Assembly (NCBI GenBank): GCA_020403045.1 | Contig: JADBYK010000028.1 | Coordinates: 1-64,000, forward strand | Direction of reading: 5' to 3' | Source: Cytophagales bacterium | GTDB taxonomy: Bacteria; Bacteroidota; Bacteroidia; Cytophagales; Cyclobacteriaceae | Length of the DNA stretch: 64,000 nucleotides | Shown: positions 1 to 64,000 of the stretch, piece after piece | Layout: each line of letters begins with the position of its first letter | How positions within the stretch are numbered: position 1 is the stretch's first letter | Translations under genes and position numbers: made by a program | The notes under the pieces: model-generated | Seen by the model: the letters and a program-made list of their open reading frames with translations, nothing else | Database searches by the model: none | What the model was told of the DNA's origin: nothing

Positions 1-84
1 AGTATTTGAGAAAGAATCGGCTGTCCGACAAATTTTTTACCTTTATTCATGGCTATGTGAAGTGTGGTAACTAAACGTAACCAT

Positions 85-113
85 AAAGGGCGACCTTAAA
101 AAGGACGCCCTTT
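85..113 (+). terminator. Terminator-like hairpin for a gene entering from the left edge
   Basis: The arms aaagggcg-a-cctt and aagg-a-cgcccttt pair with one central A/A mismatch around an aaa loop and are followed by a T/A-rich run. Two reading frames are open from the left edge and stop just before it (TAA at 72-74 in one, TAA near 69 in the other), so an upstream + strand gene probably ends here. I cannot tell which frame is coding. Confidence 0.5.
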
Positions 114-131
114 TAAAATTTTAGTCGGACA

Positions 132-568
132 ATAGTGATTATTTTTGATTAAATTTATTTTTATCTTATGAGGAAACATTTTATTTTTTTTTGATTCTGT
201 TGTCCATCTTTCTTGAAAGTCAAACAGTATTTAATCAAATAGAAATAATGCCTTCAGGCTTGACTATTCAATCTAAAGAAGCTCACACTAGAGTGTGCTG
301 TCTACTTGTAGATTTTTTCATCAGTTGTAGAGCTAAAATTCTAAAGACCTCGTGAACTGGATCGAAACTTATATTGACAATACACAAACAGAGATGGAGT
401 ACCTATGTTGTATTCACCTACATTTTAGGGATATACCATTAGAAGCATTTTATTATGATATTTACTACATATCTGGCACAGGCAGAGTACGAAGCAATGC
501 CGGAATACTGGATGTTTAAAAGGAAAATAGCAACTAAATAAAAGAGGAAAAATATTGAATTCTAGCTT
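132..568. other. Non-coding AT-rich stretch upstream of the first amylase
   Basis: About 440 bases without a convincing gene. Short open frames exist (for example a 41-codon one at 394-519) but none resembles a known family. It probably contains the promoter of the GH13 gene that starts at 569; no site fits TAnnTTTG well enough to mark. Confidence 0.4.
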
Positions 569-3385
569 ATGAAGAAGAAACTTATTTACATGATGTTGGT
601 TTGTATCCTTCCGATATTGGGGGCAAATAGCCAAACAGTTACTTTTACCCCCGCAAACGCTGGTGCAGATCAACCCCTGACGATAACGGTTGACTTAACG
701 GGAACCCCTCTGGTCGGTTCAGCTAAAGTTTATATGCATGCAGGAGTGATGTTAACCAACGCAACCTCTAGCGATTGGAAGAACGTGGTTGGTAACTGGG
801 GGCAAGACAATGGGATCGGCTTGATGACGGCCGTGTCAGGGCAGGCAAACAGATGGTCAATTACGCTTACGCCCTCGGCAAGAAATTATTTTGGTGTTCC
901 GGCTGGCACAAACATCTTTTACATTGCAATGGTATTTAGAAATGCAACAGGATCTAGCCAAACTTCTCCTGATCTATTTAAGGCCTTGGCTGTTCCAGCT
1001 TATACCTCGATCACTTCACCTTTAAATTCCGATGTTTTTGTTTCATCGGGTTCAAGTTTGACTATTTCTGGTGCTGCATCTGAATTAGCCTCATCCCTTG
1101 AAATATTAGTAGATAGTGGAAGTGGATATGTCTCATTAAACTCCGTTAGTAATTCAACTTCAGTATCTGCATCGTTTACACCAACAATGGCACAAACCAT
1201 TACGATAAAGGTTAGAGCTACTATTAATTCTGTAAATGTTGAATCATTTTCAACCTTCAATATTTTGTTGATAGCTAATACGATTTCGCAAGCATTACCT
1301 CCTGGAATTAGGGATGGTATAAATTATTCTAGTGATCATACCAAGGTCACACTCGTGCTAGTTGCACCAAATAAAATATTTTGTTTCGTGGTCGGGGATT
1401 TTACCAATTGGGCACTAAATGATTCGTATTTAATGAAGAAAACTCCAGATGGGAAAAGATTTTGGCTGGAAATTACCGGGCTGATTCCAGGTAAGGAATA
1501 TGTGTTTCAGTATTGGGTAGATGGAATAATTAAGATTGGCGATCCATTGGCGGACAAAGTTTCTGATCCGTTCAATGACTCCTTTATTCCGGCTAGTGTT
1601 TATCCAAATATTCCTGTTAACACGAGAACAAGTAATGGCGTGGCAACGGTGTTGCAGACTATGCAGACTCCTTATAGTTGGGCACCAACTGAACAATCCT
1701 GGGTGGCACCAGATAAAAAAGAGCTGGTAGTATATGAGTTATTAATTAGAGATTTTCTAGGTTCTCATAGTTACAATGACTTGGTGGATACGCTAGACTA
1801 TTTAAAGAGATTAGGGGTAAATGCTATTGAATTGATGCCCATTATGGAATTTGAGGGCAACCTTAGTTGGGGTTACAACCCATCCTATTTTCTGGCACCT
1901 GATAAGTATTACGGAACAAAGGCAGCTCTGAAGAAGTTTATTGAAAAGGCTCATCAAAAGGGAATCGCGGTTATATTAGATATGGTATTAAACCATGCCT
2001 TTGGTCAAAATCCGATGGTTCAGATGTACTTTGAAGCAGGGAAACCAAAAAATAGTCCATGGTTTAATCCAGATGCAACGCACCCTTTTAATGTTGGTTA
2101 TGATTTTAATCATGAGAGCCAATACACAAAGGATTTTGTTGATACTGTATGTAGTTACTGGTTGAAAGAGTATCATTTTGATGGATTTCGATTTGATTTA
2201 TCAAAGGGATTTACACAAACAAATAATCCCAACGATGTTGGTGCTTGGGGAAACTACGACCAATCAAGAATTAATATCTTAACTCGGATGGCAAATAAAA
2301 TCTGGACTGTTAAGCCGAATGCGTATGTAATACTTGAGCATTTTGCAGCAGCTTCAGAGGAGAATGCCCTTGCTTCTAACGGGATGTTACTATGGGGAAA
2401 TTTGACTCACGATTATTCGAACGCACTGGAGGGCTTGGCCTCGGCTTCATTAGGGAGCGTTAATCGTCAAACGCATATAAATTATATGGAAAGCCATGAT
2501 GAGGAAAGACTACTTGTTGGTCTCTTGAAAGAGGGATTGTCGTCTCCGGGGTATAACATAAAGGATTTACCGATAGCCCTGAATAGAGCAAAAATGGGAG
2601 CTGCTTTTTTCTATACGGTACCCGGCCCTAAAATGCTTTGGCAATTTGGCGAATTAGGGTATGACAAGAGTATTAATTTTTGCGGAAATGGAACTGAAAG
2701 TACATCATGTAGAACAGATAATAAGCCACTCCCTTGGGGAACAGGTTCTTTAAATTACTATTCGAATTCGGATCGGCAAAGGCTGTATAAAACAATTGCA
2801 AGTATTAATAAATTAGTTGCGGCAAATCGAACCACCTTTTCAAATGGTAGTTTTGTGTTCATTGCAAATGGTGATGTTCGAACGATTAGAATAACACATT
2901 CATCGATGGACGTGGTAGTCGTTGGAAACTTTTCCACAACGTTTAAGCAGACTACATCCGTATTTACTAAAACCGGGACATGGTTTGATTATTTCGGAAA
3001 TACAACTAAAGATGTGACAAGTACAAGTGCGATTATTAGTTTGGCGCCTGGTGAATTTCATATTTATACTACTGTGCAACAACCAGCAACTTCTCCTGGA
3101 CTGGTGGATTTTTTAGTTACCGGAGTTGAGGAGAGCGATTTTAGCTCAATCTCGATTTATCCGAACCCAGCTAAACGTGGACTTGTAAACATTCATTTAG
3201 ATAGATTACCGCAAGGTAAAGTTGTTGTCAAAACATTTGATGTGATGGGGCGAGAACTTTTTATGCGGGAGTTTGATGCGATGTCAAAGGATATTCCTGT
3301 GGAGACAAATTTTCCGCCTGGCTATTATATTTTTTCCGTAGAATTTAATAAACAAGCAAGATTTATTAAGGTCTTGATAGAGTAG
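569..3385 (+). CDS. Secreted GH13 alpha-amylase family enzyme with T9SS sorting domain
   Basis: A 938-residue secreted glycoside hydrolase expected to cleave alpha-1,4-glucans outside the cell. In order: signal peptide (1-21), two beta-sandwich modules (about 22-130 and 140-240), a CBM48-like module (about 250-350), the GH13 barrel (about 385-750), a C-terminal beta domain, and a T9SS type A sorting domain (last 80 residues, with the SIYPNPA motif). Catalytic residues are visible: nucleophile Asp543 in GFRFDLSKG, acid/base Glu590 in VILEHFA, and Asp644 in ESHDEERL; region I is DMVLNH. The sorting domain implies export by T9SS and surface attachment or release. The next gene, another GH13, follows after 24 bases, so they are probably co-transcribed. 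Family assignment is firm; the exact substrate is inferred. Confidence 0.93.
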   Translation: MKKKLIYMMLVCILPILGANSQTVTFTPANAGADQPLTITVDLTGTPLVGSAKVYMHAGVMLTNATSSDWKNVVGNWGQDNGIGLMTAVSGQANRWSITLTPSARNYFGVPAGTNIFYIAMVFRNATGSSQTSPDLFKALAVPAYTSITSPLNSDVFVSSGSSLTISGAASELASSLEILVDSGSGYVSLNSVSNSTSVSASFTPTMAQTITIKVRATINSVNVESFSTFNILLIANTISQALPPGIRDGINYSSDHTKVTLVLVAPNKIFCFVVGDFTNWALNDSYLMKKTPDGKRFWLEITGLIPGKEYVFQYWVDGIIKIGDPLADKVSDPFNDSFIPASVYPNIPVNTRTSNGVATVLQTMQTPYSWAPTEQSWVAPDKKELVVYELLIRDFLGSHSYNDLVDTLDYLKRLGVNAIELMPIMEFEGNLSWGYNPSYFLAPDKYYGTKAALKKFIEKAHQKGIAVILDMVLNHAFGQNPMVQMYFEAGKPKNSPWFNPDATHPFNVGYDFNHESQYTKDFVDTVCSYWLKEYHFDGFRFDLSKGFTQTNNPNDVGAWGNYDQSRINILTRMANKIWTVKPNAYVILEHFAAASEENALASNGMLLWGNLTHDYSNALEGLASASLGSVNRQTHINYMESHDEERLLVGLLKEGLSSPGYNIKDLPIALNRAKMGAAFFYTVPGPKMLWQFGELGYDKSINFCGNGTESTSCRTDNKPLPWGTGSLNYYSNSDRQRLYKTIASINKLVAANRTTFSNGSFVFIANGDVRTIRITHSSMDVVVVGNFSTTFKQTTSVFTKTGTWFDYFGNTTKDVTSTSAIISLAPGEFHIYTTVQQPATSPGLVDFLVTGVEESDFSSISIYPNPAKRGLVNIHLDRLPQGKVVVKTFDVMGRELFMREFDAMSKDIPVETNFPPGYYIFSVEFNKQARFIKVLIE

Positions 3386-3409
3386 GACTGAACCAATTCA
3401 AACGATTTT

Positions 3410-5263
3410 ATGATTATTAGACTTTTACTTTTCTTTGTTGTGGTTGTAACTTCGATCGCTGGAACTGCTCAGTCAATCGATGTGTATCCTCCCAATTGGT
3501 GGGTAGGCATGAAGTTAAATACGGTTCAAGTATTGTTGAGAAGCACAGATCCGACATTTAGCAAGCAGACTTTTACTGTTAATTATCCGGGTGTATCGAT
3601 AGTAAAAAGCCATTTATTTGAGAATGGAAAATACCAGGCGTTGGATGTTTTAGTTTCGTCTGAAGCGAAGCCGGGTGTCGTTACGTTTTCCGGAGTAGAT
3701 GGAAAAAAGAAAACCAAATTCAACTGGCCATTGAATCCACGCAGACCGGGAAATGGTTCAGCTTTTGCATTGGGTGTTACTTCCAGCGATTTCATTTACC
3801 TGATCATGCCTGATCGATTTAGCAATGGCGATCCGAAGAACGATAAAATTGCCGGAATGCGTGATCAAACGCTCAACAGAGATTCGATCTTTCACCGACA
3901 CGGTGGTGATCTCAAAGGCATAATAAATCATATTGATTATCTAAAAAATCTAGGTGTCACGGCTTTGTGGTCAATGCCCGTTTTAGAAAATGATCGGACA
4001 GAACGCACCGAGCACGGATATGGCTTTACCAACCAATACAAAATAGAGCCTCGCTTGGGCGGGCATGTGGCCTATAAACAGCTCAGCGACTCACTGCATA
4101 AACATGGATTGAAATTGATTCAGGATGCTGTTTATAATCATGTAGATATTGATCATATTCTTTTCAAGGAAAAGCCTGCAAAAGATTGGTTTCATAATTG
4201 GCCGTCTTATACGGGTACAACTTATAAGGATCAGCCACTGTTCGATCCATATAGTGCAATGGCCGATAGAAAAATCACGACTGATGGTTGGTTCACAAAG
4301 CTGATGCCTGATCTAGATCAGACCAATCCCTATGTCGCCAATTATCTGATTCAAAATGCAGTCTGGTCGGTAGAAGAATTTGGTGTGGATGGTTGGCGGG
4401 TCGACACGTATTTGTATAACGATTTGAATTTTATGAATCGCTGTAATGCGACCTTGTATGCCGAGTATCCGAAGCTTACCATTTTTGGCGAACTGTGGGT
4501 ACATGGCGTACCCTCACAAGCCTATTTTGTGGAGAGTAAAGTAGATGCACCATTCAAAAGCAATTTGCAGGGGGCAACTGATTTTCAAACTCATGATTAT
4601 GGTATTGTACCCGCTTTAACCCAACCCTTCGGCTGGACCGAAGGTGTAAATAAATTGTACACTACGCTGGCGTTTGATTACCTGTACAAAGATGCGACAC
4701 GCAATGTTTTGTTTTTGGATAATCACGATGTAAGTAGATTTTTTTCAGTGGTGGGCGAGGATGTAGCGAAACAGAAAATGGGGATTCAATGGCTACTAAC
4801 CTGCAGAGGCATTCCGCAGATGTACTATGGAACTGAAATCATCATGAAAGGCTTTACCAACCCGGATGGATGGGTGCGATTGGATTTTCCGGGTGGATGG
4901 GTAGGAGATAAGAAGAATGCATTTACAGGAGCAGGCTTGACCGATAGTGAAGCCAGTGTGCAGGCTCTGGTAAAGAAATTGGCAAACTACCGAAAGCAGT
5001 CAACGGCTTTGAAAACAGGAAAGATGATGCAGTATGTTCCTAAAGATGGTCTGTATGTTTATTTCCGTTATGATGACCAACAAACGGTGATGTGTGTGAT
5101 GAATACAAGTGATAAACCAATGGATGTGGACTTTGCTAACTATGGCGAGCGAACATCCAAATTCTCTACGGCCATCGATGTATTGGGTAGTAATTCATTT
5201 GACCTCTCCACAAAGACCAGAATCCCCACTAAAACCATGTGGGTGCTGGAGTTGAAGGAGTGA
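3410..5263 (+). CDS. GH13 cyclomaltodextrinase / neopullulanase-like enzyme (SusA type)
   Basis: A 617-residue enzyme with a signal peptide (1-21), an N-terminal beta-sandwich typical of cyclomaltodextrinases (starts near DVYPPNWWVG), the GH13 barrel and a C-terminal beta domain. Catalytic residues are present: Asp332 in GWRVDTY, Glu361 in IFGELWV, Asp440 in LDNHDVS; region I is DAVYNHVD near residue 239. It probably cuts maltodextrins or cyclodextrins in the periplasm, working on products released by the upstream secreted amylase. There is no T9SS sorting domain, which fits a periplasmic location. The neopullulanase/SusA assignment rests on the domain order and is less certain than GH13 membership. 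Confidence 0.9.
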   Translation: MIIRLLLFFVVVVTSIAGTAQSIDVYPPNWWVGMKLNTVQVLLRSTDPTFSKQTFTVNYPGVSIVKSHLFENGKYQALDVLVSSEAKPGVVTFSGVDGKKKTKFNWPLNPRRPGNGSAFALGVTSSDFIYLIMPDRFSNGDPKNDKIAGMRDQTLNRDSIFHRHGGDLKGIINHIDYLKNLGVTALWSMPVLENDRTERTEHGYGFTNQYKIEPRLGGHVAYKQLSDSLHKHGLKLIQDAVYNHVDIDHILFKEKPAKDWFHNWPSYTGTTYKDQPLFDPYSAMADRKITTDGWFTKLMPDLDQTNPYVANYLIQNAVWSVEEFGVDGWRVDTYLYNDLNFMNRCNATLYAEYPKLTIFGELWVHGVPSQAYFVESKVDAPFKSNLQGATDFQTHDYGIVPALTQPFGWTEGVNKLYTTLAFDYLYKDATRNVLFLDNHDVSRFFSVVGEDVAKQKMGIQWLLTCRGIPQMYYGTEIIMKGFTNPDGWVRLDFPGGWVGDKKNAFTGAGLTDSEASVQALVKKLANYRKQSTALKTGKMMQYVPKDGLYVYFRYDDQQTVMCVMNTSDKPMDVDFANYGERTSKFSTAIDVLGSNSFDLSTKTRIPTKTMWVLELKE

Positions 5264-5301
5264 GTTCAATTTGCGTGGAGAAATTGAAAATCTGAAATTA
5301 A

Positions 5302-5865
5302 ATGACAACAAACACTGCAAGGATTTTGAATGCAGCAATTGGCATATCAGGGCTTATTCATATTAGCGGAATCATTCCCAATTTCGAATATAATTTCCAA
5401 GTTGGGCTAGCAATGATTGTGCTGGCTGTAATTTCTTTCCTATTTAATCTATTTGCAACTGAAAAAAAATTTTCGACTAGAAATTTGCTTGTGGTCAAAA
5501 GAAACGAAATAAAATGGTTGCGAATCAAGGAAGTGGTTGGTGTTACGACTCTTTGTTATTTGGCTCTCCACAACCCTGATGGAGGCAACTCGGTCTTAGT
5601 AACATTCATAATCTATTTTTCACTAATGGTGATCCTAGACCACAGGAAGGAAATTGAAATATCGGATAGGTACTTGACCGATAACGGCCATTTAATTGAA
5701 TTTGAAAAAGTTTATTCAATTGAAATTGAGCAAAGTCACGTGTTCTTGAGTCTAGATGATGAATCGAATGAGGCGAGAGTAATCGATTTGACAAACTTAA
5801 AACCAGCCGATCGGCTTCTAATATTGGAAAAATTTGCAGCTTGGAAAGCCAGGCTACTTGATTAA
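5302..5865 (+). CDS. Small membrane protein of unknown function
   Basis: A 187-residue protein I do not recognise. The first half has about four hydrophobic segments (around residues 5-25, 30-50, 70-85 and 88-108) and the second half is polar and soluble-looking, similar in layout to bacterial PH-like or DUF membrane proteins. It lies 38 bases after the GH13 gene on the same strand, so it may be carried on the same transcript, but nothing ties it to sugar metabolism. The start is ATG at 5302. Confidence 0.65.
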   Translation: MTTNTARILNAAIGISGLIHISGIIPNFEYNFQVGLAMIVLAVISFLFNLFATEKKFSTRNLLVVKRNEIKWLRIKEVVGVTTLCYLALHNPDGGNSVLVTFIIYFSLMVILDHRKEIEISDRYLTDNGHLIEFEKVYSIEIEQSHVFLSLDDESNEARVIDLTNLKPADRLLILEKFAAWKARLLD

Positions 5866-6009
5866 TTTACGCAAGAGCTTATTGGTTGTTGACCGTCAAT
5901 TTTTCTTTGGTACCAGGAAATTATTTTGTCAATATAGTGCCATTCTATTCAACTGAGCTGAATTTCTGGTGAGATATTCAGGCTAGCTTTGTTAAAAACA
6001 AAAAAAGAA

Positions 6010-6834
6010 ATGAAACTCCCTGATTCAATCTTAAATTTTTTAGATGAACCTTACCCAATATCTGACGAGCAGATTTCCTTTTATCAAAAAAATAGATATA
6101 TCAAGTTGAAACAAGTGCTGAATCAAGAAACACTTGATTTTTTCAACAACGCAATTACAGTTCGGGTGAGTAAAATGAAAACGATTGACACCCCTCTGGA
6201 ACAACGAAGCACTTATGGAAAAGCATTTTTGCAGTTATTCAATCTTTGGTGCGAAGATGAAGTCGTGAAGAAGTTGATATTTAGTAAGCGTTTAGGAAAA
6301 ATCGCTTCCGATTTAATGCAGACTGATGGGGTTAGAATTTACCACGACCAGGCACTTTTTAAAGAGGGTGGTGGCGGAATTACACCTTGGCATGCCGATC
6401 AATATTATTGGCCATTACAAACTGATAAAACAGTTACTGCCTGGATGCCATTACAAGCGACACCACTGGAGCTAGGACCACTTGAATTTAGTGCAGCAAG
6501 CCATCAGATTGTGGAAGGAAGAGAACTTGAGATAAGCGATGAAAGTGAAGCCGTTATTCAGCAAAAACTTCGGGTTACCGATTTCAAACATGTGATTGAA
6601 CCTTTTGATGCCGGTGAGATCAGTTTTCATTCGGGTTGGGTGTTTCATCGAGCAGGTGCCAATGTGACCGATCAAATGCGCAAGGTGATGACCATTATTT
6701 TTATGGACAAAGACATGAAGTTGAAGGCTCCGGAAAATAAAAATCAAATTAATGACTGGAATACATGGTGCCCCGGAGCAACTGTCGGGGAAGTAATTAA
6801 CAGTCCGATTAACCCGATCATTTATCAACGCTAG
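6010..6834 (+). CDS. PhyH-family Fe(II)/2-oxoglutarate dioxygenase
   Basis: A phytanoyl-CoA dioxygenase-like protein (double-stranded beta-helix). The iron-binding HxD pair is seen in WHADQYYWPL and the distal His in GWVFHRAGAN; a downstream Arg (DQMRKV) could bind 2-oxoglutarate. The ORF track begins at a TTG (5989); I prefer the ATG at 6010, giving 274 residues. The next gene, a sugar isomerase-like protein, starts 5 bases after the stop, so the two are almost certainly co-translated and may act on one small molecule. Members hydroxylate very different substrates, so none is proposed. Confidence 0.87.
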   Translation: MKLPDSILNFLDEPYPISDEQISFYQKNRYIKLKQVLNQETLDFFNNAITVRVSKMKTIDTPLEQRSTYGKAFLQLFNLWCEDEVVKKLIFSKRLGKIASDLMQTDGVRIYHDQALFKEGGGGITPWHADQYYWPLQTDKTVTAWMPLQATPLELGPLEFSAASHQIVEGRELEISDESEAVIQQKLRVTDFKHVIEPFDAGEISFHSGWVFHRAGANVTDQMRKVMTIIFMDKDMKLKAPENKNQINDWNTWCPGATVGEVINSPINPIIYQR

Positions 6835-6839
6835 TATTG

Positions 6840-7676
6840 ATGGAGATCAAGTTTGTCTGCCCCTATTGGGGTCAAGAGGGAATATTACCTTCCGACTTTT
6901 TCACGCGTATTCTTCAGGAAGGTTATGACGGTGTGGAGATAAACATGCCCGAGTCATCGGATTTTACAAAGGAATTTCGAACTGAATTGGAATACGCGCG
7001 TAAGATGGATAAGAGCTTTGTCTTCATTGCACAGCAAGTTCTTTCTTTACGGCAAGAGAGCGTTGAGGAATATGCAGCTCGCTTAAAAAGGCGACTTGAT
7101 ACTGTTGTTGCCCTCAGACCAGATTTCATCAATAGTCATACAGGAAAAGATTATTTTTCATTTGATGATAATTGTAAGATCATTGAAATGGTTGAAAATA
7201 TTGCACAGCAGTCGGGAATAGAAATTTTACATGAGACTCACCGCGGACGTTTTACCTTTCATGCAGCTTCTTTGCTTCCCTACTTAGAACGATTTCCACA
7301 ATTAAAACTAACAGCAGACTTTTCACATTGGGTCACTGTATCGGAAAGTCTGTTGAGTGATCAAAACGAGATAATAGAGAAAGTAATTCCTTTCGTTTAC
7401 CATCTTCATGCCCGTGTGGGTTACGAGCATTCGCCACAAGTGAATGATCCTTTTGCTCCGGAATGGAAATCAACTCTGGAGGCTTTCATAGTTTGGTGGA
7501 AAAAAGTAATAAGCGCGCGAAAAATGACCGAAGACGGTTTTACCATTTGCCCCGAATTTGGGCCCGTACCTTATATGCCCACAATGCCATTCACACAAAA
7601 GCTGTTGGGCGACCAATGGAAAATTAATGTAAGAATGAAAGATTACTTACAGCATGAATTTGAGTCTCGTTACTAG
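6840..7676 (+). CDS. Sugar phosphate isomerase/epimerase-like TIM-barrel protein
   Basis: A 278-residue protein of the xylose isomerase-like TIM barrel (AP endonuclease 2) superfamily. Features include the N-terminal strand KFVCPYWG, EGYDGVEIN, a mid-protein ILHETHRGR (likely metal-binding Glu/His) and TADFSHW, then HLHARVGYEHSPQ and CPEFGPVPY near the end. The start is ATG at 6840, three bases inside the ORF-track TTG. It is tightly coupled to the upstream PhyH-type dioxygenase (5-base gap). Homologues isomerise or epimerise sugars, cyclitols or related polyols; the substrate cannot be read from sequence. It has no signal peptide and so is cytoplasmic. Confidence 0.82.
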   Translation: MEIKFVCPYWGQEGILPSDFFTRILQEGYDGVEINMPESSDFTKEFRTELEYARKMDKSFVFIAQQVLSLRQESVEEYAARLKRRLDTVVALRPDFINSHTGKDYFSFDDNCKIIEMVENIAQQSGIEILHETHRGRFTFHAASLLPYLERFPQLKLTADFSHWVTVSESLLSDQNEIIEKVIPFVYHLHARVGYEHSPQVNDPFAPEWKSTLEAFIVWWKKVISARKMTEDGFTICPEFGPVPYMPTMPFTQKLLGDQWKINVRMKDYLQHEFESRY

Positions 7677-7743
7677 GGACTTACTTTAAGAATATAATAA
7701 AAAAGGATTTGTTGAATCAATTTCAGAACGAAAGAAATGGCAA

Positions 7744-9912
7744 ATGAGTAAATTGGTGAACAGACTTTTGGTGTCGATTGGGTTAGTTGTTTTGTTTCTT
7801 GCTTGCCAGACTCAAACAAATGATGACAAGGATTTTACTCAATTTGTCAATCCATTCATTGGCACGGACGGAACGGGTCATACCTTTCCCGGCCCTTGTT
7901 TGCCATTTGGCATGGTACAACCGGGACCGGACAATAGAGACCAAGGTTGGGATTATACTAGCGGATATCAATACCAGGATACAACCATTATTGGATTTTC
8001 TCAGACTCGTGCAAATGGCACGGGCATCAGCGAGTTTGGTGATGTGCTGTTGCAGCCAGTTACAGATTCCAGTACTGAGAAGTTTGGTGAGGGGTACAAC
8101 AAACAATCAGAGCGTGCAACGCCAGGTTATTATTCTGTTACACTTCGAAATCAAGTCAAGGTAGAGTTATCTGCCAGCGAGCGAGTTGCCTTTCATAAAT
8201 ACACATACCCCAACTATAAGGCAAAGCTATTGGTAGATTTACAACATGGCCTTCGTTTTCTTACGGATTCGTTAGTGTTAGAGAGTGAAGTAAGATTGAG
8301 CAATCAAAATAGTATTTCGGGTTTTTGCCATACAAAAAATTGGGTGGATCGAAAGTATTTCTTTTTTATTAAGTTCGATCAACCGTTTGTCGTCAGTACC
8401 GAATTGGGTAAGAAGCTTAAGGAGAAAGCACCTAGATACATTTTGGAGTTTGAACTAAAGGACAGAGCACTTAAAACGAAAGTTGCAATGTCGACAGTAA
8501 GCGTAGACGGTGCAATAGCAAATCTAAAGGCTGAAATTCCAGAATGGGATTTTGACGGGACTGTAGCACAAGCCAAACAGAAATGGAATGAATATTTATC
8601 TCGCATAGAAGTAGATGCAGATCAAAAACAAAAGGAGATTTTCTATAGCTGTATGTATCGCTTATTTATTCAGCCGTCCAACATTGCAGATGTAGATGGA
8701 AAGTACAGAGGTGCAGACGATGTAGTCCGTCAAGCGGAAAACAAAGAGTATTATTCTACCCTCTCCTTGTGGGATACCTACCGCGCTGCTCACCCCCTCT
8801 ATACACTGATCGCTCCAGAAAAAGTCAATGGATTCGTTCAATCGATGATCGCTCATTCCAAGGCTGTAGGTTTCTTACCTATTAGGACAGCCTGGGGCCA
8901 GGACAATTATTGTATGATCGGCAATCATTCCATTCCGGTGATAGTCGATGCGTACAAGAAGGGCTTTACCGGTTTTGATGCGAATGAGGCATTGATGCAA
9001 ATAGTTAAAACCACATCCGAAAAACACATCAACAGCAATTGGCCTTTGTTGAACAAGTATGGCTATTATCCCTTTGATAGTTTGGATAATGAAGCTGTCT
9101 CACGAACACTAGAACATGGAGTAGATGACTATTTTGTTGCCACAATGGCCGAACAGTTGGGTAAAATGGATATTGCCACTCAGTACTTTAGGCGTGCATC
9201 CTTTTATAAAAACTTATATGACAGTACGACCAGACAAATGCGTGGCAAGAATAGCTTGGGCAAATGGCGAACGCCATTCAATCCGCTGATGGCAACATCT
9301 CCTATGAACAACCCGGGTGATTATACAGAGGCGAATGCATGGCAATATTTTTGGACACCCGCCCAATATGATGTGGTGGGGGTGATGCACTTGTTAGGTG
9401 GAGAAAGAAATTTTACGGCTCAGTTGGATAGTTTTTTTTCCATTCGCGCACTAAATCCAAACAAACATCTGGGGCAAGAAGCAATGATTGGGCAATATGC
9501 GCATGGCAACGAACCAAGTCACCATATTGCTTACCTATATGCTTATTCAGAAAAACCTCAACGAGGCAGAGAATTGATCACGCAAATTTGCAATCAGTTT
9601 TATAATAATACGCCAACAGGAATGATAGGCAACGATGACTGCGGCCAAATGAGTGCGTGGTACATATTTTCAACGTTAGGTTTTTATCCGGTTAACCCGG
9701 GAGATGGCACTTTTGTGTTTGGGGTTCCTCAGGCAAAGAAAATAATTGTTAAACTAGCCAAAAGCAAAGAGCTAATGATCAATTCAACTTCGAATAAACA
9801 GAATGTTTCGGTTTTTGAAGTACAGTTAAATGGTAAAAAGATATTAGATCATTCTGTAGCCTATTCGACCCTTACCAAAGGCGGAAAACTTGAGTTTATC
9901 AGCGAAAATTGA
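7744..9912 (+). CDS. GH92 alpha-mannosidase, lipoprotein
   Basis: A 722-residue GH92 (Ca2+-dependent exo-alpha-mannosidase) enzyme, full length for the family. The N-terminus is a lipoprotein signal with lipobox LFLAC, so it is probably membrane-anchored. Family hallmarks are visible: NPFIGTDGTGHTFPG at the mature N-terminus, LWDTYRAAHP, EHGVDDYFVA, GNEPSHHIAYLY near residue 588 and GNDDCGQMSAWY near residue 630, the last carrying the candidate catalytic acidic residues. Its usual role is trimming mannose from glycans such as yeast mannan or N-glycans, so this locus may handle more than starch. It is followed after 45 bases by an esterase. Confidence 0.93.
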   Translation: MSKLVNRLLVSIGLVVLFLACQTQTNDDKDFTQFVNPFIGTDGTGHTFPGPCLPFGMVQPGPDNRDQGWDYTSGYQYQDTTIIGFSQTRANGTGISEFGDVLLQPVTDSSTEKFGEGYNKQSERATPGYYSVTLRNQVKVELSASERVAFHKYTYPNYKAKLLVDLQHGLRFLTDSLVLESEVRLSNQNSISGFCHTKNWVDRKYFFFIKFDQPFVVSTELGKKLKEKAPRYILEFELKDRALKTKVAMSTVSVDGAIANLKAEIPEWDFDGTVAQAKQKWNEYLSRIEVDADQKQKEIFYSCMYRLFIQPSNIADVDGKYRGADDVVRQAENKEYYSTLSLWDTYRAAHPLYTLIAPEKVNGFVQSMIAHSKAVGFLPIRTAWGQDNYCMIGNHSIPVIVDAYKKGFTGFDANEALMQIVKTTSEKHINSNWPLLNKYGYYPFDSLDNEAVSRTLEHGVDDYFVATMAEQLGKMDIATQYFRRASFYKNLYDSTTRQMRGKNSLGKWRTPFNPLMATSPMNNPGDYTEANAWQYFWTPAQYDVVGVMHLLGGERNFTAQLDSFFSIRALNPNKHLGQEAMIGQYAHGNEPSHHIAYLYAYSEKPQRGRELITQICNQFYNNTPTGMIGNDDCGQMSAWYIFSTLGFYPVNPGDGTFVFGVPQAKKIIVKLAKSKELMINSTSNKQNVSVFEVQLNGKKILDHSVAYSTLTKGGKLEFISEN

Positions 9913-9957
9913 TAGTATTATGACCGCTTAACAAGCGCAAGAAGTTAACACCAACAA

Positions 9958-10878
9958 ATGAAACGGATATTCATAATCTCCCTTTTTGTATGCTGTCACC
10001 TGGTGTCGATTTCACAAGTGCCCAAGGTGTCTTCAGGAATCATAAAGCACTATGAAAAATTTGAATCAAAATATGTTGTTCCGCGCAATGTGGACGTCTG
10101 GCTTCCGGATGGTTATGATTCCAAAAAGAAGTACGCGGTGTTGTATATGCACGATGGAAAGGGTCTTTATGATTCCGCTATCATGTGGAACAAGCAGGAG
10201 TGGGGCGTAGATGAGGTGTTGGGTAGATTGTTAAAAGAAGGGAAAGTAAAGAACTGCATTGTGGTAGGCGCGTGGAATTCAGAAAGCACTCGCCACCCAG
10301 AGTATTTTCCGCAAAAACCATATGAGAGTTTATCTCAAATAGAAAGAGATACAATTACAGCCCAGCTGCAAAAAATGGGTAGGACAAAGGAGATATTTAA
10401 GCCAATATCAGATAATTATTTAAAGTTTTTAGTGGAGGAGTTGAAGCCTTTTATCGATAAAAACTTTTCAACGAATACAGACGCGAAAAACACTTTCGTG
10501 GCTGGCTCGAGCATGGGTGGACTGATTTCGATGTACGCCATATGCGAGTATCCCAAAGTGTTTGGCGGAGCAGCTTGCTTAAGCACTCATTGGCCAGGCA
10601 CATTTAAAGTAGAAGGGAATCCAATTCCGGAAGCTTTTTTTCAATATATGAGTATGAAATTGCCTGATCCCAAAAAACATAAACTTTATTTTGATTATGG
10701 TGATCAAACGTTGGATGCGCTGTATCCTCCTTTGCAAAAGAAGGCAGACCAAGTAATAAAAGCGAAAGGCTACACCGCTAAGAATTGGTTGACGAAATAT
10801 TTTCCCGGAGAGAATCATTCTGAAAAGGCATGGAATAAGCGCTTGGATATTCCCCTATTGTTTTTACTAAAAAAGTAA
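9958..10878 (+). CDS. Secreted esterase, esterase-D / Fes-like alpha/beta hydrolase
   Basis: A 306-residue alpha/beta hydrolase of the putative-esterase family (relatives include feruloyl and acetyl-xylan esterases and enterochelin esterase). A signal peptide is visible (ends near VSISQ). The nucleophile elbow is GSSMGG near residue 185, a candidate Asp lies in FDYGDQTLD, and the catalytic His is likely in GENHSEKAW near residue 285. AVLYMHDGKGLYD is the typical early strand and oxyanion region. It lies between GH92 and GH13 genes, so a deacylating role on a glycan is plausible but inferred. Confidence 0.85.
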   Translation: MKRIFIISLFVCCHLVSISQVPKVSSGIIKHYEKFESKYVVPRNVDVWLPDGYDSKKKYAVLYMHDGKGLYDSAIMWNKQEWGVDEVLGRLLKEGKVKNCIVVGAWNSESTRHPEYFPQKPYESLSQIERDTITAQLQKMGRTKEIFKPISDNYLKFLVEELKPFIDKNFSTNTDAKNTFVAGSSMGGLISMYAICEYPKVFGGAACLSTHWPGTFKVEGNPIPEAFFQYMSMKLPDPKKHKLYFDYGDQTLDALYPPLQKKADQVIKAKGYTAKNWLTKYFPGENHSEKAWNKRLDIPLLFLLKK

Positions 10879-10882
10879 AGCT

Positions 10883-12730
10883 ATGAGAGCAAATGCACGA
10901 CTTTTGTTTCTACTAATTTTTTTGAACTCGTTTAACGCGAGTGCGCAATCAACCACTCCATATAATGAGCCACCGGCATGGTCGAAAGAAGTTATCTGGT
11001 ACCAAATTTTTGTAGAACGTTTTAATAATGGAGACAAAGCCAATGACCCAACGCCAACCGATATTGACATTGCACCGTTGAATTTGCATGCACCTAAAGG
11101 CTGGTCCGTTACACCCTGGACAAACAATTGGTTTGACCAAGAAAGTTGGGCAAAACTACCGGGCAAGTCTTTTGGTGAGATGCTCCAATACAGAAGGTAT
11201 GGAGGCGACTTGCAAGGCGTCATCAATAAGCTAGACTATTTGCAAGAGCTGGGTGTTACCGCTCTTTTTATTAACCCGATCAATGATGCACCTTCTTTGC
11301 ATAAGTATGACGCTCGCAACTATCATCACGTAGATGTGAATTTTGGTCCTGATCCGGTGGGCGACAACAAAATCATCGCCAGCGAAAATCCAGCAAATCC
11401 AACTACCTGGAAGTGGACAAGTGCCGATAAATTATTTCTAAAATTGGTAGCGGAAGTTCATAAGCGAAAGATGAAGATCATTATGGATTATTCCTGGAAT
11501 CATGTAGGTACCACATTCTGGGCATGGCTGGATGTGTTAAAAAACCAACAGGCTTCCCCTTACAAAGATTGGTTCGATATTAAATCATTCGATAATCCGG
11601 CTACTTCTGAGAACGAATTCTCATATAACGGATGGTTAAACATTCCGTCATTGCCCGAATTAAAGAAAGTGAATGTTACTACCTTCAAGCAGGCGGGGCA
11701 TCCGTACGAAGGAAACATCAATGATGGGGCGAAGGCACACATTTTTGCGGTTACCAAACGTTGGCTTTCGCCAGATGGAGATGCGTCACAAGGAATTGAT
11801 GGATATCGGTTGGATGTAGCAGATCAGATCGGGTTGGGTTTTTGGAGAGACTTTAGGAAACAGGTACGTACCATTCAACCCAACGCGTATTTAATTGGAG
11901 AGATTTGGTGGGAAGCTTGGCCTGATCGTTTGATGAATCCCGTGCCCTACACTAAAGGGGATGTGTTCGATGCGGTTATGTTTTACCAGGCCTATCGACC
12001 CGCTCGGTATTTCTTTGCCAAAAATGACAACGCGATTGATGCGCAGACGCTAAAAGATAGTTTAGAGTTTCAATGGAACAGATTAGATAAATCAAACCGG
12101 TATGCGATGATGAACGTGGCTTCCAGTCATGATGCCCCCAGATTGCTAACTGATTTTTATAACCCAAACAAATACAAGTTCAGTGCTTCCCCCAGCGATA
12201 ATCCTCTTTATAAAACCGGCAAGCCGGATGACGAAACATACAAAAGACTACGCTTGTATCTGGTACATGCGTATACTTCAATAGGAGCGCCACACATCTG
12301 GAATGGCGAAGAAATGGGCATGTGGGGTGCAGATGATCCATACCCGAGAAAGCCCTTGATGTGGAAAGAGTTTACATTTCAGCCGGAATCCAGAAACAAT
12401 TTCCAACCCGGGTCAACCGAGTATGACCCGATCGCATTTAATCAAGTGCATTTTGATTTTTACAAAAAGCTCATTGCTATTCGAAAGAGTAATCCGGTAT
12501 TGATTTCGGGAGAAATAGAATTTATTCAATCGCAGGGAAAGCATTTGGGTTATCGGAGGTTTGATGGCAAGAATGAAGTCATTGTATTGTTTAATTTGGA
12601 TGAAAAGCCATATACTTTTGTATTGAATGCAAATGCAACATATTCAGACGTTCTCACCAACAGAAAATCGATTTCAGGCAAAGTTTTGGTTGAATCTATG
12701 GAAGCCATGATTTTGAAAACGGTGAAATAG
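10883..12730 (+). CDS. GH13 alpha-amylase family protein (third in cluster)
   Basis: A 615-residue GH13 enzyme with a signal peptide ending near NASAQ. It starts 4 bases after the esterase stop, so translation is probably coupled. Motifs: VIWYQIFVERF at the barrel entry, region I DYSWNHVG, nucleophile Asp311 in GYRLDVAD, acid/base Glu340 in LIGEIWWEA, and Asp417 in ASSHDAPRL. There is no T9SS sorting domain, suggesting a periplasmic enzyme. It differs from the second GH13 in lacking the obvious N-terminal beta-sandwich, so the two probably differ in substrate length or linkage preference. Confidence 0.92.
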   Translation: MRANARLLFLLIFLNSFNASAQSTTPYNEPPAWSKEVIWYQIFVERFNNGDKANDPTPTDIDIAPLNLHAPKGWSVTPWTNNWFDQESWAKLPGKSFGEMLQYRRYGGDLQGVINKLDYLQELGVTALFINPINDAPSLHKYDARNYHHVDVNFGPDPVGDNKIIASENPANPTTWKWTSADKLFLKLVAEVHKRKMKIIMDYSWNHVGTTFWAWLDVLKNQQASPYKDWFDIKSFDNPATSENEFSYNGWLNIPSLPELKKVNVTTFKQAGHPYEGNINDGAKAHIFAVTKRWLSPDGDASQGIDGYRLDVADQIGLGFWRDFRKQVRTIQPNAYLIGEIWWEAWPDRLMNPVPYTKGDVFDAVMFYQAYRPARYFFAKNDNAIDAQTLKDSLEFQWNRLDKSNRYAMMNVASSHDAPRLLTDFYNPNKYKFSASPSDNPLYKTGKPDDETYKRLRLYLVHAYTSIGAPHIWNGEEMGMWGADDPYPRKPLMWKEFTFQPESRNNFQPGSTEYDPIAFNQVHFDFYKKLIAIRKSNPVLISGEIEFIQSQGKHLGYRRFDGKNEVIVLFNLDEKPYTFVLNANATYSDVLTNRKSISGKVLVESMEAMILKTVK

Positions 12731-12805
12731 GACAATCAATATCGTCAAAGACTGCTTGTTTGTTCCATTTCCTTTCGTCAACTTTAATCAGTTAACGAAG
12801 CCTAA

Positions 12806-14290
12806 ATGAACATCCCCAAACCCCAACTCACTTTCTCGCAGATCATCAATATGAACGTTGGGTTTTTTGGCATCCAATATAGCTTTGGCTTGCAGCAGAG
12901 CGCTGTCAACCCTATATATGATTTTTTAGGGGCTAGCCCAGATGAGATTCCGCTCTTGAATTTGGCAGGACCCGTTACAGGTTTATTGATACAGCCGATT
13001 ATCGGTGCTTTAAGTGACAAAACGTGGAGCCCTCGATTTGGTAGGCGCAAGCCCTATTTTTTTATCGGAGCGATGCTCTGCAGTATTTGCCTTTTCTTTT
13101 TCCCCTTTAGCAGCGCGCTATGGATGGCGGCTGGATTACTTTGGATTTTGGATGTGGGCAACAATACTGCCATGGAGCCCTATCGAGCTTTTATTGCAGA
13201 TAAGTTAAACGATGAGCAACGCCCAACAGGTTTTCAAACGCAAAGCTTTTTCACTGGTCTTGGCCAAACCCTTGCTAATGTTTCCCTTTTCATTTTCCCC
13301 CTTTTAATTATTGGCAGAACGGGCGCCATCCCCAATTGGGTATTTGCCTCTTTCTTTTTAGGAGCAGTTTGTTCTATTGCCACTATTTGGTGGAGCATGC
13401 GCACCACACCAGAGATTCCGCCTACTGAAGAAGAAATAGACGATATCTATAAAAGAAACGAAGGCCAGCCTCATTTGATCTTTCAGTTTTTCATTTCTAT
13501 CATCACCTCAGTTGTAGCGTATGCGATGATGATCACATTACTCATTCCATCTCTCTTTTATAAATCTCTTTTCAGAAAAGTTTTGGATGGGGTAAAAAAT
13601 AATTCAGCCACCAGAATTCTCTTCGCGCAGAATATTGAGATTGTTGAAGCAATATTGGAGATGCCAAAAGTAATGTGGCAACTGGCATTAGTTTATCTCT
13701 TTCAATGGTATGCGTTGTTTTGCTATTGGCAAAATGCGTCCAAGAGCATTGGCCTTTCCGTTTGGAAAACTACACCAATTACCAATCCGGAACTGTATGA
13801 ACAAGCTGTAAGTTGGACCGGTCTGGTCAATGGTTGGTATAACGTTGTTACCTTTCTTTCTGCTTTTGCATTGGTATACTTTGTTAAGAAGTCATCTGCG
13901 AAAATGGTTCATTTTACATGTCTGCTTTTGGCAGCAACAGGATTTTTACTTTTTCCATTTATCGAAAATAAGTACTTATTATTTCCCGCCATCACAGGTT
14001 TTGGTATTGGCTGGGCGAGTATGATGGGTATTCCTTATTTACTGGTGGTGGGTAACATTCCAAAGGAGGGTTATGGAGTTTACATGGGTATTATCAATAT
14101 GATGATTGTAGTACCAATGATTTTACAAACAGTATCGTTTGGATACATATTAAAGAACTTTTTAGGTAACGATAGTGGTAATGCAGTACTCTTTGCAGGT
14201 GTTTTATTGTTACTTGCTGCGCTAGCAACTTTGTTGATAAAGGCAAAATCAACTGATCATGAAATTCAGTTATCATCTACGGGTCACTAA
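12806..14290 (+). CDS. MFS sugar transporter (SLC45 / GPH-like), putative maltose importer
   Basis: A 494-residue, roughly 12-span major facilitator. The loop 2-3 signature RFGRRKPY near residue 76, preceded by GALSDKTWS, resembles SLC45-type and bacterial maltose/sucrose proton symporters. The PIIGALSD and [10 protein letters not shown] segments are typical of the group. It directly follows GH13 genes, which suggests it brings the malto-oligosaccharides or glucose they release across the inner membrane. The substrate is inferred from context only. Confidence 0.85.
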
Positions 14291-14319
14291 TTTTTTTAAT
14301 CTAACATAACCCAATTTCT

Positions 14320-15024
14320 ATGAGTCCTTATGTAGCGGAATTTTTTGGAACCCTTTTGCTCATTCTTCTTGGTGGTGGAGTAAATGCCGCAGTATCCTTG
14401 AAAAAATCGAAGTCTGAAAATGGAGGATGGCTTATGATAGCCATCGGATGGGGGCTGGCGGTGACGCTTGCCATCTATGCGGTCGGCAATATTAGCGGTG
14501 CTCATCTCAATCCCGCTGTCACGATTGCTTTAGCAATTAATGGAAGCTTTCCGCCTGACTTGATCCTTGGATATATTCTAGCTCAATTCGCGGGAGCAAT
14601 AGTTGGCGCTACGCTGGTGTGGCTACACTATCTTCCTCACTGGAAGGAAACGGCAGACCCAAGTGCAAAATTGGGCGTGTTTTGCAATGCCCCAGCCATT
14701 CGAAATGTGTTTACGAATTTGATAAGCGAGATTATTGCAACAATGGTATTGATCATGGCATTGTTGTTCATTGGAGCCAATGAGTTTACCAAAGGTCTCA
14801 ATCCGATTGTGGTAGGCCTTTTGATTATTTCCATTGGATTAAGTCTAGGAGGCACTACTGGTTTTGCTATTAATCCTGCTCGCGATTTAGGGCCACGGAT
14901 TGCTCATTTTATTTTGCCGATACATGGCAAAGGAAAATCCGATTGGAGTTACGCTTGGATACCCGTCCTAGGGCCAATCATAGGTGGCGTAGTTGGCGTA
15001 TGGATATATCAACTACTGTTCTAA
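14320..15024 (+). CDS. glpF: Glycerol uptake facilitator, aquaporin family
   Basis: A 234-residue MIP channel with six membrane spans and the two half-helix NPA motifs: HLNPAVT near residue 64 and INPARDLGPR near residue 185. The Asp directly after NPAR is the mark of glycerol facilitators rather than water-only aquaporins, and the Arg is the selectivity-filter residue. Glycerol kinase lies downstream on the same strand, giving a standard uptake-and-trap pair. No glycerol-3-phosphate dehydrogenase is nearby. Confidence 0.93.
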   Translation: MSPYVAEFFGTLLLILLGGGVNAAVSLKKSKSENGGWLMIAIGWGLAVTLAIYAVGNISGAHLNPAVTIALAINGSFPPDLILGYILAQFAGAIVGATLVWLHYLPHWKETADPSAKLGVFCNAPAIRNVFTNLISEIIATMVLIMALLFIGANEFTKGLNPIVVGLLIISIGLSLGGTTGFAINPARDLGPRIAHFILPIHGKGKSDWSYAWIPVLGPIIGGVVGVWIYQLLF

Positions 15025-15041
15025 GTGTTAGGTGAAGAAAA

Positions 15042-15090
15042 TTCTACCTTCTAACTTCTAACTTCTATTTTCTAACTTCTATTTTCTAAT
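15042..15090 (+). repeat. Seven tandem degenerate heptamers (TTCTAnn)
   Basis: Seven consecutive 7-base units fill most of the glpF-glpK gap: TTCTACC, TTCTAAC, TTCTAAC, TTCTATT, TTCTAAC, TTCTATT, TTCTAAT. The first five bases are invariant and the last two vary. It is non-coding and ends about 11 bases before the glpK ATG. The same periodic pattern occurs in other operon gaps of this window. Confidence 0.85.
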
Positions 15091-15101
15091 CTCTTTTTAA
15101 C

Positions 15102-16586
15102 ATGCCGAAGTATATCATCGCTCTCGATCAAGGCACTACCAGCTCTCGTGCTGTATTGTTTGATGAAAACGGTTCCATCGTAGGAATGACCCAGCAAGAG
15201 TTCACCCAGATTTTTCCGCAGTCGGGGTGGGTCGAGCATAACGCAGATGAAATATGGAATACGCAACAGACCGTGTTGTATAAATTGATTGTAGATAACA
15301 GTGTAGATGCCAAGTCAATTGCGGCCATTGGTATTACCAATCAGCGAGAAACCACCGTTATCTGGGATCGAAAGACTGGAGAACCTGTCTACAACGCCAT
15401 CGTGTGGCAGGACAAACGTACAGCCTCTATTTGTGAAGAGTTAAAGTCAAAGGGCCTTACTGATTATGTGAGGGAGAACACAGGGCTTGTCATCGACTCC
15501 TATTTCTCAGGCACAAAGATCAAATGGATTTTAGATAATGTTGATGGTGCCAGACTAAAAGCAGATAGAGGGGAATTGGCATTTGGTACGATTGACACCT
15601 GGCTGATTTGGAAGTTGACCAATGGTAATAGTCATGTCACCGATTATTCGAATTCATCGCGCACCATGGTGTACAACATTCGGGCTTTAAAATGGGATGA
15701 AAAATTGTTGCAAGAATTGACCATTCCAAAATCACTTTTGCCGGAAGTAAAACCTTCTGCAGCCGCTTTTGGAACTTGGAACTTAAATGGTATTGAAATT
15801 CCGATTGCAGGAGTAGCTGGCGACCAGCAAGCGGCACTTTTCGGTCAAGCGTGTTTTGAGCCGGGTATGGCTAAGAACACATACGGTACTGGCTGTTTCA
15901 TGTTGATGAATACCGGATCGAAAATTCAACTTTCAAAAAATGGATTGATTACCACCATAGCTTGGGGCCTGGATGGAAAAGTAGAATACGCCTTAGAGGG
16001 CAGCGTGTTTATTGCCGGTGCAGCAGTGCAATGGCTGCGAGATAGTTTGCACTTGATTGATCAATCGAAAGACTCCGAATATTTCGCCATGAAAGCCTTA
16101 GGCTCAAACGAAGTGTACGTGGTTCCTGCTTTTGCGGGATTAGGTGCACCTTATTGGGATATGTATGCCCGTGGGGCAATTTTCGGACTAACGCGTGACA
16201 CTGGAAAAGACCATATCATCAAGGCAACGTTAGAGTCGATGGCCTATCAAACAAAAGATATACTCAACGCCATGCAGGAAGATGCTGGTTTAAAACTGGC
16301 GAGTTTGAAAGTAGATGGGGGTGCTTGTGCGAATAATATTCTCATGCAATTTCAGTCCGACATCTTGGGCGCAGCAGTAGAGCGGCCCGAGGTAATTGAG
16401 TCCACGGCTCAAGGAGCAGCTTATCTGGCCGGGATTCAAATTGGTTTGTGGAAGAAGGAAGACATTGTGAGGAACAGAAAAATTCAAAAAAAATTTATGC
16501 CGCAGATGGAGGAAATAACGCGTATCCAGCTATACAAAGATTGGCAAAAGGCCGTAAAAAGAACGATGGGGTGGGAAAACGAATAG
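15102..16586 (+). CDS. glpK: Glycerol kinase
   Basis: A 494-residue FGGY-family kinase, full length for GlpK. It phosphorylates glycerol entering through GlpF to sn-glycerol 3-phosphate. Motifs: [13 protein letters not shown] (ATP phosphate loop), [16 protein letters not shown], the conserved NTYGTGCF, and DGGACANN near the C-terminus. The stop abuts the end of the convergent bcp gene with no spacer, and no terminator hairpin separates them. Allosteric control by fructose 1,6-bisphosphate is known for the family but cannot be judged here. Confidence 0.96.
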
Positions 16587-17141
16587 TTACTTTTTCCTTA
16601 CTTTTTTCGCTGCCTTCTTTGCTGGTTTGGCCACTTTCTTTACCGCAGCCTTTTTTACTTTAACAGGTTTTATTGAGGCAAACGTTTTACCACCACCTAA
16701 TATTTGCTCTGCGTGGTTTTTGGTGTCTACCTTTTCGATGACTTCTGTGATGATTCCTTTTTCGTCAATGACATAAGTGGTACGGGCCGTACCCATATAT
16801 TTTCTTCCATACATTGATTTTTCTACCCACGTTCCATAGAGGTGGTGGACCGATTTATCTACATCAGCCAGTAGTTGAAACGGAAGTTTTTCTTTGGTGA
16901 TAAATTTTTTGTGAGATTTCTCGTCATCAGAACTAATTCCAAAGACTTCGAAACCTGCCTTTTGAAGTGCTTTATAGTTGTCACGTAGATTGCATGATTC
17001 GGCTGTACAACCCGGAGTCATATCCTTCGGATAGAAGTAGAGAACAACTTTCTTTCCGCGTAAGCTGGAAAGGGTTACTGTATTTCCGTCTTGATCGGTA
17101 GTATTAAAATTCGGTGCGAGAGTACCAGCAGTTAAAGCCAT
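16587..17141 (-). CDS. bcp: Bcp-type thioredoxin-dependent peroxiredoxin with lysine-rich tail
   Basis: A 184-residue peroxiredoxin of the Bcp/PrxQ group, which reduces hydroperoxides using thioredoxin. The peroxidatic Cys45 sits in TPGCTAES and the resolving Cys50 five residues later, the PrxQ arrangement. The catalytic domain ends near residue 155, the normal family size of about 150. A further 30 residues are almost all Lys, Ala, Val and Pro (KKVAKPAKKAAKKVRKK), like a histone H1 tail. The aconitase in this window carries a similar but longer tail. The gene lies 5 bases downstream of an M23 peptidase gene. Confidence 0.95.
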   Translation of the reverse strand: MALTAGTLAPNFNTTDQDGNTVTLSSLRGKKVVLYFYPKDMTPGCTAESCNLRDNYKALQKAGFEVFGISSDDEKSHKKFITKEKLPFQLLADVDKSVHHLYGTWVEKSMYGRKYMGTARTTYVIDEKGIITEVIEKVDTKNHAEQILGGGKTFASIKPVKVKKAAVKKVAKPAKKAAKKVRKK

Positions 17142-17146
17142 CTTAG

Positions 17147-19108
17147 TTAACGTTTTTGTTCAAGTATCTTTTGTGTATGTATTCGTTCATTGCCTGCACG
17201 ATCTGTAACCTTTAATTGGAAGTCGCCTTTCAATAGTTTTTTTGAGTCCAACCTTTCAGACTGAACGATGCCCGTCTTATAGTCATATTTCATTAACAGC
17301 CACTCGCCATTTATGTTTGCTTCAAACTTTGCGATGCCGGATAAGTTATCATAAATTCGGAAGCGAGCAGTCCTAGGATTGCAATAAATTCGCCCAATGC
17401 TTGGTGGCGTAGAATCAGCCAATACGGTAAATTGCCCAAGTTCTTTCGTGTTAAACTGAATGCGGCCATTTGTCCATTCGCCTCCAACAAACTCAAAACG
17501 GTTTCCCTCGATATGATAAGCAAACGTCTTCTCCGTTTTTGGGTAGGAGAGGGTTGGTTTTAACGTGATGGATATGGTGTTATGCAGTGGAGTAGTAAGA
17601 GTAGCGATGGTGAATCTCTCGCGACCTTTTTCTGAAATTTCATGACTGGTAGTAAGATACAAGGTATCATAAATATTGCCATTTTTAAATTTGATGTCAA
17701 TGAGGTCACTATAGTAGTCGTAGTCAGTGCCGGAAGGGATTATGTCTTTAAAATTCAGGGGCACTGTACCTGTGCAGGTTTGAATTGAGTCGGGGAGCCC
17801 ACTGCGTAGGTCAATAAGATAGACATTTCGAAGTGAGTTAGAATAACTGGGTGAAATAGTATTTTGAATTCCATTGACGTGAATGACGGCCTTTCCATCT
17901 TTTTGACCAGAACATGGCTTCGAATTTATGACGAGTGTGTTCTCGACAATATCAAAGTCAATTGGCTTTTGCATCGCCTCCAAGAAACGAGCATTGCTTG
18001 TTGGTGGATCTGATTTTAAGCTGAAGTTGATCTTACTGGTATTTCCAGAGAAATCGCGCAAGGAGATTGCTATTTTTCGCTGGCCTTCGGTCACATCAAT
18101 TATTCCTTTTGATATGACGCCATCATAAAATTTAAGTGCGTTGCCATCCCCAACATAAAGTTTATTAAATCTCGCGCCTTTTGTTTTCAACGTTTTAAAA
18201 TCCATCAATGTGACGATGTCATAACTGTCTTCAAAACTGAATTTATTTATTTCCTGAGTGAAGACACGAGCGCTATCGACTCGCATTTCTATTTGACTGA
18301 TGCCACAACGAAACTGAGAGAGATCAACCTTGTCATGTGCCAGAATTTCAACTCCAATTCTTCCGGTAGCTAAAATAGGAAACGGCAACTTGTAGTTATT
18401 GCCAGATCGAACGAGGCTGAATTCAAATCGCCCGAAACGATCGTTTACCCGCGAATTTTTGTCCATTGTTACCAATGCAACTTTCAATGCAATGGGAGAA
18501 TACTTATCTTTTACTTCCGTAAACCCAAACGATAGAGGATTGAGCGCTTCATTGTTTTGATCCCTTATTTCAAAGTGCAGATGGGGGCCGCTTGATCCAC
18601 CCGTGTTACCGGACAGGCCAATCGTGTCACCTCGCTGAATTGGAAATTGACTAACCTCAAGGTTGATGTCCAGATCGAAAGACTTTCGCTTGTATTGCTC
18701 TTCTAATACATAGCGAGCAATTGAGCCCATGAATTTGTCTAAATGGCCGTAAAGTGAGGTGTTACCATCCGGATGTTTGATCATGAGGGCATGTCCATAA
18801 CCATAGGATCCAACAATAATCCTAGATACATAGCCTTGCTGTGTAGCCAATATGGGCACGCCAATCATACTATTTGTTCGGATGTCAATGCCAGCATGAA
18901 AGTGGGTGGTACGCAATTCACCCATTGTTCCGGCTAAAAAATTTGGTTGACCGGGGTTAACAGGGAATAGGTAGGGTTCAAGTTCGGGAGCCTTGTTAAG
19001 GATGATTTCGTTCGGCAGGCTGAACTGCGCAATTGAAAAGTGCGCAAATGCCAAACAGATGACAGCAAAAGAAAAACTACTTAACCTCAAACTCCAGCAA
19101 CTTCTCAT
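17147..19108 (-). CDS. M23 family metallopeptidase, secreted
   Basis: A 653-residue exported protein with an N-terminal signal sequence and a LytM/M23 domain. The metal ligands are clear: H71 and D75 in HFHAGID, and the HLHFE motif about 100 residues later. The remaining 440 residues form a beta-rich C-terminal part that I cannot assign. M23 domains cut peptidoglycan cross-bridges or act as regulators of other hydrolases. The ATG chosen overlaps the end of the upstream FAH-family gene by 32 bases; a TTG start six codons in is possible. Confidence 0.9.
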   Translation of the reverse strand: MRSCWSLRLSSFSFAVICLAFAHFSIAQFSLPNEIILNKAPELEPYLFPVNPGQPNFLAGTMGELRTTHFHAGIDIRTNSMIGVPILATQQGYVSRIIVGSYGYGHALMIKHPDGNTSLYGHLDKFMGSIARYVLEEQYKRKSFDLDINLEVSQFPIQRGDTIGLSGNTGGSSGPHLHFEIRDQNNEALNPLSFGFTEVKDKYSPIALKVALVTMDKNSRVNDRFGRFEFSLVRSGNNYKLPFPILATGRIGVEILAHDKVDLSQFRCGISQIEMRVDSARVFTQEINKFSFEDSYDIVTLMDFKTLKTKGARFNKLYVGDGNALKFYDGVISKGIIDVTEGQRKIAISLRDFSGNTSKINFSLKSDPPTSNARFLEAMQKPIDFDIVENTLVINSKPCSGQKDGKAVIHVNGIQNTISPSYSNSLRNVYLIDLRSGLPDSIQTCTGTVPLNFKDIIPSGTDYDYYSDLIDIKFKNGNIYDTLYLTTSHEISEKGRERFTIATLTTPLHNTISITLKPTLSYPKTEKTFAYHIEGNRFEFVGGEWTNGRIQFNTKELGQFTVLADSTPPSIGRIYCNPRTARFRIYDNLSGIAKFEANINGEWLLMKYDYKTGIVQSERLDSKKLLKGDFQLKVTDRAGNERIHTQKILEQKR

Positions 19109-19691
19109 CTTCGATGTATGCGGTTAACGTATCGCCAATAACAACGGGGCCAACTCCTTTTGGAGTTCCTGTAAAAATCAAATCTCCCGTTCTCAATGTG
19201 AAAAACTTTGACAAATAGGAGATGATGTAGTCAAACGAAAAAAGCAGCAGACTGGTATTTCCAGCTTGTTTTAGTTCTCCATTCACTTCCAATTTGAAGT
19301 TAATTGCTTTTTTATCTGGGAATTGGTCGATGGTGATAAATTTATCTGAGATTGGGGCAGAGCCATTGAAGCCCTTGGAGATGTCCCACGGAAGGCTTTT
19401 TGCTTTTAGCTTTGACTGAATGTCTCTGGCGGTAAAGTCGATGCCAACTCCAATCGCGTCATAGTACTTTGACGCGAATTTCTCTTCTATATTTTTTCCT
19501 TCTTTACAGATGCGTAAAACCAGTTCTACCTCATGGTGAATATCGTTAGAAAAGGAGGGGTAGTAGAAAGGGGCATTATTCCGCAAAATGGCGGTATCTG
19601 GCTTCGTGAAAATAACAGGCTCATCAGGTCTTTCATTGTTTAATTCCTGAATGTGTTCCGCGTAGTTTCGGCCAATAGCAAAAATCCTCAT
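19077..19691 (-). CDS. Fumarylacetoacetate hydrolase family protein
   Basis: A 204-residue single-domain FAH-family protein. Seen: IGRNYAEHIQELNN near the N-terminus, VELVLRI with the metal-binding Glu region, GIDFTARDIQ, GFNGSAPIS, and FTGTPKGVGPV near the end. Small members like this hydrolyse or decarboxylate acylpyruvates and oxaloacetate; which substrate applies here is unknown. It overlaps the following M23 gene, so the two share a transcript. A TAAATTTG site (minus strand, 19713-19720) lies upstream of the start and fits a -7 element. Confidence 0.88.
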   Translation of the reverse strand: MRIFAIGRNYAEHIQELNNERPDEPVIFTKPDTAILRNNAPFYYPSFSNDIHHEVELVLRICKEGKNIEEKFASKYYDAIGVGIDFTARDIQSKLKAKSLPWDISKGFNGSAPISDKFITIDQFPDKKAINFKLEVNGELKQAGNTSLLLFSFDYIISYLSKFFTLRTGDLIFTGTPKGVGPVVIGDTLTAYIEDEKLLEFEVK

Positions 19692-19712
19692 GGTAACGTT
19701 TTAGTAATCTGC

Positions 19713-19720
19713 AAATTTAT
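19713..19720 (-). promoter_or_regulatory. Putative -7 element (TAAATTTG) for the FAH/M23/bcp transcript
   Basis: On the minus strand TAAATTTG matches the Bacteroidota consensus TAnnTTTG exactly and lies 21 bases before the FAH-family ATG. The -33 element is weak (a GTTTT 16 bases further upstream). Another TAnnTTTG match points the other way at 19784, giving a divergent promoter pair. Confidence 0.4.
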
Positions 19721-19783
19721 AAACATTCAAAGGGGAAAACTCCTTTTTAGTGCGATTTTTCTAATTTTTATAATTATCGGCTT

Positions 19784-19791
19784 TATCTTTG
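19784..19791 (+). promoter_or_regulatory. Putative -7 element (TATCTTTG) for the M48 protease gene
   Basis: TATCTTTG matches TAnnTTTG and sits 24 bases before the preferred ATG at 19816. No good TTG is present at -33, so this is supported by the -7 match and its position only. Confidence 0.4.
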
Positions 19792-19815
19792 ATCTTCATC
19801 TACAACAACTCTTTT

Positions 19816-20616
19816 ATGATCGTAAGAATCATCTCTCTTTTTGTTTGTGCTTCGCTATTATTTGGTTGTGCTACTGTGCCAGTGACCGGCCGTAGACAAT
19901 TGGATCTGATATCAAGTTCGGAAATTAATGGCATGGCCGCTACACAGTATCAAGATGTAATTAAGAAGGGGCCTCTGTCGTCTAATCAGGAGCAAGTCGC
20001 AATGATAAAAAGGGTGGGGGGTAAGATTCAAAGGGCCGTTGAACAATACATGGCCGAGAAGGGTGCCTCGGATCAATTGACCGGATTTGCGTGGGAGTTC
20101 AATTTGATCCAGGATGATAAAACGGTAAATGCGTGGTGTATGCCCGGGGGCAAAGTTGCTTTTTACACAGCTATCTTACCCATTTGTAAAGATGAAACAG
20201 GAGTGGCTGTTGTAATGGGGCACGAGGTGGCTCATGCCATTGCTAATCATGGTCGCGAGCGCATGAGCCAAGGCCTTATTCAGCAGTTTGGCTTGTCGAC
20301 ACTAGGTGCGGCTATGGGTCAAAATCCGACAGTTACTAAACAAATCTTTTTAGAAGCTGTAGGGATGGGTGCCAATTTGGGCGCGCTAAAATTCTCCCGC
20401 CAACATGAATCGGAAGCGGATCACATCGGCTTGATTTTTATGGCCCTGGCCGGATACGATCCTAATCAAGCGCCTACATTTTGGCAGCGCATGACTACCC
20501 TTAGCGCTGGTCAGAAGCCACCTGAATTTATGTCGACTCACCCATCCGATGAAACAAGGATCAAGGATCTGAAAGGGTGGATGCCAGAAGCATTAGGTTA
20601 TTATAAGCCAAACTAA
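19816..20616 (+). CDS. M48 family zinc metalloprotease, lipoprotein
   Basis: A 266-residue Oma1/BepA-like M48 protease. I choose the ATG at 19816 rather than the ORF-track start at 19789, because it gives a compact lipoprotein signal with lipobox LLFGC. The zinc site is complete: HEVAHAIANH (HExxH) and the third ligand in HESEADHIGL; STHPSDETRI near the C-terminus is also typical. Lipoprotein members of this group act in envelope protein quality control. There is no TPR extension, so it corresponds to the short form (LoiP/YcaL-like). Confidence 0.93.
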   Translation: MIVRIISLFVCASLLFGCATVPVTGRRQLDLISSSEINGMAATQYQDVIKKGPLSSNQEQVAMIKRVGGKIQRAVEQYMAEKGASDQLTGFAWEFNLIQDDKTVNAWCMPGGKVAFYTAILPICKDETGVAVVMGHEVAHAIANHGRERMSQGLIQQFGLSTLGAAMGQNPTVTKQIFLEAVGMGANLGALKFSRQHESEADHIGLIFMALAGYDPNQAPTFWQRMTTLSAGQKPPEFMSTHPSDETRIKDLKGWMPEALGYYKPN

Positions 20617-20689
20617 TTTCAATTTTTTGGGTTTAGATAGCAGGTAGCGCTTTTTGCTTTCCTCTTGAAACCATTTTGTCCCTTTCTTG

Positions 20690-21478
20690 ATGATTGACGT
20701 GTATAATTTTATTGCCTCCTGGCAGCTTTTCCCTGAAAAAGGTACTTATGAAGTGGGAATTCGTCCGCGGTCTGGAATCTACCGAATTCAAATGGGCGAA
20801 AGTTCGAAGCATTTGCGGATTAGTATGAATTGGGTCTCCATGGAAGACCAGGCATTTGAGTCTAGTTATACTATTGAGCCGAATGGCGAGGAGCAACCAT
20901 TTTTGGATTCGCCAATTGGTGATTCAATGAAATGTGTCATTATTGATTCGATCAACTTTGAAACTCATTTTTTTAAAAAAGGGAAGTTGGTGTTGGTTGT
21001 ACAGCACGAAATCACGCCAAAAGGGCTTTTAAAGGTCACTCAACAGCACCATCAGGCAGAAGGGTTGATTTTAACGAACACCGAGGTGTATCACAAGCAA
21101 ATGAGTGTTTTGCCTTACTCATCATCGGTGTCAGGCGCTGTGATCAAGCCCAACGAAGCGGGCGTTATTCGCCACCATGCGCTTACTGCGATGGAAGAGC
21201 AAACCAACATGCAGCTGACGCAGATTCGCCAGCAGATAGAGTTGCTTGCGATACAGGCGAAGGAAATCTACCAGCGCAAAGAACTGAGCATGATTATCTA
21301 TGATGCCAAGTTGAGCTTTAGCCCGGTGATTGGGCAGTTATATTATTTGTATCAAAATAAAGACGACTCCCATTTGCTTTCTATGATTGGCCCTAAAGAA
21401 TGGGGCGCCAAAAATCCATATAAAAATTTTGTGGCAGCGGTGAAATTATTAGCAGATCACACGTGGAAGGAAGTGTAG
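20690..21478 (+). CDS. DUF2452-like conserved hypothetical protein
   Basis: A 262-residue cytoplasmic protein. The N-terminal half looks like a beta-rich domain of about 115 residues; the C-terminal half resembles DUF2452, judged from the segment around KPNEAGVIRHHALTAMEEQ and the ending LYYLYQNKDDSHLLSMIGPKEWG, cited here as separate short motifs. No catalytic residues stand out. The start is ATG at 20690, three bases inside the ORF-track TTG. The function of the family is unknown, and the DUF assignment is from memory and should be confirmed by profile search. Confidence 0.7.
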   Translation: MIDVYNFIASWQLFPEKGTYEVGIRPRSGIYRIQMGESSKHLRISMNWVSMEDQAFESSYTIEPNGEEQPFLDSPIGDSMKCVIIDSINFETHFFKKGKLVLVVQHEITPKGLLKVTQQHHQAEGLILTNTEVYHKQMSVLPYSSSVSGAVIKPNEAGVIRHHALTAMEEQTNMQLTQIRQQIELLAIQAKEIYQRKELSMIIYDAKLSFSPVIGQLYYLYQNKDDSHLLSMIGPKEWGAKNPYKNFVAAVKLLADHTWKEV

Positions 21479-21482
21479 GTCT

Positions 21483-22292
21483 TTAAAGCTTTCCTGTCAA
21501 AATGCTGAGCTTTATTTTAGTAAGCCAACGTTTGGTATCTAGTGCAAAGTCTCCATTCATCATCCAATCGTAATAGGCAGGCTCCGTTTTAAAAACGGCT
21601 AGTACTGATTTGCCTTTGTGTTTTCCAAAATTAAACACGGCTTCACCTTGCGCATTCTTTATCATCCGCCCGGCCAAGTCAACCAAATCAGCCGCTGTAA
21701 GTTGGCTTAACGTATCAGCGCTATTGGTAATTGTGCCTACTTTTTTTCCCAGATTGTCGGTCACCTCTTTGTTTTCATAACGTTCAACTTGTGCCACTAA
21801 TACATCCATGGTGGCTTGTGTGTCGGCTTCGGCCGAGTGGGCACCTTCGAGCGCTTTTCCACAATAGAATTGAAGGGCTGCAGCAAGCGTCCTTTTTTCC
21901 ATCATATGAAAAATTCGCTGTGCGTCAATGATTTTTTTACGGCTATAGTCGAAGTCTAATTCTGCTCTTAGAAATTCTTCTACCAGCATGGGCATGTCAA
22001 ATTTCAAAATATTGAAACCCGCCAGGTCGGCACCCTCCAGAAATTTGATGTACTCTTTTGCAACTTCCTTAAAGGTGGGCTTGCCTGCTACGTCTTCATT
22101 AGTAATGCCGTGGATAGCGGTCGATTCCGCGCTAATGGGTATCGTTGGATTGATCAAATTACTCTTGCGAATAGTTTCTCCATTTGGCATGAGTTTGATC
22201 ATCGCAATTTCGATGATTCGGTCTTGCGAAACGTTTATTCCGGTTGTCTCGAGGTCAAAAAAACAAAGTGGTATTTTTAAATTTAATTTCAT
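21483..22292 (-). CDS. DnaQ-like 3'-5' exonuclease (DEDDh family)
   Basis: A 269-residue exonuclease of the DEDDh group. Motif I is FDLETTG, motif II lies around AGFNILKFDMP, and motif III is HSAEADTQATMDV. The last 50 residues (FNFGKHKGKSV onward) form the small extra domain seen in some ExoX-like proteins. It may serve in DNA repair or as a proofreading-like exonuclease; the replicative epsilon role cannot be assumed. It converges on the DUF2452 gene with a 4-base gap. Confidence 0.87.
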   Translation of the reverse strand: MKLNLKIPLCFFDLETTGINVSQDRIIEIAMIKLMPNGETIRKSNLINPTIPISAESTAIHGITNEDVAGKPTFKEVAKEYIKFLEGADLAGFNILKFDMPMLVEEFLRAELDFDYSRKKIIDAQRIFHMMEKRTLAAALQFYCGKALEGAHSAEADTQATMDVLVAQVERYENKEVTDNLGKKVGTITNSADTLSQLTAADLVDLAGRMIKNAQGEAVFNFGKHKGKSVLAVFKTEPAYYDWMMNGDFALDTKRWLTKIKLSILTGKL

Positions 22293-22364
22293 TTCATTTC
22301 ATTTTCTGTTGTCTAAGAGAATCGTAGATGACTGCTTGTAATCCAACTTATTGGAATATATTTT

Positions 22365-22931
22365 CTATTCGAGTGTAGAAGCGGCCATATAAAATTGACT
22401 CGAGGATACTCCGATTTTCCGGACGAGCTCTTTAGCGGCAGCCAATAAAACGAGGTCCTCGGGTGCGCTTAATTTAATTGGAAATTTTTCATTTGTGCTA
22501 CTGACTAAATATACCTTTCCATCCTTTTTCTCGTGGGGAATCGTTTTGTAAGGGATCGTTTGCACATCTGCTCTTTGTTTGGTGGCCAGCAATTTGACAG
22601 AGGCAACGTTTTCAGGATATACAATTATTCCACTTTTTGATGTCGCGTCAAGGAGCTCTTCCAATGGGCCGAGTTCAGTCTCATCTGGTGAAAGGAGTAT
22701 TACGTGGTGCTTAAAGGAAAGAGTTTCTTTGGATACAGGTGACTCAATAATCGTAACTGGTGCACCATCCATCAAAATGCTTCTACCATCCACAAAATGA
22801 TTGAATAAGCGATGACTAGATGCGAGAATGCCTGTGATAAACTTTACTAAGCGAGTCCTTTTATTTCCGGTGACCAAAATCCTATGTTGGTCGATGTTTT
22901 GCAAGTAGAAGGCAGTAGGAGTAAGCTCCAT
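22365..22931 (-). CDS. Conserved-looking protein of unknown function
   Basis: A 188-residue protein I do not recognise. An early segment, RILVTGNKRTRLVKFITGIL, has the look of a nucleotide-binding strand-loop-helix as in Mur ligases but lacks a proper P-loop GKT. Alternating hydrophobic strands follow, suggesting a Rossmann-like fold. There is no signal peptide. It sits between the exonuclease and sixA on the same strand. A degenerate ligase-like or kinase-like domain is a guess only. Confidence 0.65.
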   Translation of the reverse strand: MELTPTAFYLQNIDQHRILVTGNKRTRLVKFITGILASSHRLFNHFVDGRSILMDGAPVTIIESPVSKETLSFKHHVILLSPDETELGPLEELLDATSKSGIIVYPENVASVKLLATKQRADVQTIPYKTIPHEKKDGKVYLVSSTNEKFPIKLSAPEDLVLLAAAKELVRKIGVSSSQFYMAASTLE

Positions 22932-22970
22932 ATGAGATTTAAACCATAAAGTAAAAGAAAATGTAGCGAA

Positions 22971-23465
22971 TCAAAAAATGGACGGAAAATGAATAAAGTC
23001 AAGGCGCCCTGTGTGCGGTCTCAAGTCAGCCCAATTTTCAAGTTCAAATTGAAAGGCGGCTATAGTGCAGGGAGAGAAAGCTTCAATTTTCGAGTTTGTA
23101 AGGCTACTTGCAATCCAACTGATACTTGGATTATGGCCAACGAGCGCAACGCTTTTTTTGCCGAGAGGAAGGTTGCGCAAAATAGTAAAGAGATCATCGT
23201 CCGTGGCATGATATATAGATGGCTCTATAGTTACGTTAGTGGATGAATCAGACATGTTGATAGTTATTAACTGTGCTGTCGTCTGAGTGCGAATGGCCGG
23301 GCTGCAAAGTACCAGATCAAAGATCACACTATTATTTTTCAGATAAATTCCTGCCATTTGAGCGTCCCGTTTTCCGCTTGGTGTTAACTCCCTTTGCAGA
23401 TCGGTCTGCATGGGCTTTTTAATAGATGCTTCAGCGTGGCGAATGAGGTAAATAGTGCGTATCAT
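22971..23465 (-). CDS. sixA: SixA-like histidine phosphatase
   Basis: A 164-residue branch-2-like histidine phosphatase of the SixA type. The catalytic RHG-type motif reads LIRHAEA (phospho-accepting His), followed by ELTPSGKRDAQ, and the second His is in LVGHNPS. E. coli SixA dephosphorylates phosphohistidine proteins; the target here is unknown. It stands alone with no histidine kinase nearby. Confidence 0.87.
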   Translation of the reverse strand: MIRTIYLIRHAEASIKKPMQTDLQRELTPSGKRDAQMAGIYLKNNSVIFDLVLCSPAIRTQTTAQLITINMSDSSTNVTIEPSIYHATDDDLFTILRNLPLGKKSVALVGHNPSISWIASSLTNSKIEAFSPCTIAAFQFELENWADLRPHTGRLDFIHFPSIF

Positions 23466-23624
23466 GTTTGCAGAAGTGAGTTCTGTCGAGAAAACTAAAG
23501 CTTGCTTATTTTTACTTCTTTGGATTCGCGCAAGATAATGTTAATCAGGGAAATGAGCATTGAACTTAGTTCCGTTTTTATGAATTTTGAAGTGATCATT
23601 TACCGCACTCGCTACTACTTAAAC

Positions 23625-23653
23625 TTGTGGTTATGAAATTTTACTGATATTTG
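23625..23653 (+). promoter_or_regulatory. Putative promoter of topA
   Basis: TTG at 23625-23627, an 18-base spacer, then GATATTTG at 23646-23653 (one mismatch to TAnnTTTG), 22 bases before the topA ATG. The spacing fits the Bacteroidota sigma-ABfr promoter pattern. Confidence 0.4.
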
Positions 23654-23675
23654 CGGCTCTTAAAGAATAAAAGGA

Positions 23676-26012
23676 ATGTCGAAGAATCTGGTTATTGTTG
23701 AGTCTCCTTCTAAAATAAAAAAGATAGAAAGCTTTTTAGGCAAAGATTATAAAGTGGCTTCAAGTATGGGGCACATCCGGGACTTGCAAAAGGGAAACGG
23801 AGCAATCGATGTTAAAAATAATTTTGAACCTAAATATGAGGTGTCTGTTGATAAGAAGGACATTATCAAGAACTTAAAGGGATTAGCTAAAGCGGCAGAT
23901 GTTGTCTATCTGGCAACAGATGAGGACCGCGAAGGCGAGGCTATTTCGTGGCATTTGAAAGAGGTTCTGGACCTCAGCGACAAAAAGACAAGGCGCATCG
24001 TATTTACTGAGATCACAAAGAACGCGATCTTAAACGCGATCAAAACACCGCGTGGTATTGATATTAACCTGGTCAATGCTCAACAAGCTCGTAGAGTACT
24101 GGATCGTTTGGTCGGATTCGAGCTATCTCCAATTCTTTGGAAGAAAATAAGGACCGGCCTGTCAGCTGGCCGTGTGCAATCAGTAGCCGTACGTTTGGTT
24201 GTTGAGCGTGAACGCGAGATTGAAAAGTTTGAGTCCAAGTCATCTTTTCGTATCAATGCCATTTTTGATTTAGGAAAAGGAAAACAATTGATAGCGGAGC
24301 TTTCCGAAAAATTTACTGACGAGAAAAAGGCACTTGAGTTTTTGGAAACCTGTAAGGGGGCAAAGTTCTCCATTGGAGATTTGCAAAAAAAGCCAGCAAA
24401 GAAATCGCCTGCTCCTCCATTCACCACCTCTACGATGCAACAGGAGGCGGGGAGAAAATTGGGGTTTTCGGTAGCCCAGACGATGCTGGTAGCCCAGAAG
24501 TTATATGAGTCGGGAAATATTTCTTATATGAGAACTGACTCGGTTAATTTGTCTAACGAAGCGGTAGAAGGTGCAACCAAGCAGATTAAGAGTGCCTATG
24601 GCAAAGAGTTTATTCAGCTTAGAAAATACAAAAGCAAATCAGATAACGCTCAGGAAGCCCACGAAGCCATTCGACCAACAGACTTTGCTTTATTAGATCC
24701 AGGTATGGATCGAAACGCGAAAAGGTTGTATGAATTGATTTGGAAAAGAGCAATCGCATCTCAAATGGCGGATGCCGAGTTGGAGCGAACTACTGCTTCT
24801 ATACAAATTTCTACAAGCGACAAAAAACTTACCGCATCAGGCGAAGTAGTTAAATTCGAAGGATTCCTAAAAGTATATATGGAGTCAAAGGATGACGATC
24901 AGGAAGAAGATGAAGAGAGTAGTAAAGTGTTGCCACCATTGAAGGTAGGGCAAGCGCTTGATTTGAAAGAGTTAAATGCCACGCAAACCTTCACCCGTCA
25001 TCCTGCTCGCTATACCGAACCAAGTTTAGTAAAGCAATTGGATGAACTTGGAATCGGGCGTCCTTCAACTTACGCCCCCACGATCTCCACTGTTCAAAAA
25101 CGAGGATATGTAGTCAAGGAAACCAGAGAGGGAGTTGAAAGGAAATACAGAACACTTCAGTTGGCTTCCGGAAAAATTACTTCCAAAACAGAATCCGAAA
25201 TAACCGGGGCAGAAAGCAATAAGCTTTTCCCCACAAATATCGCAATGATTGTAAACGACTTTTTGGTCGAACACTTTCCGGATATTACCAATTACTCATT
25301 CACGGCTCAGATCGAACAAGAGTTTGATGAGATTGCCAATGGCAACTTGAAGTGGCAAAAAATGATTAAGCAGTTTTATACGCCTTTTCATAAAACGGTT
25401 TCTAAAACAGAATTGGTAGAACGATCATCCGTTCAAAATAGGAGTAAAGAGTTGGGAGTAGATCCAAAGAGCGGGAAAAACGTATATGTAAAACTTGGAA
25501 AATTTGGCGCTTACATTCAAGTGGGAGAGAACCCTGATGATGATGGGGGAGAAAAGCCAAAGTTTGCCAGCTTACGCCCAGGACAGTTTATCGAGAATGT
25601 AACATTAGCAGATGCATTGGAATTGATAAAGATGCCCCGCAGCCTGGGTGATTTTGAAGAGAAGCCCGTAGTTGCCAATATCGGGCGCTTTGGGCCCTAT
25701 GTATTGCACGACAAAAAATTTGTATCGATACCTAAAGGAGAAGATCCCTATACTATTTCTACTGAACGTGCCATCGAGTTGATTGAAGCAAAGAGAGAGA
25801 CAGATGCTAATCGTACTATAAAGCTTTTTGATACAAACCCAGATATTCAAATTCTAAATGGACGATTTGGTCCTTACATCAAGGCAGGAAAGAAAAACGT
25901 AAAAATACCAAAGGGTAAGGAGCCCGCTGAGTTGACACTCGAAGAGTGTGTGACGCTAGCAGAAAATGCTCCGGAAAAGAAAGGACGTTTCTTCAAAAAG
26001 AAGAAGGCCTAG
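23676..26012 (+). CDS. topA: DNA topoisomerase I (type IA)
   Basis: A 778-residue type IA topoisomerase that relaxes negative supercoils. The Toprim domain starts at LVIVESPSK, with acidic residues in ATDEDREGEA. The active-site Tyr is in SYMRTDSVNLS near residue 284, and RPSTYAPTIS is the later conserved motif. In place of zinc fingers, the C-terminus has at least three topo-C-terminal repeats of the form GKFGAYIQ, GRFGPYVL and GRFGPYIK. It ends in a short lysine run (RFFKKKKA). Confidence 0.97.
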   Translation: MSKNLVIVESPSKIKKIESFLGKDYKVASSMGHIRDLQKGNGAIDVKNNFEPKYEVSVDKKDIIKNLKGLAKAADVVYLATDEDREGEAISWHLKEVLDLSDKKTRRIVFTEITKNAILNAIKTPRGIDINLVNAQQARRVLDRLVGFELSPILWKKIRTGLSAGRVQSVAVRLVVEREREIEKFESKSSFRINAIFDLGKGKQLIAELSEKFTDEKKALEFLETCKGAKFSIGDLQKKPAKKSPAPPFTTSTMQQEAGRKLGFSVAQTMLVAQKLYESGNISYMRTDSVNLSNEAVEGATKQIKSAYGKEFIQLRKYKSKSDNAQEAHEAIRPTDFALLDPGMDRNAKRLYELIWKRAIASQMADAELERTTASIQISTSDKKLTASGEVVKFEGFLKVYMESKDDDQEEDEESSKVLPPLKVGQALDLKELNATQTFTRHPARYTEPSLVKQLDELGIGRPSTYAPTISTVQKRGYVVKETREGVERKYRTLQLASGKITSKTESEITGAESNKLFPTNIAMIVNDFLVEHFPDITNYSFTAQIEQEFDEIANGNLKWQKMIKQFYTPFHKTVSKTELVERSSVQNRSKELGVDPKSGKNVYVKLGKFGAYIQVGENPDDDGGEKPKFASLRPGQFIENVTLADALELIKMPRSLGDFEEKPVVANIGRFGPYVLHDKKFVSIPKGEDPYTISTERAIELIEAKRETDANRTIKLFDTNPDIQILNGRFGPYIKAGKKNVKIPKGKEPAELTLEECVTLAENAPEKKGRFFKKKKA

Positions 26013-26035
26013 TTTTTTTTGTATAATAAGACTTG

Positions 26036-26725
26036 TTACTCGTACCAGTCAGAAATGGCTTCAAGTGGTTTTCTTTGTAATTTAGGGACAAACGTTTCTT
26101 CGGTTGGATAGCCAACAGGTATCAACAGGTATGGCCGTTCATTTTCTGGCCTGCCTAAGATTTTGCTAAGAAAATTCATTGGGCTAGGTGTGTGCGTAAG
26201 TGCTACCAGACCTGCTTTATGAATGGCTGCCAATAAAAATCCGCAAGCGATGCCTACTGATTCATTAACATAATAGTTGTTCTTCTTTTTGCCATCAGGA
26301 GTGATGTCGTATGCTTTTTTGAAAACAATAATTAAGTAGGGGGCAATTTCTAAAAATGGTTTCTGCCAATCGGTTTGCAGCGGACGCAAGTCATTGATCC
26401 ACTCATCACTCATTCTGCTTGAATAACTTTCTTGTTCTTCTTTCTCAGCTTCAATTCGAATCATGCTTTTAATTTCAGGATTGGACACTACACAAAATGT
26501 CCACGGTTGCTTATGGGCACCTGAAGGGGCTGTGGAAGCGGCAAGAAGAATGTTTTCAATGACTTCTTTAGGAACCTCTCTATCGGAAAAATCTCTGACT
26601 GTTCTCCGTTCGTTCATCCAACGCAAGAACTCCCTACTCAACTCAATCATTTTAGAAGGTGGGTAAACGTCTCTATCATAGTTAATGAAAGGATAGCCGT
26701 TAATTATTTTCTCTCGCTCATCCAT
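26036..26725 (-). CDS. Iodotyrosine deiodinase-like nitroreductase-fold flavoprotein
   Basis: A 229-residue FMN protein of the nitroreductase superfamily whose details match the iodotyrosine deiodinase (IYD) branch: RRTVRDFS (FMN phosphate contact), STAPSGAHKQPW, GIACGFLLAAIHKAGL and LIPVGYP. The lid carries the residues that hold halotyrosine in human IYD: Glu97, Tyr101 and Lys122 here, aligning with Glu157, Tyr161 and Lys182, at the same spacing. It is soluble, with no membrane anchor, as in described bacterial homologues. It stands alone between topA and the his operon. The deiodinase-type assignment is from residue matching; the native bacterial substrate is unknown. Confidence 0.85.
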   Translation of the reverse strand: MDEREKIINGYPFINYDRDVYPPSKMIELSREFLRWMNERRTVRDFSDREVPKEVIENILLAASTAPSGAHKQPWTFCVVSNPEIKSMIRIEAEKEEQESYSSRMSDEWINDLRPLQTDWQKPFLEIAPYLIIVFKKAYDITPDGKKKNNYYVNESVGIACGFLLAAIHKAGLVALTHTPSPMNFLSKILGRPENERPYLLIPVGYPTEETFVPKLQRKPLEAISDWYE

Positions 26726-26819
26726 AACGAAATTGTTTCAAACAAATGACAAAATGTATTCTGATAAAAAATCTATCCACCACTGCAACAATTGGCAGGG
26801 ACTGTCTCTTCCTGTTTTC

Positions 26820-27422
26820 TCATTTTTGATGGCGCTGTCTAAGCACTTTCACAACGTCTTGAAGTGACGTGTTTTTTGCGGTTAACAGAACCAAGTAGTG
26901 ATACATCAGGTCGGCCGCCTCACCCAGGAACAGTTCTTTATTGCTATCCTTCGCCTCAATCACCAACTCTACGGCCTCTTCGCCCACTTTTTGGGCTACT
27001 TTATTGATACCTGAACTAAGCAGTTGATTGGTGTATGAGTTTTCTTTCGGATTTTGTTTCCTCTCGTTAATAATTGCTTCGAGAAATTCTACTCCGCCAG
27101 TTTCATTCTTTTCATTAAAGCACGTATCTGCACCTGTGTGGCAAGACGGTCCCTTGGGATTCACTTTAAATAACATGGTGTCTTGATCACAATCAACGAT
27201 TACCTCATTCAAAAAGAGATAATTTCCTGATGTTTCGCCCTTCGTCCATAGGCGCTGTTTAGTGCGGCTAAAGAATGTGAGTTTTTTCTCTGAAAGTGTT
27301 TTATTCAAAGCCTCTTCATTCATGTAGCCAAGCATAAGCACTTTTGAAGTAGAGGCATCCTGCACTATACATGGAATCAGCCCATTTGTCTTCTTGAAAT
27401 CTAGTTTGGATACATCGATCAT
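26820..27422 (-). CDS. hisIE: HisIE: phosphoribosyl-AMP cyclohydrolase / phosphoribosyl-ATP pyrophosphatase
   Basis: A 200-residue fusion for steps 2 and 3 of histidine synthesis. The N-terminal HisI domain (about 1-105) has the metal-binding Asp/Cys residues in VDCDQDTMLF and CHTGADTCF. The C-terminal HisE domain (about 110-200) has KVGEEAVELVIEA and GEAADLMYHYLVLL, the MazG-like acidic helices. It is the last gene of the his operon, 4 bases after hisF. Confidence 0.97.
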   Translation of the reverse strand: MIDVSKLDFKKTNGLIPCIVQDASTSKVLMLGYMNEEALNKTLSEKKLTFFSRTKQRLWTKGETSGNYLFLNEVIVDCDQDTMLFKVNPKGPSCHTGADTCFNEKNETGGVEFLEAIINERKQNPKENSYTNQLLSSGINKVAQKVGEEAVELVIEAKDSNKELFLGEAADLMYHYLVLLTAKNTSLQDVVKVLRQRHQK

Positions 27423-27426
27423 AATG

Positions 27427-28182
27427 TTAGATGCGTGCGGGCACCCCGTTATTTTTTAAATAATTCTTTAAGTCAGGTATTTTAATTTCTCCAAAGTGAA
27501 AAAGAGTTGCTGCCAGCGCAGCATCAGCCTTCCCAACAACAAAAGCCTCTAAAAAATCTTCCTTTCTTCCGGCTCCACCAGATGCGATGACAGGTATGGT
27601 CAACAGCTCATTTAGTTTGCTGAGCGGATCAAGCGCAAATCCGGCCTTCGTTCCATCATGATCCATGCTGGTAAAAAGTATTTCGCCTGCGCCACGGTCT
27701 TGCCCTTCCTTTGCCCAGGAAAACAACTTTTTTTCGGTAGGCTGAGAACCTCCATGTGTATGTACCGTCCATTGATTGCCGATCTTTCTGGCATCGATCG
27801 CCAGAACTACAAATTGAGAACCAAAAGCTTTTGCTAATTGGTCAATGAGTATTGGATTTTTTACCGCTGCTGAGTTAATACTTACTTTATCAGCACCAGC
27901 CTCTAAAAGTGCCTCCACATCCGCGATTGAGCTGATTCCACCACCAACCGTAAATGGAATATTTACATGTGCCGCAATTTCTTTAACTAGGTGGGCCAAT
28001 GTTTTTCGTTTTTCATTGGTCGCTGATATGTCGAGAAAGACTAGTTCATCGGCCGCTTGTTCTGCATAGGCTGCTCCCAGTTCAACGGGATCTCCCGCAT
28101 CGCGGATGTTGACAAAATTGACGCCCTTCACTGTACGACCGTCTTTAATATCTAGGCAAGGTATAATTCGTTTGGTTAGCAC
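27427..28182 (-). CDS. hisF: Imidazole glycerol phosphate synthase cyclase subunit
   Basis: A 251-residue beta/alpha barrel. It joins HisH to make IGP and AICAR from PRFAR with ammonia. The two catalytic Asp are seen in PCLDIKDGR (Asp near residue 11) and in [11 protein letters not shown] (Asp near 130). [10 protein letters not shown] and VIASGGAG are the phosphate-binding loops. It lies 4 bases ahead of hisIE and 23 bases after hisA. Confidence 0.97.
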
Positions 28183-28205
28183 AGGGTTGTAGTCTATTGG
28201 GTATT

Positions 28206-28922
28206 CTACTGAATTTCCTTGAGCTCTTCGAGCTTAATTTTGCCCTCGTAGAGAGCCTTGCCAACAATAGCTCCAAATACTTTTATGTACTTTAATTCCT
28301 TCAGATCATCAATGGAACTTACGCCACCACTGGCAATGATTTTAATTTTCGGAAATTGTTTCTTCAACTTTTTATAAAGTCCAAAATTTGGTCCGGTGAG
28401 CATTCCATCGGTAGCGATGTCCGTTACACAAAGATACTCCAGTCCATGCACCTCAAATTTGCTGACCAAGTCAAATAGTCTAAAATCAGTTGATTCCAGC
28501 CAACCGTTTATAGAAACGTTCTCTCCCTTTACATCAGCACTCAATATAAAATTCTCTGCGCCATATTGTTTTAGCCATGCAATAAACTTCTCAGGTTCCT
28601 TTACGGCCAGGCTTCCGACATTAATCTGACTTATTCCAAGATCTAAAAGTGATTGTACGTCCTCATCTGTTTTTACACCCCCTCCAAAGTCTACGTTAAG
28701 AGCAGTGTCTTCTTGTATATCCCTGATTACTTTCCAATTGACAACTTCGCCTTTTTTCGCACCATCCAAATCTACTAAGTGAAGATATTCCAGATCGGCA
28801 TCCTCAAATTCTTTCGCCACTTCAACGGGATTTTCTCGGTAGACTTTCATTTTGCCGTAGTCACCTTGCGACAACCGAACACACTTGCCGTTTATGATAT
28901 CGATAGCGGGAATAATTCTCAT
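28206..28922 (-). CDS. hisA: Phosphoribosylformimino-AICAR-P isomerase
   Basis: A 238-residue barrel, paralogue of HisF, catalysing the ProFAR to PRFAR Amadori rearrangement. Catalytic Asp residues lie in [11 protein letters not shown] (Asp8) and in [22 protein letters not shown] and IIASGGVSS are the phosphate loops. It sits between hisH and hisF in the operon. Confidence 0.97.
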
Positions 28923-28943
28923 GATGCTTGTGTTGAATGCTAA

Positions 28944-29531
28944 CTACCCAAGGCTGAGGAAACTCGTTAATATCTTTTCTCCCACTTTGGCTGATTTCTC
29001 AGGGTGAAACTGTACAGCAAAGAAATTATTTTTTCGCATTGCCGAGCTAAAGGGTTGAATATAATTGGTGATGGCTGAAGTGTATTGATTGACTGGCACA
29101 AAATAACTGTGCACAAAATAAACAAATTGTTCATTAATATCTTCAGGAAGCCAGCCTTTTGTTAGGCCTAGTGAATTCCAGCCCATGTGCGGAACTTTTT
29201 CGTTGTGAGTGGGCTGAAAAAGGGTTACCTTCTCTTCAAAAATACCAAGGCAAGGTGTATTATTTTCGTCTGAATGCTTACACATCAATTGCATGCCGAG
29301 ACAAATGCCAAGTACAGGTTGTGTAAGGCTGCGAATAACATCGTCTAAACGGGTGTCCACGAGATACTTCATCGTGCTGCTCGCTTCACCCACCCCCGGA
29401 AAAATGACTTTGTCAGCAGACCTGATCTCTTCCGGATTGTCGGTAATCGAATAGACAATGGCTAGGCGCTCTAGTGCGAAAGCCACGGATCGGATGTTAC
29501 CCGCATTGTATTTTATTACTGCTACTTTCAT
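28944..29531 (-). CDS. hisH: Imidazole glycerol phosphate synthase glutaminase subunit
   Basis: A 195-residue class I glutamine amidotransferase supplying ammonia to HisF. The nucleophile Cys is in LGICLGMQLM and the His/Glu pair in QFHPEKS. The mid segment KVPHMGWNSL is typical of HisH. A 137-base gap with 7-base repeats separates it from hisB upstream. Confidence 0.97.
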   Translation of the reverse strand: MKVAVIKYNAGNIRSVAFALERLAIVYSITDNPEEIRSADKVIFPGVGEASSTMKYLVDTRLDDVIRSLTQPVLGICLGMQLMCKHSDENNTPCLGIFEEKVTLFQPTHNEKVPHMGWNSLGLTKGWLPEDINEQFVYFVHSYFVPVNQYTSAITNYIQPFSSAMRKNNFFAVQFHPEKSAKVGEKILTSFLSLG

Positions 29532-29542
29532 GTCTTGGAAGG

Positions 29543-29670
29543 TAAAAGTTAAGAGTTACGAAGTACGATTTTTGTTTAGGGTTTTAAGTCCACTCTTTAT
29601 TCTAAAAAGAGGCTCATAATCATTCTTCGTAAATCTTTACTCGTACTTTATACTTCGTATTTCGTTCTTT
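29543..29670. repeat. Two blocks of degenerate heptamers in the hisB-hisH gap
   Basis: Block A (29543-29570) reads TAAAAGT, TAAGAGT, TACGAAG, TACGATT. Block B (29622-29670) reads ATTCTTC, GTAAATC, TTTACTC, GTACTTT, ATACTTC, GTATTTC, GTTCTTT. Each keeps a 7-base register with conserved positions. The two blocks are roughly inverted relative to each other (TACGAAGTACGA against TCGTACTTTATACTTCGTA), so the transcript could fold. Confidence 0.65.
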
Positions 29671-30790
29671 AAAGCGTTCCTTTCGTGCTGGGCAACTGAT
29701 CATTAAATGGATCTTTTCGTACTGACATTTTTATTGCTTTTGCAAAGCTTTTAAAGATAGCTTCAATTTTATGGTGTTCATTGGTGCCTTCTGCTTTTAT
29801 ATTTAAATTGGATTTAGAAGCATCAGAAAAAGATTTAAAGAAATGGAGGAACATTTCAGTCGGCATCTCTCCAATTTTCTCACGTTTAAATTCGGCCTCC
29901 CATACTAGCCATGGCCTTCCACCAAAATCAATGGTTACTTGTGCCAAACAATCATCCATAGGTAAACAAAAACCATAGCGCTCAATACCTCTTTTGTCCC
30001 CTAACGCTTTCAAGAAAGTTTCCCCCAAGGCCAAAGCAGTATCTTCTATTGTATGATGCTCGTCAATCTGTAAATCTCCTTTTACGTCAATGTCCAAATC
30101 GATCAATCCATGTCTTGAAACTTGCTCAAGCATATGATCATAAAATCCTAGTCCGGTATTGATTGTTGATTTGCCCGTGCCGTCAAGATTGATTGTTACT
30201 TTGATGTCAGTCTCTTTTGTTTTGCGATGCACCGAGGCAGTACGTTTAGGGAGAACAGTTTTGTAGATTTCGCTCCAGCTATTGGTTTTCAAAATGCATG
30301 TTTGAGAAAGCTCTGATGGGATGTTCAACTCACCTAGTTCTGGTTGCCTCAGTAAGATTCCCTTACAACCCAGATTTTTTGCGAGCTGTATGTCGGTGAT
30401 TCGATCACCAATTACCAGTGAATTAACTAAATCGTAGTCAGGGGTAAAGTAGCTGGAAAGCATTCCGATACCCGGCTTACGGGTTGGCTTGTTTTCATTC
30501 GGCATTGATCGATCTATGTGTATGTTTGAGAAATGAATCCCTTCCCCGGCCAAAGCTTTAATCAATTTATTTTGCACTGGCCAAAATGTTTCCTCAGGAA
30601 AGAGGGACGTTCCCATTCCGTCCTGATTGGTCACCATCACTAATTCATAGTCGGTTTCAGTTGCGATCTTACCAAGCCAGATAAATATACCTGGTATGAA
30701 TTCTAACTTCTCCAAGCTGTCAATTTGTGGATCGGTGGGTGATTCATAAATCAACACTCCGTCACGATCTATGAACAAGACTTTTTTCAT
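29669..30790 (-). CDS. hisB: Bifunctional histidinol-phosphatase / imidazoleglycerol-phosphate dehydratase
   Basis: A 373-residue fusion. The N-terminal HAD-type histidinol phosphatase (about 1-165) starts with the nucleophile motif FIDRDGV. The C-terminal IGP dehydratase (about 180-373) carries the metal-binding repeats [10 protein letters not shown] and [10 protein letters not shown]. The two-domain form is typical of enterobacteria and Bacteroidota. It catalyses steps 6 and 8 of the pathway. Confidence 0.97.
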
Positions 30791-30825
30791 GTGTTAATAC
30801 TATTTTTTTGGTTGTCAGATGCCTG

Positions 30826-30843
30826 CCCCGCCTCAAGCGGAGG
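30826..30843. repeat. GC-rich hairpin in the hisC-hisB gap
   Basis: On the minus strand CTCCGC and GCGGGG flank a TTGAG loop, giving a roughly 6-bp GC-rich stem in an otherwise AT-rich 103-base intercistronic gap. There is no T-run after it, so it is not a terminator. It could stabilise or process the mRNA, or be a remnant of a dispersed palindromic repeat. Confidence 0.35.
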
Positions 30844-30893
30844 AATGGCTGAGATTATTATACCGTTGGGCATAGAGTTTGTTAATCGCCATT

Positions 30894-31928
30894 TCATAAG
30901 TTCGACAGTTCTGAAATTAGCATTTTGTTTTCTTCTGGGGTGCCTATGGTTATCCGCAAACAATTGCCACACAAAAGTACATTGGAACGATCGCGCAGCA
31001 CAATTCCGTTTGATATGAGCGACTGATAAACACTTTTGGCGTTCGTAATCTTAACTAACAAAAAATTGGCTTGCGAAGGGTATACCCTTTGAACAGCCGG
31101 AATTTTTACGAGTTCATTTTCAACAAACTCTCGGGCATCAATGATTTCCGCGATCCATTTGTTTTTTTGTTCGATTTCCTCAAGGCTCTTTAACACAATT
31201 TGTTGAGTGATGCCATTGATGTTGTAAGGAGGTTTTATTTTATTTAATACTGCTATGATCTCTTTGCTGGCAAAGCACATGCCCAAACGTAAGCTGGCAA
31301 GACCCCAGGCCTTAGATAAGGTTTGAAGAATAACGAGGTTGGGGAAGTTATTTAGCAAAGGAATAAAGCCATCATAATTGGTGAAATCAATATAAGCTTC
31401 ATCAACAATTACAATTCCGGGAAATTCTTGTAGTAGAATTCGGATTTTGTCAAGGTCTAGTAAGTTGCCAGAAGGGTTATTGGGGCTGCAAAGAAACAGG
31501 AGCTTGGTATGATCGTCCCACGTCTTTTTTGTTAACTCCAAGTTGATATCAAAGTCTTCTGTGAGCGGAATTGTTTTGATGGCCACTGCATTTATTTCGG
31601 CACTCACCGTGTACATGCCGTAGGTGGGTTGTGGGATGAGTACGTTATCTTGACCGGGTTCACAAAAAGCACGAATCAATAGATCAATAGCTTCGTCACT
31701 GCCATTTCCCAGAAATATTTGTTCTTGGTTGATATTTTTAATCGAGGCAATTTTCTCTTTGAGCTTTTTTTGATGAGGATCAGGGTATCGATTGTACTCA
31801 GTAGGAAATGGGTTTTCGTTCGCATCTAGAAACACGGATGCGTCACCTTTAAAATCATCCCGCGCTGATGAATAAGGTTTCAACTTGGCTACATTAGCCC
31901 TTACCAATTTGTTCAGTTCAAAGTTCAT
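30894..31928 (-). CDS. hisC: Histidinol-phosphate aminotransferase
   Basis: A 344-residue fold-type I PLP enzyme making histidinol phosphate. The PLP-binding Lys is in LSKAWGLASLRLG; the cofactor Asp and Tyr lie in VIVDEAYIDF. It starts near PYSSARDDFKG and is full length. A heptamer tract begins at its start codon and runs to the end of hisD. Confidence 0.95.
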   Translation of the reverse strand: MNFELNKLVRANVAKLKPYSSARDDFKGDASVFLDANENPFPTEYNRYPDPHQKKLKEKIASIKNINQEQIFLGNGSDEAIDLLIRAFCEPGQDNVLIPQPTYGMYTVSAEINAVAIKTIPLTEDFDINLELTKKTWDDHTKLLFLCSPNNPSGNLLDLDKIRILLQEFPGIVIVDEAYIDFTNYDGFIPLLNNFPNLVILQTLSKAWGLASLRLGMCFASKEIIAVLNKIKPPYNINGITQQIVLKSLEEIEQKNKWIAEIIDAREFVENELVKIPAVQRVYPSQANFLLVKITNAKSVYQSLISNGIVLRDRSNVLLCGNCLRITIGTPEENKMLISELSNL

Positions 31929-31969
31929 TCTAAATTCTGAATTCTAAATTCTAAATTCTACTTTCTCCT
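31928..31969. repeat. Six tandem degenerate heptamers (TTCTnnn) between hisD and hisC
   Basis: Read on the + strand: TTCTAAA, TTCTGAA, TTCTAAA, TTCTAAA, TTCTACT, TTCTCCT. The tract spans the whole intergenic gap and touches both the hisC start codon and the last hisD codons. The same TTCT-based register is seen in the glpF-glpK gap. Confidence 0.8.
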
Positions 31970-33232
31970 TATCCGAATTGCTTCTGCATGTCCACGTAAT
32001 TGTTCAGCCTCTGCCATTTCCTCTACCACCGGACCAAGTGCATTCAATCCTTCTTTCGTCAGTTTTTGGATGGTGATGTATTTCATAAAACTGTCTAAAG
32101 AAACACCACTGTAAGCTTTGGCGCATCCATTAGTTGGTAACGTATGGTTCGTTCCCGAAGCATAGTCACCGACAGATTCGGGGGAATAGGGTCCGAGAAA
32201 AATGGAGCCTGCATTGATAATTTTTTCGGCTATTGAATCGCAATCTGTTGTATTAATAATCAAATGCTCAGGAGCATATGCATTCACATAATCAACAAGT
32301 GCATCCGATGAGTTAAATACAATTGCCAAGCTGTTCTTTAGCGCTTGTTGCGCTACCTCCACCCGGGGTAATTTGCTGAGCTGTTGTGTAAGTTCTTTTT
32401 GTGTAGCTTCTACAATAGCCTTATTCAAAGTAACTAATACAACCTGGCTATCGGCACCATGTTCGGCTTGTGATAGCAGGTCAGCAGCAATAAAACTTGG
32501 ATTTGTCGATTCATCTGCAATCACCAATACCTCAGAGGGGCCAGCGGGCATATCTATCGCAGTGCCTTCCTGGTTAATTAATTGCTTTGCTTTCGTCACA
32601 AATTGATTGCCTGGTCCAAAAATCTTATTTACAGCGGGTATGGTTGCAGTTCCATACGCCATCGCTGCGATAGCTTGTGCTCCACCTACTTTGAATATTT
32701 TTTTGACACCCGTAATGGACGCAGCAAATAGAATCGCTGAATTGATCTTTCCTTCTTTATCAGGAGGCGTACAAAGAATTACTTCCTCGCATCCTGCCAG
32801 TTTTGCTGGGATGGCCAACATCAACACAGTAGAAAAAAGTGGAGCTGATCCACCGGGTATATATATTCCGGCTTTTTGAATGGCAACACCTTTTCGCCAA
32901 CATGTAACGCCCGGCTGAGTTTCCACCTTTAGGTCATCTTTCTTTTGTGCTGCGTGAAATTTAGTAATGTTGCTTGCCGCAGCATGAATAGCATTCTTCA
33001 AACTTTCGGAAACCTCTTCAATTGCTTTTTTTACTTCTTCATCCGTCACCTGAAGTTGATTGAGGTGTACTTGATCAAACTGTTTCGTTAGTTCTTTCAA
33101 GGCCTCATCTCCAGATTTTTTAACGCGAGCCAGAGTATTTTTAACACTGCTGTCTAAATATTCCAATTCCATTTGTGGCCTTTGACACAGTGCAGCCCAT
33201 TTATTTTTTGGTGGATTAATTTCTAGTCTCAT
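31958..33232 (-). CDS. hisD: Histidinol dehydrogenase
   Basis: A 424-residue zinc- and NAD-dependent enzyme for the last two oxidations to histidine. Seen: IYIPGGSAPL, KVGGAQAIAAMAYGT, IFGPGNQFVTKAK, DMPAGPSEVLVIAD and LSQAEHGADSQ (His/Gln zinc ligands), and the C-terminal APEHLI with GSIFLGPYSPESVGDYASG read in parts. It is full length. It is second in the operon after hisG. Confidence 0.97.
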   Translation of the reverse strand: MRLEINPPKNKWAALCQRPQMELEYLDSSVKNTLARVKKSGDEALKELTKQFDQVHLNQLQVTDEEVKKAIEEVSESLKNAIHAAASNITKFHAAQKKDDLKVETQPGVTCWRKGVAIQKAGIYIPGGSAPLFSTVLMLAIPAKLAGCEEVILCTPPDKEGKINSAILFAASITGVKKIFKVGGAQAIAAMAYGTATIPAVNKIFGPGNQFVTKAKQLINQEGTAIDMPAGPSEVLVIADESTNPSFIAADLLSQAEHGADSQVVLVTLNKAIVEATQKELTQQLSKLPRVEVAQQALKNSLAIVFNSSDALVDYVNAYAPEHLIINTTDCDSIAEKIINAGSIFLGPYSPESVGDYASGTNHTLPTNGCAKAYSGVSLDSFMKYITIQKLTKEGLNALGPVVEEMAEAEQLRGHAEAIRIRRK

Positions 33233-33241
33233 GTGGATTTA

Positions 33242-33277
33242 TTCTAACTTCTAAATTCTTGATTTCTGCATTCTTGT
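33242..33277. repeat. Degenerate heptamers between hisG and hisD
   Basis: Read on the + strand: TTCTAAC, TTCTAAA, TTCTTGA, TTTCTGCA (one extra base), TTCTTGT. It is less regular than the hisD-hisC tract but in the same family. It occupies most of the 56-base gap. Confidence 0.6.
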
Positions 33278-33288
33278 ATCTTTTAAGT

Positions 33289-34149
33289 CTAAGCAATCAT
33301 CTTCTCGATAGGAATCACCAAAATCCCCTCAGCACCAAATGATTTTAATAAATCAATTTTTTCCCAGAAATCATTCTCATCTACCACCGAATGTAAGCTT
33401 GACCAGCCTGCTCTGCTCAGCGGCATAATAGTCGGACTTTTCATTCCGGGAATCACACTGGTGATTTTTTCAATGGCTTCATTCGGACAATTCAACAATA
33501 TGTATTTATTGTTTTTTGCAGACTGCACCGCTTGCATTCTAAACAGAAGCTTGTCAAGGATCACCTTTTTAGCAACTTCTAACTCGGGAGTAGCGATTAA
33601 AATGGCTTCGCTTTGCATGACGATGTCCACTTCTTTAAGTCCATTGCTTAATAGTGTGCTGCCTGTACTTACGATATCGCAGATAGCATCGGCCAACCCG
33701 ATACCTGGAGCAATTTCTACCGATCCGCTGATCTCATGAATGCCCGCCTTGATTTTATTTTTATCTAAATACTGTTGAACAATAACTGGGAACGAGGTTG
33801 CAATATTTTTCCCTTCCAGGTAAGAGATGCCTGTGAAACTCTCAGATCTGGGAATGGCAATAGACAATCGACACTTGGCGAAATCGAGACGCCTTACCAA
33901 TTCATTCTTCTTTTGTTTCTCAACAAAAACATTCTCACCCACAATGCCTGCATCTGCTACCTTGTCTTCCACATATTGTGGAATGTCATCGTCACGAAGA
34001 AAAAGGAGTTCGATAGGAAGATTTCTTACCTGGGTCTTTAGCTGGTCTTTGCCGTTGCTAAATTGAAGACCACTTTCTTTTAAAAGTTTTAGCGAGTCTT
34101 CCTGCAAGCGACCCGATTTTTGAATGGCGATTCGAAGAGTTGTATTCAT
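33289..34149 (-). CDS. hisG: ATP phosphoribosyltransferase, long form
   Basis: A 286-residue HisG with the C-terminal ACT-like regulatory domain (last 75 residues, ending EGILVIPIEKMI), so it should be feedback-inhibited by histidine and needs no HisZ. Catalytic core motifs: IAIQKSGRL, DAGIVGENVF and the PRPP loop around DIVSTGSTL. It is the first structural gene of the his operon and starts 98 bases after the leader peptide, with a terminator hairpin between. Confidence 0.97.
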   Translation of the reverse strand: MNTTLRIAIQKSGRLQEDSLKLLKESGLQFSNGKDQLKTQVRNLPIELLFLRDDDIPQYVEDKVADAGIVGENVFVEKQKKNELVRRLDFAKCRLSIAIPRSESFTGISYLEGKNIATSFPVIVQQYLDKNKIKAGIHEISGSVEIAPGIGLADAICDIVSTGSTLLSNGLKEVDIVMQSEAILIATPELEVAKKVILDKLLFRMQAVQSAKNNKYILLNCPNEAIEKITSVIPGMKSPTIMPLSRAGWSSLHSVVDENDFWEKIDLLKSFGAEGILVIPIEKMIA

Positions 34150-34191
34150 TTATTCTTGCGTTCTGTAGTTATACGTTTCATTGACTGCCTT

Positions 34192-34227
34192 TAAACAAAA
34201 AAGGCTTACCGATGTTGGTAAGCCTTT
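34192..34227 (-). terminator. Attenuator terminator of the his operon
   Basis: On the minus strand AAGGCTTACC, loop AACATC, GGTAAGCCTT forms a perfect 10-bp stem (11 with the flanking A/T), followed by TTTTTTGTTT. It lies between the His-rich leader peptide and hisG, so it would stop transcription before hisG unless an alternative fold forms. A segment inside the leader ORF (GGCTTATTGG) repeats the GGCTTA of the 5' arm and could compete for the 3' arm. Confidence 0.85.
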
Positions 34228-34247
34228 CTTAAGTTTTTATTGTAAAA

Positions 34248-34316
34248 TCAAAACATAAAGCCAACCAATAAGCCTGCAGCTTGATGGTGGTGATGGATAT
34301 TTTGAGTGTTGTTCAT
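34248..34316 (-). CDS. his operon leader peptide (22 codons, four consecutive His)
   Basis: Reading the minus strand from ATG at 34316 gives MNNTQNIHHHHQAAG followed by LLVGFMF and TGA at 34250-34248. The four His codons (CAT CAC CAC CAT) are adjacent. The ORF lies directly upstream of a strong intrinsic terminator and then hisG. This is the layout of classical ribosome-mediated his attenuators known from enterobacteria: stalling at His codons when charged tRNA-His is scarce would favour read-through. It is too short for the ORF track. The peptide reading is direct; the mechanism is inferred by analogy. Confidence 0.88.
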   Translation of the reverse strand: MNNTQNIHHHHQAAGLLVGFMF

Positions 34317-34330
34317 GCGTTAATGTGGAG

Positions 34331-34361
34331 CAAATAAAGAGATTCCTTGCAATTATTCAAA
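34331..34361 (-). promoter_or_regulatory. Putative promoter of the his operon
   Basis: On the minus strand TTTG (34361-34358), a 19-base spacer and TTTATTTG (34338-34331, one mismatch to TAnnTTTG) end 14 bases before the leader ATG. The spacing suits a Bacteroidota promoter and gives a very short untranslated leader, as expected for an attenuator. Confidence 0.4.
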
Positions 34362-34452
34362 GGTGTTGCCTAAAAAGTTATAGTCATTTCAGTAAGCCAG
34401 GATGAAACAACTGCTAGCAAAACCTGTTTAGATTGTCGTATTTTTGTTTGTT

Positions 34453-35472
34453 ATGATGCGTTTAATCCCATTAGTATGCCTATTTACCGTGCTCTCTTGC
34501 TCGGATTCAAAAGAGGCACGTTTGCAGCAATTTTTGCTAAAGGGCAACCTGGCCACAAAACAGCGTAGTTTTGATCAGGCTGCCTATTATTTTGGTGAGG
34601 CGATACGGGTAGAGCCTTGCTATGCCGATGCATGGAACAACCTGGGAACTGTCTATTTCGAACAAGGTAGATTTGAATTGGCGATCGAGAAGTACACGAA
34701 AGCGATCGAGTGCCAGCCAGGTTTTCTGAATGCACTATTGAATCGTGCCAACACCGCCTATGAATTGAAAGAGTATTACAAAGCTATCGAAGACTTAGAT
34801 AGAGTTGCCGCTATAAAACCGGATACTGCTTTGGTCTATTTTACCAAAGGGTTGGTGTTTACGAAAATGCGTAAGTTCGATAACGCGCTGGACGCATTTG
34901 CTAAATCAATCCAAATGGATCCAACAAATATGGATTACAAAGTGAATCACTCTATTGTGCATTATTATCGAAAGGACTTTGATTTAGCAAAATTGGAGTT
35001 GGAGAAATTGGCTGAAACGAAGAAAGACGAGCCCAATATTTACAACACACTCTCACTCATCGAAACGGAAAAGGGCAACTATCAAGAAGCATTGAAAATG
35101 GTCAACAAAGCTATCGAGTTGGATACCAAGCAATCCTATTTTCTTAACAACCGGGGTTTTATTTTTCTCAGTTTGAATGAGATGGAAAAAGCAGAAGCCG
35201 ACATCAACGAGAGTATTTCTGAAGATCCTTATAATGCCTGGGCGTACCGAAACAAAGGCGTGTTTTATTTGATGAAGGGCGACTATCCATCAGCAGAGCG
35301 TTTGTTGAAACAATCGCTAGATATGGATAATTTTGTGGACAAGATCTATTTCTATTTGGGTATGGCTTACTTGAAGAATGGAAAGACAGCCGTAGCTTGC
35401 AATTCATTTAAAAAATCGGAGGAGCTAGGCGATAAGATGATGACTACCGATTTGGTTAAGGCTTGCAAGTGA
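34453..35472 (+). CDS. Tetratricopeptide-repeat lipoprotein
   Basis: A protein of about 339 residues with a lipoprotein signal (lipobox TVLSC) and then eight or so TPR units, recognised by repeats such as ADAWNNLGTVYFEQGRFELA and AWAYRNKGVFYLMKGDYPSA. I use the ATG at 34453; a second ATG follows directly, and the ORF-track TTG is 9 bases upstream. TPR lipoproteins act as protein-protein scaffolds in the envelope; no partner is evident. It overlaps the start of the Nudix gene. Confidence 0.87.
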   Translation: MMRLIPLVCLFTVLSCSDSKEARLQQFLLKGNLATKQRSFDQAAYYFGEAIRVEPCYADAWNNLGTVYFEQGRFELAIEKYTKAIECQPGFLNALLNRANTAYELKEYYKAIEDLDRVAAIKPDTALVYFTKGLVFTKMRKFDNALDAFAKSIQMDPTNMDYKVNHSIVHYYRKDFDLAKLELEKLAETKKDEPNIYNTLSLIETEKGNYQEALKMVNKAIELDTKQSYFLNNRGFIFLSLNEMEKAEADINESISEDPYNAWAYRNKGVFYLMKGDYPSAERLLKQSLDMDNFVDKIYFYLGMAYLKNGKTAVACNSFKKSEELGDKMMTTDLVKACK

Positions 35473-36107
35473 GTTGGCACGAGATTATAAAGAGATTGGA
35501 GATTAGGCTTGCTAAACCTTTGCCGGGAGATACAGCACACGAACCACTTCGAGCGTCTCCAACAGGGCTTATCAAACCTAAATTCGAACACCAGGTTCCA
35601 CCGAGGCCAGGAAGTGTGTTGATTTTGCTTTATCCCGAAGGGGAGAGACTTAAATTCCCACTCACCAAAAGGCAAGAATATGTAGGGACCCATAGTGCGC
35701 AAGTGAGTTTCCCAGGCGGTAAGTCTGAGCCCGATGAGAGCTATTTGGAAACAGCACTGCGAGAGGCAGAAGAGGAGATAGGCGTACCTGCCGACCAGGT
35801 AAAGGTGATTGGAAAGCTCAGTCCATTTTTTGTAATTCCCAGCAATTTTTTAGTTACTCCTGTGGTCGCTTTCGCAGAAAGGAAACCCGTTTTTACCCCG
35901 CAACTTTCAGAAGTTGACAAAATCATCGAAGGAGATGTGGAGGAACTTTTAAGAGAAGATGCTGTAATAGTAAAGGAGATCGTGGCAGCCAAAATTTACC
36001 CAATGCTTGCCCCGCATTTTGAAATTGAAGGTGAAGTAGTGTGGGGGGCTACTGCCATGATGTTGAATGAGTTTAGGATGGTAATGAAAGAAGTCTATCA
36101 TCCATAG
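35463..36107 (+). CDS. Nudix hydrolase, CoA pyrophosphatase-like
   Basis: A protein of about 214 residues with a clean Nudix box: GGKSEPDESYLETALREAEEE followed by IGV, read in parts. The preceding VGTHSAQVSFPGGK matches the CoA-pyrophosphatase subgroup (NUDT7/NUDT8/YeaB) signature. No ATG is available; the start is TTG 35463 or, more likely, GTG 35469, which overlaps the TGA of the TPR gene (GTGA), suggesting translational coupling. It probably hydrolyses CoA or its derivatives in the cytoplasm. Confidence 0.88.
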   Translation: MQVSWHEIIKRLEIRLAKPLPGDTAHEPLRASPTGLIKPKFEHQVPPRPGSVLILLYPEGERLKFPLTKRQEYVGTHSAQVSFPGGKSEPDESYLETALREAEEEIGVPADQVKVIGKLSPFFVIPSNFLVTPVVAFAERKPVFTPQLSEVDKIIEGDVEELLREDAVIVKEIVAAKIYPMLAPHFEIEGEVVWGATAMMLNEFRMVMKEVYHP

Positions 36108-36201
36108 CCGATCTCCTGCCCCTCGCATAAAACAATCAGTGTTTAGCCAAGTTTTGTTTATATTTCTAACTGATTGCTCGATTCCACCAACTTCAAATCC
36201 T

Positions 36202-38637
36202 ATGAAAAACTTAATCATTCTCATTCTCGCTTTTGGCTTTGGACGTATAAATGCCCAAGATGCTACAACCTATCAACGACCACCACAAGCGATAGCTGAT
36301 CTTGTAGAAGCTCCATCAACGCCCGCTGTCCTTTTCTCACCAGACAAAGCATGGATGGTTTTTCTAGAACGCTCAGATTACCCTACTATTGAAGAACTCT
36401 CTCGTCCGGAATTACGCATTGCAGGTCTACGCATCAACCCCGATAATTTTGGGCAAAGCCGCAATAATTTTTTTGTTGGTCTGAAGATAAAAGCCATGAA
36501 AGAAACACAGCTATCTTCGGTAGCCAATTTACCTTCTCCTTTACAGATGAGTAATTTTCAGTTTGCCCCCGATAGCAAGAAGGCAGCATTTTTACAGACT
36601 TTTCCAGATCGTCTTGAGCTTTGGGTGGTCGACTTCACCGCTTTGACTGCACGGAAGATTTCCTCTAAAAAAGTAAACAACACGATTGGGAATCCATTTG
36701 CGTGGCTTTCTACCTCCGCTAGTATAGTTTACCTGGCAGCAGCCAATGATGGAAAAGTGATGCCACCCAAGTCAAGAGTTCCTGTTGGACCCGTGGTGGA
36801 AGAGAATCTCGGAAAGAAAGCACCAAATCGCACCTATCAGGATTTGCTAAAAAACTTCTACGATGAATCGCTCTTCGATCATTACTGTACCTCTCAGTTG
36901 ACACTTATTAATTTAGACGGAGCCGAGTCTCTAGTGGGAAAGCCCGGTATCTATTTGAGTCAATCGCCATCGCCCGATGCGCGTTTTATTCTTACCAAAG
37001 AAATTCAACGCCCTTATTCTTACCTGGTTCCTGCCGGTTTGTTCCCACAGTCAGTAGATGTTTTAACGACTGGTGGCATTTTGGTCAAACATGTTGCTTC
37101 CATTCCGCTGGCTGATAATATTCCACTTGGTTTTAGTTCATCTATTAAAGGCCCACGAGGTCATGGTTGGCGAAATGATGTGTCTTCTACACTTTATTGG
37201 GTTGAGGCGCAAGATGGGGGAGACCCAAAAGTAAAAGCAGATGTGCGTGATAAGCTTTTTCAATGGCCGGCACCTTTCACGACCACGTCTTCCGAAATGG
37301 TGAGTTTGCCCCTGCGATATGGCGGAATCAGTTGGGGAAATGAAAAAGTGGCTTGGGTGTATGAAAGCTGGTGGTCAGATCGGAAGCAGCGAGTATATCA
37401 AATTGACCCGACTAACGTATCACCAAAGAAAACCATCTTTGACTTTTCATCGGAAGATGTGTATGCCGATCCGGGAAACGTGGTTAGCACTACAAATTCA
37501 TTTGGTAGATCAGTCATGTTGATCAACAATAACGCGGCTTATTTGACGGGTGATGGAGCTTCACCGGAAGGTGATCGCCCTTTCCTCGATAAGATTGATT
37601 TATCCACCGGAAAAGTAAGCAGACAGTGGCGCAGCGAAGCTCCCTACTATGAAACGGTGGTCGCTATGCTGGATGTTAAGAAAGGAACTTTTGTTACATC
37701 GCGCGAGTCGCAGACCGAAAACCCTAACTACTATGTGCGAACCATCGGTTCGAAAAGTGTGCAACCACTGACTGCATTTCCGCATCCATATCCACAGTTG
37801 AAGGACGTTAAAAAGCAAGTGTTGAAATATAAACGTGCAGATGGTGTTGACCTTACAGCCGATCTTTATTTGCCTCCCGGTTATAAAAAAGAAGATGGAC
37901 CACTTCCTACTTTCTTTTGGGCTTATCCGGCAGAGTTTAAATCAAAGAGCACAGCAGGGCAGGTGAAGGGTTCGCCTTATGAATTCACTCGATTAAATTG
38001 GGGCAGCCCTATTTATTGGGTGTTGAGGGGCTATGCGATTTTAGACAATGCATCCATTCCAATTGTGGGAGAAGGAGAAACAGAACCGAATGACACTTAC
38101 GTTCAACAATTGGTGTCAAGCGCTAAAGCAGCTATCGATTATGGCGCTTCGCTGGGTGTTGTTGATCCTACCCGTGTGGCAGCCGGAGGTCATAGTTATG
38201 GAGCATTTATGACTGGTAATTTATTGGCTCATTCGGATTTATTCAGAGCCGGCATTGCACGAAGTGGTGCTTACAATCGCACATTGACGCCCTTTGGGTT
38301 TCAAGCTGAAGAACGCACCTACTGGCAAGCGCCACAAGTGTATTATGAAATGTCACCTTTCTCTTATGCAGATAAAATTAAAGAACCGATTTTGATGATA
38401 CATGGCGAAGCCGATAACAACACGGGTACATTTCCTATCCAAAGCGAGCGCATGTACAATGCGATCAAGGGGCATGGTGGAACAGCTCGTTTTGTATTGC
38501 TTCCCTATGAAAGCCATGGCTATCGTGGAAAAGAATCGGTGATGCACATGTTCTGGGAAATGGACACGTGGTTAGGGCGGTATGTGAAAGGGCCAAAGGA
38601 AACACCACCGAATACAAAAGTGGATTTGAAGAATTGA
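36202..38637 (+). CDS. S9 family serine peptidase (prolyl oligopeptidase / DPP-like), secreted
   Basis: An exported protein of about 811 residues, starting at ATG 36202 (signal peptide ending near RINAQ) rather than the ORF-track ATG at 36139. The first two thirds form a beta-propeller-like region and the last 260 residues the alpha/beta hydrolase. The triad is visible: Ser in GGHSYGAFM, Asp in HGEADNNTG, His in ESHGYRGKE. It is related to S9C-type glutamyl or acylaminoacyl peptidases. Its last 144 bases are duplicated about 630 bases downstream, just after the coiled-coil gene. Confidence 0.93.
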   Translation: MKNLIILILAFGFGRINAQDATTYQRPPQAIADLVEAPSTPAVLFSPDKAWMVFLERSDYPTIEELSRPELRIAGLRINPDNFGQSRNNFFVGLKIKAMKETQLSSVANLPSPLQMSNFQFAPDSKKAAFLQTFPDRLELWVVDFTALTARKISSKKVNNTIGNPFAWLSTSASIVYLAAANDGKVMPPKSRVPVGPVVEENLGKKAPNRTYQDLLKNFYDESLFDHYCTSQLTLINLDGAESLVGKPGIYLSQSPSPDARFILTKEIQRPYSYLVPAGLFPQSVDVLTTGGILVKHVASIPLADNIPLGFSSSIKGPRGHGWRNDVSSTLYWVEAQDGGDPKVKADVRDKLFQWPAPFTTTSSEMVSLPLRYGGISWGNEKVAWVYESWWSDRKQRVYQIDPTNVSPKKTIFDFSSEDVYADPGNVVSTTNSFGRSVMLINNNAAYLTGDGASPEGDRPFLDKIDLSTGKVSRQWRSEAPYYETVVAMLDVKKGTFVTSRESQTENPNYYVRTIGSKSVQPLTAFPHPYPQLKDVKKQVLKYKRADGVDLTADLYLPPGYKKEDGPLPTFFWAYPAEFKSKSTAGQVKGSPYEFTRLNWGSPIYWVLRGYAILDNASIPIVGEGETEPNDTYVQQLVSSAKAAIDYGASLGVVDPTRVAAGGHSYGAFMTGNLLAHSDLFRAGIARSGAYNRTLTPFGFQAEERTYWQAPQVYYEMSPFSYADKIKEPILMIHGEADNNTGTFPIQSERMYNAIKGHGGTARFVLLPYESHGYRGKESVMHMFWEMDTWLGRYVKGPKETPPNTKVDLKN

Positions 38638-38726
38638 TACGGTTGTATTAACTTGATAGTAGAGAAGTCAGTATTTTGAGAGCAATTACAAAGATTAAAT
38701 AAATTGTAATTCACAATGGTATAAAT

Positions 38727-39101
38727 ATGAATTTAGAGGAAAGGATCATCGAATTATTGGCGGAATACCTGAAAAAAGGAGACCAACTAACGGATCGAGC
38801 AGATCGAACTGAGCGCGGTATTGAGATCATGAGCCGCGCTCTTGCCGAGAATGATCTAAAGTTCAACGTGATGAATGAAAAGTTCAATGAGATGAACGAA
38901 AAGTTCAATGCAACGTATGAAAAAATGAACGAGAAGTTCAATGCAACGAATGAAAAAATGAACGAGAAGTTCAATGTGGTCAACCAAGAGATAAAACAGT
39001 TGCGCGAAGACCAAAATAGCATGCGCGAAGAGCAAGGTGTATTGCTAAAGGAACTTATTTCGTTATCAAAACGGGTGAGCGTGGTAGAAGAAAAGCATTG
39101 A
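38727..39101 (+). CDS. Small coiled-coil protein with tandem NEKFN repeats
   Basis: A 124-residue hydrophilic protein predicted to be almost entirely coiled coil. A central region repeats NEKFN with 7- and 4-residue spacings (effectively 7- and 11-residue units such as YEKMNEKFNAT). There is no signal peptide or recognisable catalytic domain. It resembles small DUF-type coiled-coil proteins often found in multiple copies. A damaged second copy follows at 39338-39584. Confidence 0.75.
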   Translation: MNLEERIIELLAEYLKKGDQLTDRADRTERGIEIMSRALAENDLKFNVMNEKFNEMNEKFNATYEKMNEKFNATNEKMNEKFNVVNQEIKQLREDQNSMREEQGVLLKELISLSKRVSVVEEKH

Positions 39102-39128
39102 GCTGCGAGGGCTTCGTGGGGTGGCTGA

Positions 39129-39272
39129 GTATTGCTTCCCTACGAAAGCCATGACTGCCGCGGCAAAGAATCGGTGATGCACATGTTCTGGGAGATGGAT
39201 ACCTGGCTGGAGCGGTATGTAAAAGGGCCAAAGGAAACACCACCAAACACAAAAGTGAATTTGAAGCAGTGA
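39129..39272 (+). pseudogene. Duplicated 3' end of the S9 peptidase gene
   Basis: This stretch repeats 38494-38637 (the last 48 codons of the S9 peptidase plus stop) at an offset of 635 bases with scattered substitutions. It begins abruptly inside the spacer after the coiled-coil gene, with no start codon or upstream peptidase sequence. It is a fragment left by a tandem duplication. Confidence 0.88.
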
Positions 39273-39337
39273 TACTATTGTCTTAACTTGGTAGTAGAGA
39301 CGCAGTCGTATAAGCTGTATTTCAAATAGTTATTAAT

Positions 39338-39584
39338 ATGAATTTAGAAGAAAGGATCATCGAATTATTGGTGGAATACCTAAAAAAAGGCGATCAGTTA
39401 TCTGATCGAGCAGATCGAACCGAGCGAGGCACTCGCTGAAAATGATGTAAAGTTCAATGCAATGAACGAAAAGTTCAATGTGGTCAGCCAAGAGATAAAA
39501 CAATTGCGCGAAGACCAAGGCATTGTTCTAAAAGAACTCATTTCGTTATCAAAGCGTGTGGCTGTGGTTGAAGAAAGGCGCTAA
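39338..39584 (+). pseudogene. Decayed second copy of the coiled-coil gene
   Basis: It opens with the same reading as the intact copy (MNLEERIIELL, then DRADRTERG) but a deletion of about 20 bases after codon 30 shifts the frame to an early TGA. The rest continues in the shifted frame (ALAENDVKFN to VVEERR, TAA at 39582). The NEKFN repeat block is also shorter than in the first copy. Confidence 0.85.
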
Positions 39585-39802
39585 AATCCTGAATGTTACT
39601 TTTTTCAATACAGTGACAAGGTTTTTTGTTTAGCAGTATCTCCAGCTGAAAAGCACATAATCAATGGCGCACTAGCGCATCGTTTCTAGTTAAGTCAAAA
39701 GACCCAAGTAACCTTTCTTCAAATCAATCCTACCGCAGTAGTGCAGCGAATACAAAGGGGCCATGACACCTAGGTGTCATGACTCCTGGGATTTTCTTGA
39801 AA
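39585..39802. other. Gap between convergent units
   Basis: It holds no gene. Near its right end is a perfect 20-base palindrome (annotated separately). The rest is unremarkable AT-rich sequence. Confidence 0.4.
39762..39781. repeat. Perfect 20-base palindrome CATGACACCTAGGTGTCATG
   Basis: Both arms are identical on each strand with no mismatch. It lies 21 bases beyond the stop of the T9SS surface protein. As RNA it would fold with a CTAG loop, but no clear T-run follows on the minus strand, so a terminator is uncertain. It could also be a protein-binding site or a dispersed repeat. Confidence 0.6.
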
Positions 39803-42800
39803 CTATCTTTTCACAATCAGTTTTGTTGATTTGCCAGATTGACCAACCTTGATGATATAAGTGCCCTCTGCTGCCTGATCTAGTGAGACAGAAACTTTCC
39901 ATTGGCCTTTAGGAATGTTGACGTTGCCTTGTTGTCTACCCAATAAATCGAAGAAGCGCACAGGTGTATCGACCTCTACTCTCGCTGGCAATGCGACAGT
40001 GACTTGAGCCATAGCCGGATTTGGAAATACTGAGAGCTCGCTCACGTTAGGATCATCAGACGGTTCACTGCCAGCCGGGGTTTCTTTGCGTGGGCAAAAT
40101 TGATCAAAGCAAGGACAAATGCCGTACATGGCACAAGGATCAGGGTTAGGGTCACAATACTGCTCGTACACGGTTGCTTGCGCAGTACTTTGGCAGCCAT
40201 TCAGGTATGCGGTAACATAGTAGGTGCCGCCTGAGTACACATTGATTGACTGTGTACCCCCCTCACCTGTTGACCACGAAAAATAGGGCGCAGATGAGAC
40301 AGCAGTTAGTGAAGTAGAACTTCCCGAACAAAAGGTAGCACCATCTCCAACTATGTAGACCGATGGCTTCTGATTTATATTGACAGTTAATGTATTACTC
40401 TGTGAGCTGCACAAGGTAATATTGTCAGTCACTTCAACAACATAAAAACCTCCATAGCTTGTTGTGTAAGACGAACTTGTCGCACCGCTTATGTAAGTTT
40501 GATAATTTCTCCACCGATAAGAGTAGTTGGGATTAAATGGCGTTGACAATGACACAGATGAGCCCGAACACAGTGTGACAGGCCCGTAAATGTTTGATGC
40601 TGCAGCTGTGAGGCTCGCGACAGGTGGGGGATTTACAGTAACCGTGGTAGGCGCACTGGCCGCACTCATGCATCCATTGGCATTGGTAACTCTAACTGTG
40701 TAATTGCCTCCACTGCTTACAGTGATGCTCTGAGTGGTTGCGCCCGTTGACCACAGGTAGCTTGAACCACTGTTGGTAGTTAACGTTACAGAGCCTCCCT
40801 GGCAAAATGTGATTGCGCCAGAGGCCGTTATGGTTGCGGTTGGTGAAGGGAAGATCGTAACAGTTGTCGCTGCGCTAGTGGCAGAGCAACCATTGACATT
40901 TGTAACTCGAACTGTGTAATTACCTGCAGTGCCAACAGTTATACTCTGCGTGGTTGCACCCGTGGACCACAAGTAACTAGCCCCAGCAGAAGCAGTAAGA
41001 ATTACCGACCCACCTGGACAGAACGAGGTTGCGCCAGAGGCCGTGATGGTGGCAGTTGGCAGAGGGTTGACTATAACAGTTGTTGCTGAGCTAGTGGCAG
41101 AGCAACCATTGACATTTGTAACTCGAACTGTGTAATTACCTGCTGTGCCAACAGTTATACTTTGTGTGGTTGCACCTGTAGACCACAGATAACTTGAACC
41201 AGTGCTGGCAGTTAACGTTACAGAGCCACCTTGACAAAATGTGGTTGCGCCAGAGGCTGAGATGGTGGCAGTTGGAAAAGGATTTACAATCAAGCTTTGG
41301 GTGGCGGTTGCAGGGCTATACGTTCCATTTCCCGCCTGACTTGCAGTAATTGTTACCGTGCCTGCTGCAAGAGTGGTCACTACGTTTCCTGCCACTGAGG
41401 CAATCGTAGGATTAGAACTAGTATAACTGATAGCCAAACCGGAGCTTGCAGTTGCTGTTAGGTTGACGGTTGCGTTGATGCACGCGCTTGGTAGAGGGTT
41501 GAAGGTAACGGTTTGACTAGCTCGCGGTTCATGCCTTAAAACCGATAGTGTGTTGCTACCATAATTCGTCACTGCAAGGTCAGCCTTTCCATCCCCGTCC
41601 AAATCACCGATGGCTAATGAATAGGGACCAGAACCTGTTGCAAAGTCTGTTTTCGCTTCATAGCTGACTGTACCGGGCGTTCCGGTGTTGCGGAATACCG
41701 ATACCGTGTTGCTATTTATATTTGCCACCGCCAGGTCAGCCTTGCCGTCCCCGTCCAGGTCACCGATGGCCACTGATCCAGGAGCTAAGCCTGTTTCAAA
41801 ATCTCTTTTCGCTGCATAGCTAATCGTCCCGGGCATTCCCGTGTTGCGGAAAACCGATACCGTGCTGATACCACCATTCGCCACCGCCAGGTCAGCCTTT
41901 CCATCCCCGTCTAAATCACCGATGGCTAATGATTTAGGGCCAGAACCTGTTGCAAAATCTATTTTTGCTGCATAACTGATCGTCCCGGGCGTTCCCGTGT
42001 TGCGCAAAACTGATATCGTGTTACCATCAAAGTTCGCTACCGCCAAGTCAGCCTTTGAATCCCCGTCCAAATCACCGATGGCTAATGAAACAGGACCAAG
42101 ACCTGTTGCGAAATCAATTTTCGCTGCATAGCTAATCGTCCCGGGCATTCCCGTGTTACGGAAAATCGATAGCGTACCATTGCCACCGTTCGCCACTGCC
42201 AAGTCAGCCCTTCCATCCCCGTCTAAATCACCGATGGCAACTGAAGAAGGAAAAGCACTTATTGCAAAATCTATTTTCGCTGCATAACTAATCGCCCCGG
42301 GCGTTCCGGTGTTACGGAAAACTGATAGCGTGTAACTATTATAATTCGTCACCGCCAAGTCAGCCTTTCCGTCCCCGTCCAAATCACCGATGGTTACTGA
42401 TTTAGGACCAGCACCCGTTGCAAAATCAATTTTCGCTGCATAGCTGATCGTACTGGTCGTTCCAGTGTTGCGGAAAACCGATAAAGTGTTGCTACTAAAA
42501 TTCGTCATCGCCAAGTCAGCCTTTCCATCCCCGTCTAAATCCCCGATAGCTATTGAACCAGGACTCGCTCCGGTTGCAAAATCTACTTTAGGAAGAAAAC
42601 TAGTTACATCCACTTTTCCCCACCCGGGGTAAGTAGTTGAAAATGGAAATTTGGAATACCCCACCAGTCCACTCACCAGTACAGTAATGGGCTGATAAGT
42701 TGCCCCTGTGGGTACGGTAACGGTTAGTTGTGTGGCGGTTGCAGCCGTTACCGTAGCTCGCATAGCTCCAAAATAAACGATGTTGTTGGCAGGGGTGGAA

Positions 42801-44533
42801 TTAAACCCGGTGCCGGTGATCGTTACAGCGGTGCCTACGGGACCGCTGGTTGGGGTGAAGCCGGTTATTTGCGGCAGCGGACCAACGAATAGAAGTTGCT
42901 GTACCGCACTTGCTGGAAGAAACGTAGAATTTCCTCCTTGAAAGGCTGTTATCAAAGTATACCCTCTTCCTACTATAGTAACTGTATTGCCTGTGATGGT
43001 GGCCACAGTTGTATTGCTGCTCATGTATGAAATAGGTAGTCCGGATGACGAAGAAGCAGTAAGTGTGAAGGGTGAATCTCCTAATGCTCTATTGGGCAAT
43101 GGATTAAACGTAATGGTTTGACTAGGTCGCGGTTCATGCCATAAAAAAGACAGCGTATTGCCATTCATTACCGCCAGGTCTGCCTTTCCATCCCCGTCCA
43201 AATCACCGATGGCTAATGAAACAGGACCAAGACCTGTTGCGAAATCTATTTTCGCTGCATAGCTAATCGTCCCGGGCGTTCCCGTGTTGCGGAAAACCGA
43301 TACCGTGCTGCTACCACCATTCGTCACCGCCAGGTCAGCTTTTCCATCCCCATCCAAATCACCGATAGCTAATGAATTAGGATCAGAATCTGCTGCGAAG
43401 TCTATTTTCGCTGCATAGCTAATAGTCCCGGGCGTTCCCGTGTTTCGCAAAACCGATATTGTACTGCTACCACTATTAGCCACCGCCAGGTCGGCCTTTC
43501 CATCCCCGTCTAAATCACCGATGGCCACTCGATGCGCATAAAAATTTGTTGCAAAATCTATTTTCGCTGCATAGCTAATCGTCCCAGACGTTCCCGTGTT
43601 GCGCAAAACCGATATTCTATTGCTACCACTACTAGCCACCGCCAGGTCGGCCTTTCCATCACCGTCCAAATCACCGATGCCAACTGAAGCGGGATATAAA
43701 CCTGTTGGAAAATCTATTTTCGCTGCATAGCTAATCGTCCCAGGCGTTCCCGTGTTGCGGAAAACTGACACTGTATTATGACTGTAATTTGTCACCGCCA
43801 AATCAGTTCTTCCATCCTGGTCCAAATCACCGAAGGCTATTGAACGAGGACTAGAACCTGTTGCAAAATCTATTTTCGCTGCATAGCTAATCGCTCCGGG
43901 CGTTCCGGTGTTACGAAAAACCGATATCGTGTTGCTACCGCGATTCGTCACCGCCAGGTCGGCCTTTCCATCCCCATCCAAATCACCGATGGCTACTGAA
44001 GCGGGATATAAACCTGTTGGAAAATTTATTTGTGCTGCATAACTAATTACACCAGATGTTCCCGTGTTACGGAAAATCGACACTACATTAATACTAGTTG
44101 TCACCGCTAAGTCAGCCTTTCCATCTCCATCCAAATCACCGATGGCTAATGAAGTATGAAATGTACCTGTTGCAACATCTACCTTTGGAAGAAAACTAGT
44201 TGCATCCACTTTTCCCCACCCAGGATAAGTGGTTGAGAAGGGAAATTTAGAATACCCCACCAGTCCATTCACCAGTAAAGTTATGGGTTGATAGGTTGCC
44301 CCTATGGGTACGGCAACATTTAGTTGTGTAGCCGTTGCAGTCGTTACTGCAGCTCGGGTAGCTCCAAAGTAAACGATATTGTTGACCGGGGTAGAACTAA
44401 ACCCGGTGCCGCTGATGGTGACAGAGGTGCCTACCGGGCCGCTGGTGGGGGTGAAGCTTGTGATTACTGGCTGTGATAGCACCATAGTGCTAAAAACTAA
44501 CATTAAAGATAAAGGCAGTAAAAGTGTTTTCAT
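39803..44533 (-). CDS. Giant FG-GAP/VCBS and IPT repeat surface protein with T9SS sorting domain
   Basis: A 1576-residue secreted protein. After the signal peptide comes an IPT/TIG domain, seven 52-residue FG-GAP/VCBS units each with the Ca2+-binding DLDGDGKADL, and an Ig-like linker; this whole module then occurs a second time (IPT, seven units, Ig-like BIG2). Three near-identical PKD/Ig-like units of about 70 residues follow (WSTGATTQSI in each), two more divergent ones, a Cys-rich segment (CPCFDQFC) and a T9SS type A sorting domain (LSVFPNPA to LIVKR). It is likely a cell-surface adhesin or stalk-like protein with no catalytic domain seen. It is transcribed alone. Confidence 0.92.
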   Translation of the reverse strand: MKTLLLPLSLMLVFSTMVLSQPVITSFTPTSGPVGTSVTISGTGFSSTPVNNIVYFGATRAAVTTATATQLNVAVPIGATYQPITLLVNGLVGYSKFPFSTTYPGWGKVDATSFLPKVDVATGTFHTSLAIGDLDGDGKADLAVTTSINVVSIFRNTGTSGVISYAAQINFPTGLYPASVAIGDLDGDGKADLAVTNRGSNTISVFRNTGTPGAISYAAKIDFATGSSPRSIAFGDLDQDGRTDLAVTNYSHNTVSVFRNTGTPGTISYAAKIDFPTGLYPASVGIGDLDGDGKADLAVASSGSNRISVLRNTGTSGTISYAAKIDFATNFYAHRVAIGDLDGDGKADLAVANSGSSTISVLRNTGTPGTISYAAKIDFAADSDPNSLAIGDLDGDGKADLAVTNGGSSTVSVFRNTGTPGTISYAAKIDFATGLGPVSLAIGDLDGDGKADLAVMNGNTLSFLWHEPRPSQTITFNPLPNRALGDSPFTLTASSSSGLPISYMSSNTTVATITGNTVTIVGRGYTLITAFQGGNSTFLPASAVQQLLFVGPLPQITGFTPTSGPVGTAVTITGTGFNSTPANNIVYFGAMRATVTAATATQLTVTVPTGATYQPITVLVSGLVGYSKFPFSTTYPGWGKVDVTSFLPKVDFATGASPGSIAIGDLDGDGKADLAMTNFSSNTLSVFRNTGTTSTISYAAKIDFATGAGPKSVTIGDLDGDGKADLAVTNYNSYTLSVFRNTGTPGAISYAAKIDFAISAFPSSVAIGDLDGDGRADLAVANGGNGTLSIFRNTGMPGTISYAAKIDFATGLGPVSLAIGDLDGDSKADLAVANFDGNTISVLRNTGTPGTISYAAKIDFATGSGPKSLAIGDLDGDGKADLAVANGGISTVSVFRNTGMPGTISYAAKRDFETGLAPGSVAIGDLDGDGKADLAVANINSNTVSVFRNTGTPGTVSYEAKTDFATGSGPYSLAIGDLDGDGKADLAVTNYGSNTLSVLRHEPRASQTVTFNPLPSACINATVNLTATASSGLAISYTSSNPTIASVAGNVVTTLAAGTVTITASQAGNGTYSPATATQSLIVNPFPTATISASGATTFCQGGSVTLTASTGSSYLWSTGATTQSITVGTAGNYTVRVTNVNGCSATSSATTVIVNPLPTATITASGATSFCPGGSVILTASAGASYLWSTGATTQSITVGTAGNYTVRVTNVNGCSATSAATTVTIFPSPTATITASGAITFCQGGSVTLTTNSGSSYLWSTGATTQSITVSSGGNYTVRVTNANGCMSAASAPTTVTVNPPPVASLTAAASNIYGPVTLCSGSSVSLSTPFNPNYSYRWRNYQTYISGATSSSYTTSYGGFYVVEVTDNITLCSSQSNTLTVNINQKPSVYIVGDGATFCSGSSTSLTAVSSAPYFSWSTGEGGTQSINVYSGGTYYVTAYLNGCQSTAQATVYEQYCDPNPDPCAMYGICPCFDQFCPRKETPAGSEPSDDPNVSELSVFPNPAMAQVTVALPARVEVDTPVRFFDLLGRQQGNVNIPKGQWKVSVSLDQAAEGTYIIKVGQSGKSTKLIVKR
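41520..42595 (-). repeat. Seven-copy 156-bp FG-GAP repeat array, second block
   Basis: Seven tandem units of 52 codons, each carrying the DLDGDGKADL-type loop and RNTGTPGTISYAA-like linker. Neighbouring units are highly similar at DNA level (for example cgtcccgggcgttcccgtg recurs), so the array is prone to recombination. Confidence 0.85.
43140..44195 (-). repeat. Seven-copy 156-bp FG-GAP repeat array, first block
   Basis: Seven units in the same 52-codon register as the second block. Together with the preceding IPT domain and the following Ig-like linker it forms a module that is repeated once in the protein. Confidence 0.85.
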
Positions 44534-44558
44534 GAGCCAGCGTTTTTTAGTTATAGAC

Positions 44559-44590
44559 TAAAGTTAAATCGAATTTCCGGGAAAAGCAAA
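44559..44590 (-). promoter_or_regulatory. Putative promoter of the FG-GAP surface protein gene
   Basis: On the minus strand TTTG (44590-44587), a 20-base spacer and TAACTTTA (44566-44559, last base differs from TAnnTTTG), 26 bases before the ATG. It overlaps the edge of the upstream terminator hairpin. Confidence 0.35.
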
Positions 44591-44616
44591 AGCCATCGCT
44601 TTTCAGAGATGGCTTT
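44589..44616 (-). terminator. Terminator downstream of aconitase
   Basis: On the minus strand AAAGCCATC, a 10-base loop and GATGGCTTT make a 9-bp stem followed by TTGCTTTT. It lies 134 bases past the aconitase stop and just before the promoter of the next minus-strand gene. Confidence 0.7.
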
Positions 44617-44749
44617 AAGATTCAGTTACTAATTTTCCTAATTTACAGCTACTTGTAGTTATTGTCTTCGCAATTTTTCATGCGGCAAAATTGCCGTCAT
44701 CATTCGTCCGCTCGATTAACAATCGCTATCTTCTGATCTTTGGCAAAAT

Positions 44750-47242
44750 CTATTTTTTCTTCTTAACCGCAACTTTCTTTTTTGCAACTTTATTCGCCAC
44801 TTTTTTGACAGATTTTTTTGCTGATTTCGCCACTTTCCCAATTGCTTTCTTAACGGTTTTCTTAGCTGCCTTCTTGACTACTTTCTTGGCAACTACCTTC
44901 TTTTTAGGTGCGGCTTTCTTAACCACTTTTTTTACAACACCCTTTGTTGTTGGCTTTTTCCTAGCCGCTGATTTCTTTTTAGCATCATCAGCGCCCATTT
45001 TATTCAAAGCAGAGCCTGACTTAAACCACTCGATTTGACTGGCATTGTACGTATGATTAACAGTGATCGTCTCTTTCTTTCCATCAATGTGATTCAAGAC
45101 CAACGTCAATGGCTTTTCTGGTGCGAAAGTGGTAAGTCCAACAATATCGATGCGGTCGTCTTCCAAAATCTTGTTGTAGTCTTCTTTGTTCGCAAACGTC
45201 AGCGCCAACATGCCTTGCTTTTTCAAGTTTGTTTCGTGTATCCGGGCAAACGATTTCACAAGAATGGCTCTTACCCCAAGGAAGCGTGGCTCCATAGCAG
45301 CATGTTCGCGAGAGGAACCCTCGCCATAGTTTTCGTCACCCACTACGATACTTCCAATTCCCTTTGCTTTGTAAGAACGTTGCACCTTAGGCACTTCATC
45401 GTGCTCGCCAGTTAGTCCATTCTTTACGCTATTTACTTTTTCATTGAAGAAGTTAGTGGCTCCTATTAGCAGGTTATTGGAGATGTTATCCAAATGCCCT
45501 CTGTATTTGAGCCATTTACCCGCCATTGAGATATGATCAGTAGTGCATTTTCCTTTGGCTTTGATCAATAGACGCAACCCTTTCAAGTCTGTTTTTTCCC
45601 AAGGCGCGAAAGGCGCCAATAATTGCAAGCGATCTGAATCGGGACTAACTTTTACCGTCACGCCACTGCCATCTTTCGCTGGAGCTTGAAACCCTGGATC
45701 TTTTACATCAAAACCTTTTGGGGGAAGCTCACTGCCGGTCGGAGGATCAAGTTTTACCTTTTGTCCTTGTTCATTTGTTAGATAGTCAGTGAGCGGGTTG
45801 AAAGTTAAATCTCCTGCAATGGCCATTGCCGTTACAATCTCCGGACTGCCCACAAACGCAAAGGTATTTGGATTGCCATCGGCACGCTTCGCAAAGTTTC
45901 TGTTGAAACTATGGACAATCGTATTTTTTTCTGCTTTCTCTGTGCCTACTCTTGCCCACATGCCAATACAAGGTCCACAGGCATTTGCAAAAACAGTAGC
46001 TCCAATTTTGTCGAACACACCTAAGAAACCATCTCGTTCGATTGTAAAACGAACCTGTTCGCTACCGGGTGTAATCGTAAATTGTGATTTTAATTTCAAC
46101 CCTTTGGAAGTAACCTGTTTTGCCAAACTTACAGAACGGCTTATGTCTTCGTAAGAAGAGTTCGTGCAACTGCCTATCAAACCTACTTCTATCTTCGTTG
46201 GCCATCCATTTGCTGCTGCGGCTTCTTTCATTTTCGAAATGGGCGTTGCTAAGTCGGGTGTAAAAGGACCGTTCAAATGAGGCTCCAATGTGTTTAAGTC
46301 GATCTCGATGACTTGATCAAAATACTCCGAAGGGTTCTGGTATACTTCAGGATCGGCAGTGAGATGATTTTTTATTTTATCCGCCATACGAGCAACCTCA
46401 GCTCTTCCTGTTGCAACTAAATAGCGGCTCATCGAGGCATCATAACCAAACGTTGAAGTGGTTGCTCCAATCTCCGCGCCCATATTGCAAATCGTGCCTT
46501 TGCCCGTACAACTCATAGAAGTAGCACCTTCACCAAAATATTCTACAATTGCTCCTGTTCCTCCTTTTACCGTTAGGATACCCGCAACTTTTAAGATAAC
46601 ATCTTTAGCCGATGTCCAGCCATTAAGTTTACCGGTCAATTTTACGCCTATTAGCTTAGGGAACTTCAGCTCCCACGCCATACCCGCCATTAAATCTACC
46701 GCATCAGCGCCACCTACACCGATCGCCACCATTCCCAGGCCACCGGCATTTACAGTATGTGAATCAGTTCCAATCATCATGCCTCCGGGGAACGCATAAT
46801 TCTCTAGTACTACCTGATGAATAATACCTGCCCCTGGCTTCCAAAATCCAAGGCCGTATTTATTTGAAACCGAAGAAAGAAAATCGAACACTTCCTTGCT
46901 CTCAGTAGTTGCAAAACTCAAATCATCGGCAGCACCAACTTTGGCAGTAATCAAGTGATCACAATGTACTGTAGATGGGACAGCAACTTTTGGTCTTCCG
47001 GCAGACATGAACTGAAGCAATGCCATTTGTGCTGTCGCGTCTTGCATAGCCACACGATCAGGAGCAAAGTCGACATATGACTTGCCTCTCCCAAAATTTT
47101 CAAGCTTTTGGTCTGCATGTAGATGCGAGTACAGTATCTTTTCTGACAGGGTAAGGGGTTTGCCAACAACTTTTCTGGCTTTGGCGATACGGCCCGGCAT
47201 TGCTGCATAAAGAGCCTTGATCATAGCTAAGTCGAATACCAT
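44750..47242 (-). CDS. acn: Aconitate hydratase with lysine/alanine-rich C-terminal tail
   Basis: An 830-residue aconitase of the mitochondrial type, interconverting citrate and isocitrate in the TCA cycle. The [4Fe-4S] cysteines are in [10 protein letters not shown] and in [10 protein letters not shown]; the swivel domain includes [13 protein letters not shown]. The normal enzyme body ends near residue 751 ([13 protein letters not shown]). About 79 further residues are dominated by Lys, Ala and Val ([17 protein letters not shown] and similar) and look like histone H1 or Hc1 tails. The tail is in frame with the natural stop and uses varied Lys/Ala codons, so it is not an assembly artefact of one repeat. 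Such a tail could bind nucleic acid or polyanions, but this is conjecture. An inverted repeat precedes the start. Confidence 0.96.
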
Positions 47243-47243
47243 A

Positions 47244-47278
47244 TTTTGTAGATTAAAAGTTGTCGCTAATCTACAAAA
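47244..47278. promoter_or_regulatory. Perfect 12-bp inverted repeat at the aconitase start region
   Basis: TTTTGTAGATTA and TAATCTACAAAA flank an 11-base spacer; the proximal arm ends 1-2 bases from the ATG. The distal arm overlaps a TATTTTTG -7 element. It may be an operator for a dimeric regulator or an mRNA hairpin that hides the start region. Confidence 0.65.
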
Positions 47279-47300
47279 ATAGGTGGAATTTAAGCCGCAA
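47274..47300 (-). promoter_or_regulatory. Putative promoter of aconitase
   Basis: On the minus strand TTG (47300-47298), a 16-base spacer (slightly short) and TATTTTTG (47281-47274, exact TAnnTTTG). It overlaps the inverted repeat, so a protein bound there would block transcription. Confidence 0.45.
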
Positions 47301-47411
47301 GACTGAAATAAAAACTGTCAAATAGACTCTAATTTGGCTGTTTTGTAGAGCGCTTGATGCATCGTTCTTGCCGCTTTCGAACGCGAAAGTGACAGACAGG
47401 GTAATTGACTG

Positions 47412-48098
47412 CTACTTCGCATTAATGTAATTCAGGAACTCGCGTTTTACGTTTTCGTCCTTGAATTTTCCTGCGAAATAGGCTGTTCCGGTTTTGCTAT
47501 TTGTATCTCCAACTCCTCGGGAAGCTACACACATGTGATTGGCATCGACTACCACACCAACGTCAGTCGTACCCAATACGCGCTCTAACTCCTTCCCAAT
47601 TTGTACAGTCAACCTTTCCTGCACTTGAGGGCGCTTCGCAAAATACTGAACGAATCGATTGATTTTGGAAAGCCCTATCACCTTGCCAGAGGAGAAGTAG
47701 GCTACATGGATCTTCCCGTAGATGGGCACAAAATGATGTTCGCAATGTGAAAAGAATGTAATGTCCTTTTCAACCAGCATCTGGTCATAGTTGTACTTAT
47801 TCTCAAATAATCTGGTCGTTGGTCGATTGTCGGGATTAAGCCCACTAAAGGCTTCTTTCACGTACATCTTTGCAACTCTTCGAGGGGTACCTTTTAAGCT
47901 ATCATCGTTCAGGTCAAGCCCCAAAACGGTCATTATCTCGCGAAAGTGATCCTCAATCTTATTGATCTTTTCGTCATCAGTTAGATCAAACGCGTCAGCG
48001 CGCAAGGGCGTATCGTGCGATCCCACCGGGTGATCCAAATCATCATCGTCAAACGATTTAATGGGCTGGATAGTCAACGAAATTTCTTTCTGTCTCAT
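47412..48098 (-). CDS. folE: GTP cyclohydrolase I
   Basis: A 228-residue enzyme converting GTP to dihydroneopterin triphosphate. The zinc ligands are in SHCEHHFVPI (Cys, His) and MCVASRGV (Cys); GLSKINRFVQYFAKRPQVQE is the conserved core, cited at 20 residues. The acidic N-terminal 40 residues are an extension. The chosen ATG overlaps the 3' end of queD by 41 bases, so the pair is translationally linked. The product feeds folate and, with the neighbouring QueD, deazapurine synthesis. Confidence 0.96.
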   Translation of the reverse strand: MRQKEISLTIQPIKSFDDDDLDHPVGSHDTPLRADAFDLTDDEKINKIEDHFREIMTVLGLDLNDDSLKGTPRRVAKMYVKEAFSGLNPDNRPTTRLFENKYNYDQMLVEKDITFFSHCEHHFVPIYGKIHVAYFSSGKVIGLSKINRFVQYFAKRPQVQERLTVQIGKELERVLGTTDVGVVVDANHMCVASRGVGDTNSKTGTAYFAGKFKDENVKREFLNYINAK

Positions 48099-48468
48099 AC
48101 AATTTTATTTTAAGCTCGAAACGATTGTCAATCTTTTGCCTCAATATTCTCCAAATGACCACTGCAATGTTCTCTGCTGTGGGGTTTAGGTCCTTAAAAT
48201 ATGGAGTATCTAAGTTAAGGTTTTTATGATCAAAGTGTTGGAGGATGTTTTCACCAATCAGGTCGCTGAGTAATTTCATGTCAAACACATAACCCGTTTC
48301 CGGATCGGGTTCACCAATCAGCGTTACAATGATTTCGTAGTTGTGGCCGTGATAGTTGGGATTATTGCACTTACCAAACACCGCATCATTTTTCTCGTTA
48401 CTCCAAGCGGGGTTGAACAGTCGGTGAGCAGCGTTAAAATGTTCCTTTCGGGAAATGGCTATTTTCAT
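48058..48468 (-). CDS. queD: 6-carboxytetrahydropterin synthase / PTPS family
   Basis: A 136-residue 6-pyruvoyl-tetrahydropterin synthase-family enzyme. I place the start at ATG 48468, not the ORF-track start at 48558, because MKIAISRKEHFNAAHRL begins the fold. Zinc-binding His are in FNAAHRL and NYHGHNYE; the catalytic Cys is in FGKCNNPN. Next to folE it most likely makes 6-carboxytetrahydropterin in the queuosine path; a biopterin-type activity cannot be excluded. Confidence 0.9.
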   Translation of the reverse strand: MKIAISRKEHFNAAHRLFNPAWSNEKNDAVFGKCNNPNYHGHNYEIIVTLIGEPDPETGYVFDMKLLSDLIGENILQHFDHKNLNLDTPYFKDLNPTAENIAVVIWRILRQKIDNRFELKIKLYETERNFVDYPAH

Positions 48469-48607
48469 GAAGTAAAGGTAAAACAAGTGTTTTGAAAAAA
48501 GGTTCGTGGGTTTCCGAAGGTTTATTGGATTTTCAAAACAGTTTGGTTTTGCAGGCACGATAAATAGCTTTTAATTTGACTGCAAGTGTCAAATTGATAG
48601 ATAGTTC

Positions 48608-50197
48608 ATGGAGCTAGAAAACATTACCGTTATCATTCTTCTTTTGGCCGTGGTTACAGCACTGGCAGAAGTGACCGATCGGGTTAAAATACCATATCCT
48701 GTATTACTCGTCTTGGCCGGGATCGGCATTGGCCTGATCCCACAATTGCCAGTTGTTGAGTTGAATCCAGATGTTGTTTTCTTAATCTTCTTGCCACCTG
48801 CGCTCTATTCTGCGGCCTGGACTACTTCATGGACTGATTTTAAGAAATCCAGACGAGCCATCTCTTTGCTTGCAGTTGGTTGTGTATTGTTCACTACCAC
48901 AGCGATTGCGTGTGTTGCACACTACCTGATTCCTGGCTTTGGCTGGCCCGAATCATTTGTCTTGGGAGCTATTATTTCACCGCCTGATGCAGTTGCAGCT
49001 ACGGCAGCCACGAAAGGCCTGGGTGTTCCAAAACGTTTGATTACCATTTTGGAGGGAGAAAGTTTAGTGAACGATGCAACGGGGCTAATCGCCATGCGCT
49101 ATGCGATTGCTGCAACGGCTACTGGCACATTTATTTTTTGGTTGGCAAGCATTAATTTTTTCTATGTGGCCGGTGTTGGTATCATCATTGGATTGATGGT
49201 TGGCCAGCTACTTTTTTGGATACACAAGATTACACCAAACAATCCGACTACTGATACCACACTCACTTTCATTACACCTTACATCGCCTATTTGTTCGCA
49301 GAGCAAATTCATGTATCGGGCGTACTCGCGGTGGTTGCCTGCGGATTGTTCTTGAGTCAACGTTCTTCGAAGATATTTAGTCACCAATCTCGAATTCAAG
49401 CCTACTCAACCTGGGACACGGTGAATTTCATTTTGAACGGGGTGATCTTTATTTTAATAGGCCTGCAGCTTAAGACCGTATTGACAAATATTCAGGAACA
49501 TTCCTTCACCACGCTGCTGTGGTATGGTTTTCTTGTTAGTGCTGCAACCATCTTAGCTCGAATTATTTGGGTTTTTCCTGCAGCCTATCTGCCACGACTG
49601 AGTGGTGGCGTACGTAGGCGCGAACCAGATTTTAGTGCTAGAAATGTTTCCATTGTCGCCTGGTCGGGTATGCGAGGCGTGGTATCGCTCGCTGCTGCAA
49701 TGGCACTGCCATTGATGCTGCAGGGAACGACTCCATTTCCGAATCGAGACTTGATCATTTTCCTAACATTCGCGGTTATCTTTTCCACGTTGGTCTTCCA
49801 GGGCATGACACTCCCCATTCTGGTGAAAAAGCTGGGGGTAAAAGGTGACGTGGGTACCAAAAAGGAAGAAGATGCCATCCGTCATCAAATTGCATCTTCG
49901 GTGATAGAGCACATCGAGGAAAACTATTCACTTGGTTTGGATGATGTGGTTCTGGCACAGATCAAATCTAAATACGAGATTCGTATCCAGCGGTTGCGCA
50001 AAGACGAGTCTAATCGCTTAACAGAGGAACAAATAGGAGAGTTGCATCGTATTCAACACGAGTTAATAAAGCAAGAACGGGTAGTACTTGATTTGATGTA
50101 CCAAGCTAATAAAATTGGTGATGAAGCACTGCGAAAGATTGAATATGAACTTGATCTGGAGGAGGCCCGACTAGATTTAGAAGTTGCTGAAACGTAG
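48608..50197 (+). CDS. CPA1-type Na+/H+ antiporter
   Basis: A 529-residue membrane protein with about 12 spans followed by a 100-residue cytoplasmic tail. The family motifs are FLPPALYSAAW, GAIISPPDAVAA and ILEGESLVNDATGL, which contain the ion-binding Asp residues, and WSGMRGVVSLAAA near the end of the membrane region. It exchanges Na+ (or K+) for protons to control pH and salt. The tail is charged and helical (KSKYEIRIQRLRKDESNRL) and probably regulatory. Confidence 0.93.
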   Translation: MELENITVIILLLAVVTALAEVTDRVKIPYPVLLVLAGIGIGLIPQLPVVELNPDVVFLIFLPPALYSAAWTTSWTDFKKSRRAISLLAVGCVLFTTTAIACVAHYLIPGFGWPESFVLGAIISPPDAVAATAATKGLGVPKRLITILEGESLVNDATGLIAMRYAIAATATGTFIFWLASINFFYVAGVGIIIGLMVGQLLFWIHKITPNNPTTDTTLTFITPYIAYLFAEQIHVSGVLAVVACGLFLSQRSSKIFSHQSRIQAYSTWDTVNFILNGVIFILIGLQLKTVLTNIQEHSFTTLLWYGFLVSAATILARIIWVFPAAYLPRLSGGVRRREPDFSARNVSIVAWSGMRGVVSLAAAMALPLMLQGTTPFPNRDLIIFLTFAVIFSTLVFQGMTLPILVKKLGVKGDVGTKKEEDAIRHQIASSVIEHIEENYSLGLDDVVLAQIKSKYEIRIQRLRKDESNRLTEEQIGELHRIQHELIKQERVVLDLMYQANKIGDEALRKIEYELDLEEARLDLEVAET

Positions 50198-50199
50198 CA

Positions 50200-51138
50200 T
50201 CAAATAGTGACGTGTTGTAAAATAGATAGTGCGTCCTTTTTGTCTTGATGCAACTGATTCTTTAATCCCTCTAAATCACCGAACTTCGTGTCCGTCCGAA
50301 TCAGTTGGTGAAAAGCGACCGTTAATGTCTCTCCATAAATCTCTTTATTGAAATCAAAGATGTTTACTTCAATAACCTTTTTAGTGCCATTAATGGTTGG
50401 ACGGTTACCGATATAGAGCATTCCTTTCAACATCTGATGTTCGTGTTGCACAGTTACTGCGTAAATACCATCTGCTGGTATCAACTTTAATCGAGAGTCT
50501 AAATCGATGTTAGCTGTCGGATAGCCCAGTACTCGCCCCAACTTATCTCCACGAACGACTTGGCCGCTGATCGAGTAGGGGCGTCCTAAAAGGTGTGTGG
50601 CACTTGCTAGATCCGCCTCTTCCAAAGCCTTCCTGATTTTAGAAGAGCTTACCGCAACATGGTCAATATCTTGTCGCTCTATTTCTTCTACTTCAAAACC
50701 AAAGGCCGGGCCACTGATCTTCAATTGCTCAAAACTGCCTTCTCGATTGTTACCAAAGCGGTGATCATACCCTATGACTAACTTTTTAGTGCCGATCGTA
50801 TTCACCAATACAGACGTGATGAACTGCTGAGACGTTATTTGAGAAAACTCTTTGGTGAAGGGAATTCGCAACAGATGTTGGATGCCCTGCTCTTTGAGTA
50901 GCGCAGCCTTCTCTTCAAAAGTGTTAAGAAGCTTCAACGAATCATCAGCTGGTTTTAGGATCAATCTCGGGTGTGGCCAAAACGTAATTACCACGGTCTC
51001 TCCTTTACTTTTTTCGGCAACTTCTTTGAGCCTGCTAATAATTTTTTGGTGGCCGAGATGAACACCATCAAAGGTTCCACTGGTCACCACACCATTGGCG
51101 AGTTTGGAAAAGTCTTCGAGGCTGTAGTAGATTTTCAT
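50200..51138 (-). CDS. ribF: Bifunctional riboflavin kinase / FAD synthetase
   Basis: A 312-residue enzyme that makes FMN and then FAD. The N-terminal adenylyltransferase has SGTFDGVHLGHQ and YDHRFGNNREG; the C-terminal kinase has GRVLGYPTANI and the conserved EVNIFDFNKEIYG. It ends the ftsX-DUF3098-uppP-truB-ribF unit, 2 bases after truB. Confidence 0.96.
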   Translation of the reverse strand: MKIYYSLEDFSKLANGVVTSGTFDGVHLGHQKIISRLKEVAEKSKGETVVITFWPHPRLILKPADDSLKLLNTFEEKAALLKEQGIQHLLRIPFTKEFSQITSQQFITSVLVNTIGTKKLVIGYDHRFGNNREGSFEQLKISGPAFGFEVEEIERQDIDHVAVSSSKIRKALEEADLASATHLLGRPYSISGQVVRGDKLGRVLGYPTANIDLDSRLKLIPADGIYAVTVQHEHQMLKGMLYIGNRPTINGTKKVIEVNIFDFNKEIYGETLTVAFHQLIRTDTKFGDLEGLKNQLHQDKKDALSILQHVTI

Positions 51139-51140
51139 TA

Positions 51141-51794
51141 CTAAACAGGATCAATTTGTTCTAGCGTTTTTGCATCACTGAGTAGAAAGTCTCCTATTCG
51201 GGTTCTACAGAGCGAACCAAGATACGCACCCGTTCCAATCGCCTTGCCAAAATCTCGGGCTAAGCTACGAATGTATGTCCCTTTGGAACAAACAATTCGA
51301 AAGGTAACTATTGGTTTTTGGATAGATGTTATCTCAAATTCAGAAACAGTTACTGTTCGTGCTTTGAGTTCTAAATCGCTTCCCTGACGGGCGAGTTTGT
51401 AGGCACGTTTGCCATCTACTTTTATTGCGGAGTGTAAGGGTGGTATTTGTTGAATTTCTCCGATGAATTTTTTAGCGACACCAATCAATTGCTCATTGGT
51501 AATCATCGAGACATCCTCGGGAGGGGAAACTTCCGTCTCTAAGTCGTGTGAGGGCGTGGTTTGCCCAATTACGAAATGACCCGTGTATTCTTTTTCCTTC
51601 GCCTGATAGTCATCAATTCGTTTGGTCATTTTACCGGTGCAAATGATCAATAACCCTGTGGCTAAAGGATCGAGGGTTCCAGCATGGCCAATTTTTTTTG
51701 TTTTTAGTTTATAACGAAGTTTATTCACCACATCGAATGATGTCCAGTTCAAGGGTTTATTGATCAGTAAGAGTCTTCCTTCTGTGACTTCCAT
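51141..51794 (-). CDS. truB: tRNA pseudouridine-55 synthase
   Basis: A 217-residue enzyme placing the universal pseudouridine in the T-loop of tRNAs. The catalytic Asp is in HAGTLDPLATG; KPLNWTSFDVV and CSKGTYIRSLARD are the other conserved blocks. It is short because it lacks the C-terminal PUA-like domain. Its start overlaps the last base of uppP. Confidence 0.96.
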   Translation of the reverse strand: MEVTEGRLLLINKPLNWTSFDVVNKLRYKLKTKKIGHAGTLDPLATGLLIICTGKMTKRIDDYQAKEKEYTGHFVIGQTTPSHDLETEVSPPEDVSMITNEQLIGVAKKFIGEIQQIPPLHSAIKVDGKRAYKLARQGSDLELKARTVTVSEFEITSIQKPIVTFRIVCSKGTYIRSLARDFGKAIGTGAYLGSLCRTRIGDFLLSDAKTLEQIDPV

Positions 51795-52588
51795 TAGACT
51801 ATGGATAAGGGGATGCCCATTACGTACAGCATCAAGATGATTAGCCCAAGTACAATCCGATAGTAGCCAAACATTTTGAATCCATGCTTTGTCAAGAAGT
51901 TGATAAATGACTTGATGGCTATCATACCAACAATAAACGCAACCAGGTTTCCAACCAAAAGCAATAACATTTCCTGTTGCCCAAAAACATTACCTTCCTT
52001 GTAAAATTTCAGAAGTTTGTAGGCGGTGGCTGCAAACATGGTAGGTACGGCCAGGAAAAAAGAGAATTCTGCGGCCATTTTCTTTGTGAGCTGCTGAGTG
52101 AGTCCACCAAGAATAGTAGCTGCCGAGCGAGATACCCCCGGAATCATCGCAATCGTCTGGAACATTCCTATTTTGAAAGCGGTGGGGTAAGACACTGACG
52201 ATAAACCCTGCTCTTCATTTTTTTGGAATAGCTTATCAACAAACAAAAAGACGATCCCACCCAGAATGAGCATAACCGCCACGACTTCCACTCGTTCCAA
52301 TAGTTGATCGATAAAATCGTTTAGCAACAGCCCGATGACCAGCGCTGGCAAAAACGCGATTAGCAACTTGAAATAAAAGTCCATCGTTTGGAAAAATCTT
52401 TTCCAGTAAAGAACGACTACAGATAGAATGGCTCCAAGTTGAATAGCCACTGTAAATGTCTTTACAAATGGGCTTGAACTCATACCCATCAGCGAAGAGG
52501 CGATAATCATATGCCCTGTCGAAGACACAGGCAAATATTCTGTGAGTCCCTCCACAATCGCAAGGATGACGGCCTCAATAATTGACAT
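51794..52588 (-). CDS. uppP: Undecaprenyl-diphosphate phosphatase
   Basis: A 264-residue integral membrane enzyme (BacA family) that recycles the C55 lipid carrier for cell-wall synthesis. The two active-site motifs are [14 protein letters not shown] and [10 protein letters not shown]. About eight membrane segments are seen. It lies 5 bases after the DUF3098 gene. Confidence 0.96.
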
Positions 52589-52593
52589 GAAGC

Positions 52594-52800
52594 TTACTTT
52601 TTCTCTTTGGGCGTATGTACAATTGCTGCGATCTCGACAATGAAACCAGCAATCACAATTAAGGGTCCGAGAGTAAGTCCGAGAAAGCCAAAGCCATAGG
52701 GTTCCTTATCCATTGACATAATTGTGAAACCAATAACCAATGTGATAATTCCAATCACCATTAATTGGTAGTTCTTCTTTCCAAAAGCAAGTTTGTTCAT
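52594..52800 (-). CDS. DUF3098 small membrane protein
   Basis: A 68-residue protein with two membrane helices, matching the DUF3098 family found in Bacteroidota next to ftsX. It starts [15 protein letters not shown] and has the central [15 protein letters not shown], both typical. Its function is not known; a role with FtsX or wall synthesis is suggested only by the constant neighbourhood. Confidence 0.88.
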
Positions 52801-52804
52801 CGCG

Positions 52805-53704
52805 TTAAAATAATTCGTCTAGTGATAATCGTAAATATTTACCAACCGCTCGGTAAGTACTGATAGTTGCCACCACAATACCTGTAATCAAAAGTAACCC
52901 TGCGAGCAGATAGAGCCGGTGCGTATTCTGAATGAGAGCTAAATCCTCAATTTTTGTAGTAGCAAAAGAAACTAGGGCATATAACAAGGCACAAGAAAGT
53001 AAGCCTGCCAGTGCACCGTGCCACATGGCTTGAAAAAGAAAAGGGCGTTGAATAAACCATCTCTTGGCACCCACCAATTGCATGCTGCGGATAATGAATC
53101 GCTGCGAAAAAAGTGCTAGTCGCACCGTATTGTTAATGAGAAGGACGACAGTTACCAACAAAATGGCAACCAATCCCATTAGAACAAGCCCGATCTTTGC
53201 TACATTTTGGTTGATTGAATCAATGACGTTTTCTACATAATAGACTTGAAACACGCCAGAGATTTTTTCTATTTCGGCTTTGATTTTTATCAAACTGGAT
53301 TTGTCATGGTAAGCTGGATCTATCTTGACGAGGTATGCATTCCGAAGTGGATTCTCACCCAGAAACCGCTTGAAGTCTTCGCCTGTCTCTTTTATGAACT
53401 GTTTGGCCGCTGTTTCTTTAGATACGAATTGGATAGCTCCTACGTTGCCACCCTCTTTAACGAAGTTCTTGGCTTTTAGCTGCCTTTCAATTTTATCGGT
53501 TTGCTCCTTTGAAAGTTGGTTTTTTAGATACACCTGAACCTTCACATTATCGCGCACGACATTTTCTAGCTCTGTAGAGTAGATCACCAAGGTCCCAAAC
53601 ACACCAATAGCAAAAAGGGCTAGCGTGATACTAAATACGACACTTAGGTAGGGGTAGGTGCCCAGCCTCTTCTTTCTATACTTGTGCTTTGAGATTTCAC
53701 TCAT
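52805..53704 (-). CDS. ftsX: Cell division protein FtsX-like permease
   Basis: A 299-residue protein with a cytoplasmic N-terminus, one membrane helix, a large extracytoplasmic domain and three more helices: the FtsX layout. I start at ATG 53704 (MSEISKHKYRKKRLG) instead of the ORF-track ATG at 53737. The conserved membrane-proximal segment is RSMQLVGAKRWFIQRPF. It works with the FtsE ATPase to activate peptidoglycan hydrolases; no ftsE lies in this window, which is normal in Bacteroidota. Confidence 0.93.
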   Translation of the reverse strand: MSEISKHKYRKKRLGTYPYLSVVFSITLALFAIGVFGTLVIYSTELENVVRDNVKVQVYLKNQLSKEQTDKIERQLKAKNFVKEGGNVGAIQFVSKETAAKQFIKETGEDFKRFLGENPLRNAYLVKIDPAYHDKSSLIKIKAEIEKISGVFQVYYVENVIDSINQNVAKIGLVLMGLVAILLVTVVLLINNTVRLALFSQRFIIRSMQLVGAKRWFIQRPFLFQAMWHGALAGLLSCALLYALVSFATTKIEDLALIQNTHRLYLLAGLLLITGIVVATISTYRAVGKYLRLSLDELF

Positions 53705-53730
53705 AAAGCCACAAATATAGCGTATAAAAA

Positions 53731-53757
53731 GAAACACCCTCGATCGGAGGGTGTTTC
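53731..53757 (-). terminator. Terminator after the ECF sigma / membrane partner pair
   Basis: Perfect 11-bp arms (GAAACACCCTC and GAGGGTGTTTC) around a 5-base loop, followed on the minus strand by TTTTTAT. It ends the transcript of the two genes just upstream and insulates ftsX. Confidence 0.85.
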
Positions 53758-53779
53758 AAAACTCAACTACTAAAACTCA

Positions 53780-54637
53780 CTACCTACCTCTAAATTCTTT
53801 TAACTTGGAAATCAACTCGGGATCCATTATTGGCTGCAAAGGCGCTGCTTTGGTTTGGTTCTCATCCAACAAATAGTAATGGTCTTTATAAAACATAAAG
53901 ACCCTGTGCATTTCACCGTTTATCTCCAAAATCTCATACAAAGACGTGTCAAAGGCTCCATATAAAAGTAACTTGCCCTCTGAAAATTGATAGTGAAAAG
54001 AGTACTTTTTGTCATCCGTTAACACGTTCACTTTAATATGCGAAGTGCTCACAGGTTTTTTGGGCGTTTGTTGACTGATTAAAGGGCGCGAGTCACCCTC
54101 TAACATATCTTTGGTAGGATCAACCAAATCCATTTTTGGTTTTGTAGCGGAGGCTGTCGTTTTGACCGGATTCTCGGTCGTCTTTGGATCTGGCTTGTTT
54201 TCCACTTTGGGTTGCCGCTCATTCTTCTTCTCTTCTTTCGCTGTAGTTGCCAAAGGCTCCTCTAGAGGTTCGAAGTCATTCGGGTTTACTTTTTTGATAG
54301 AGTCTTCCAATGAAGTGGACATCTTTGGCCCGTTATCACCTGTATTGCTAAAATAGTAGCTCAACGCAGCTAGAAGAAGACCCGCACCAATGATTCCTGC
54401 CGCCATTTTCATCACTGAAAATTGAGCAATTCCCGTGCTTCCCCCTATGGGAACGTTTTGAAGCATTGTTTTCAATTCTGCTGCACGTGCTTTTTTTACG
54501 CTTTCCAAAATTACCTTTTGCAACTGGAGGTCAGTCTTTAAGGATGGATCAGCCTCTACTTGTTTCTCAAAATCTATTTTAGCCTCTCCGCTGAGGCGGT
54601 TGGTCAGGTAGTCATCTATTAACTCGAAATTGCTCAT
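53780..54637 (-). CDS. Anti-sigma-factor-like single-span membrane protein
   Basis: A 285-residue protein with a cytoplasmic N-terminal region (residues 1-70, starting NFELIDDYLTNRLSGEAK), one membrane helix near residues 78-95, a Lys/Pro/Thr-rich linker and a C-terminal domain of about 90 residues. The N-terminus resembles the zinc-free anti-sigma segments of Bacteroidota. It starts 6 bases after the ECF sigma gene, the usual layout for a sigma factor and its membrane regulator. The outer domain is unrecognised. Confidence 0.72.
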   Translation of the reverse strand: MSNFELIDDYLTNRLSGEAKIDFEKQVEADPSLKTDLQLQKVILESVKKARAAELKTMLQNVPIGGSTGIAQFSVMKMAAGIIGAGLLLAALSYYFSNTGDNGPKMSTSLEDSIKKVNPNDFEPLEEPLATTAKEEKKNERQPKVENKPDPKTTENPVKTTASATKPKMDLVDPTKDMLEGDSRPLISQQTPKKPVSTSHIKVNVLTDDKKYSFHYQFSEGKLLLYGAFDTSLYEILEINGEMHRVFMFYKDHYYLLDENQTKAAPLQPIMDPELISKLKEFRGR

Positions 54638-54643
54638 GATCTG

Positions 54644-55216
54644 TTAGTCTAAAAAATCCTGCTCAGAATACTGAGCTTTTACTAGTTCGTCTAATTTTTG
54701 TTTACACTTATATTTTTTGGTTTTAGCGGTATCTGTGTTTGCGAAACCTAATTTTTCCGCTATTTCCTGCATCGACATTTCATCAAAATAATAATACATC
54801 AAAACCTTTCTACACGTTTCGCCCAACTGATCAAGGCACTTCGCTACTATTTTCTCCCTTTCCGGACTATCCATGTCCATAGTGGTAGGGGTATCTTTTT
54901 GCTCATTGGAAAGGCGTTTTTTTCTATCCAACTCTTTTCTCCATAGATTTTGACAGATGCTATAGATAAAAGTGCTCATTTTGGATGTCAGGATCAGATT
55001 ACCCGATCTGGCCTTTTGCCAAAACACCACCAACGCGTCTTGGTAAACGTCTCTGGCTTCTTCTTCCGTTCCACTATTGGTGACGACCAATTTGGTCATC
55101 ATCCTGTAGTACTTTTTATAGATCAATTCAAGAGCTTTTTCGTCCCCTTTTTTGATCCGTTCGAAGATTTCCTTCTCGTCTAACTCAGAACTAGGTTTAA
55201 ATACGCGTAGTGCCAC
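54644..55216 (-). CDS. ECF-type RNA polymerase sigma factor
   Basis: A 190-residue sigma-70 family protein with regions 2 and 4 only. Region 2 runs through YKKYYRMMTKLVVTNSGTEE and DVYQDALVVFWQKA; region 4 has YYYFDEMSMQEIAEKLGF, a helix-turn-helix. It belongs with the membrane protein directly downstream. The regulon cannot be seen from this window. Confidence 0.9.
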   Translation of the reverse strand: MALRVFKPSSELDEKEIFERIKKGDEKALELIYKKYYRMMTKLVVTNSGTEEEARDVYQDALVVFWQKARSGNLILTSKMSTFIYSICQNLWRKELDRKKRLSNEQKDTPTTMDMDSPEREKIVAKCLDQLGETCRKVLMYYYFDEMSMQEIAEKLGFANTDTAKTKKYKCKQKLDELVKAQYSEQDFLD

Positions 55217-55287
55217 TATTGGTAACCGTTAAGTAATATTGCGGGGAGTAATTTAAGTTAAAGTTCCTTCTTTTTAGGTTGAGTTGC

Positions 55288-55725
55288 TCAAGGAGTTGCT
55301 TTTTCCCAAGTTTGGGTACGATAAAACGGGCCCAAATAACCCCGAACTTTCAGTTGATTGCCTTCTATCCAAAGTTTGCAATTGTAAACTTTTCCAACTT
55401 CCGGATCTAGAATATCTCCTCCCTCAAACTCATCTCCATCTGGTGTAAGTTCTTTGATTATGTCCATTCCAAGAATTTTTTTGTTGAACCGAGGATCGTT
55501 TTTTGGGCATTTTGTACAAATCGGATCGGTGACACCCTTCCGAGGGAATATTTTTACAATTTTTCCGTAAATCTTAGCACCTCGCACATAGATTTCAACG
55601 ATTGATTTGGCCTCACCTGTTTTATCGTCAATGGATTTCCAGGTTCCTAAAATAGACGTTTGGGCTGATGCGCATTGCATTAGCACGAAGTAAAAAAGGG
55701 ATGTGGTAAATGTTCTAACTGACAT
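55288..55725 (-). CDS. DUF2147 secreted protein
   Basis: A 145-residue protein with a signal peptide (ends CASAQ) and a DUF2147 domain: ILGTWKSIDDKTGE, then GDILDPEVGKVYNCK and VRGYLGPFYRTQTW. Family members are small exported beta proteins of unknown role. It includes a CTKCPKND pair of cysteines. Confidence 0.88.
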   Translation of the reverse strand: MSVRTFTTSLFYFVLMQCASAQTSILGTWKSIDDKTGEAKSIVEIYVRGAKIYGKIVKIFPRKGVTDPICTKCPKNDPRFNKKILGMDIIKELTPDGDEFEGGDILDPEVGKVYNCKLWIEGNQLKVRGYLGPFYRTQTWEKATP

Positions 55726-55778
55726 AAAATTTATTGATCTGGCCTAAAGTTAACATCAGAATCAACTTTTACAAAAGC

Positions 55779-55806
55779 AAAAAGCCCTGCCGAGGCAGGG
55801 CTTTTT
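55779..55806 (-). terminator. Terminator of hppA
   Basis: Perfect 12-bp arms, AAAAAGCCCTGC and GCAGGGCTTTTT, around a 4-base loop, with a T-rich tail on the minus strand. It lies 18 bases after the hppA stop. The symmetric A/T flanks make it possibly bidirectional. Confidence 0.88.
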
Positions 55807-55823
55807 GGAATTTGAAATAAAAC

Positions 55824-58121
55824 TTAATGGGCTGCTGGTTGTGTTTCAGCAACCGGAGTTACTGATTCAATCGTAGGCTTCACTTCGCTCTTAGCAGTTG
55901 CTTTGTCGGAAGGCACTAACAACGGAGCAATTACCAACGCAACGATCGACATCAATTTAATCAAGATGTTCAACGAAGGGCCAGAGGTATCTTTGAATGG
56001 ATCACCAACCGTATCGCCAGTTACTGCAGCCTTGTGAGGCTCAGATTTCTTGTAATACATCTGTCCATTGATCTCTACGCCTTCTTCAAAGCTTTTCTTG
56101 GCATTATCCCAAGCACCACCAGCGTTTGACTGGAAGATCGCCATCAACACACCGGAAACCGTAACACCTGCCAACATCCCGCCAAGGGCTTCTACGCCAA
56201 AACCAGGGAGGAAAGCAATAACTACAGGCACGATCACGGCCATCAAACCAGGAAGAACCATTTCTTTTAATGCGGCTTTGGTAGAGATCTCTACGCACTT
56301 GCCATACTCAGCAGAACCGTCTGCATCATGAAATATCTTTTGGTCATCGGCAGACCAATCCTTCATTTCTTTGTCGCCATTTCTCTTCATAGCAGCCAGA
56401 GCAGCCTTAAGAGGAGGGATGTCATTGAATTGTCTTCTTACTTCTTCGATCATCGCCATGGCCGCACGACCTACTGCGCCCATTGCCATCGCAGAGAATA
56501 CAAATGGAAGCATACCTCCAATAAATAAACCAGCCATCACATTCGCTTTTGATACGTCAATAGAATTGATCTTAGCAGTAGTCATGAACGCACCAAACAA
56601 AGCCAATGCTGTAAGCGCAGCCGATGCAATTGCAAAACCTTTACCGATAGCAGCTGTAGTGTTACCTACCGCATCTAATTTATCAGTGCGTTGACGAACT
56701 TCTTTGGGAAGCTCAGACATTTCAGCTATTCCACCTGCATTGTCAGAGATAGGGCCATACGCATCTACTGCTAATTGAATACCCAAGTTAGAAAGCATAC
56801 CCACCGCGGCAATAGCGATACCGTACAATCCACCGAAGTAGAAAGCACCGATGATAGAAAAAGCAATTACCAACGTAGGAAGCATGGTTGACATCATGCC
56901 TACACCCAAGCCAGCAATAATATTTGTTGCTGCACCGGTAGAAGATTGTCTTACAATAGAAAGTACGGGCTTCTTGCCCATAGCTGTATAATATTCAGTA
57001 ATCAAACCAACCAACACACCGCCAACAAGCCCGATGATGGTTGCCCAGAATACGCCTAAAGAGGTCATCTCACGAACGATAGGATTGCCAGCTGCATCAC
57101 GATACAACAAATCATTGTATTCCCATTTTGCGGGCAGCATCCAAGTGATGATGAAGTACGAAGCAATGATCATGACGATGGATGAAGAAAACTCGCCCAT
57201 ATTCAAAGCTCTTTGTGGATCGCCACCTTCTTTTACTTTCACGAAGAATGTTCCAACAAACGACATAATGATACCAACTCCTGCCAGCACCAACGGCAAC
57301 AATACAGCAGAAAGGCCATTGAAGTTATCACTAAAACCCGGTACCATAAACGCAGCACCCAACACCATCGTACCCACAATAGAGCCTACGTAAGATTCAA
57401 ATAAATCGGCACCCATACCCGCCACATCACCTACGTTGTCACCCACGTTATCGGCAATCGTTGCCGGGTTCAATGGATGATCTTCAGGTATACCCGCTTC
57501 TACTTTACCTACTAAGTCAGCGCCTACGTCCGCTGCTTTTGTATAAATACCACCACCCACGCGTGCAAACAATGCGATAGACGATGCACCAAATGAAAAC
57601 CCGGTAATGATTGTAATTACCCTCGTTACGTTTTCTTGACCATCTAGGCCAAACATATTTCCATATACGATTAAAAGAACGCTCAAACCCAATACACCAA
57701 TACCAACCACACCCATGCCCATTACTGAACCACCCACAAAGGCCACCTCAAGAGCTTTGCCTAGACTTGTTCTTGCCGCATTGGTGGTGCGCACGTTTGC
57801 TTTAGTAGCTACACGCATACCAATAAAACCTGCTAATGCTGAACTAAATGCTCCTAGCACAAAGGAGACTCCCACTAACCATGAAGAGGTTGTGCCGTTT
57901 GCCGTTACGGCCAGAAGAACCGCCACACAAGCCACAAAAATTACAAGTACCTTATACTCGGCCTTTAAGAACGCCATAGCGCCCTCTGCAATGTGGCCGG
58001 CAATTTTCTTCATTTTGTCCGTGCCGGCATCTTGATTAGCCACCCAGGCACTTTTCCAAACAACATACAATAAGCCCAGAACACCGAAGAAGGGCAGCGC
58101 ATACAACAATTGATTTAGCAT
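55824..58121 (-). CDS. hppA: Membrane-bound ion-pumping pyrophosphatase, K+-stimulated type
   Basis: A 765-residue integral membrane pyrophosphatase with about 16 spans that uses PPi hydrolysis to pump H+ and/or Na+. The substrate loop is in [20 protein letters not shown] and [32 protein letters not shown] carries Ala where K+-independent enzymes have Lys, so this should be the K+-requiring class, members of which can pump Na+, H+ or both. The ion is not decided by this motif alone. The short Ala/Glu/Pro tail is unremarkable. Confidence 0.95.
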
Positions 58122-58178
58122 ACAGGTTTTAAGGTTTAAGATTCACGCCCCTCGTTGGAAGGGCTAAAAAAAGTTCCG

Positions 58179-58208
58179 CAAATATAGAAGAACTTAGGCA
58201 TTGGTCAA
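58179..58208 (-). promoter_or_regulatory. Promoter of hppA (good consensus match)
   Basis: On the minus strand TTG (58208-58206), a 19-base spacer and TATATTTG (58186-58179), an exact TAnnTTTG. It lies 57 bases upstream of the ATG. A 7-bp hairpin (GCCCTTC/GAGGGGC, about 58147-58164) sits in the untranslated leader. Confidence 0.6.
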
Positions 58209-58356
58209 TAGCCATTTTGCGCTTGAAAATGGAGGTTTCCCGTAGCTAAAGGCAGTTTTCTATCCGAAGCTTTCGTGAAGGTGTTGTATTTCAAATGAGG
58301 GGTAAGGCCAACGGGGCTTCTAAAGCAATTCTTGGCTGATGCAAGAATTTCAAATG

Positions 58357-58728
58357 TCAAGTAAACATCGCTTTCAATCCAGCCCACAATTTCTTTTTCG
58401 CCTCATCATTTGCCATCAACTCCGGCAGCGGCAATGAAACAATCACAGAAGTGCCTTGTGACGGCAATACTTCAAATTTGGGCAAGCCTTCAGCCGGACT
58501 AAAGCACAACACGCGCTCAGGTTTTTCTCCCCACGATGACAAATCGAGCAGTGATTGTTGTTTGATAGTCACTGACTCCAAGCTCTGTTTGACAGCGCCT
58601 AATATTTTTGACAGTAGCGCCTTTTCTGCTTCTTTCACTTCTGCCCACGGAACCGGTATCACCACCGTCACTCTCGGTTTGATGAGGTATAGTTCCTCTG
58701 GATAGGTGCTTTCAAAAATTTCTTGCAT
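58357..58728 (-). CDS. Hypothetical protein
   Basis: A 123-residue protein I do not recognise. It has alternating hydrophobic strands and helices (VTVVIPVPW, KALLSKILGAV, RVLCFSPAEGLP), suggesting a small alpha/beta fold; size and composition are reminiscent of a DNA polymerase III psi-like subunit, but that is only an impression. No signal peptide. It is alone between hppA and the thioesterase gene. Confidence 0.6.
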   Translation of the reverse strand: MQEIFESTYPEELYLIKPRVTVVIPVPWAEVKEAEKALLSKILGAVKQSLESVTIKQQSLLDLSSWGEKPERVLCFSPAEGLPKFEVLPSQGTSVIVSLPLPELMANDEAKKKLWAGLKAMFT

Positions 58729-58780
58729 CGTTTTTTAAAAATAGTCGTCAGCCTTCGAGAGCCTCAGGCTGACATTTACT

Positions 58781-59302
58781 TCATTTAGTATCAAACAGCG
58801 ATTTTAACTCGTGCGCCTCGCTTGGCTTCATCCTTCCGCCTAAGATTAATCGAAGTTGTCTTCTGCGCAAAGCTCCTTTGTACAATTCCATTTCTTCTTC
58901 TGTCTCAGGTTCTACTTCCGGAATTTCCACGGGCGTTCCGTTAGCATCCACAGCTACAAAAGTAAAGTAAGCCGAATGGCTTGCGATCTTTTTTCCTGCG
59001 GGAATGTTCTCTGCATCCACATCGATTCGTATTTCTAATGATGAATTAAACGCACGCGTTGCTCTCGCACGAAGGGTGACGACATCTCCCAGTCGAATAG
59101 GTTCCCGAAAGGAGATGTTGTCAACTGATGCGGTTACTACAATACTATTGCAATGCTTTTGCCCCGCAATCGCAGAAACAATATCCATCCAGTGCATCAA
59201 CCTTCCTCCCATTAAATTATTGAGTGTATTGGTATCGTTGGGTAAGACTAACTCGGTCATACTTACGAAGGAATCTTTGGGGTGTTTCTTTTTGCGAGAC
59301 AT
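58781..59302 (-). CDS. Acyl-CoA thioesterase, hotdog fold
   Basis: A 173-residue single hotdog-domain enzyme of the BACH/YciA group that hydrolyses acyl-CoA. Key residues lie in NDTNTLNNLMGGRLMHWMD (catalytic Asn/Asp region) and in ASVDNISFREPIRLGDVVTL. An acidic stretch (PEVEPETEEEMEL) leads to the C-terminal helix. Cytoplasmic. Confidence 0.9.
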   Translation of the reverse strand: MSRKKKHPKDSFVSMTELVLPNDTNTLNNLMGGRLMHWMDIVSAIAGQKHCNSIVVTASVDNISFREPIRLGDVVTLRARATRAFNSSLEIRIDVDAENIPAGKKIASHSAYFTFVAVDANGTPVEIPEVEPETEEEMELYKGALRRRQLRLILGGRMKPSEAHELKSLFDTK

Positions 59303-59340
59303 GAAAATATCTTAGGTTTATGATTTTGGATGCTGTTCTG

Positions 59341-59646
59341 TTATAGTTCTAGGTTTTTGCGCAGGTCATCTGGGTTTCTTCGATTATCCCAAATTCCTAC
59401 AATTACTATTTCGCTGGTGTGCACTTTATAAAAAATAGAGAAGTTACTTACTAAAGAAACACGAACATCGTAAAAATCAGTAGGCTTGCCGAGGTAATGT
59501 TTAGTCTCCAATAAAGATGCTTTTGTTCTAAACAGTTTTGATAGTTTTTTTGAATAAACCGAAGACCCGTTGTGCTTTATCCAATATTCAAGTATTTCTC
59601 TTCTAGCTTTTTTGGCAGTACTCGTCCAGACTATCCGTTTAGCCAT
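59341..59646 (-). CDS. ParE/RelE-superfamily toxin
   Basis: A 101-residue type II toxin of the ParE/RelE fold: starts WTSTAKKARREILEYW and has FRTKASLLETKHYLGKPT, VSNFSIFYKV and IVIVGIWDNRRNP, the typical terminal strand. Whether it poisons gyrase (ParE) or cleaves mRNA (RelE) cannot be told. The ATG overlaps the last 16 bases of the antitoxin gene. Confidence 0.87.
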   Translation of the reverse strand: MAKRIVWTSTAKKARREILEYWIKHNGSSVYSKKLSKLFRTKASLLETKHYLGKPTDFYDVRVSLVSNFSIFYKVHTSEIVIVGIWDNRRNPDDLRKNLEL

Positions 59647-59867
59647 AAGTCTTCTTCAGCATTCAGCTCGTCATTAGTAGTAAGATCGCCTTTGAGAATA
59701 TCTTCTTCGCTATTCATCAGCATCTCCTTTTGGGCATCTGTTAACTTGAAAATAGTTTGGTCGATATTTACGTTGCCAAGTAGGTCATTTACCTTTTGCA
59801 ACAGACTCATATCATTGACAGATATTATCTTATCCAGTAGGGTGTATTTTAAGTTCTCAGCCTGCAT
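59631..59867 (-). CDS. Antitoxin partner of the ParE/RelE toxin
   Basis: A 78-residue acidic protein directly upstream of and overlapping the toxin gene. The C-terminal part (MNSEEDILKGDLTTNDELN) is acidic and probably disordered until it wraps the toxin. No obvious DNA-binding domain is seen in the N-terminal part. The role is inferred from position. Confidence 0.75.
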   Translation of the reverse strand: MQAENLKYTLLDKIISVNDMSLLQKVNDLLGNVNIDQTIFKLTDAQKEMLMNSEEDILKGDLTTNDELNAEEDLWLNG

Positions 59868-60017
59868 ATTTTTGAACTAGTAAATAATGAAGCAAGTTAC
59901 AAAAAAAGATCGCGAAACCGAGCGGCTACTAACCGTTAGTTTGTCATTTTTCTTTTGTGAAAAGAAAAAAATATTTTGCATTAACCGAACTCTATTTGCT
60001 TCTTGCGCAAGTTAAGT

Positions 60018-60098
60018 ATGGAAAACCGCTATTCATTTACATCGTTACAAGTAATTGCTACTGGCATTACTACGATCACAACCATTATTACGGGGTAG
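60018..60098 (+). CDS. thr operon leader peptide (26 codons, Thr/Ile-rich)
   Basis: ATG at 60018 opens MENRYSFTSLQVIATG then ITTITTIITG and TAG at 60096-60098. Eight of 26 codons are Thr and six Ile or Val; the last ten include ITTITTIIT in a row. It precedes thrA by 104 bases. This mirrors the E. coli thrL leader, whose Thr/Ile run senses charged tRNAs of the two end products. It is too short for the ORF track. The codon run is directly read; regulation by attenuation is inferred. Confidence 0.85.
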   Translation: MENRYSFTSLQVIATGITTITTIITG

Positions 60099-60143
60099 CG
60101 CCCTCTATATCCAATCCCCCATTGTACTAGTTTTTTATTTTTT
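60092..60143 (+). terminator. Possible attenuator terminator region of the thr operon
   Basis: A GGGG at 60092-60095 could pair with the CCCCC at 60116-60120, extended by TAG/CTA, ahead of the T-run TTTTTTATTTTTTT at 60130-60143. The pairing is imperfect and I could not find a better stem, so the terminator is less certain than the leader peptide. Confidence 0.4.
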
Positions 60144-60202
60144 TGAGGTGAAAGGTTCATTTCAATAACGACAACCTATATCGATATCTATCTATTTTTC
60201 AA

Positions 60203-62656
60203 ATGAAAGTCTTAAAATTCGGTGGCTCCTCAGTCGCTCATCCTGAACGGATAAAATCTGTAATTGAAATTCTGTTTCCCTATGTAAAACAAGAAAAGGT
60301 TGCAGTTGTGTTTTCTGCATTTGGCGGAGTCACGGATTCACTCATTCAACTTAGTGCAAAAGCTCTTGCAGGAGATGTTGGATACAAGATCGAGTTGGAG
60401 CAATTGGAAAAAAGGCATTTGGAAGCAGTACGCGAGTTAGTCGATATTCAGAAACAGAGTGGTGTGATTGCCCAGGTAAAGTTCACCATCAACGAATTGG
60501 AAGACATTCTTCATGGTATTTTTTTGGTGAAGGAAAGAACGTTTCGCTCATTGGATTATATCATGAGTTTTGGAGAGCGACTTTCCGCCTACATCATTGC
60601 AGAGGCGATTAATGGACAAGGTATAAAGGCTGAATTTTTAGATGCTCGTTCTGTGGTTAGAACTGACAGTAATTTTGGCAATGCTAAAATTGATTTTAAA
60701 ACCACGAATCAATTGATTCAAGATTATTTTAAAAGCCATGTTGATCTCCAAGTAGTCACTGGCTTTATTGGATCATCCGCTTCAGGTGAAACGACCACCA
60801 TAGGAAGAAGTGGATCAGACTATACGGCAGCTATTTTTGCTGCAGCCTTAGATGCCACCTCGTTAGAAATATGGAGCGATGTGGATGGAATGATGACGGC
60901 CGATCCACGCAAGGTGAAGAAGGCATTTACCGTAAAAGAAATGACCTACGAGGAAGCGATGGAGCTGTCTCATTTTGGCGCCAAGGTGATTTTTCCAGCC
61001 ACCATGCAACCAGCCATGGGTAAGAAAATTCCAATTTGGATCAAAAACACTTTCAATCCTACTTTTCCAGGTTCTGTTATCAGTGCGAATGCAAATGGAA
61101 AGTCATTGATCATTAAAGGAGTCTCTTCGATGGGGCACGTAAGTTTGTTCAACGTGCAGGGAAGTGGTCTACAAGGTGTTGTGGGTGTGTCGATGCGACT
61201 GTTTGGCACGTTGGCCAAAGAAAAAATAAACGTGATCTTAATCAGTCAAGCTTCCTCTGAGCATTCGATTTGTTTTGCTATTGAAAGCGGCTTGGCTCTA
61301 CAGGCAAAAACAGCCATAGAAAAGGAATTCTATTACGAGATTTTAAATGGTGAGATGGACTCCATTGCCATGGAAAATGAATTGACGATTGTAGCTATTG
61401 TGGGAGAAGGCATGAAGCAAAATCCCGGCACCAGTGGTCGCATGTTTAGTGCACTTGGTAAAGCAGGTGTGAATGTCCATGCCATTGCGCAGGGTTCTTC
61501 TGAATTGAATATTTCAGTTGTAATCCGGCAGACTGATACATCCAAGGCTTTGAATGTATTGCACGAAGCTTTCTTCCTTTCTGATCGAAAGGTGTTGAAC
61601 GTTTTTTTAGTGGGTACCGGTTTGATTGGAAAGGAATTAGTGAAAATGATGGATCAGCAGTTTGCAAAGTTGGCCTCGCAGAATCACTTTGAAGTTAACT
61701 TGGTTGGGGTTGCCAATAGCAAGAAAATGCTCTTCAATGAAGATGGAATTCAATTGATTCATGCCGTGGATAGGATGATGAAGGAAGGTGAAACGATGAC
61801 GTTGTCATCGTACTTTGAACGGATGGTGAGTTTCAATTTGTCTAACAGTATTTTTGTGGATTGCACGTCTAGCGAAGAAGTGGCTGGTTTTTATGATCGA
61901 ATACTTTCTGCGAATATTTCTATTGTAACTCCCAACAAGAAAGCAAATTCAGGTTCTCTGGAGCGATACAAAAAATTGAAATCAACAACAGCCAGGCGCG
62001 GGGTTAAGTTTTTGTATGAAACGAATGTAGGTGCTGGCTTGCCTGTGATCAACACGCTAAACGATTTGTTACTCAGCGGAGACAAAGCGTTGCGTATCGA
62101 AGCCGTGTTAAGTGGTACCTTGAATTTTATCTTTAGTTCTTTTGTGGAGGGAAAGCAGTTTAGCGACATTGTGAGAGAGGCAAAAGAGAAAGGATTTACT
62201 GAGCCGGATCCTCGCGATGATTTGAATGGAATGGATGTGGCTCGCAAGGCGCTTATTTTAGCGCGTGAAATTGGTCTTGATCTTGAGCTAAAAGATATAA
62301 AAGTTGAAAACCTGGTACCTGAAAAGTGTAGAGGGGAAATGAAGGTGGAGGAATTTTTCAATCAACTATCTGCTTTCAATTTGGACTTTGATAAGTTGAG
62401 AGATCAGGCTCAGAAAAATAACCAGAAGTTACGGTATATGGCAATATTAGAAGGAGGGAAGGCAAGCGTGTCATTGGCCTCCGTTGGAACTTCTCATCCG
62501 TTCTATTCGCTAGCGGGGAGCGATAACATTATCTTACTCACGACAGAGCGCTATAAAGAAAGACCGATGGTAATTCGCGGGCCTGGTGCCGGAGCTGAAG
62601 TGACGGCAGCAGGTGTTTTTGCAGACGTTATTAGAATTGGAAATTATAGCAATTGA
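60203..62656 (+). CDS. thrA: Bifunctional aspartokinase / homoserine dehydrogenase I
   Basis: An 817-residue fusion. The aspartokinase domain starts KVLKFGGSSVAHPERI and contains GFIGSSASGETTTIGRSGSD, cited at 20 residues. A pair of ACT domains (about 310-455) binds the feedback inhibitor. The homoserine dehydrogenase begins with the NAD(P) loop VFLVGTGLIGKEL near residue 466 and contains GAGLPVINTLNDLL and FTEPDPRDDLNGMD. It catalyses the first and third steps from aspartate towards threonine. First structural gene of the thr operon, after the Thr/Ile leader. Confidence 0.97.
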   Translation: MKVLKFGGSSVAHPERIKSVIEILFPYVKQEKVAVVFSAFGGVTDSLIQLSAKALAGDVGYKIELEQLEKRHLEAVRELVDIQKQSGVIAQVKFTINELEDILHGIFLVKERTFRSLDYIMSFGERLSAYIIAEAINGQGIKAEFLDARSVVRTDSNFGNAKIDFKTTNQLIQDYFKSHVDLQVVTGFIGSSASGETTTIGRSGSDYTAAIFAAALDATSLEIWSDVDGMMTADPRKVKKAFTVKEMTYEEAMELSHFGAKVIFPATMQPAMGKKIPIWIKNTFNPTFPGSVISANANGKSLIIKGVSSMGHVSLFNVQGSGLQGVVGVSMRLFGTLAKEKINVILISQASSEHSICFAIESGLALQAKTAIEKEFYYEILNGEMDSIAMENELTIVAIVGEGMKQNPGTSGRMFSALGKAGVNVHAIAQGSSELNISVVIRQTDTSKALNVLHEAFFLSDRKVLNVFLVGTGLIGKELVKMMDQQFAKLASQNHFEVNLVGVANSKKMLFNEDGIQLIHAVDRMMKEGETMTLSSYFERMVSFNLSNSIFVDCTSSEEVAGFYDRILSANISIVTPNKKANSGSLERYKKLKSTTARRGVKFLYETNVGAGLPVINTLNDLLLSGDKALRIEAVLSGTLNFIFSSFVEGKQFSDIVREAKEKGFTEPDPRDDLNGMDVARKALILAREIGLDLELKDIKVENLVPEKCRGEMKVEEFFNQLSAFNLDFDKLRDQAQKNNQKLRYMAILEGGKASVSLASVGTSHPFYSLAGSDNIILLTTERYKERPMVIRGPGAGAEVTAAGVFADVIRIGNYSN

Positions 62657-62667
62657 TAGTCCGTTGT

Positions 62668-62722
62668 CAGTTCCCGGTTACCGGTTACCGGTTTCCTGTT
62701 ACCGGTAACTGGCAACTGATTT
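62668..62722. repeat. Seven tandem degenerate heptamers and long hairpin in the thrA-thrB gap
   Basis: From 62674: CCGGTTA, CCGGTTA, CCGGTTT, CCTGTTA, CCGGTAA, CTGGCAA, CTGATTT. The tract is also self-complementary: 62668-62691 and 62695-62718 form 24-base arms with four mismatches around a TTT loop. The mix of strict 7-base register and dyad symmetry sets it apart from the TTCT-type tracts. Confidence 0.8.
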
Positions 62723-62764
62723 GGATTTTTAGAAGAAGTTAATTAAAACACAAAGATTTATAGA

Positions 62765-63697
62765 ATGAAAGTAAGAACATTTGCACCGGCTACTGTGGCC
62801 AATGTTTGTTGTGGTTTTGATGTGCTGGGGTTTGCAGTTGATTTTCCGGGCGATGAAGTAATGCTCACGTTGAATATGAGCCAAGAGGTTACCCTATCAA
62901 AAATAGTAGGTGATGGAGGCCGACTTCCACTCGATGCTTCTAAAAATACAGCAGGCGTTGCTGTCCAGTCGTTTCTAAAAAGTATTGGCAAGCAGCAAGG
63001 TGTTGAGATAGAATTGTATAAAAATCTTCCACTGGGTAGCGGCATGGGTTCAAGTGCCGCGAGTGGTGTGGCAGCGTTAGTGGCGATCAATCATTTGATG
63101 GGTAACCCGCTGACGCGTGAACAACTAGTCGTTCATGCCATGGAAGCCGAAAGGATCGCATGCGGGTCGGCTCATGCCGATAATGTAGCTCCTTGTTTAA
63201 TGGGTGGATTTGTACTAGTGCGCGATTACAATCCTTTGGATGTTATCAAAATCCCAGCTACAAAAAATCTTTATGCCACTTTGGTTCACCCACAGATTGA
63301 ATTAAAAACATCAGACTCTCGCAGAGTGTTGAAGCCGACAGTCAATTTGAAAGACGCTATTGCCCAAACAGGTAATATTGCCGGGCTAATGATTGGGTTA
63401 ACGAGTAAAGATTACTCGCTTATTAGCCGTTCGTTGCAGGATAAGATTGCCGAGCCGATACGCTCCGCGTTTATTCCTGGCTTTGAACAAGTAAGGGAGG
63501 CAGCAGTAAGGGCTGGTGCATTGGGCTGTGGTATTTCCGGTTCAGGCCCCACGATGTTTGCATTAAGCACAGATCACGCAACGGCAACAAAAGTAGGAGA
63601 GGTGATGCAGCTTGAGTTTTTAAAAAACAATTTGAAGAGTGAAATGTATGTGTCGAAGGTGAATCAGGAGGGGGCGAGGATTTTGGATGAGAAATAG
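62765..63697 (+). CDS. thrB: Homoserine kinase
   Basis: A 310-residue GHMP kinase making O-phosphohomoserine. The ATP loop is in LPLGSGMGSSAASGVAA, the N-terminal PATVANVCCGFDVLG is typical, and GCGISGSGPTMFAL is motif 3. It is second in the thr operon, followed after 48 bases (a heptamer tract) by thrC. Confidence 0.96.
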   Translation: MKVRTFAPATVANVCCGFDVLGFAVDFPGDEVMLTLNMSQEVTLSKIVGDGGRLPLDASKNTAGVAVQSFLKSIGKQQGVEIELYKNLPLGSGMGSSAASGVAALVAINHLMGNPLTREQLVVHAMEAERIACGSAHADNVAPCLMGGFVLVRDYNPLDVIKIPATKNLYATLVHPQIELKTSDSRRVLKPTVNLKDAIAQTGNIAGLMIGLTSKDYSLISRSLQDKIAEPIRSAFIPGFEQVREAAVRAGALGCGISGSGPTMFALSTDHATATKVGEVMQLEFLKNNLKSEMYVSKVNQEGARILDEK

Positions 63698-63739
63698 AAT
63701 ACAGTATTTAGAAGTCAGAAGCTAGAATTCAGAATATAT
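63698..63739. repeat. Six tandem degenerate heptamers in the thrB-thrC gap
   Basis: AATACAG, TATTTAG, AAGTCAG, AAGCTAG, AATTCAG, AATATAT. Read on the other strand these are CTGAATT, CTAGCTT, CTGACTT and so on, the same TTCTnnn family seen in the his operon and glpF-glpK gaps. Confidence 0.75.
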
Positions 63740-63745
63740 TGAAGA

Positions 63746-64000
63746 ATGAATTACTACAGTACGAATAACAAAAGTCTCAAAGTAAGTCTACGCGAAGCGG
63801 TAATCCAAGGGCTTGCGCCAGATAACGGGTTGTACATGCCCGAAAGTATTCCGGTTTTGTCCGCTTCTTTTTTTGAATCTCTCTCACAATTATCTTTTCA
63901 GGAAATTGGATTTCAGGTAGCCGAGAATCTGATTGGTGAGGACATCCCGATAAATGAGCTCAAGCGAATAGTTGATCACACAATACAGTTTGACGCACCT
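63746..64000 (+). CDS. thrC: Threonine synthase, N-terminal part (cut by window edge)
   Basis: An open frame from ATG 63746 to the window end (85 codons, no stop). It starts MNYYSTNNKSLKVSLREAV and continues GLAPDNGLYMPESIPVL, the classic N-terminal domain of threonine synthase. It would complete threonine synthesis from O-phosphohomoserine. The PLP Lys lies beyond the window. Not listed in the ORF track because it is incomplete. Confidence 0.93.
   Translation, partial: MNYYSTNNKSLKVSLREAVIQGLAPDNGLYMPESIPVLSASFFESLSQLSFQEIGFQVAENLIGEDIPINELKRIVDHTIQFDAP

Follow-up and report, generated by a model that had tools for sequence, protein, structure and literature searches.

In the genome of this Cytophagales bacterium, many gaps between genes hold degenerate arrays with a 7-nt period that begin just past a stop codon, often form hairpins, and, when close relatives are compared, have been exchanged whole for hairpins of another spelling. 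We give about even chances to the reading that the arrays are functional, REP-like RNA hairpins at the 3' ends of genes, exchanged as whole units. We analyzed a window of 64,000 nucleotides, i.e., the whole stretch of DNA presented above, together with 1.32 Mb more of the 4.02 Mb MAG assembly. This sample of 1.38 Mb represents 34% of the genome.

Seven-base arrays in the window and across the genome

The earlier note on this DNA had pointed to heptamer tracts in six gaps between co-directional genes. All six proved real and strictly of period 7, since the lag-7 signal was significant in each of them (p=0.001, 1000 dinucleotide shuffles), with z values of 5.2 in glpF-glpK, 4.6 in hisB-hisH, 5.7 in hisD-hisC, 3.7 in hisG-hisD, 5.7 in thrA-thrB, and 3.5 in thrB-thrC. 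At the remaining lags between 4 and 12, z stayed below 3 in all of these gaps (2.9 for lag 6 in thrA-thrB). The identities of glpF, glpK, hisC, hisD, thrA, and thrB are backed by NCBIfam, and the search of the window against Rfam gave zero matches. A lag scan of the window found strong lag-7 tracts at three places, one lag-5 tract elsewhere, and none at lags 6, 8, and 9. On the reverse strand (39803-44533), a 1576-aa ORF has long tandem repeats of 156 bp and 216 bp, whose copies match at ~79%.

The glpF-glpK array (15042-15090, forward strand) lies in a gap spanning 15025-15101, and 11 nt separate its last unit from the start codon of glpK. Its seven units (in order, TTCTACC, TTCTAAC, TTCTAAC, TTCTATT, TTCTAAC, TTCTATT, and TTCTAAT) have TTCTA in common, in agreement with the earlier note, and TRF gives it period 7 with a score of 61. 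The array is one-armed (fold z -0.1). Three other gaps are also one-armed: hisD-hisC, where four AATTTAG units take up the whole gap (31929-31957, reverse strand; TRF 31927-31960), hisG-hisD, with degenerate AGAATTT / AGAAGTT units (33233-33288, reverse strand), and thrB-thrC, with AGAAGTC / AGAATTC heptamers (63698-63745, forward strand; TRF 63696-63735). The remaining two are two-armed. In hisB-hisH (29532-29668, reverse strand; units GAAGTAC / TTACGAA), a 5' arm of GAAGTAC type and a 3' arm of TCGTACTTCGTAAC type give a predicted hairpin of -30.4 kcal/mol (fold z -4.9). In thrA-thrB (62657-62764, forward strand; TRF 62670-62706), the hairpin is of GTTACCG type, is paired over ~62658-62727, and has a predicted energy of -38.5 kcal/mol (fold z -5.5). 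The TTCT core once proposed for the tracts is found, on either strand, in four of the gaps, but these two strong hairpins belong to other families.

The hisC-hisB gap gave no lag-7 signal in the dinucleotide-shuffle test. It contains a 103-nt element (30791-30893) with a CCTCCGCTTGAGGCGGGG palindrome, a dispersed repeat distinct from the heptamers and not of period 7, pieces of which match many sites across the genomes of the genus. The element is shared with the sister genome G419 at 0.93 identity, and G420 has a junction of -4 nt.

The genome-wide excess of 7-base periodicity over shuffled sequence that had been anticipated is real and specific to 7. Among the 341 co-directional gaps of 40-200 nt, 14.7% had z>3 at lag 7, the corresponding values for lags 6 and 8 being 0% and 2.3%. 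Tracts of 28 bp with at least 75% lag match were found at lag 7 in 33 gaps (29 co-directional, 1 divergent, and 3 convergent) and in 0-4 gaps for each other lag from 4 to 13, with lag 14, the double period, also increased; shuffled gaps gave zero such tracts at lag 7. Under a looser tract rule, arrays occurred in 42 of the 512 co-directional gaps, 5 of the 63 convergent ones, and 3 of the 141 divergent ones. They are more frequent in co-directional than in divergent gaps (Fisher p=0.008) and equally frequent in co-directional and convergent ones (p=1). Since convergent gaps carry their equal share and divergent gaps few, the arrays go with the 3' ends of genes and not with operons alone. This rules out the confinement to operon gaps suggested by the earlier note, which had counted equal presence in divergent and convergent gaps against its reading: the scarcity stands for the former and fails for the latter.

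The arrays do not form a single TTCT family either. We identified 33 different consensus units in 58 arrays, TTCTAAC being one among dozens of spellings, such as TTCAAGA, AGTCGAT, GTCTTAC, GTTACCG, GTTGTTC/AACGAAC, GAGATTT, AAGCCAC, and GAAGTAC. So many unit families exclude a family built on the TTCTAAC motif alone. When pooled with free rotation and strand, the units have a common pattern (-8.25 bits per unit, compared with -9.56 for shuffled units and -9.90 for random intergenic heptamers), which may be caused in part by the recurrence of a few families; a cross-family motif derived from nine cluster representatives was no better than shuffled. GGG, looked for as the mark of a G-quadruplex-type unit, is absent from every listed consensus, and so is TAACTGA as a consensus in the 58 arrays; TAACTGA-like units are present in one relative (L055). 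The longest array in the genome sample (L130, 8195-8352) has ~20 heptamers, mostly TTCTAAC, and adjoins a start codon. Its terminal units are identical in a row, which has the appearance of a recent expansion.

Hairpins past the stop codon

The earlier note did not mention that many gaps hold a complementary second array, nor that sequences differ wholesale between close relatives. An array often runs on into its complement, so that the gap becomes a hairpin: 36 of the 58 array gaps (about 60%) are two-armed and 22 are one-armed. The mean fold z is -2.46 in gaps with lag-7 signal versus -0.74 in the others (p=1.2e-6). In 20 of the 58 array gaps, the gap's own 3' half complements the 5' half better than 95% of the 3' halves of other array gaps. 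The layout is a stop codon, a degenerate heptamer array, usually a short loop and the complementary array, a free stretch, and the next start codon. In the 31 two-armed co-directional gaps, the hairpin has ~26 pairs, starts at a median of 2 nt past the stop (IQR 1-5), and ends at a median of 16 nt upstream of the next start, as called from our own hexamer-scored ORFs, whose start codons may be off. Arms with an 8-nt period make up a minor sister class (L099, 13218-13293; L161, 15032-15131; and the G419 orthologue of L156, 11349).

Hairpins past stop codons, in convergent gaps as well, could be transcription terminators or attenuators. However, a T-run (TTTTT) is found 3' of the hairpin in only 1 of the 31 gaps, the hairpins sit within the his, thr, and ilv operons, and ordinary terminators, which lack the period, form a separate listing in the same genome. 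The rarity of the T-run rules out intrinsic terminators, and a terminator or attenuator role in general seems extremely improbable.

The elements are more reminiscent of the REP/BIME elements of enterobacteria, palindromic hairpins past stop codons of which many lie within 20 nt of the ORF end (PMC12306157). As in REPs, the hairpin is extragenic and near the upstream stop (median 2 nt, n=31), but the conserved, many-copy palindrome is missing: the arms are period-7 arrays without identical copies. Across aligned elements, 1 base pair was altered on both sides, 10 were altered on one side, 16 were broken, and 216 were unchanged. These counts indicate no clear point-level selection for pairing and, compensation being weak, we do not claim it as proof of a selected RNA structure.

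Whole replacement between close relatives

The sister genome G419 aligns with ours at about 84-98% depending on the region, its coding flanks are mostly 90-97% identical, and in several gaps its hairpin, of about the same length, consists of entirely different heptamers (octamers in one case). We compared 63 orthologous gaps, 56 of them of at least 25 nt, a small number of pairs for which the G419 statistics are based on about 0.3 Mb. Gaps with an array in either genome (n=20) had a median identity of 0.73, with 45% below 0.65. Non-array gaps (n=36) had a median identity of 0.96, with 14% below 0.65, and several of these divergent cases are hairpins with degenerate 7- or 8-nt arms. The median identity of the flanks was 91-94%. 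Differently spelled hairpins are found in the two genomes on the ilvD side and in ilvC-ilvA (this operon was typed with Pfam), at L160 5346, and at L156 11349, where one genome has a heptamer hairpin and the other an octamer one. In G419, the genes at the counterpart of the hisB-hisH junction overlap by 4 nt.

When G420 served as outgroup, two gaps had an element kept between it and G419 (0.91 and 0.95), and one gap had an element kept between it and our genome (0.90). By this criterion, replacement occurred twice in our lineage and once in that of G419, i.e., either lineage can be affected. At ilvC-ilvA, G419 was probably replaced a second time, the spelling being common to our genome and G420 at 0.71. 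In the three gaps with a kept element, the latter is 0.90-0.95 identical, compared with 76-90% for coding flanks. As for a comparison with phase-variation SSRs, unit-number differences do occur between species, and the ilvH-ilvC element has 123 nt in our genome versus 151 nt in G419, where each arm is longer by 14 nt, exactly two heptamers. Across the genus, the his and thr gaps fall into tight ones of -4 to 12 nt and expanded ones, which often have species-specific heptamers. Different heptamers occupy hisD-hisC in G420, G417, and G418, and hisG-hisD in G420 and G421; the latter gap is only 2-12 nt long in several other species, and several relatives have a thrA-thrB gap of -2 to 10 nt. These orthologous gaps fit the suggestion of the earlier note that the tracts do not result from simple recent slippage but are maintained or repeatedly regenerated.

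The weakness of point-level compensation makes a neutral footprint a serious rival. Replication slippage in steps of 7 nt, with strand-switch copying at quasi-palindromes, would (re)build arrays and hairpins in free DNA, and selection would only clear coding and promoter DNA. This is in line with the freedom of sequence, the fast turnover, the changes of copy number in steps of 7, and the ratio of 1 pair altered on both sides to 16 broken; purifying selection alone would account for the absence of arrays in divergent gaps and coding DNA. Heptamers also predominate across many phyla according to the SPADE survey (PMC6344855), and an explanation by polymerase contacts has been proposed, as cited in PMC4692102. 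However, the swap of a whole gap in a single step, between flanks 95-97% identical, is unlike gradual slippage. In addition, replaced gaps retain the hairpin form and a similar length, kept elements are conserved equally to or above coding flanks, the units have a common pattern, and the usual onset 1-5 nt past the stop is not predicted. We counted in favor of the 3'-end hairpin that several replaced gaps keep a hairpin of period 7 or 8, and against it the weak pair compensation, the 22 of the 58 array gaps that are one-armed, including glpF-glpK, and the many relatives without an element at the equivalent junction. Since pairs are broken by point changes no less often than they are preserved, and the element is missing in many relatives, we hold a function to be evenly poised and the neutral footprint to be a real possibility, short of probable.

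Replacement could also reflect a mobile palindromic family of REP type, moved by a Y1/RAYT transposase and inserting past stop codons. It would explain the REP-like position and hairpin form, and the genome has four Y1_Tnp (PF01797) matches, three of them above the cut-off. Yet the elements have no common sequence, and insertion alone fails to explain the exact exchange of one hairpin for another. Neither our genome nor 21 genomes of the genus contained a near-identical donor for the new ilvD-side hairpin, the best other copy of this recently replaced element being 81% over 63 nt; no donor was found for a copy-paste element with resident donors. We regard mobility of this kind as unlikely. The PF01797 matches (L301, L302, L303, and L304) comprise one of 148 aa, the size of an IS200 transposase, and three whose frames are longer and similar in size to RAYTs. 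A local DNA repeat with MLDERWTLLTLHDDFRPCWCCAKEKR-like copies adjoins the Y1 transposase-like gene of L303 (2044-2427).

Proposed role, known repeats, and other lineages

REPs of E. coli are held to stabilize the 3' ends of mRNAs. The heptad hairpins would most likely act in the mRNA as a similar barrier past the stop codon, protecting the 3' end of the upstream cistron and keeping the ribosome that finishes a gene apart from the next gene's SD-less initiation region. E. coli REPs located within 15 nt of the stop reduce translation (PMC12306157), and Bacteroidetes, which lack SD, tune initiation through mRNA structure (PMC6847099). In such a hairpin, structure would count and spelling hardly. 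More tentatively, the arms may be built through 7-nt slippage and strand switching, by which one arm would serve as template for the other, and the entire element may at times be swapped for a new one in a single step. One-armed arrays, e.g., in glpF-glpK, would then be half-built or half-lost elements. In a bolder and doubtful version, intercistronic hairpins would be made de novo past stop codons by a machinery dedicated to this task, either a polymerase or a repair pathway, that advances in steps of 7 nt (at times 8 nt) and copies arm onto arm. The genome would replace them continually under selection for structure, and function would hence reside in the period-7 duplex, not in the sequence.

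Alternatively, the arrays might bind a repeat-reading RNA- or DNA-binding protein (S1-, Csp-, or Csr-like) acting in the translation of the downstream gene, a role proposed for TAACTGA arrays in Beggiatoaceae (PMC4679880). One-armed arrays near a start codon, in glpF-glpK and several other gaps, and the pattern common to units across arrays are compatible with this role. It is nevertheless quite improbable given the dozens of unrelated spellings per genome in both orientations, the equal frequency of arrays in convergent gaps, and the swapped spelling at orthologous sites.

Intergenic heptamer arrays are already published (PMC6344855, PMC4679880, and PMC4692102), including inverted G-rich pairs in Xanthomonas, with no agreed function. 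Our tracts match intergenic heptamer SSRs of the LSSR/STRR type, i.e., head-to-tail 7-nt units over-represented relative to other periods. In the SPADE survey, heptamers outnumber all other intergenic short tandem repeats across many prokaryotes, and nothing is stated to point clearly to their function (PMC6344855); heptamer repeats of prokaryotes in general were also reported by Mrazek 2007, as cited in PMC4679880. These surveys are descriptive; pairing, placement at 3' ends, and replacement between relatives are features of the arrays described here. The GGGAATC repeats of Xanthomonas and GGGGAYT repeats of Nostoc (Rehm et al. 2015, PMC4692102) are, like ours, intergenic heptamer arrays mostly in co-directional gaps and less often in divergent ones (in Xanthomonas, 16% convergent and 7-8% divergent). 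They form inverted pairs in 70-75 cases, and between two species their type is constant and their length variable (PMC4692102). They differ in having a single, G-quadruplex-forming unit per genome, whereas here we find dozens of non-G4 units, swapped between sister species. The TAACTGA arrays of Beggiatoaceae, Cyanobacteria, and five Bacteroidetes (MacGregor 2015, PMC4679880) are likewise intergenic direct repeats of heptamers, many just 5' of start codons, and some long Bacteroidetes arrays are missing at the equivalent place in relatives. That study follows a single unit; hairpin pairing and exchange of spelling are seen here. A literature search of incomplete coverage gave no account of a genome with many unit families, of heptamer units that pair in Bacteroidota to form hairpins near stop codons, or of sister species exchanging whole hairpins that keep their form.

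The preference of bacteria for seven-base repeats becomes testable through 3'-end pairing, exclusion from divergent gaps, a constant period with swapped spelling, and sister genomes whose unrelated hairpins in one operon gap are about equally long. Should selection act on structure alone, the operons of Bacteroidota would carry an intercistronic RNA element invisible to alignment-based searches.

In the loci around glpF from 58 Bacteroidota contigs, 7.1% of the co-directional gaps had lag 7, compared with at most 2.1% for any other lag from 4 to 12; in Bacilli loci, the lag-7 signal was found in 0 of 92. Tandems of TTCTRAC were present in 31 of the 119 genomes of the family and 52 of the 297 genomes of the phylum, and the backward-read control was also present, less often. 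In relatives, the glpF-glpK gap carries GTCTTAC (L011-L013), TGACTTC (L034), or, together with a complementary 5' arm, GACCATC (L014 and L047) and AACTAGC (L016).
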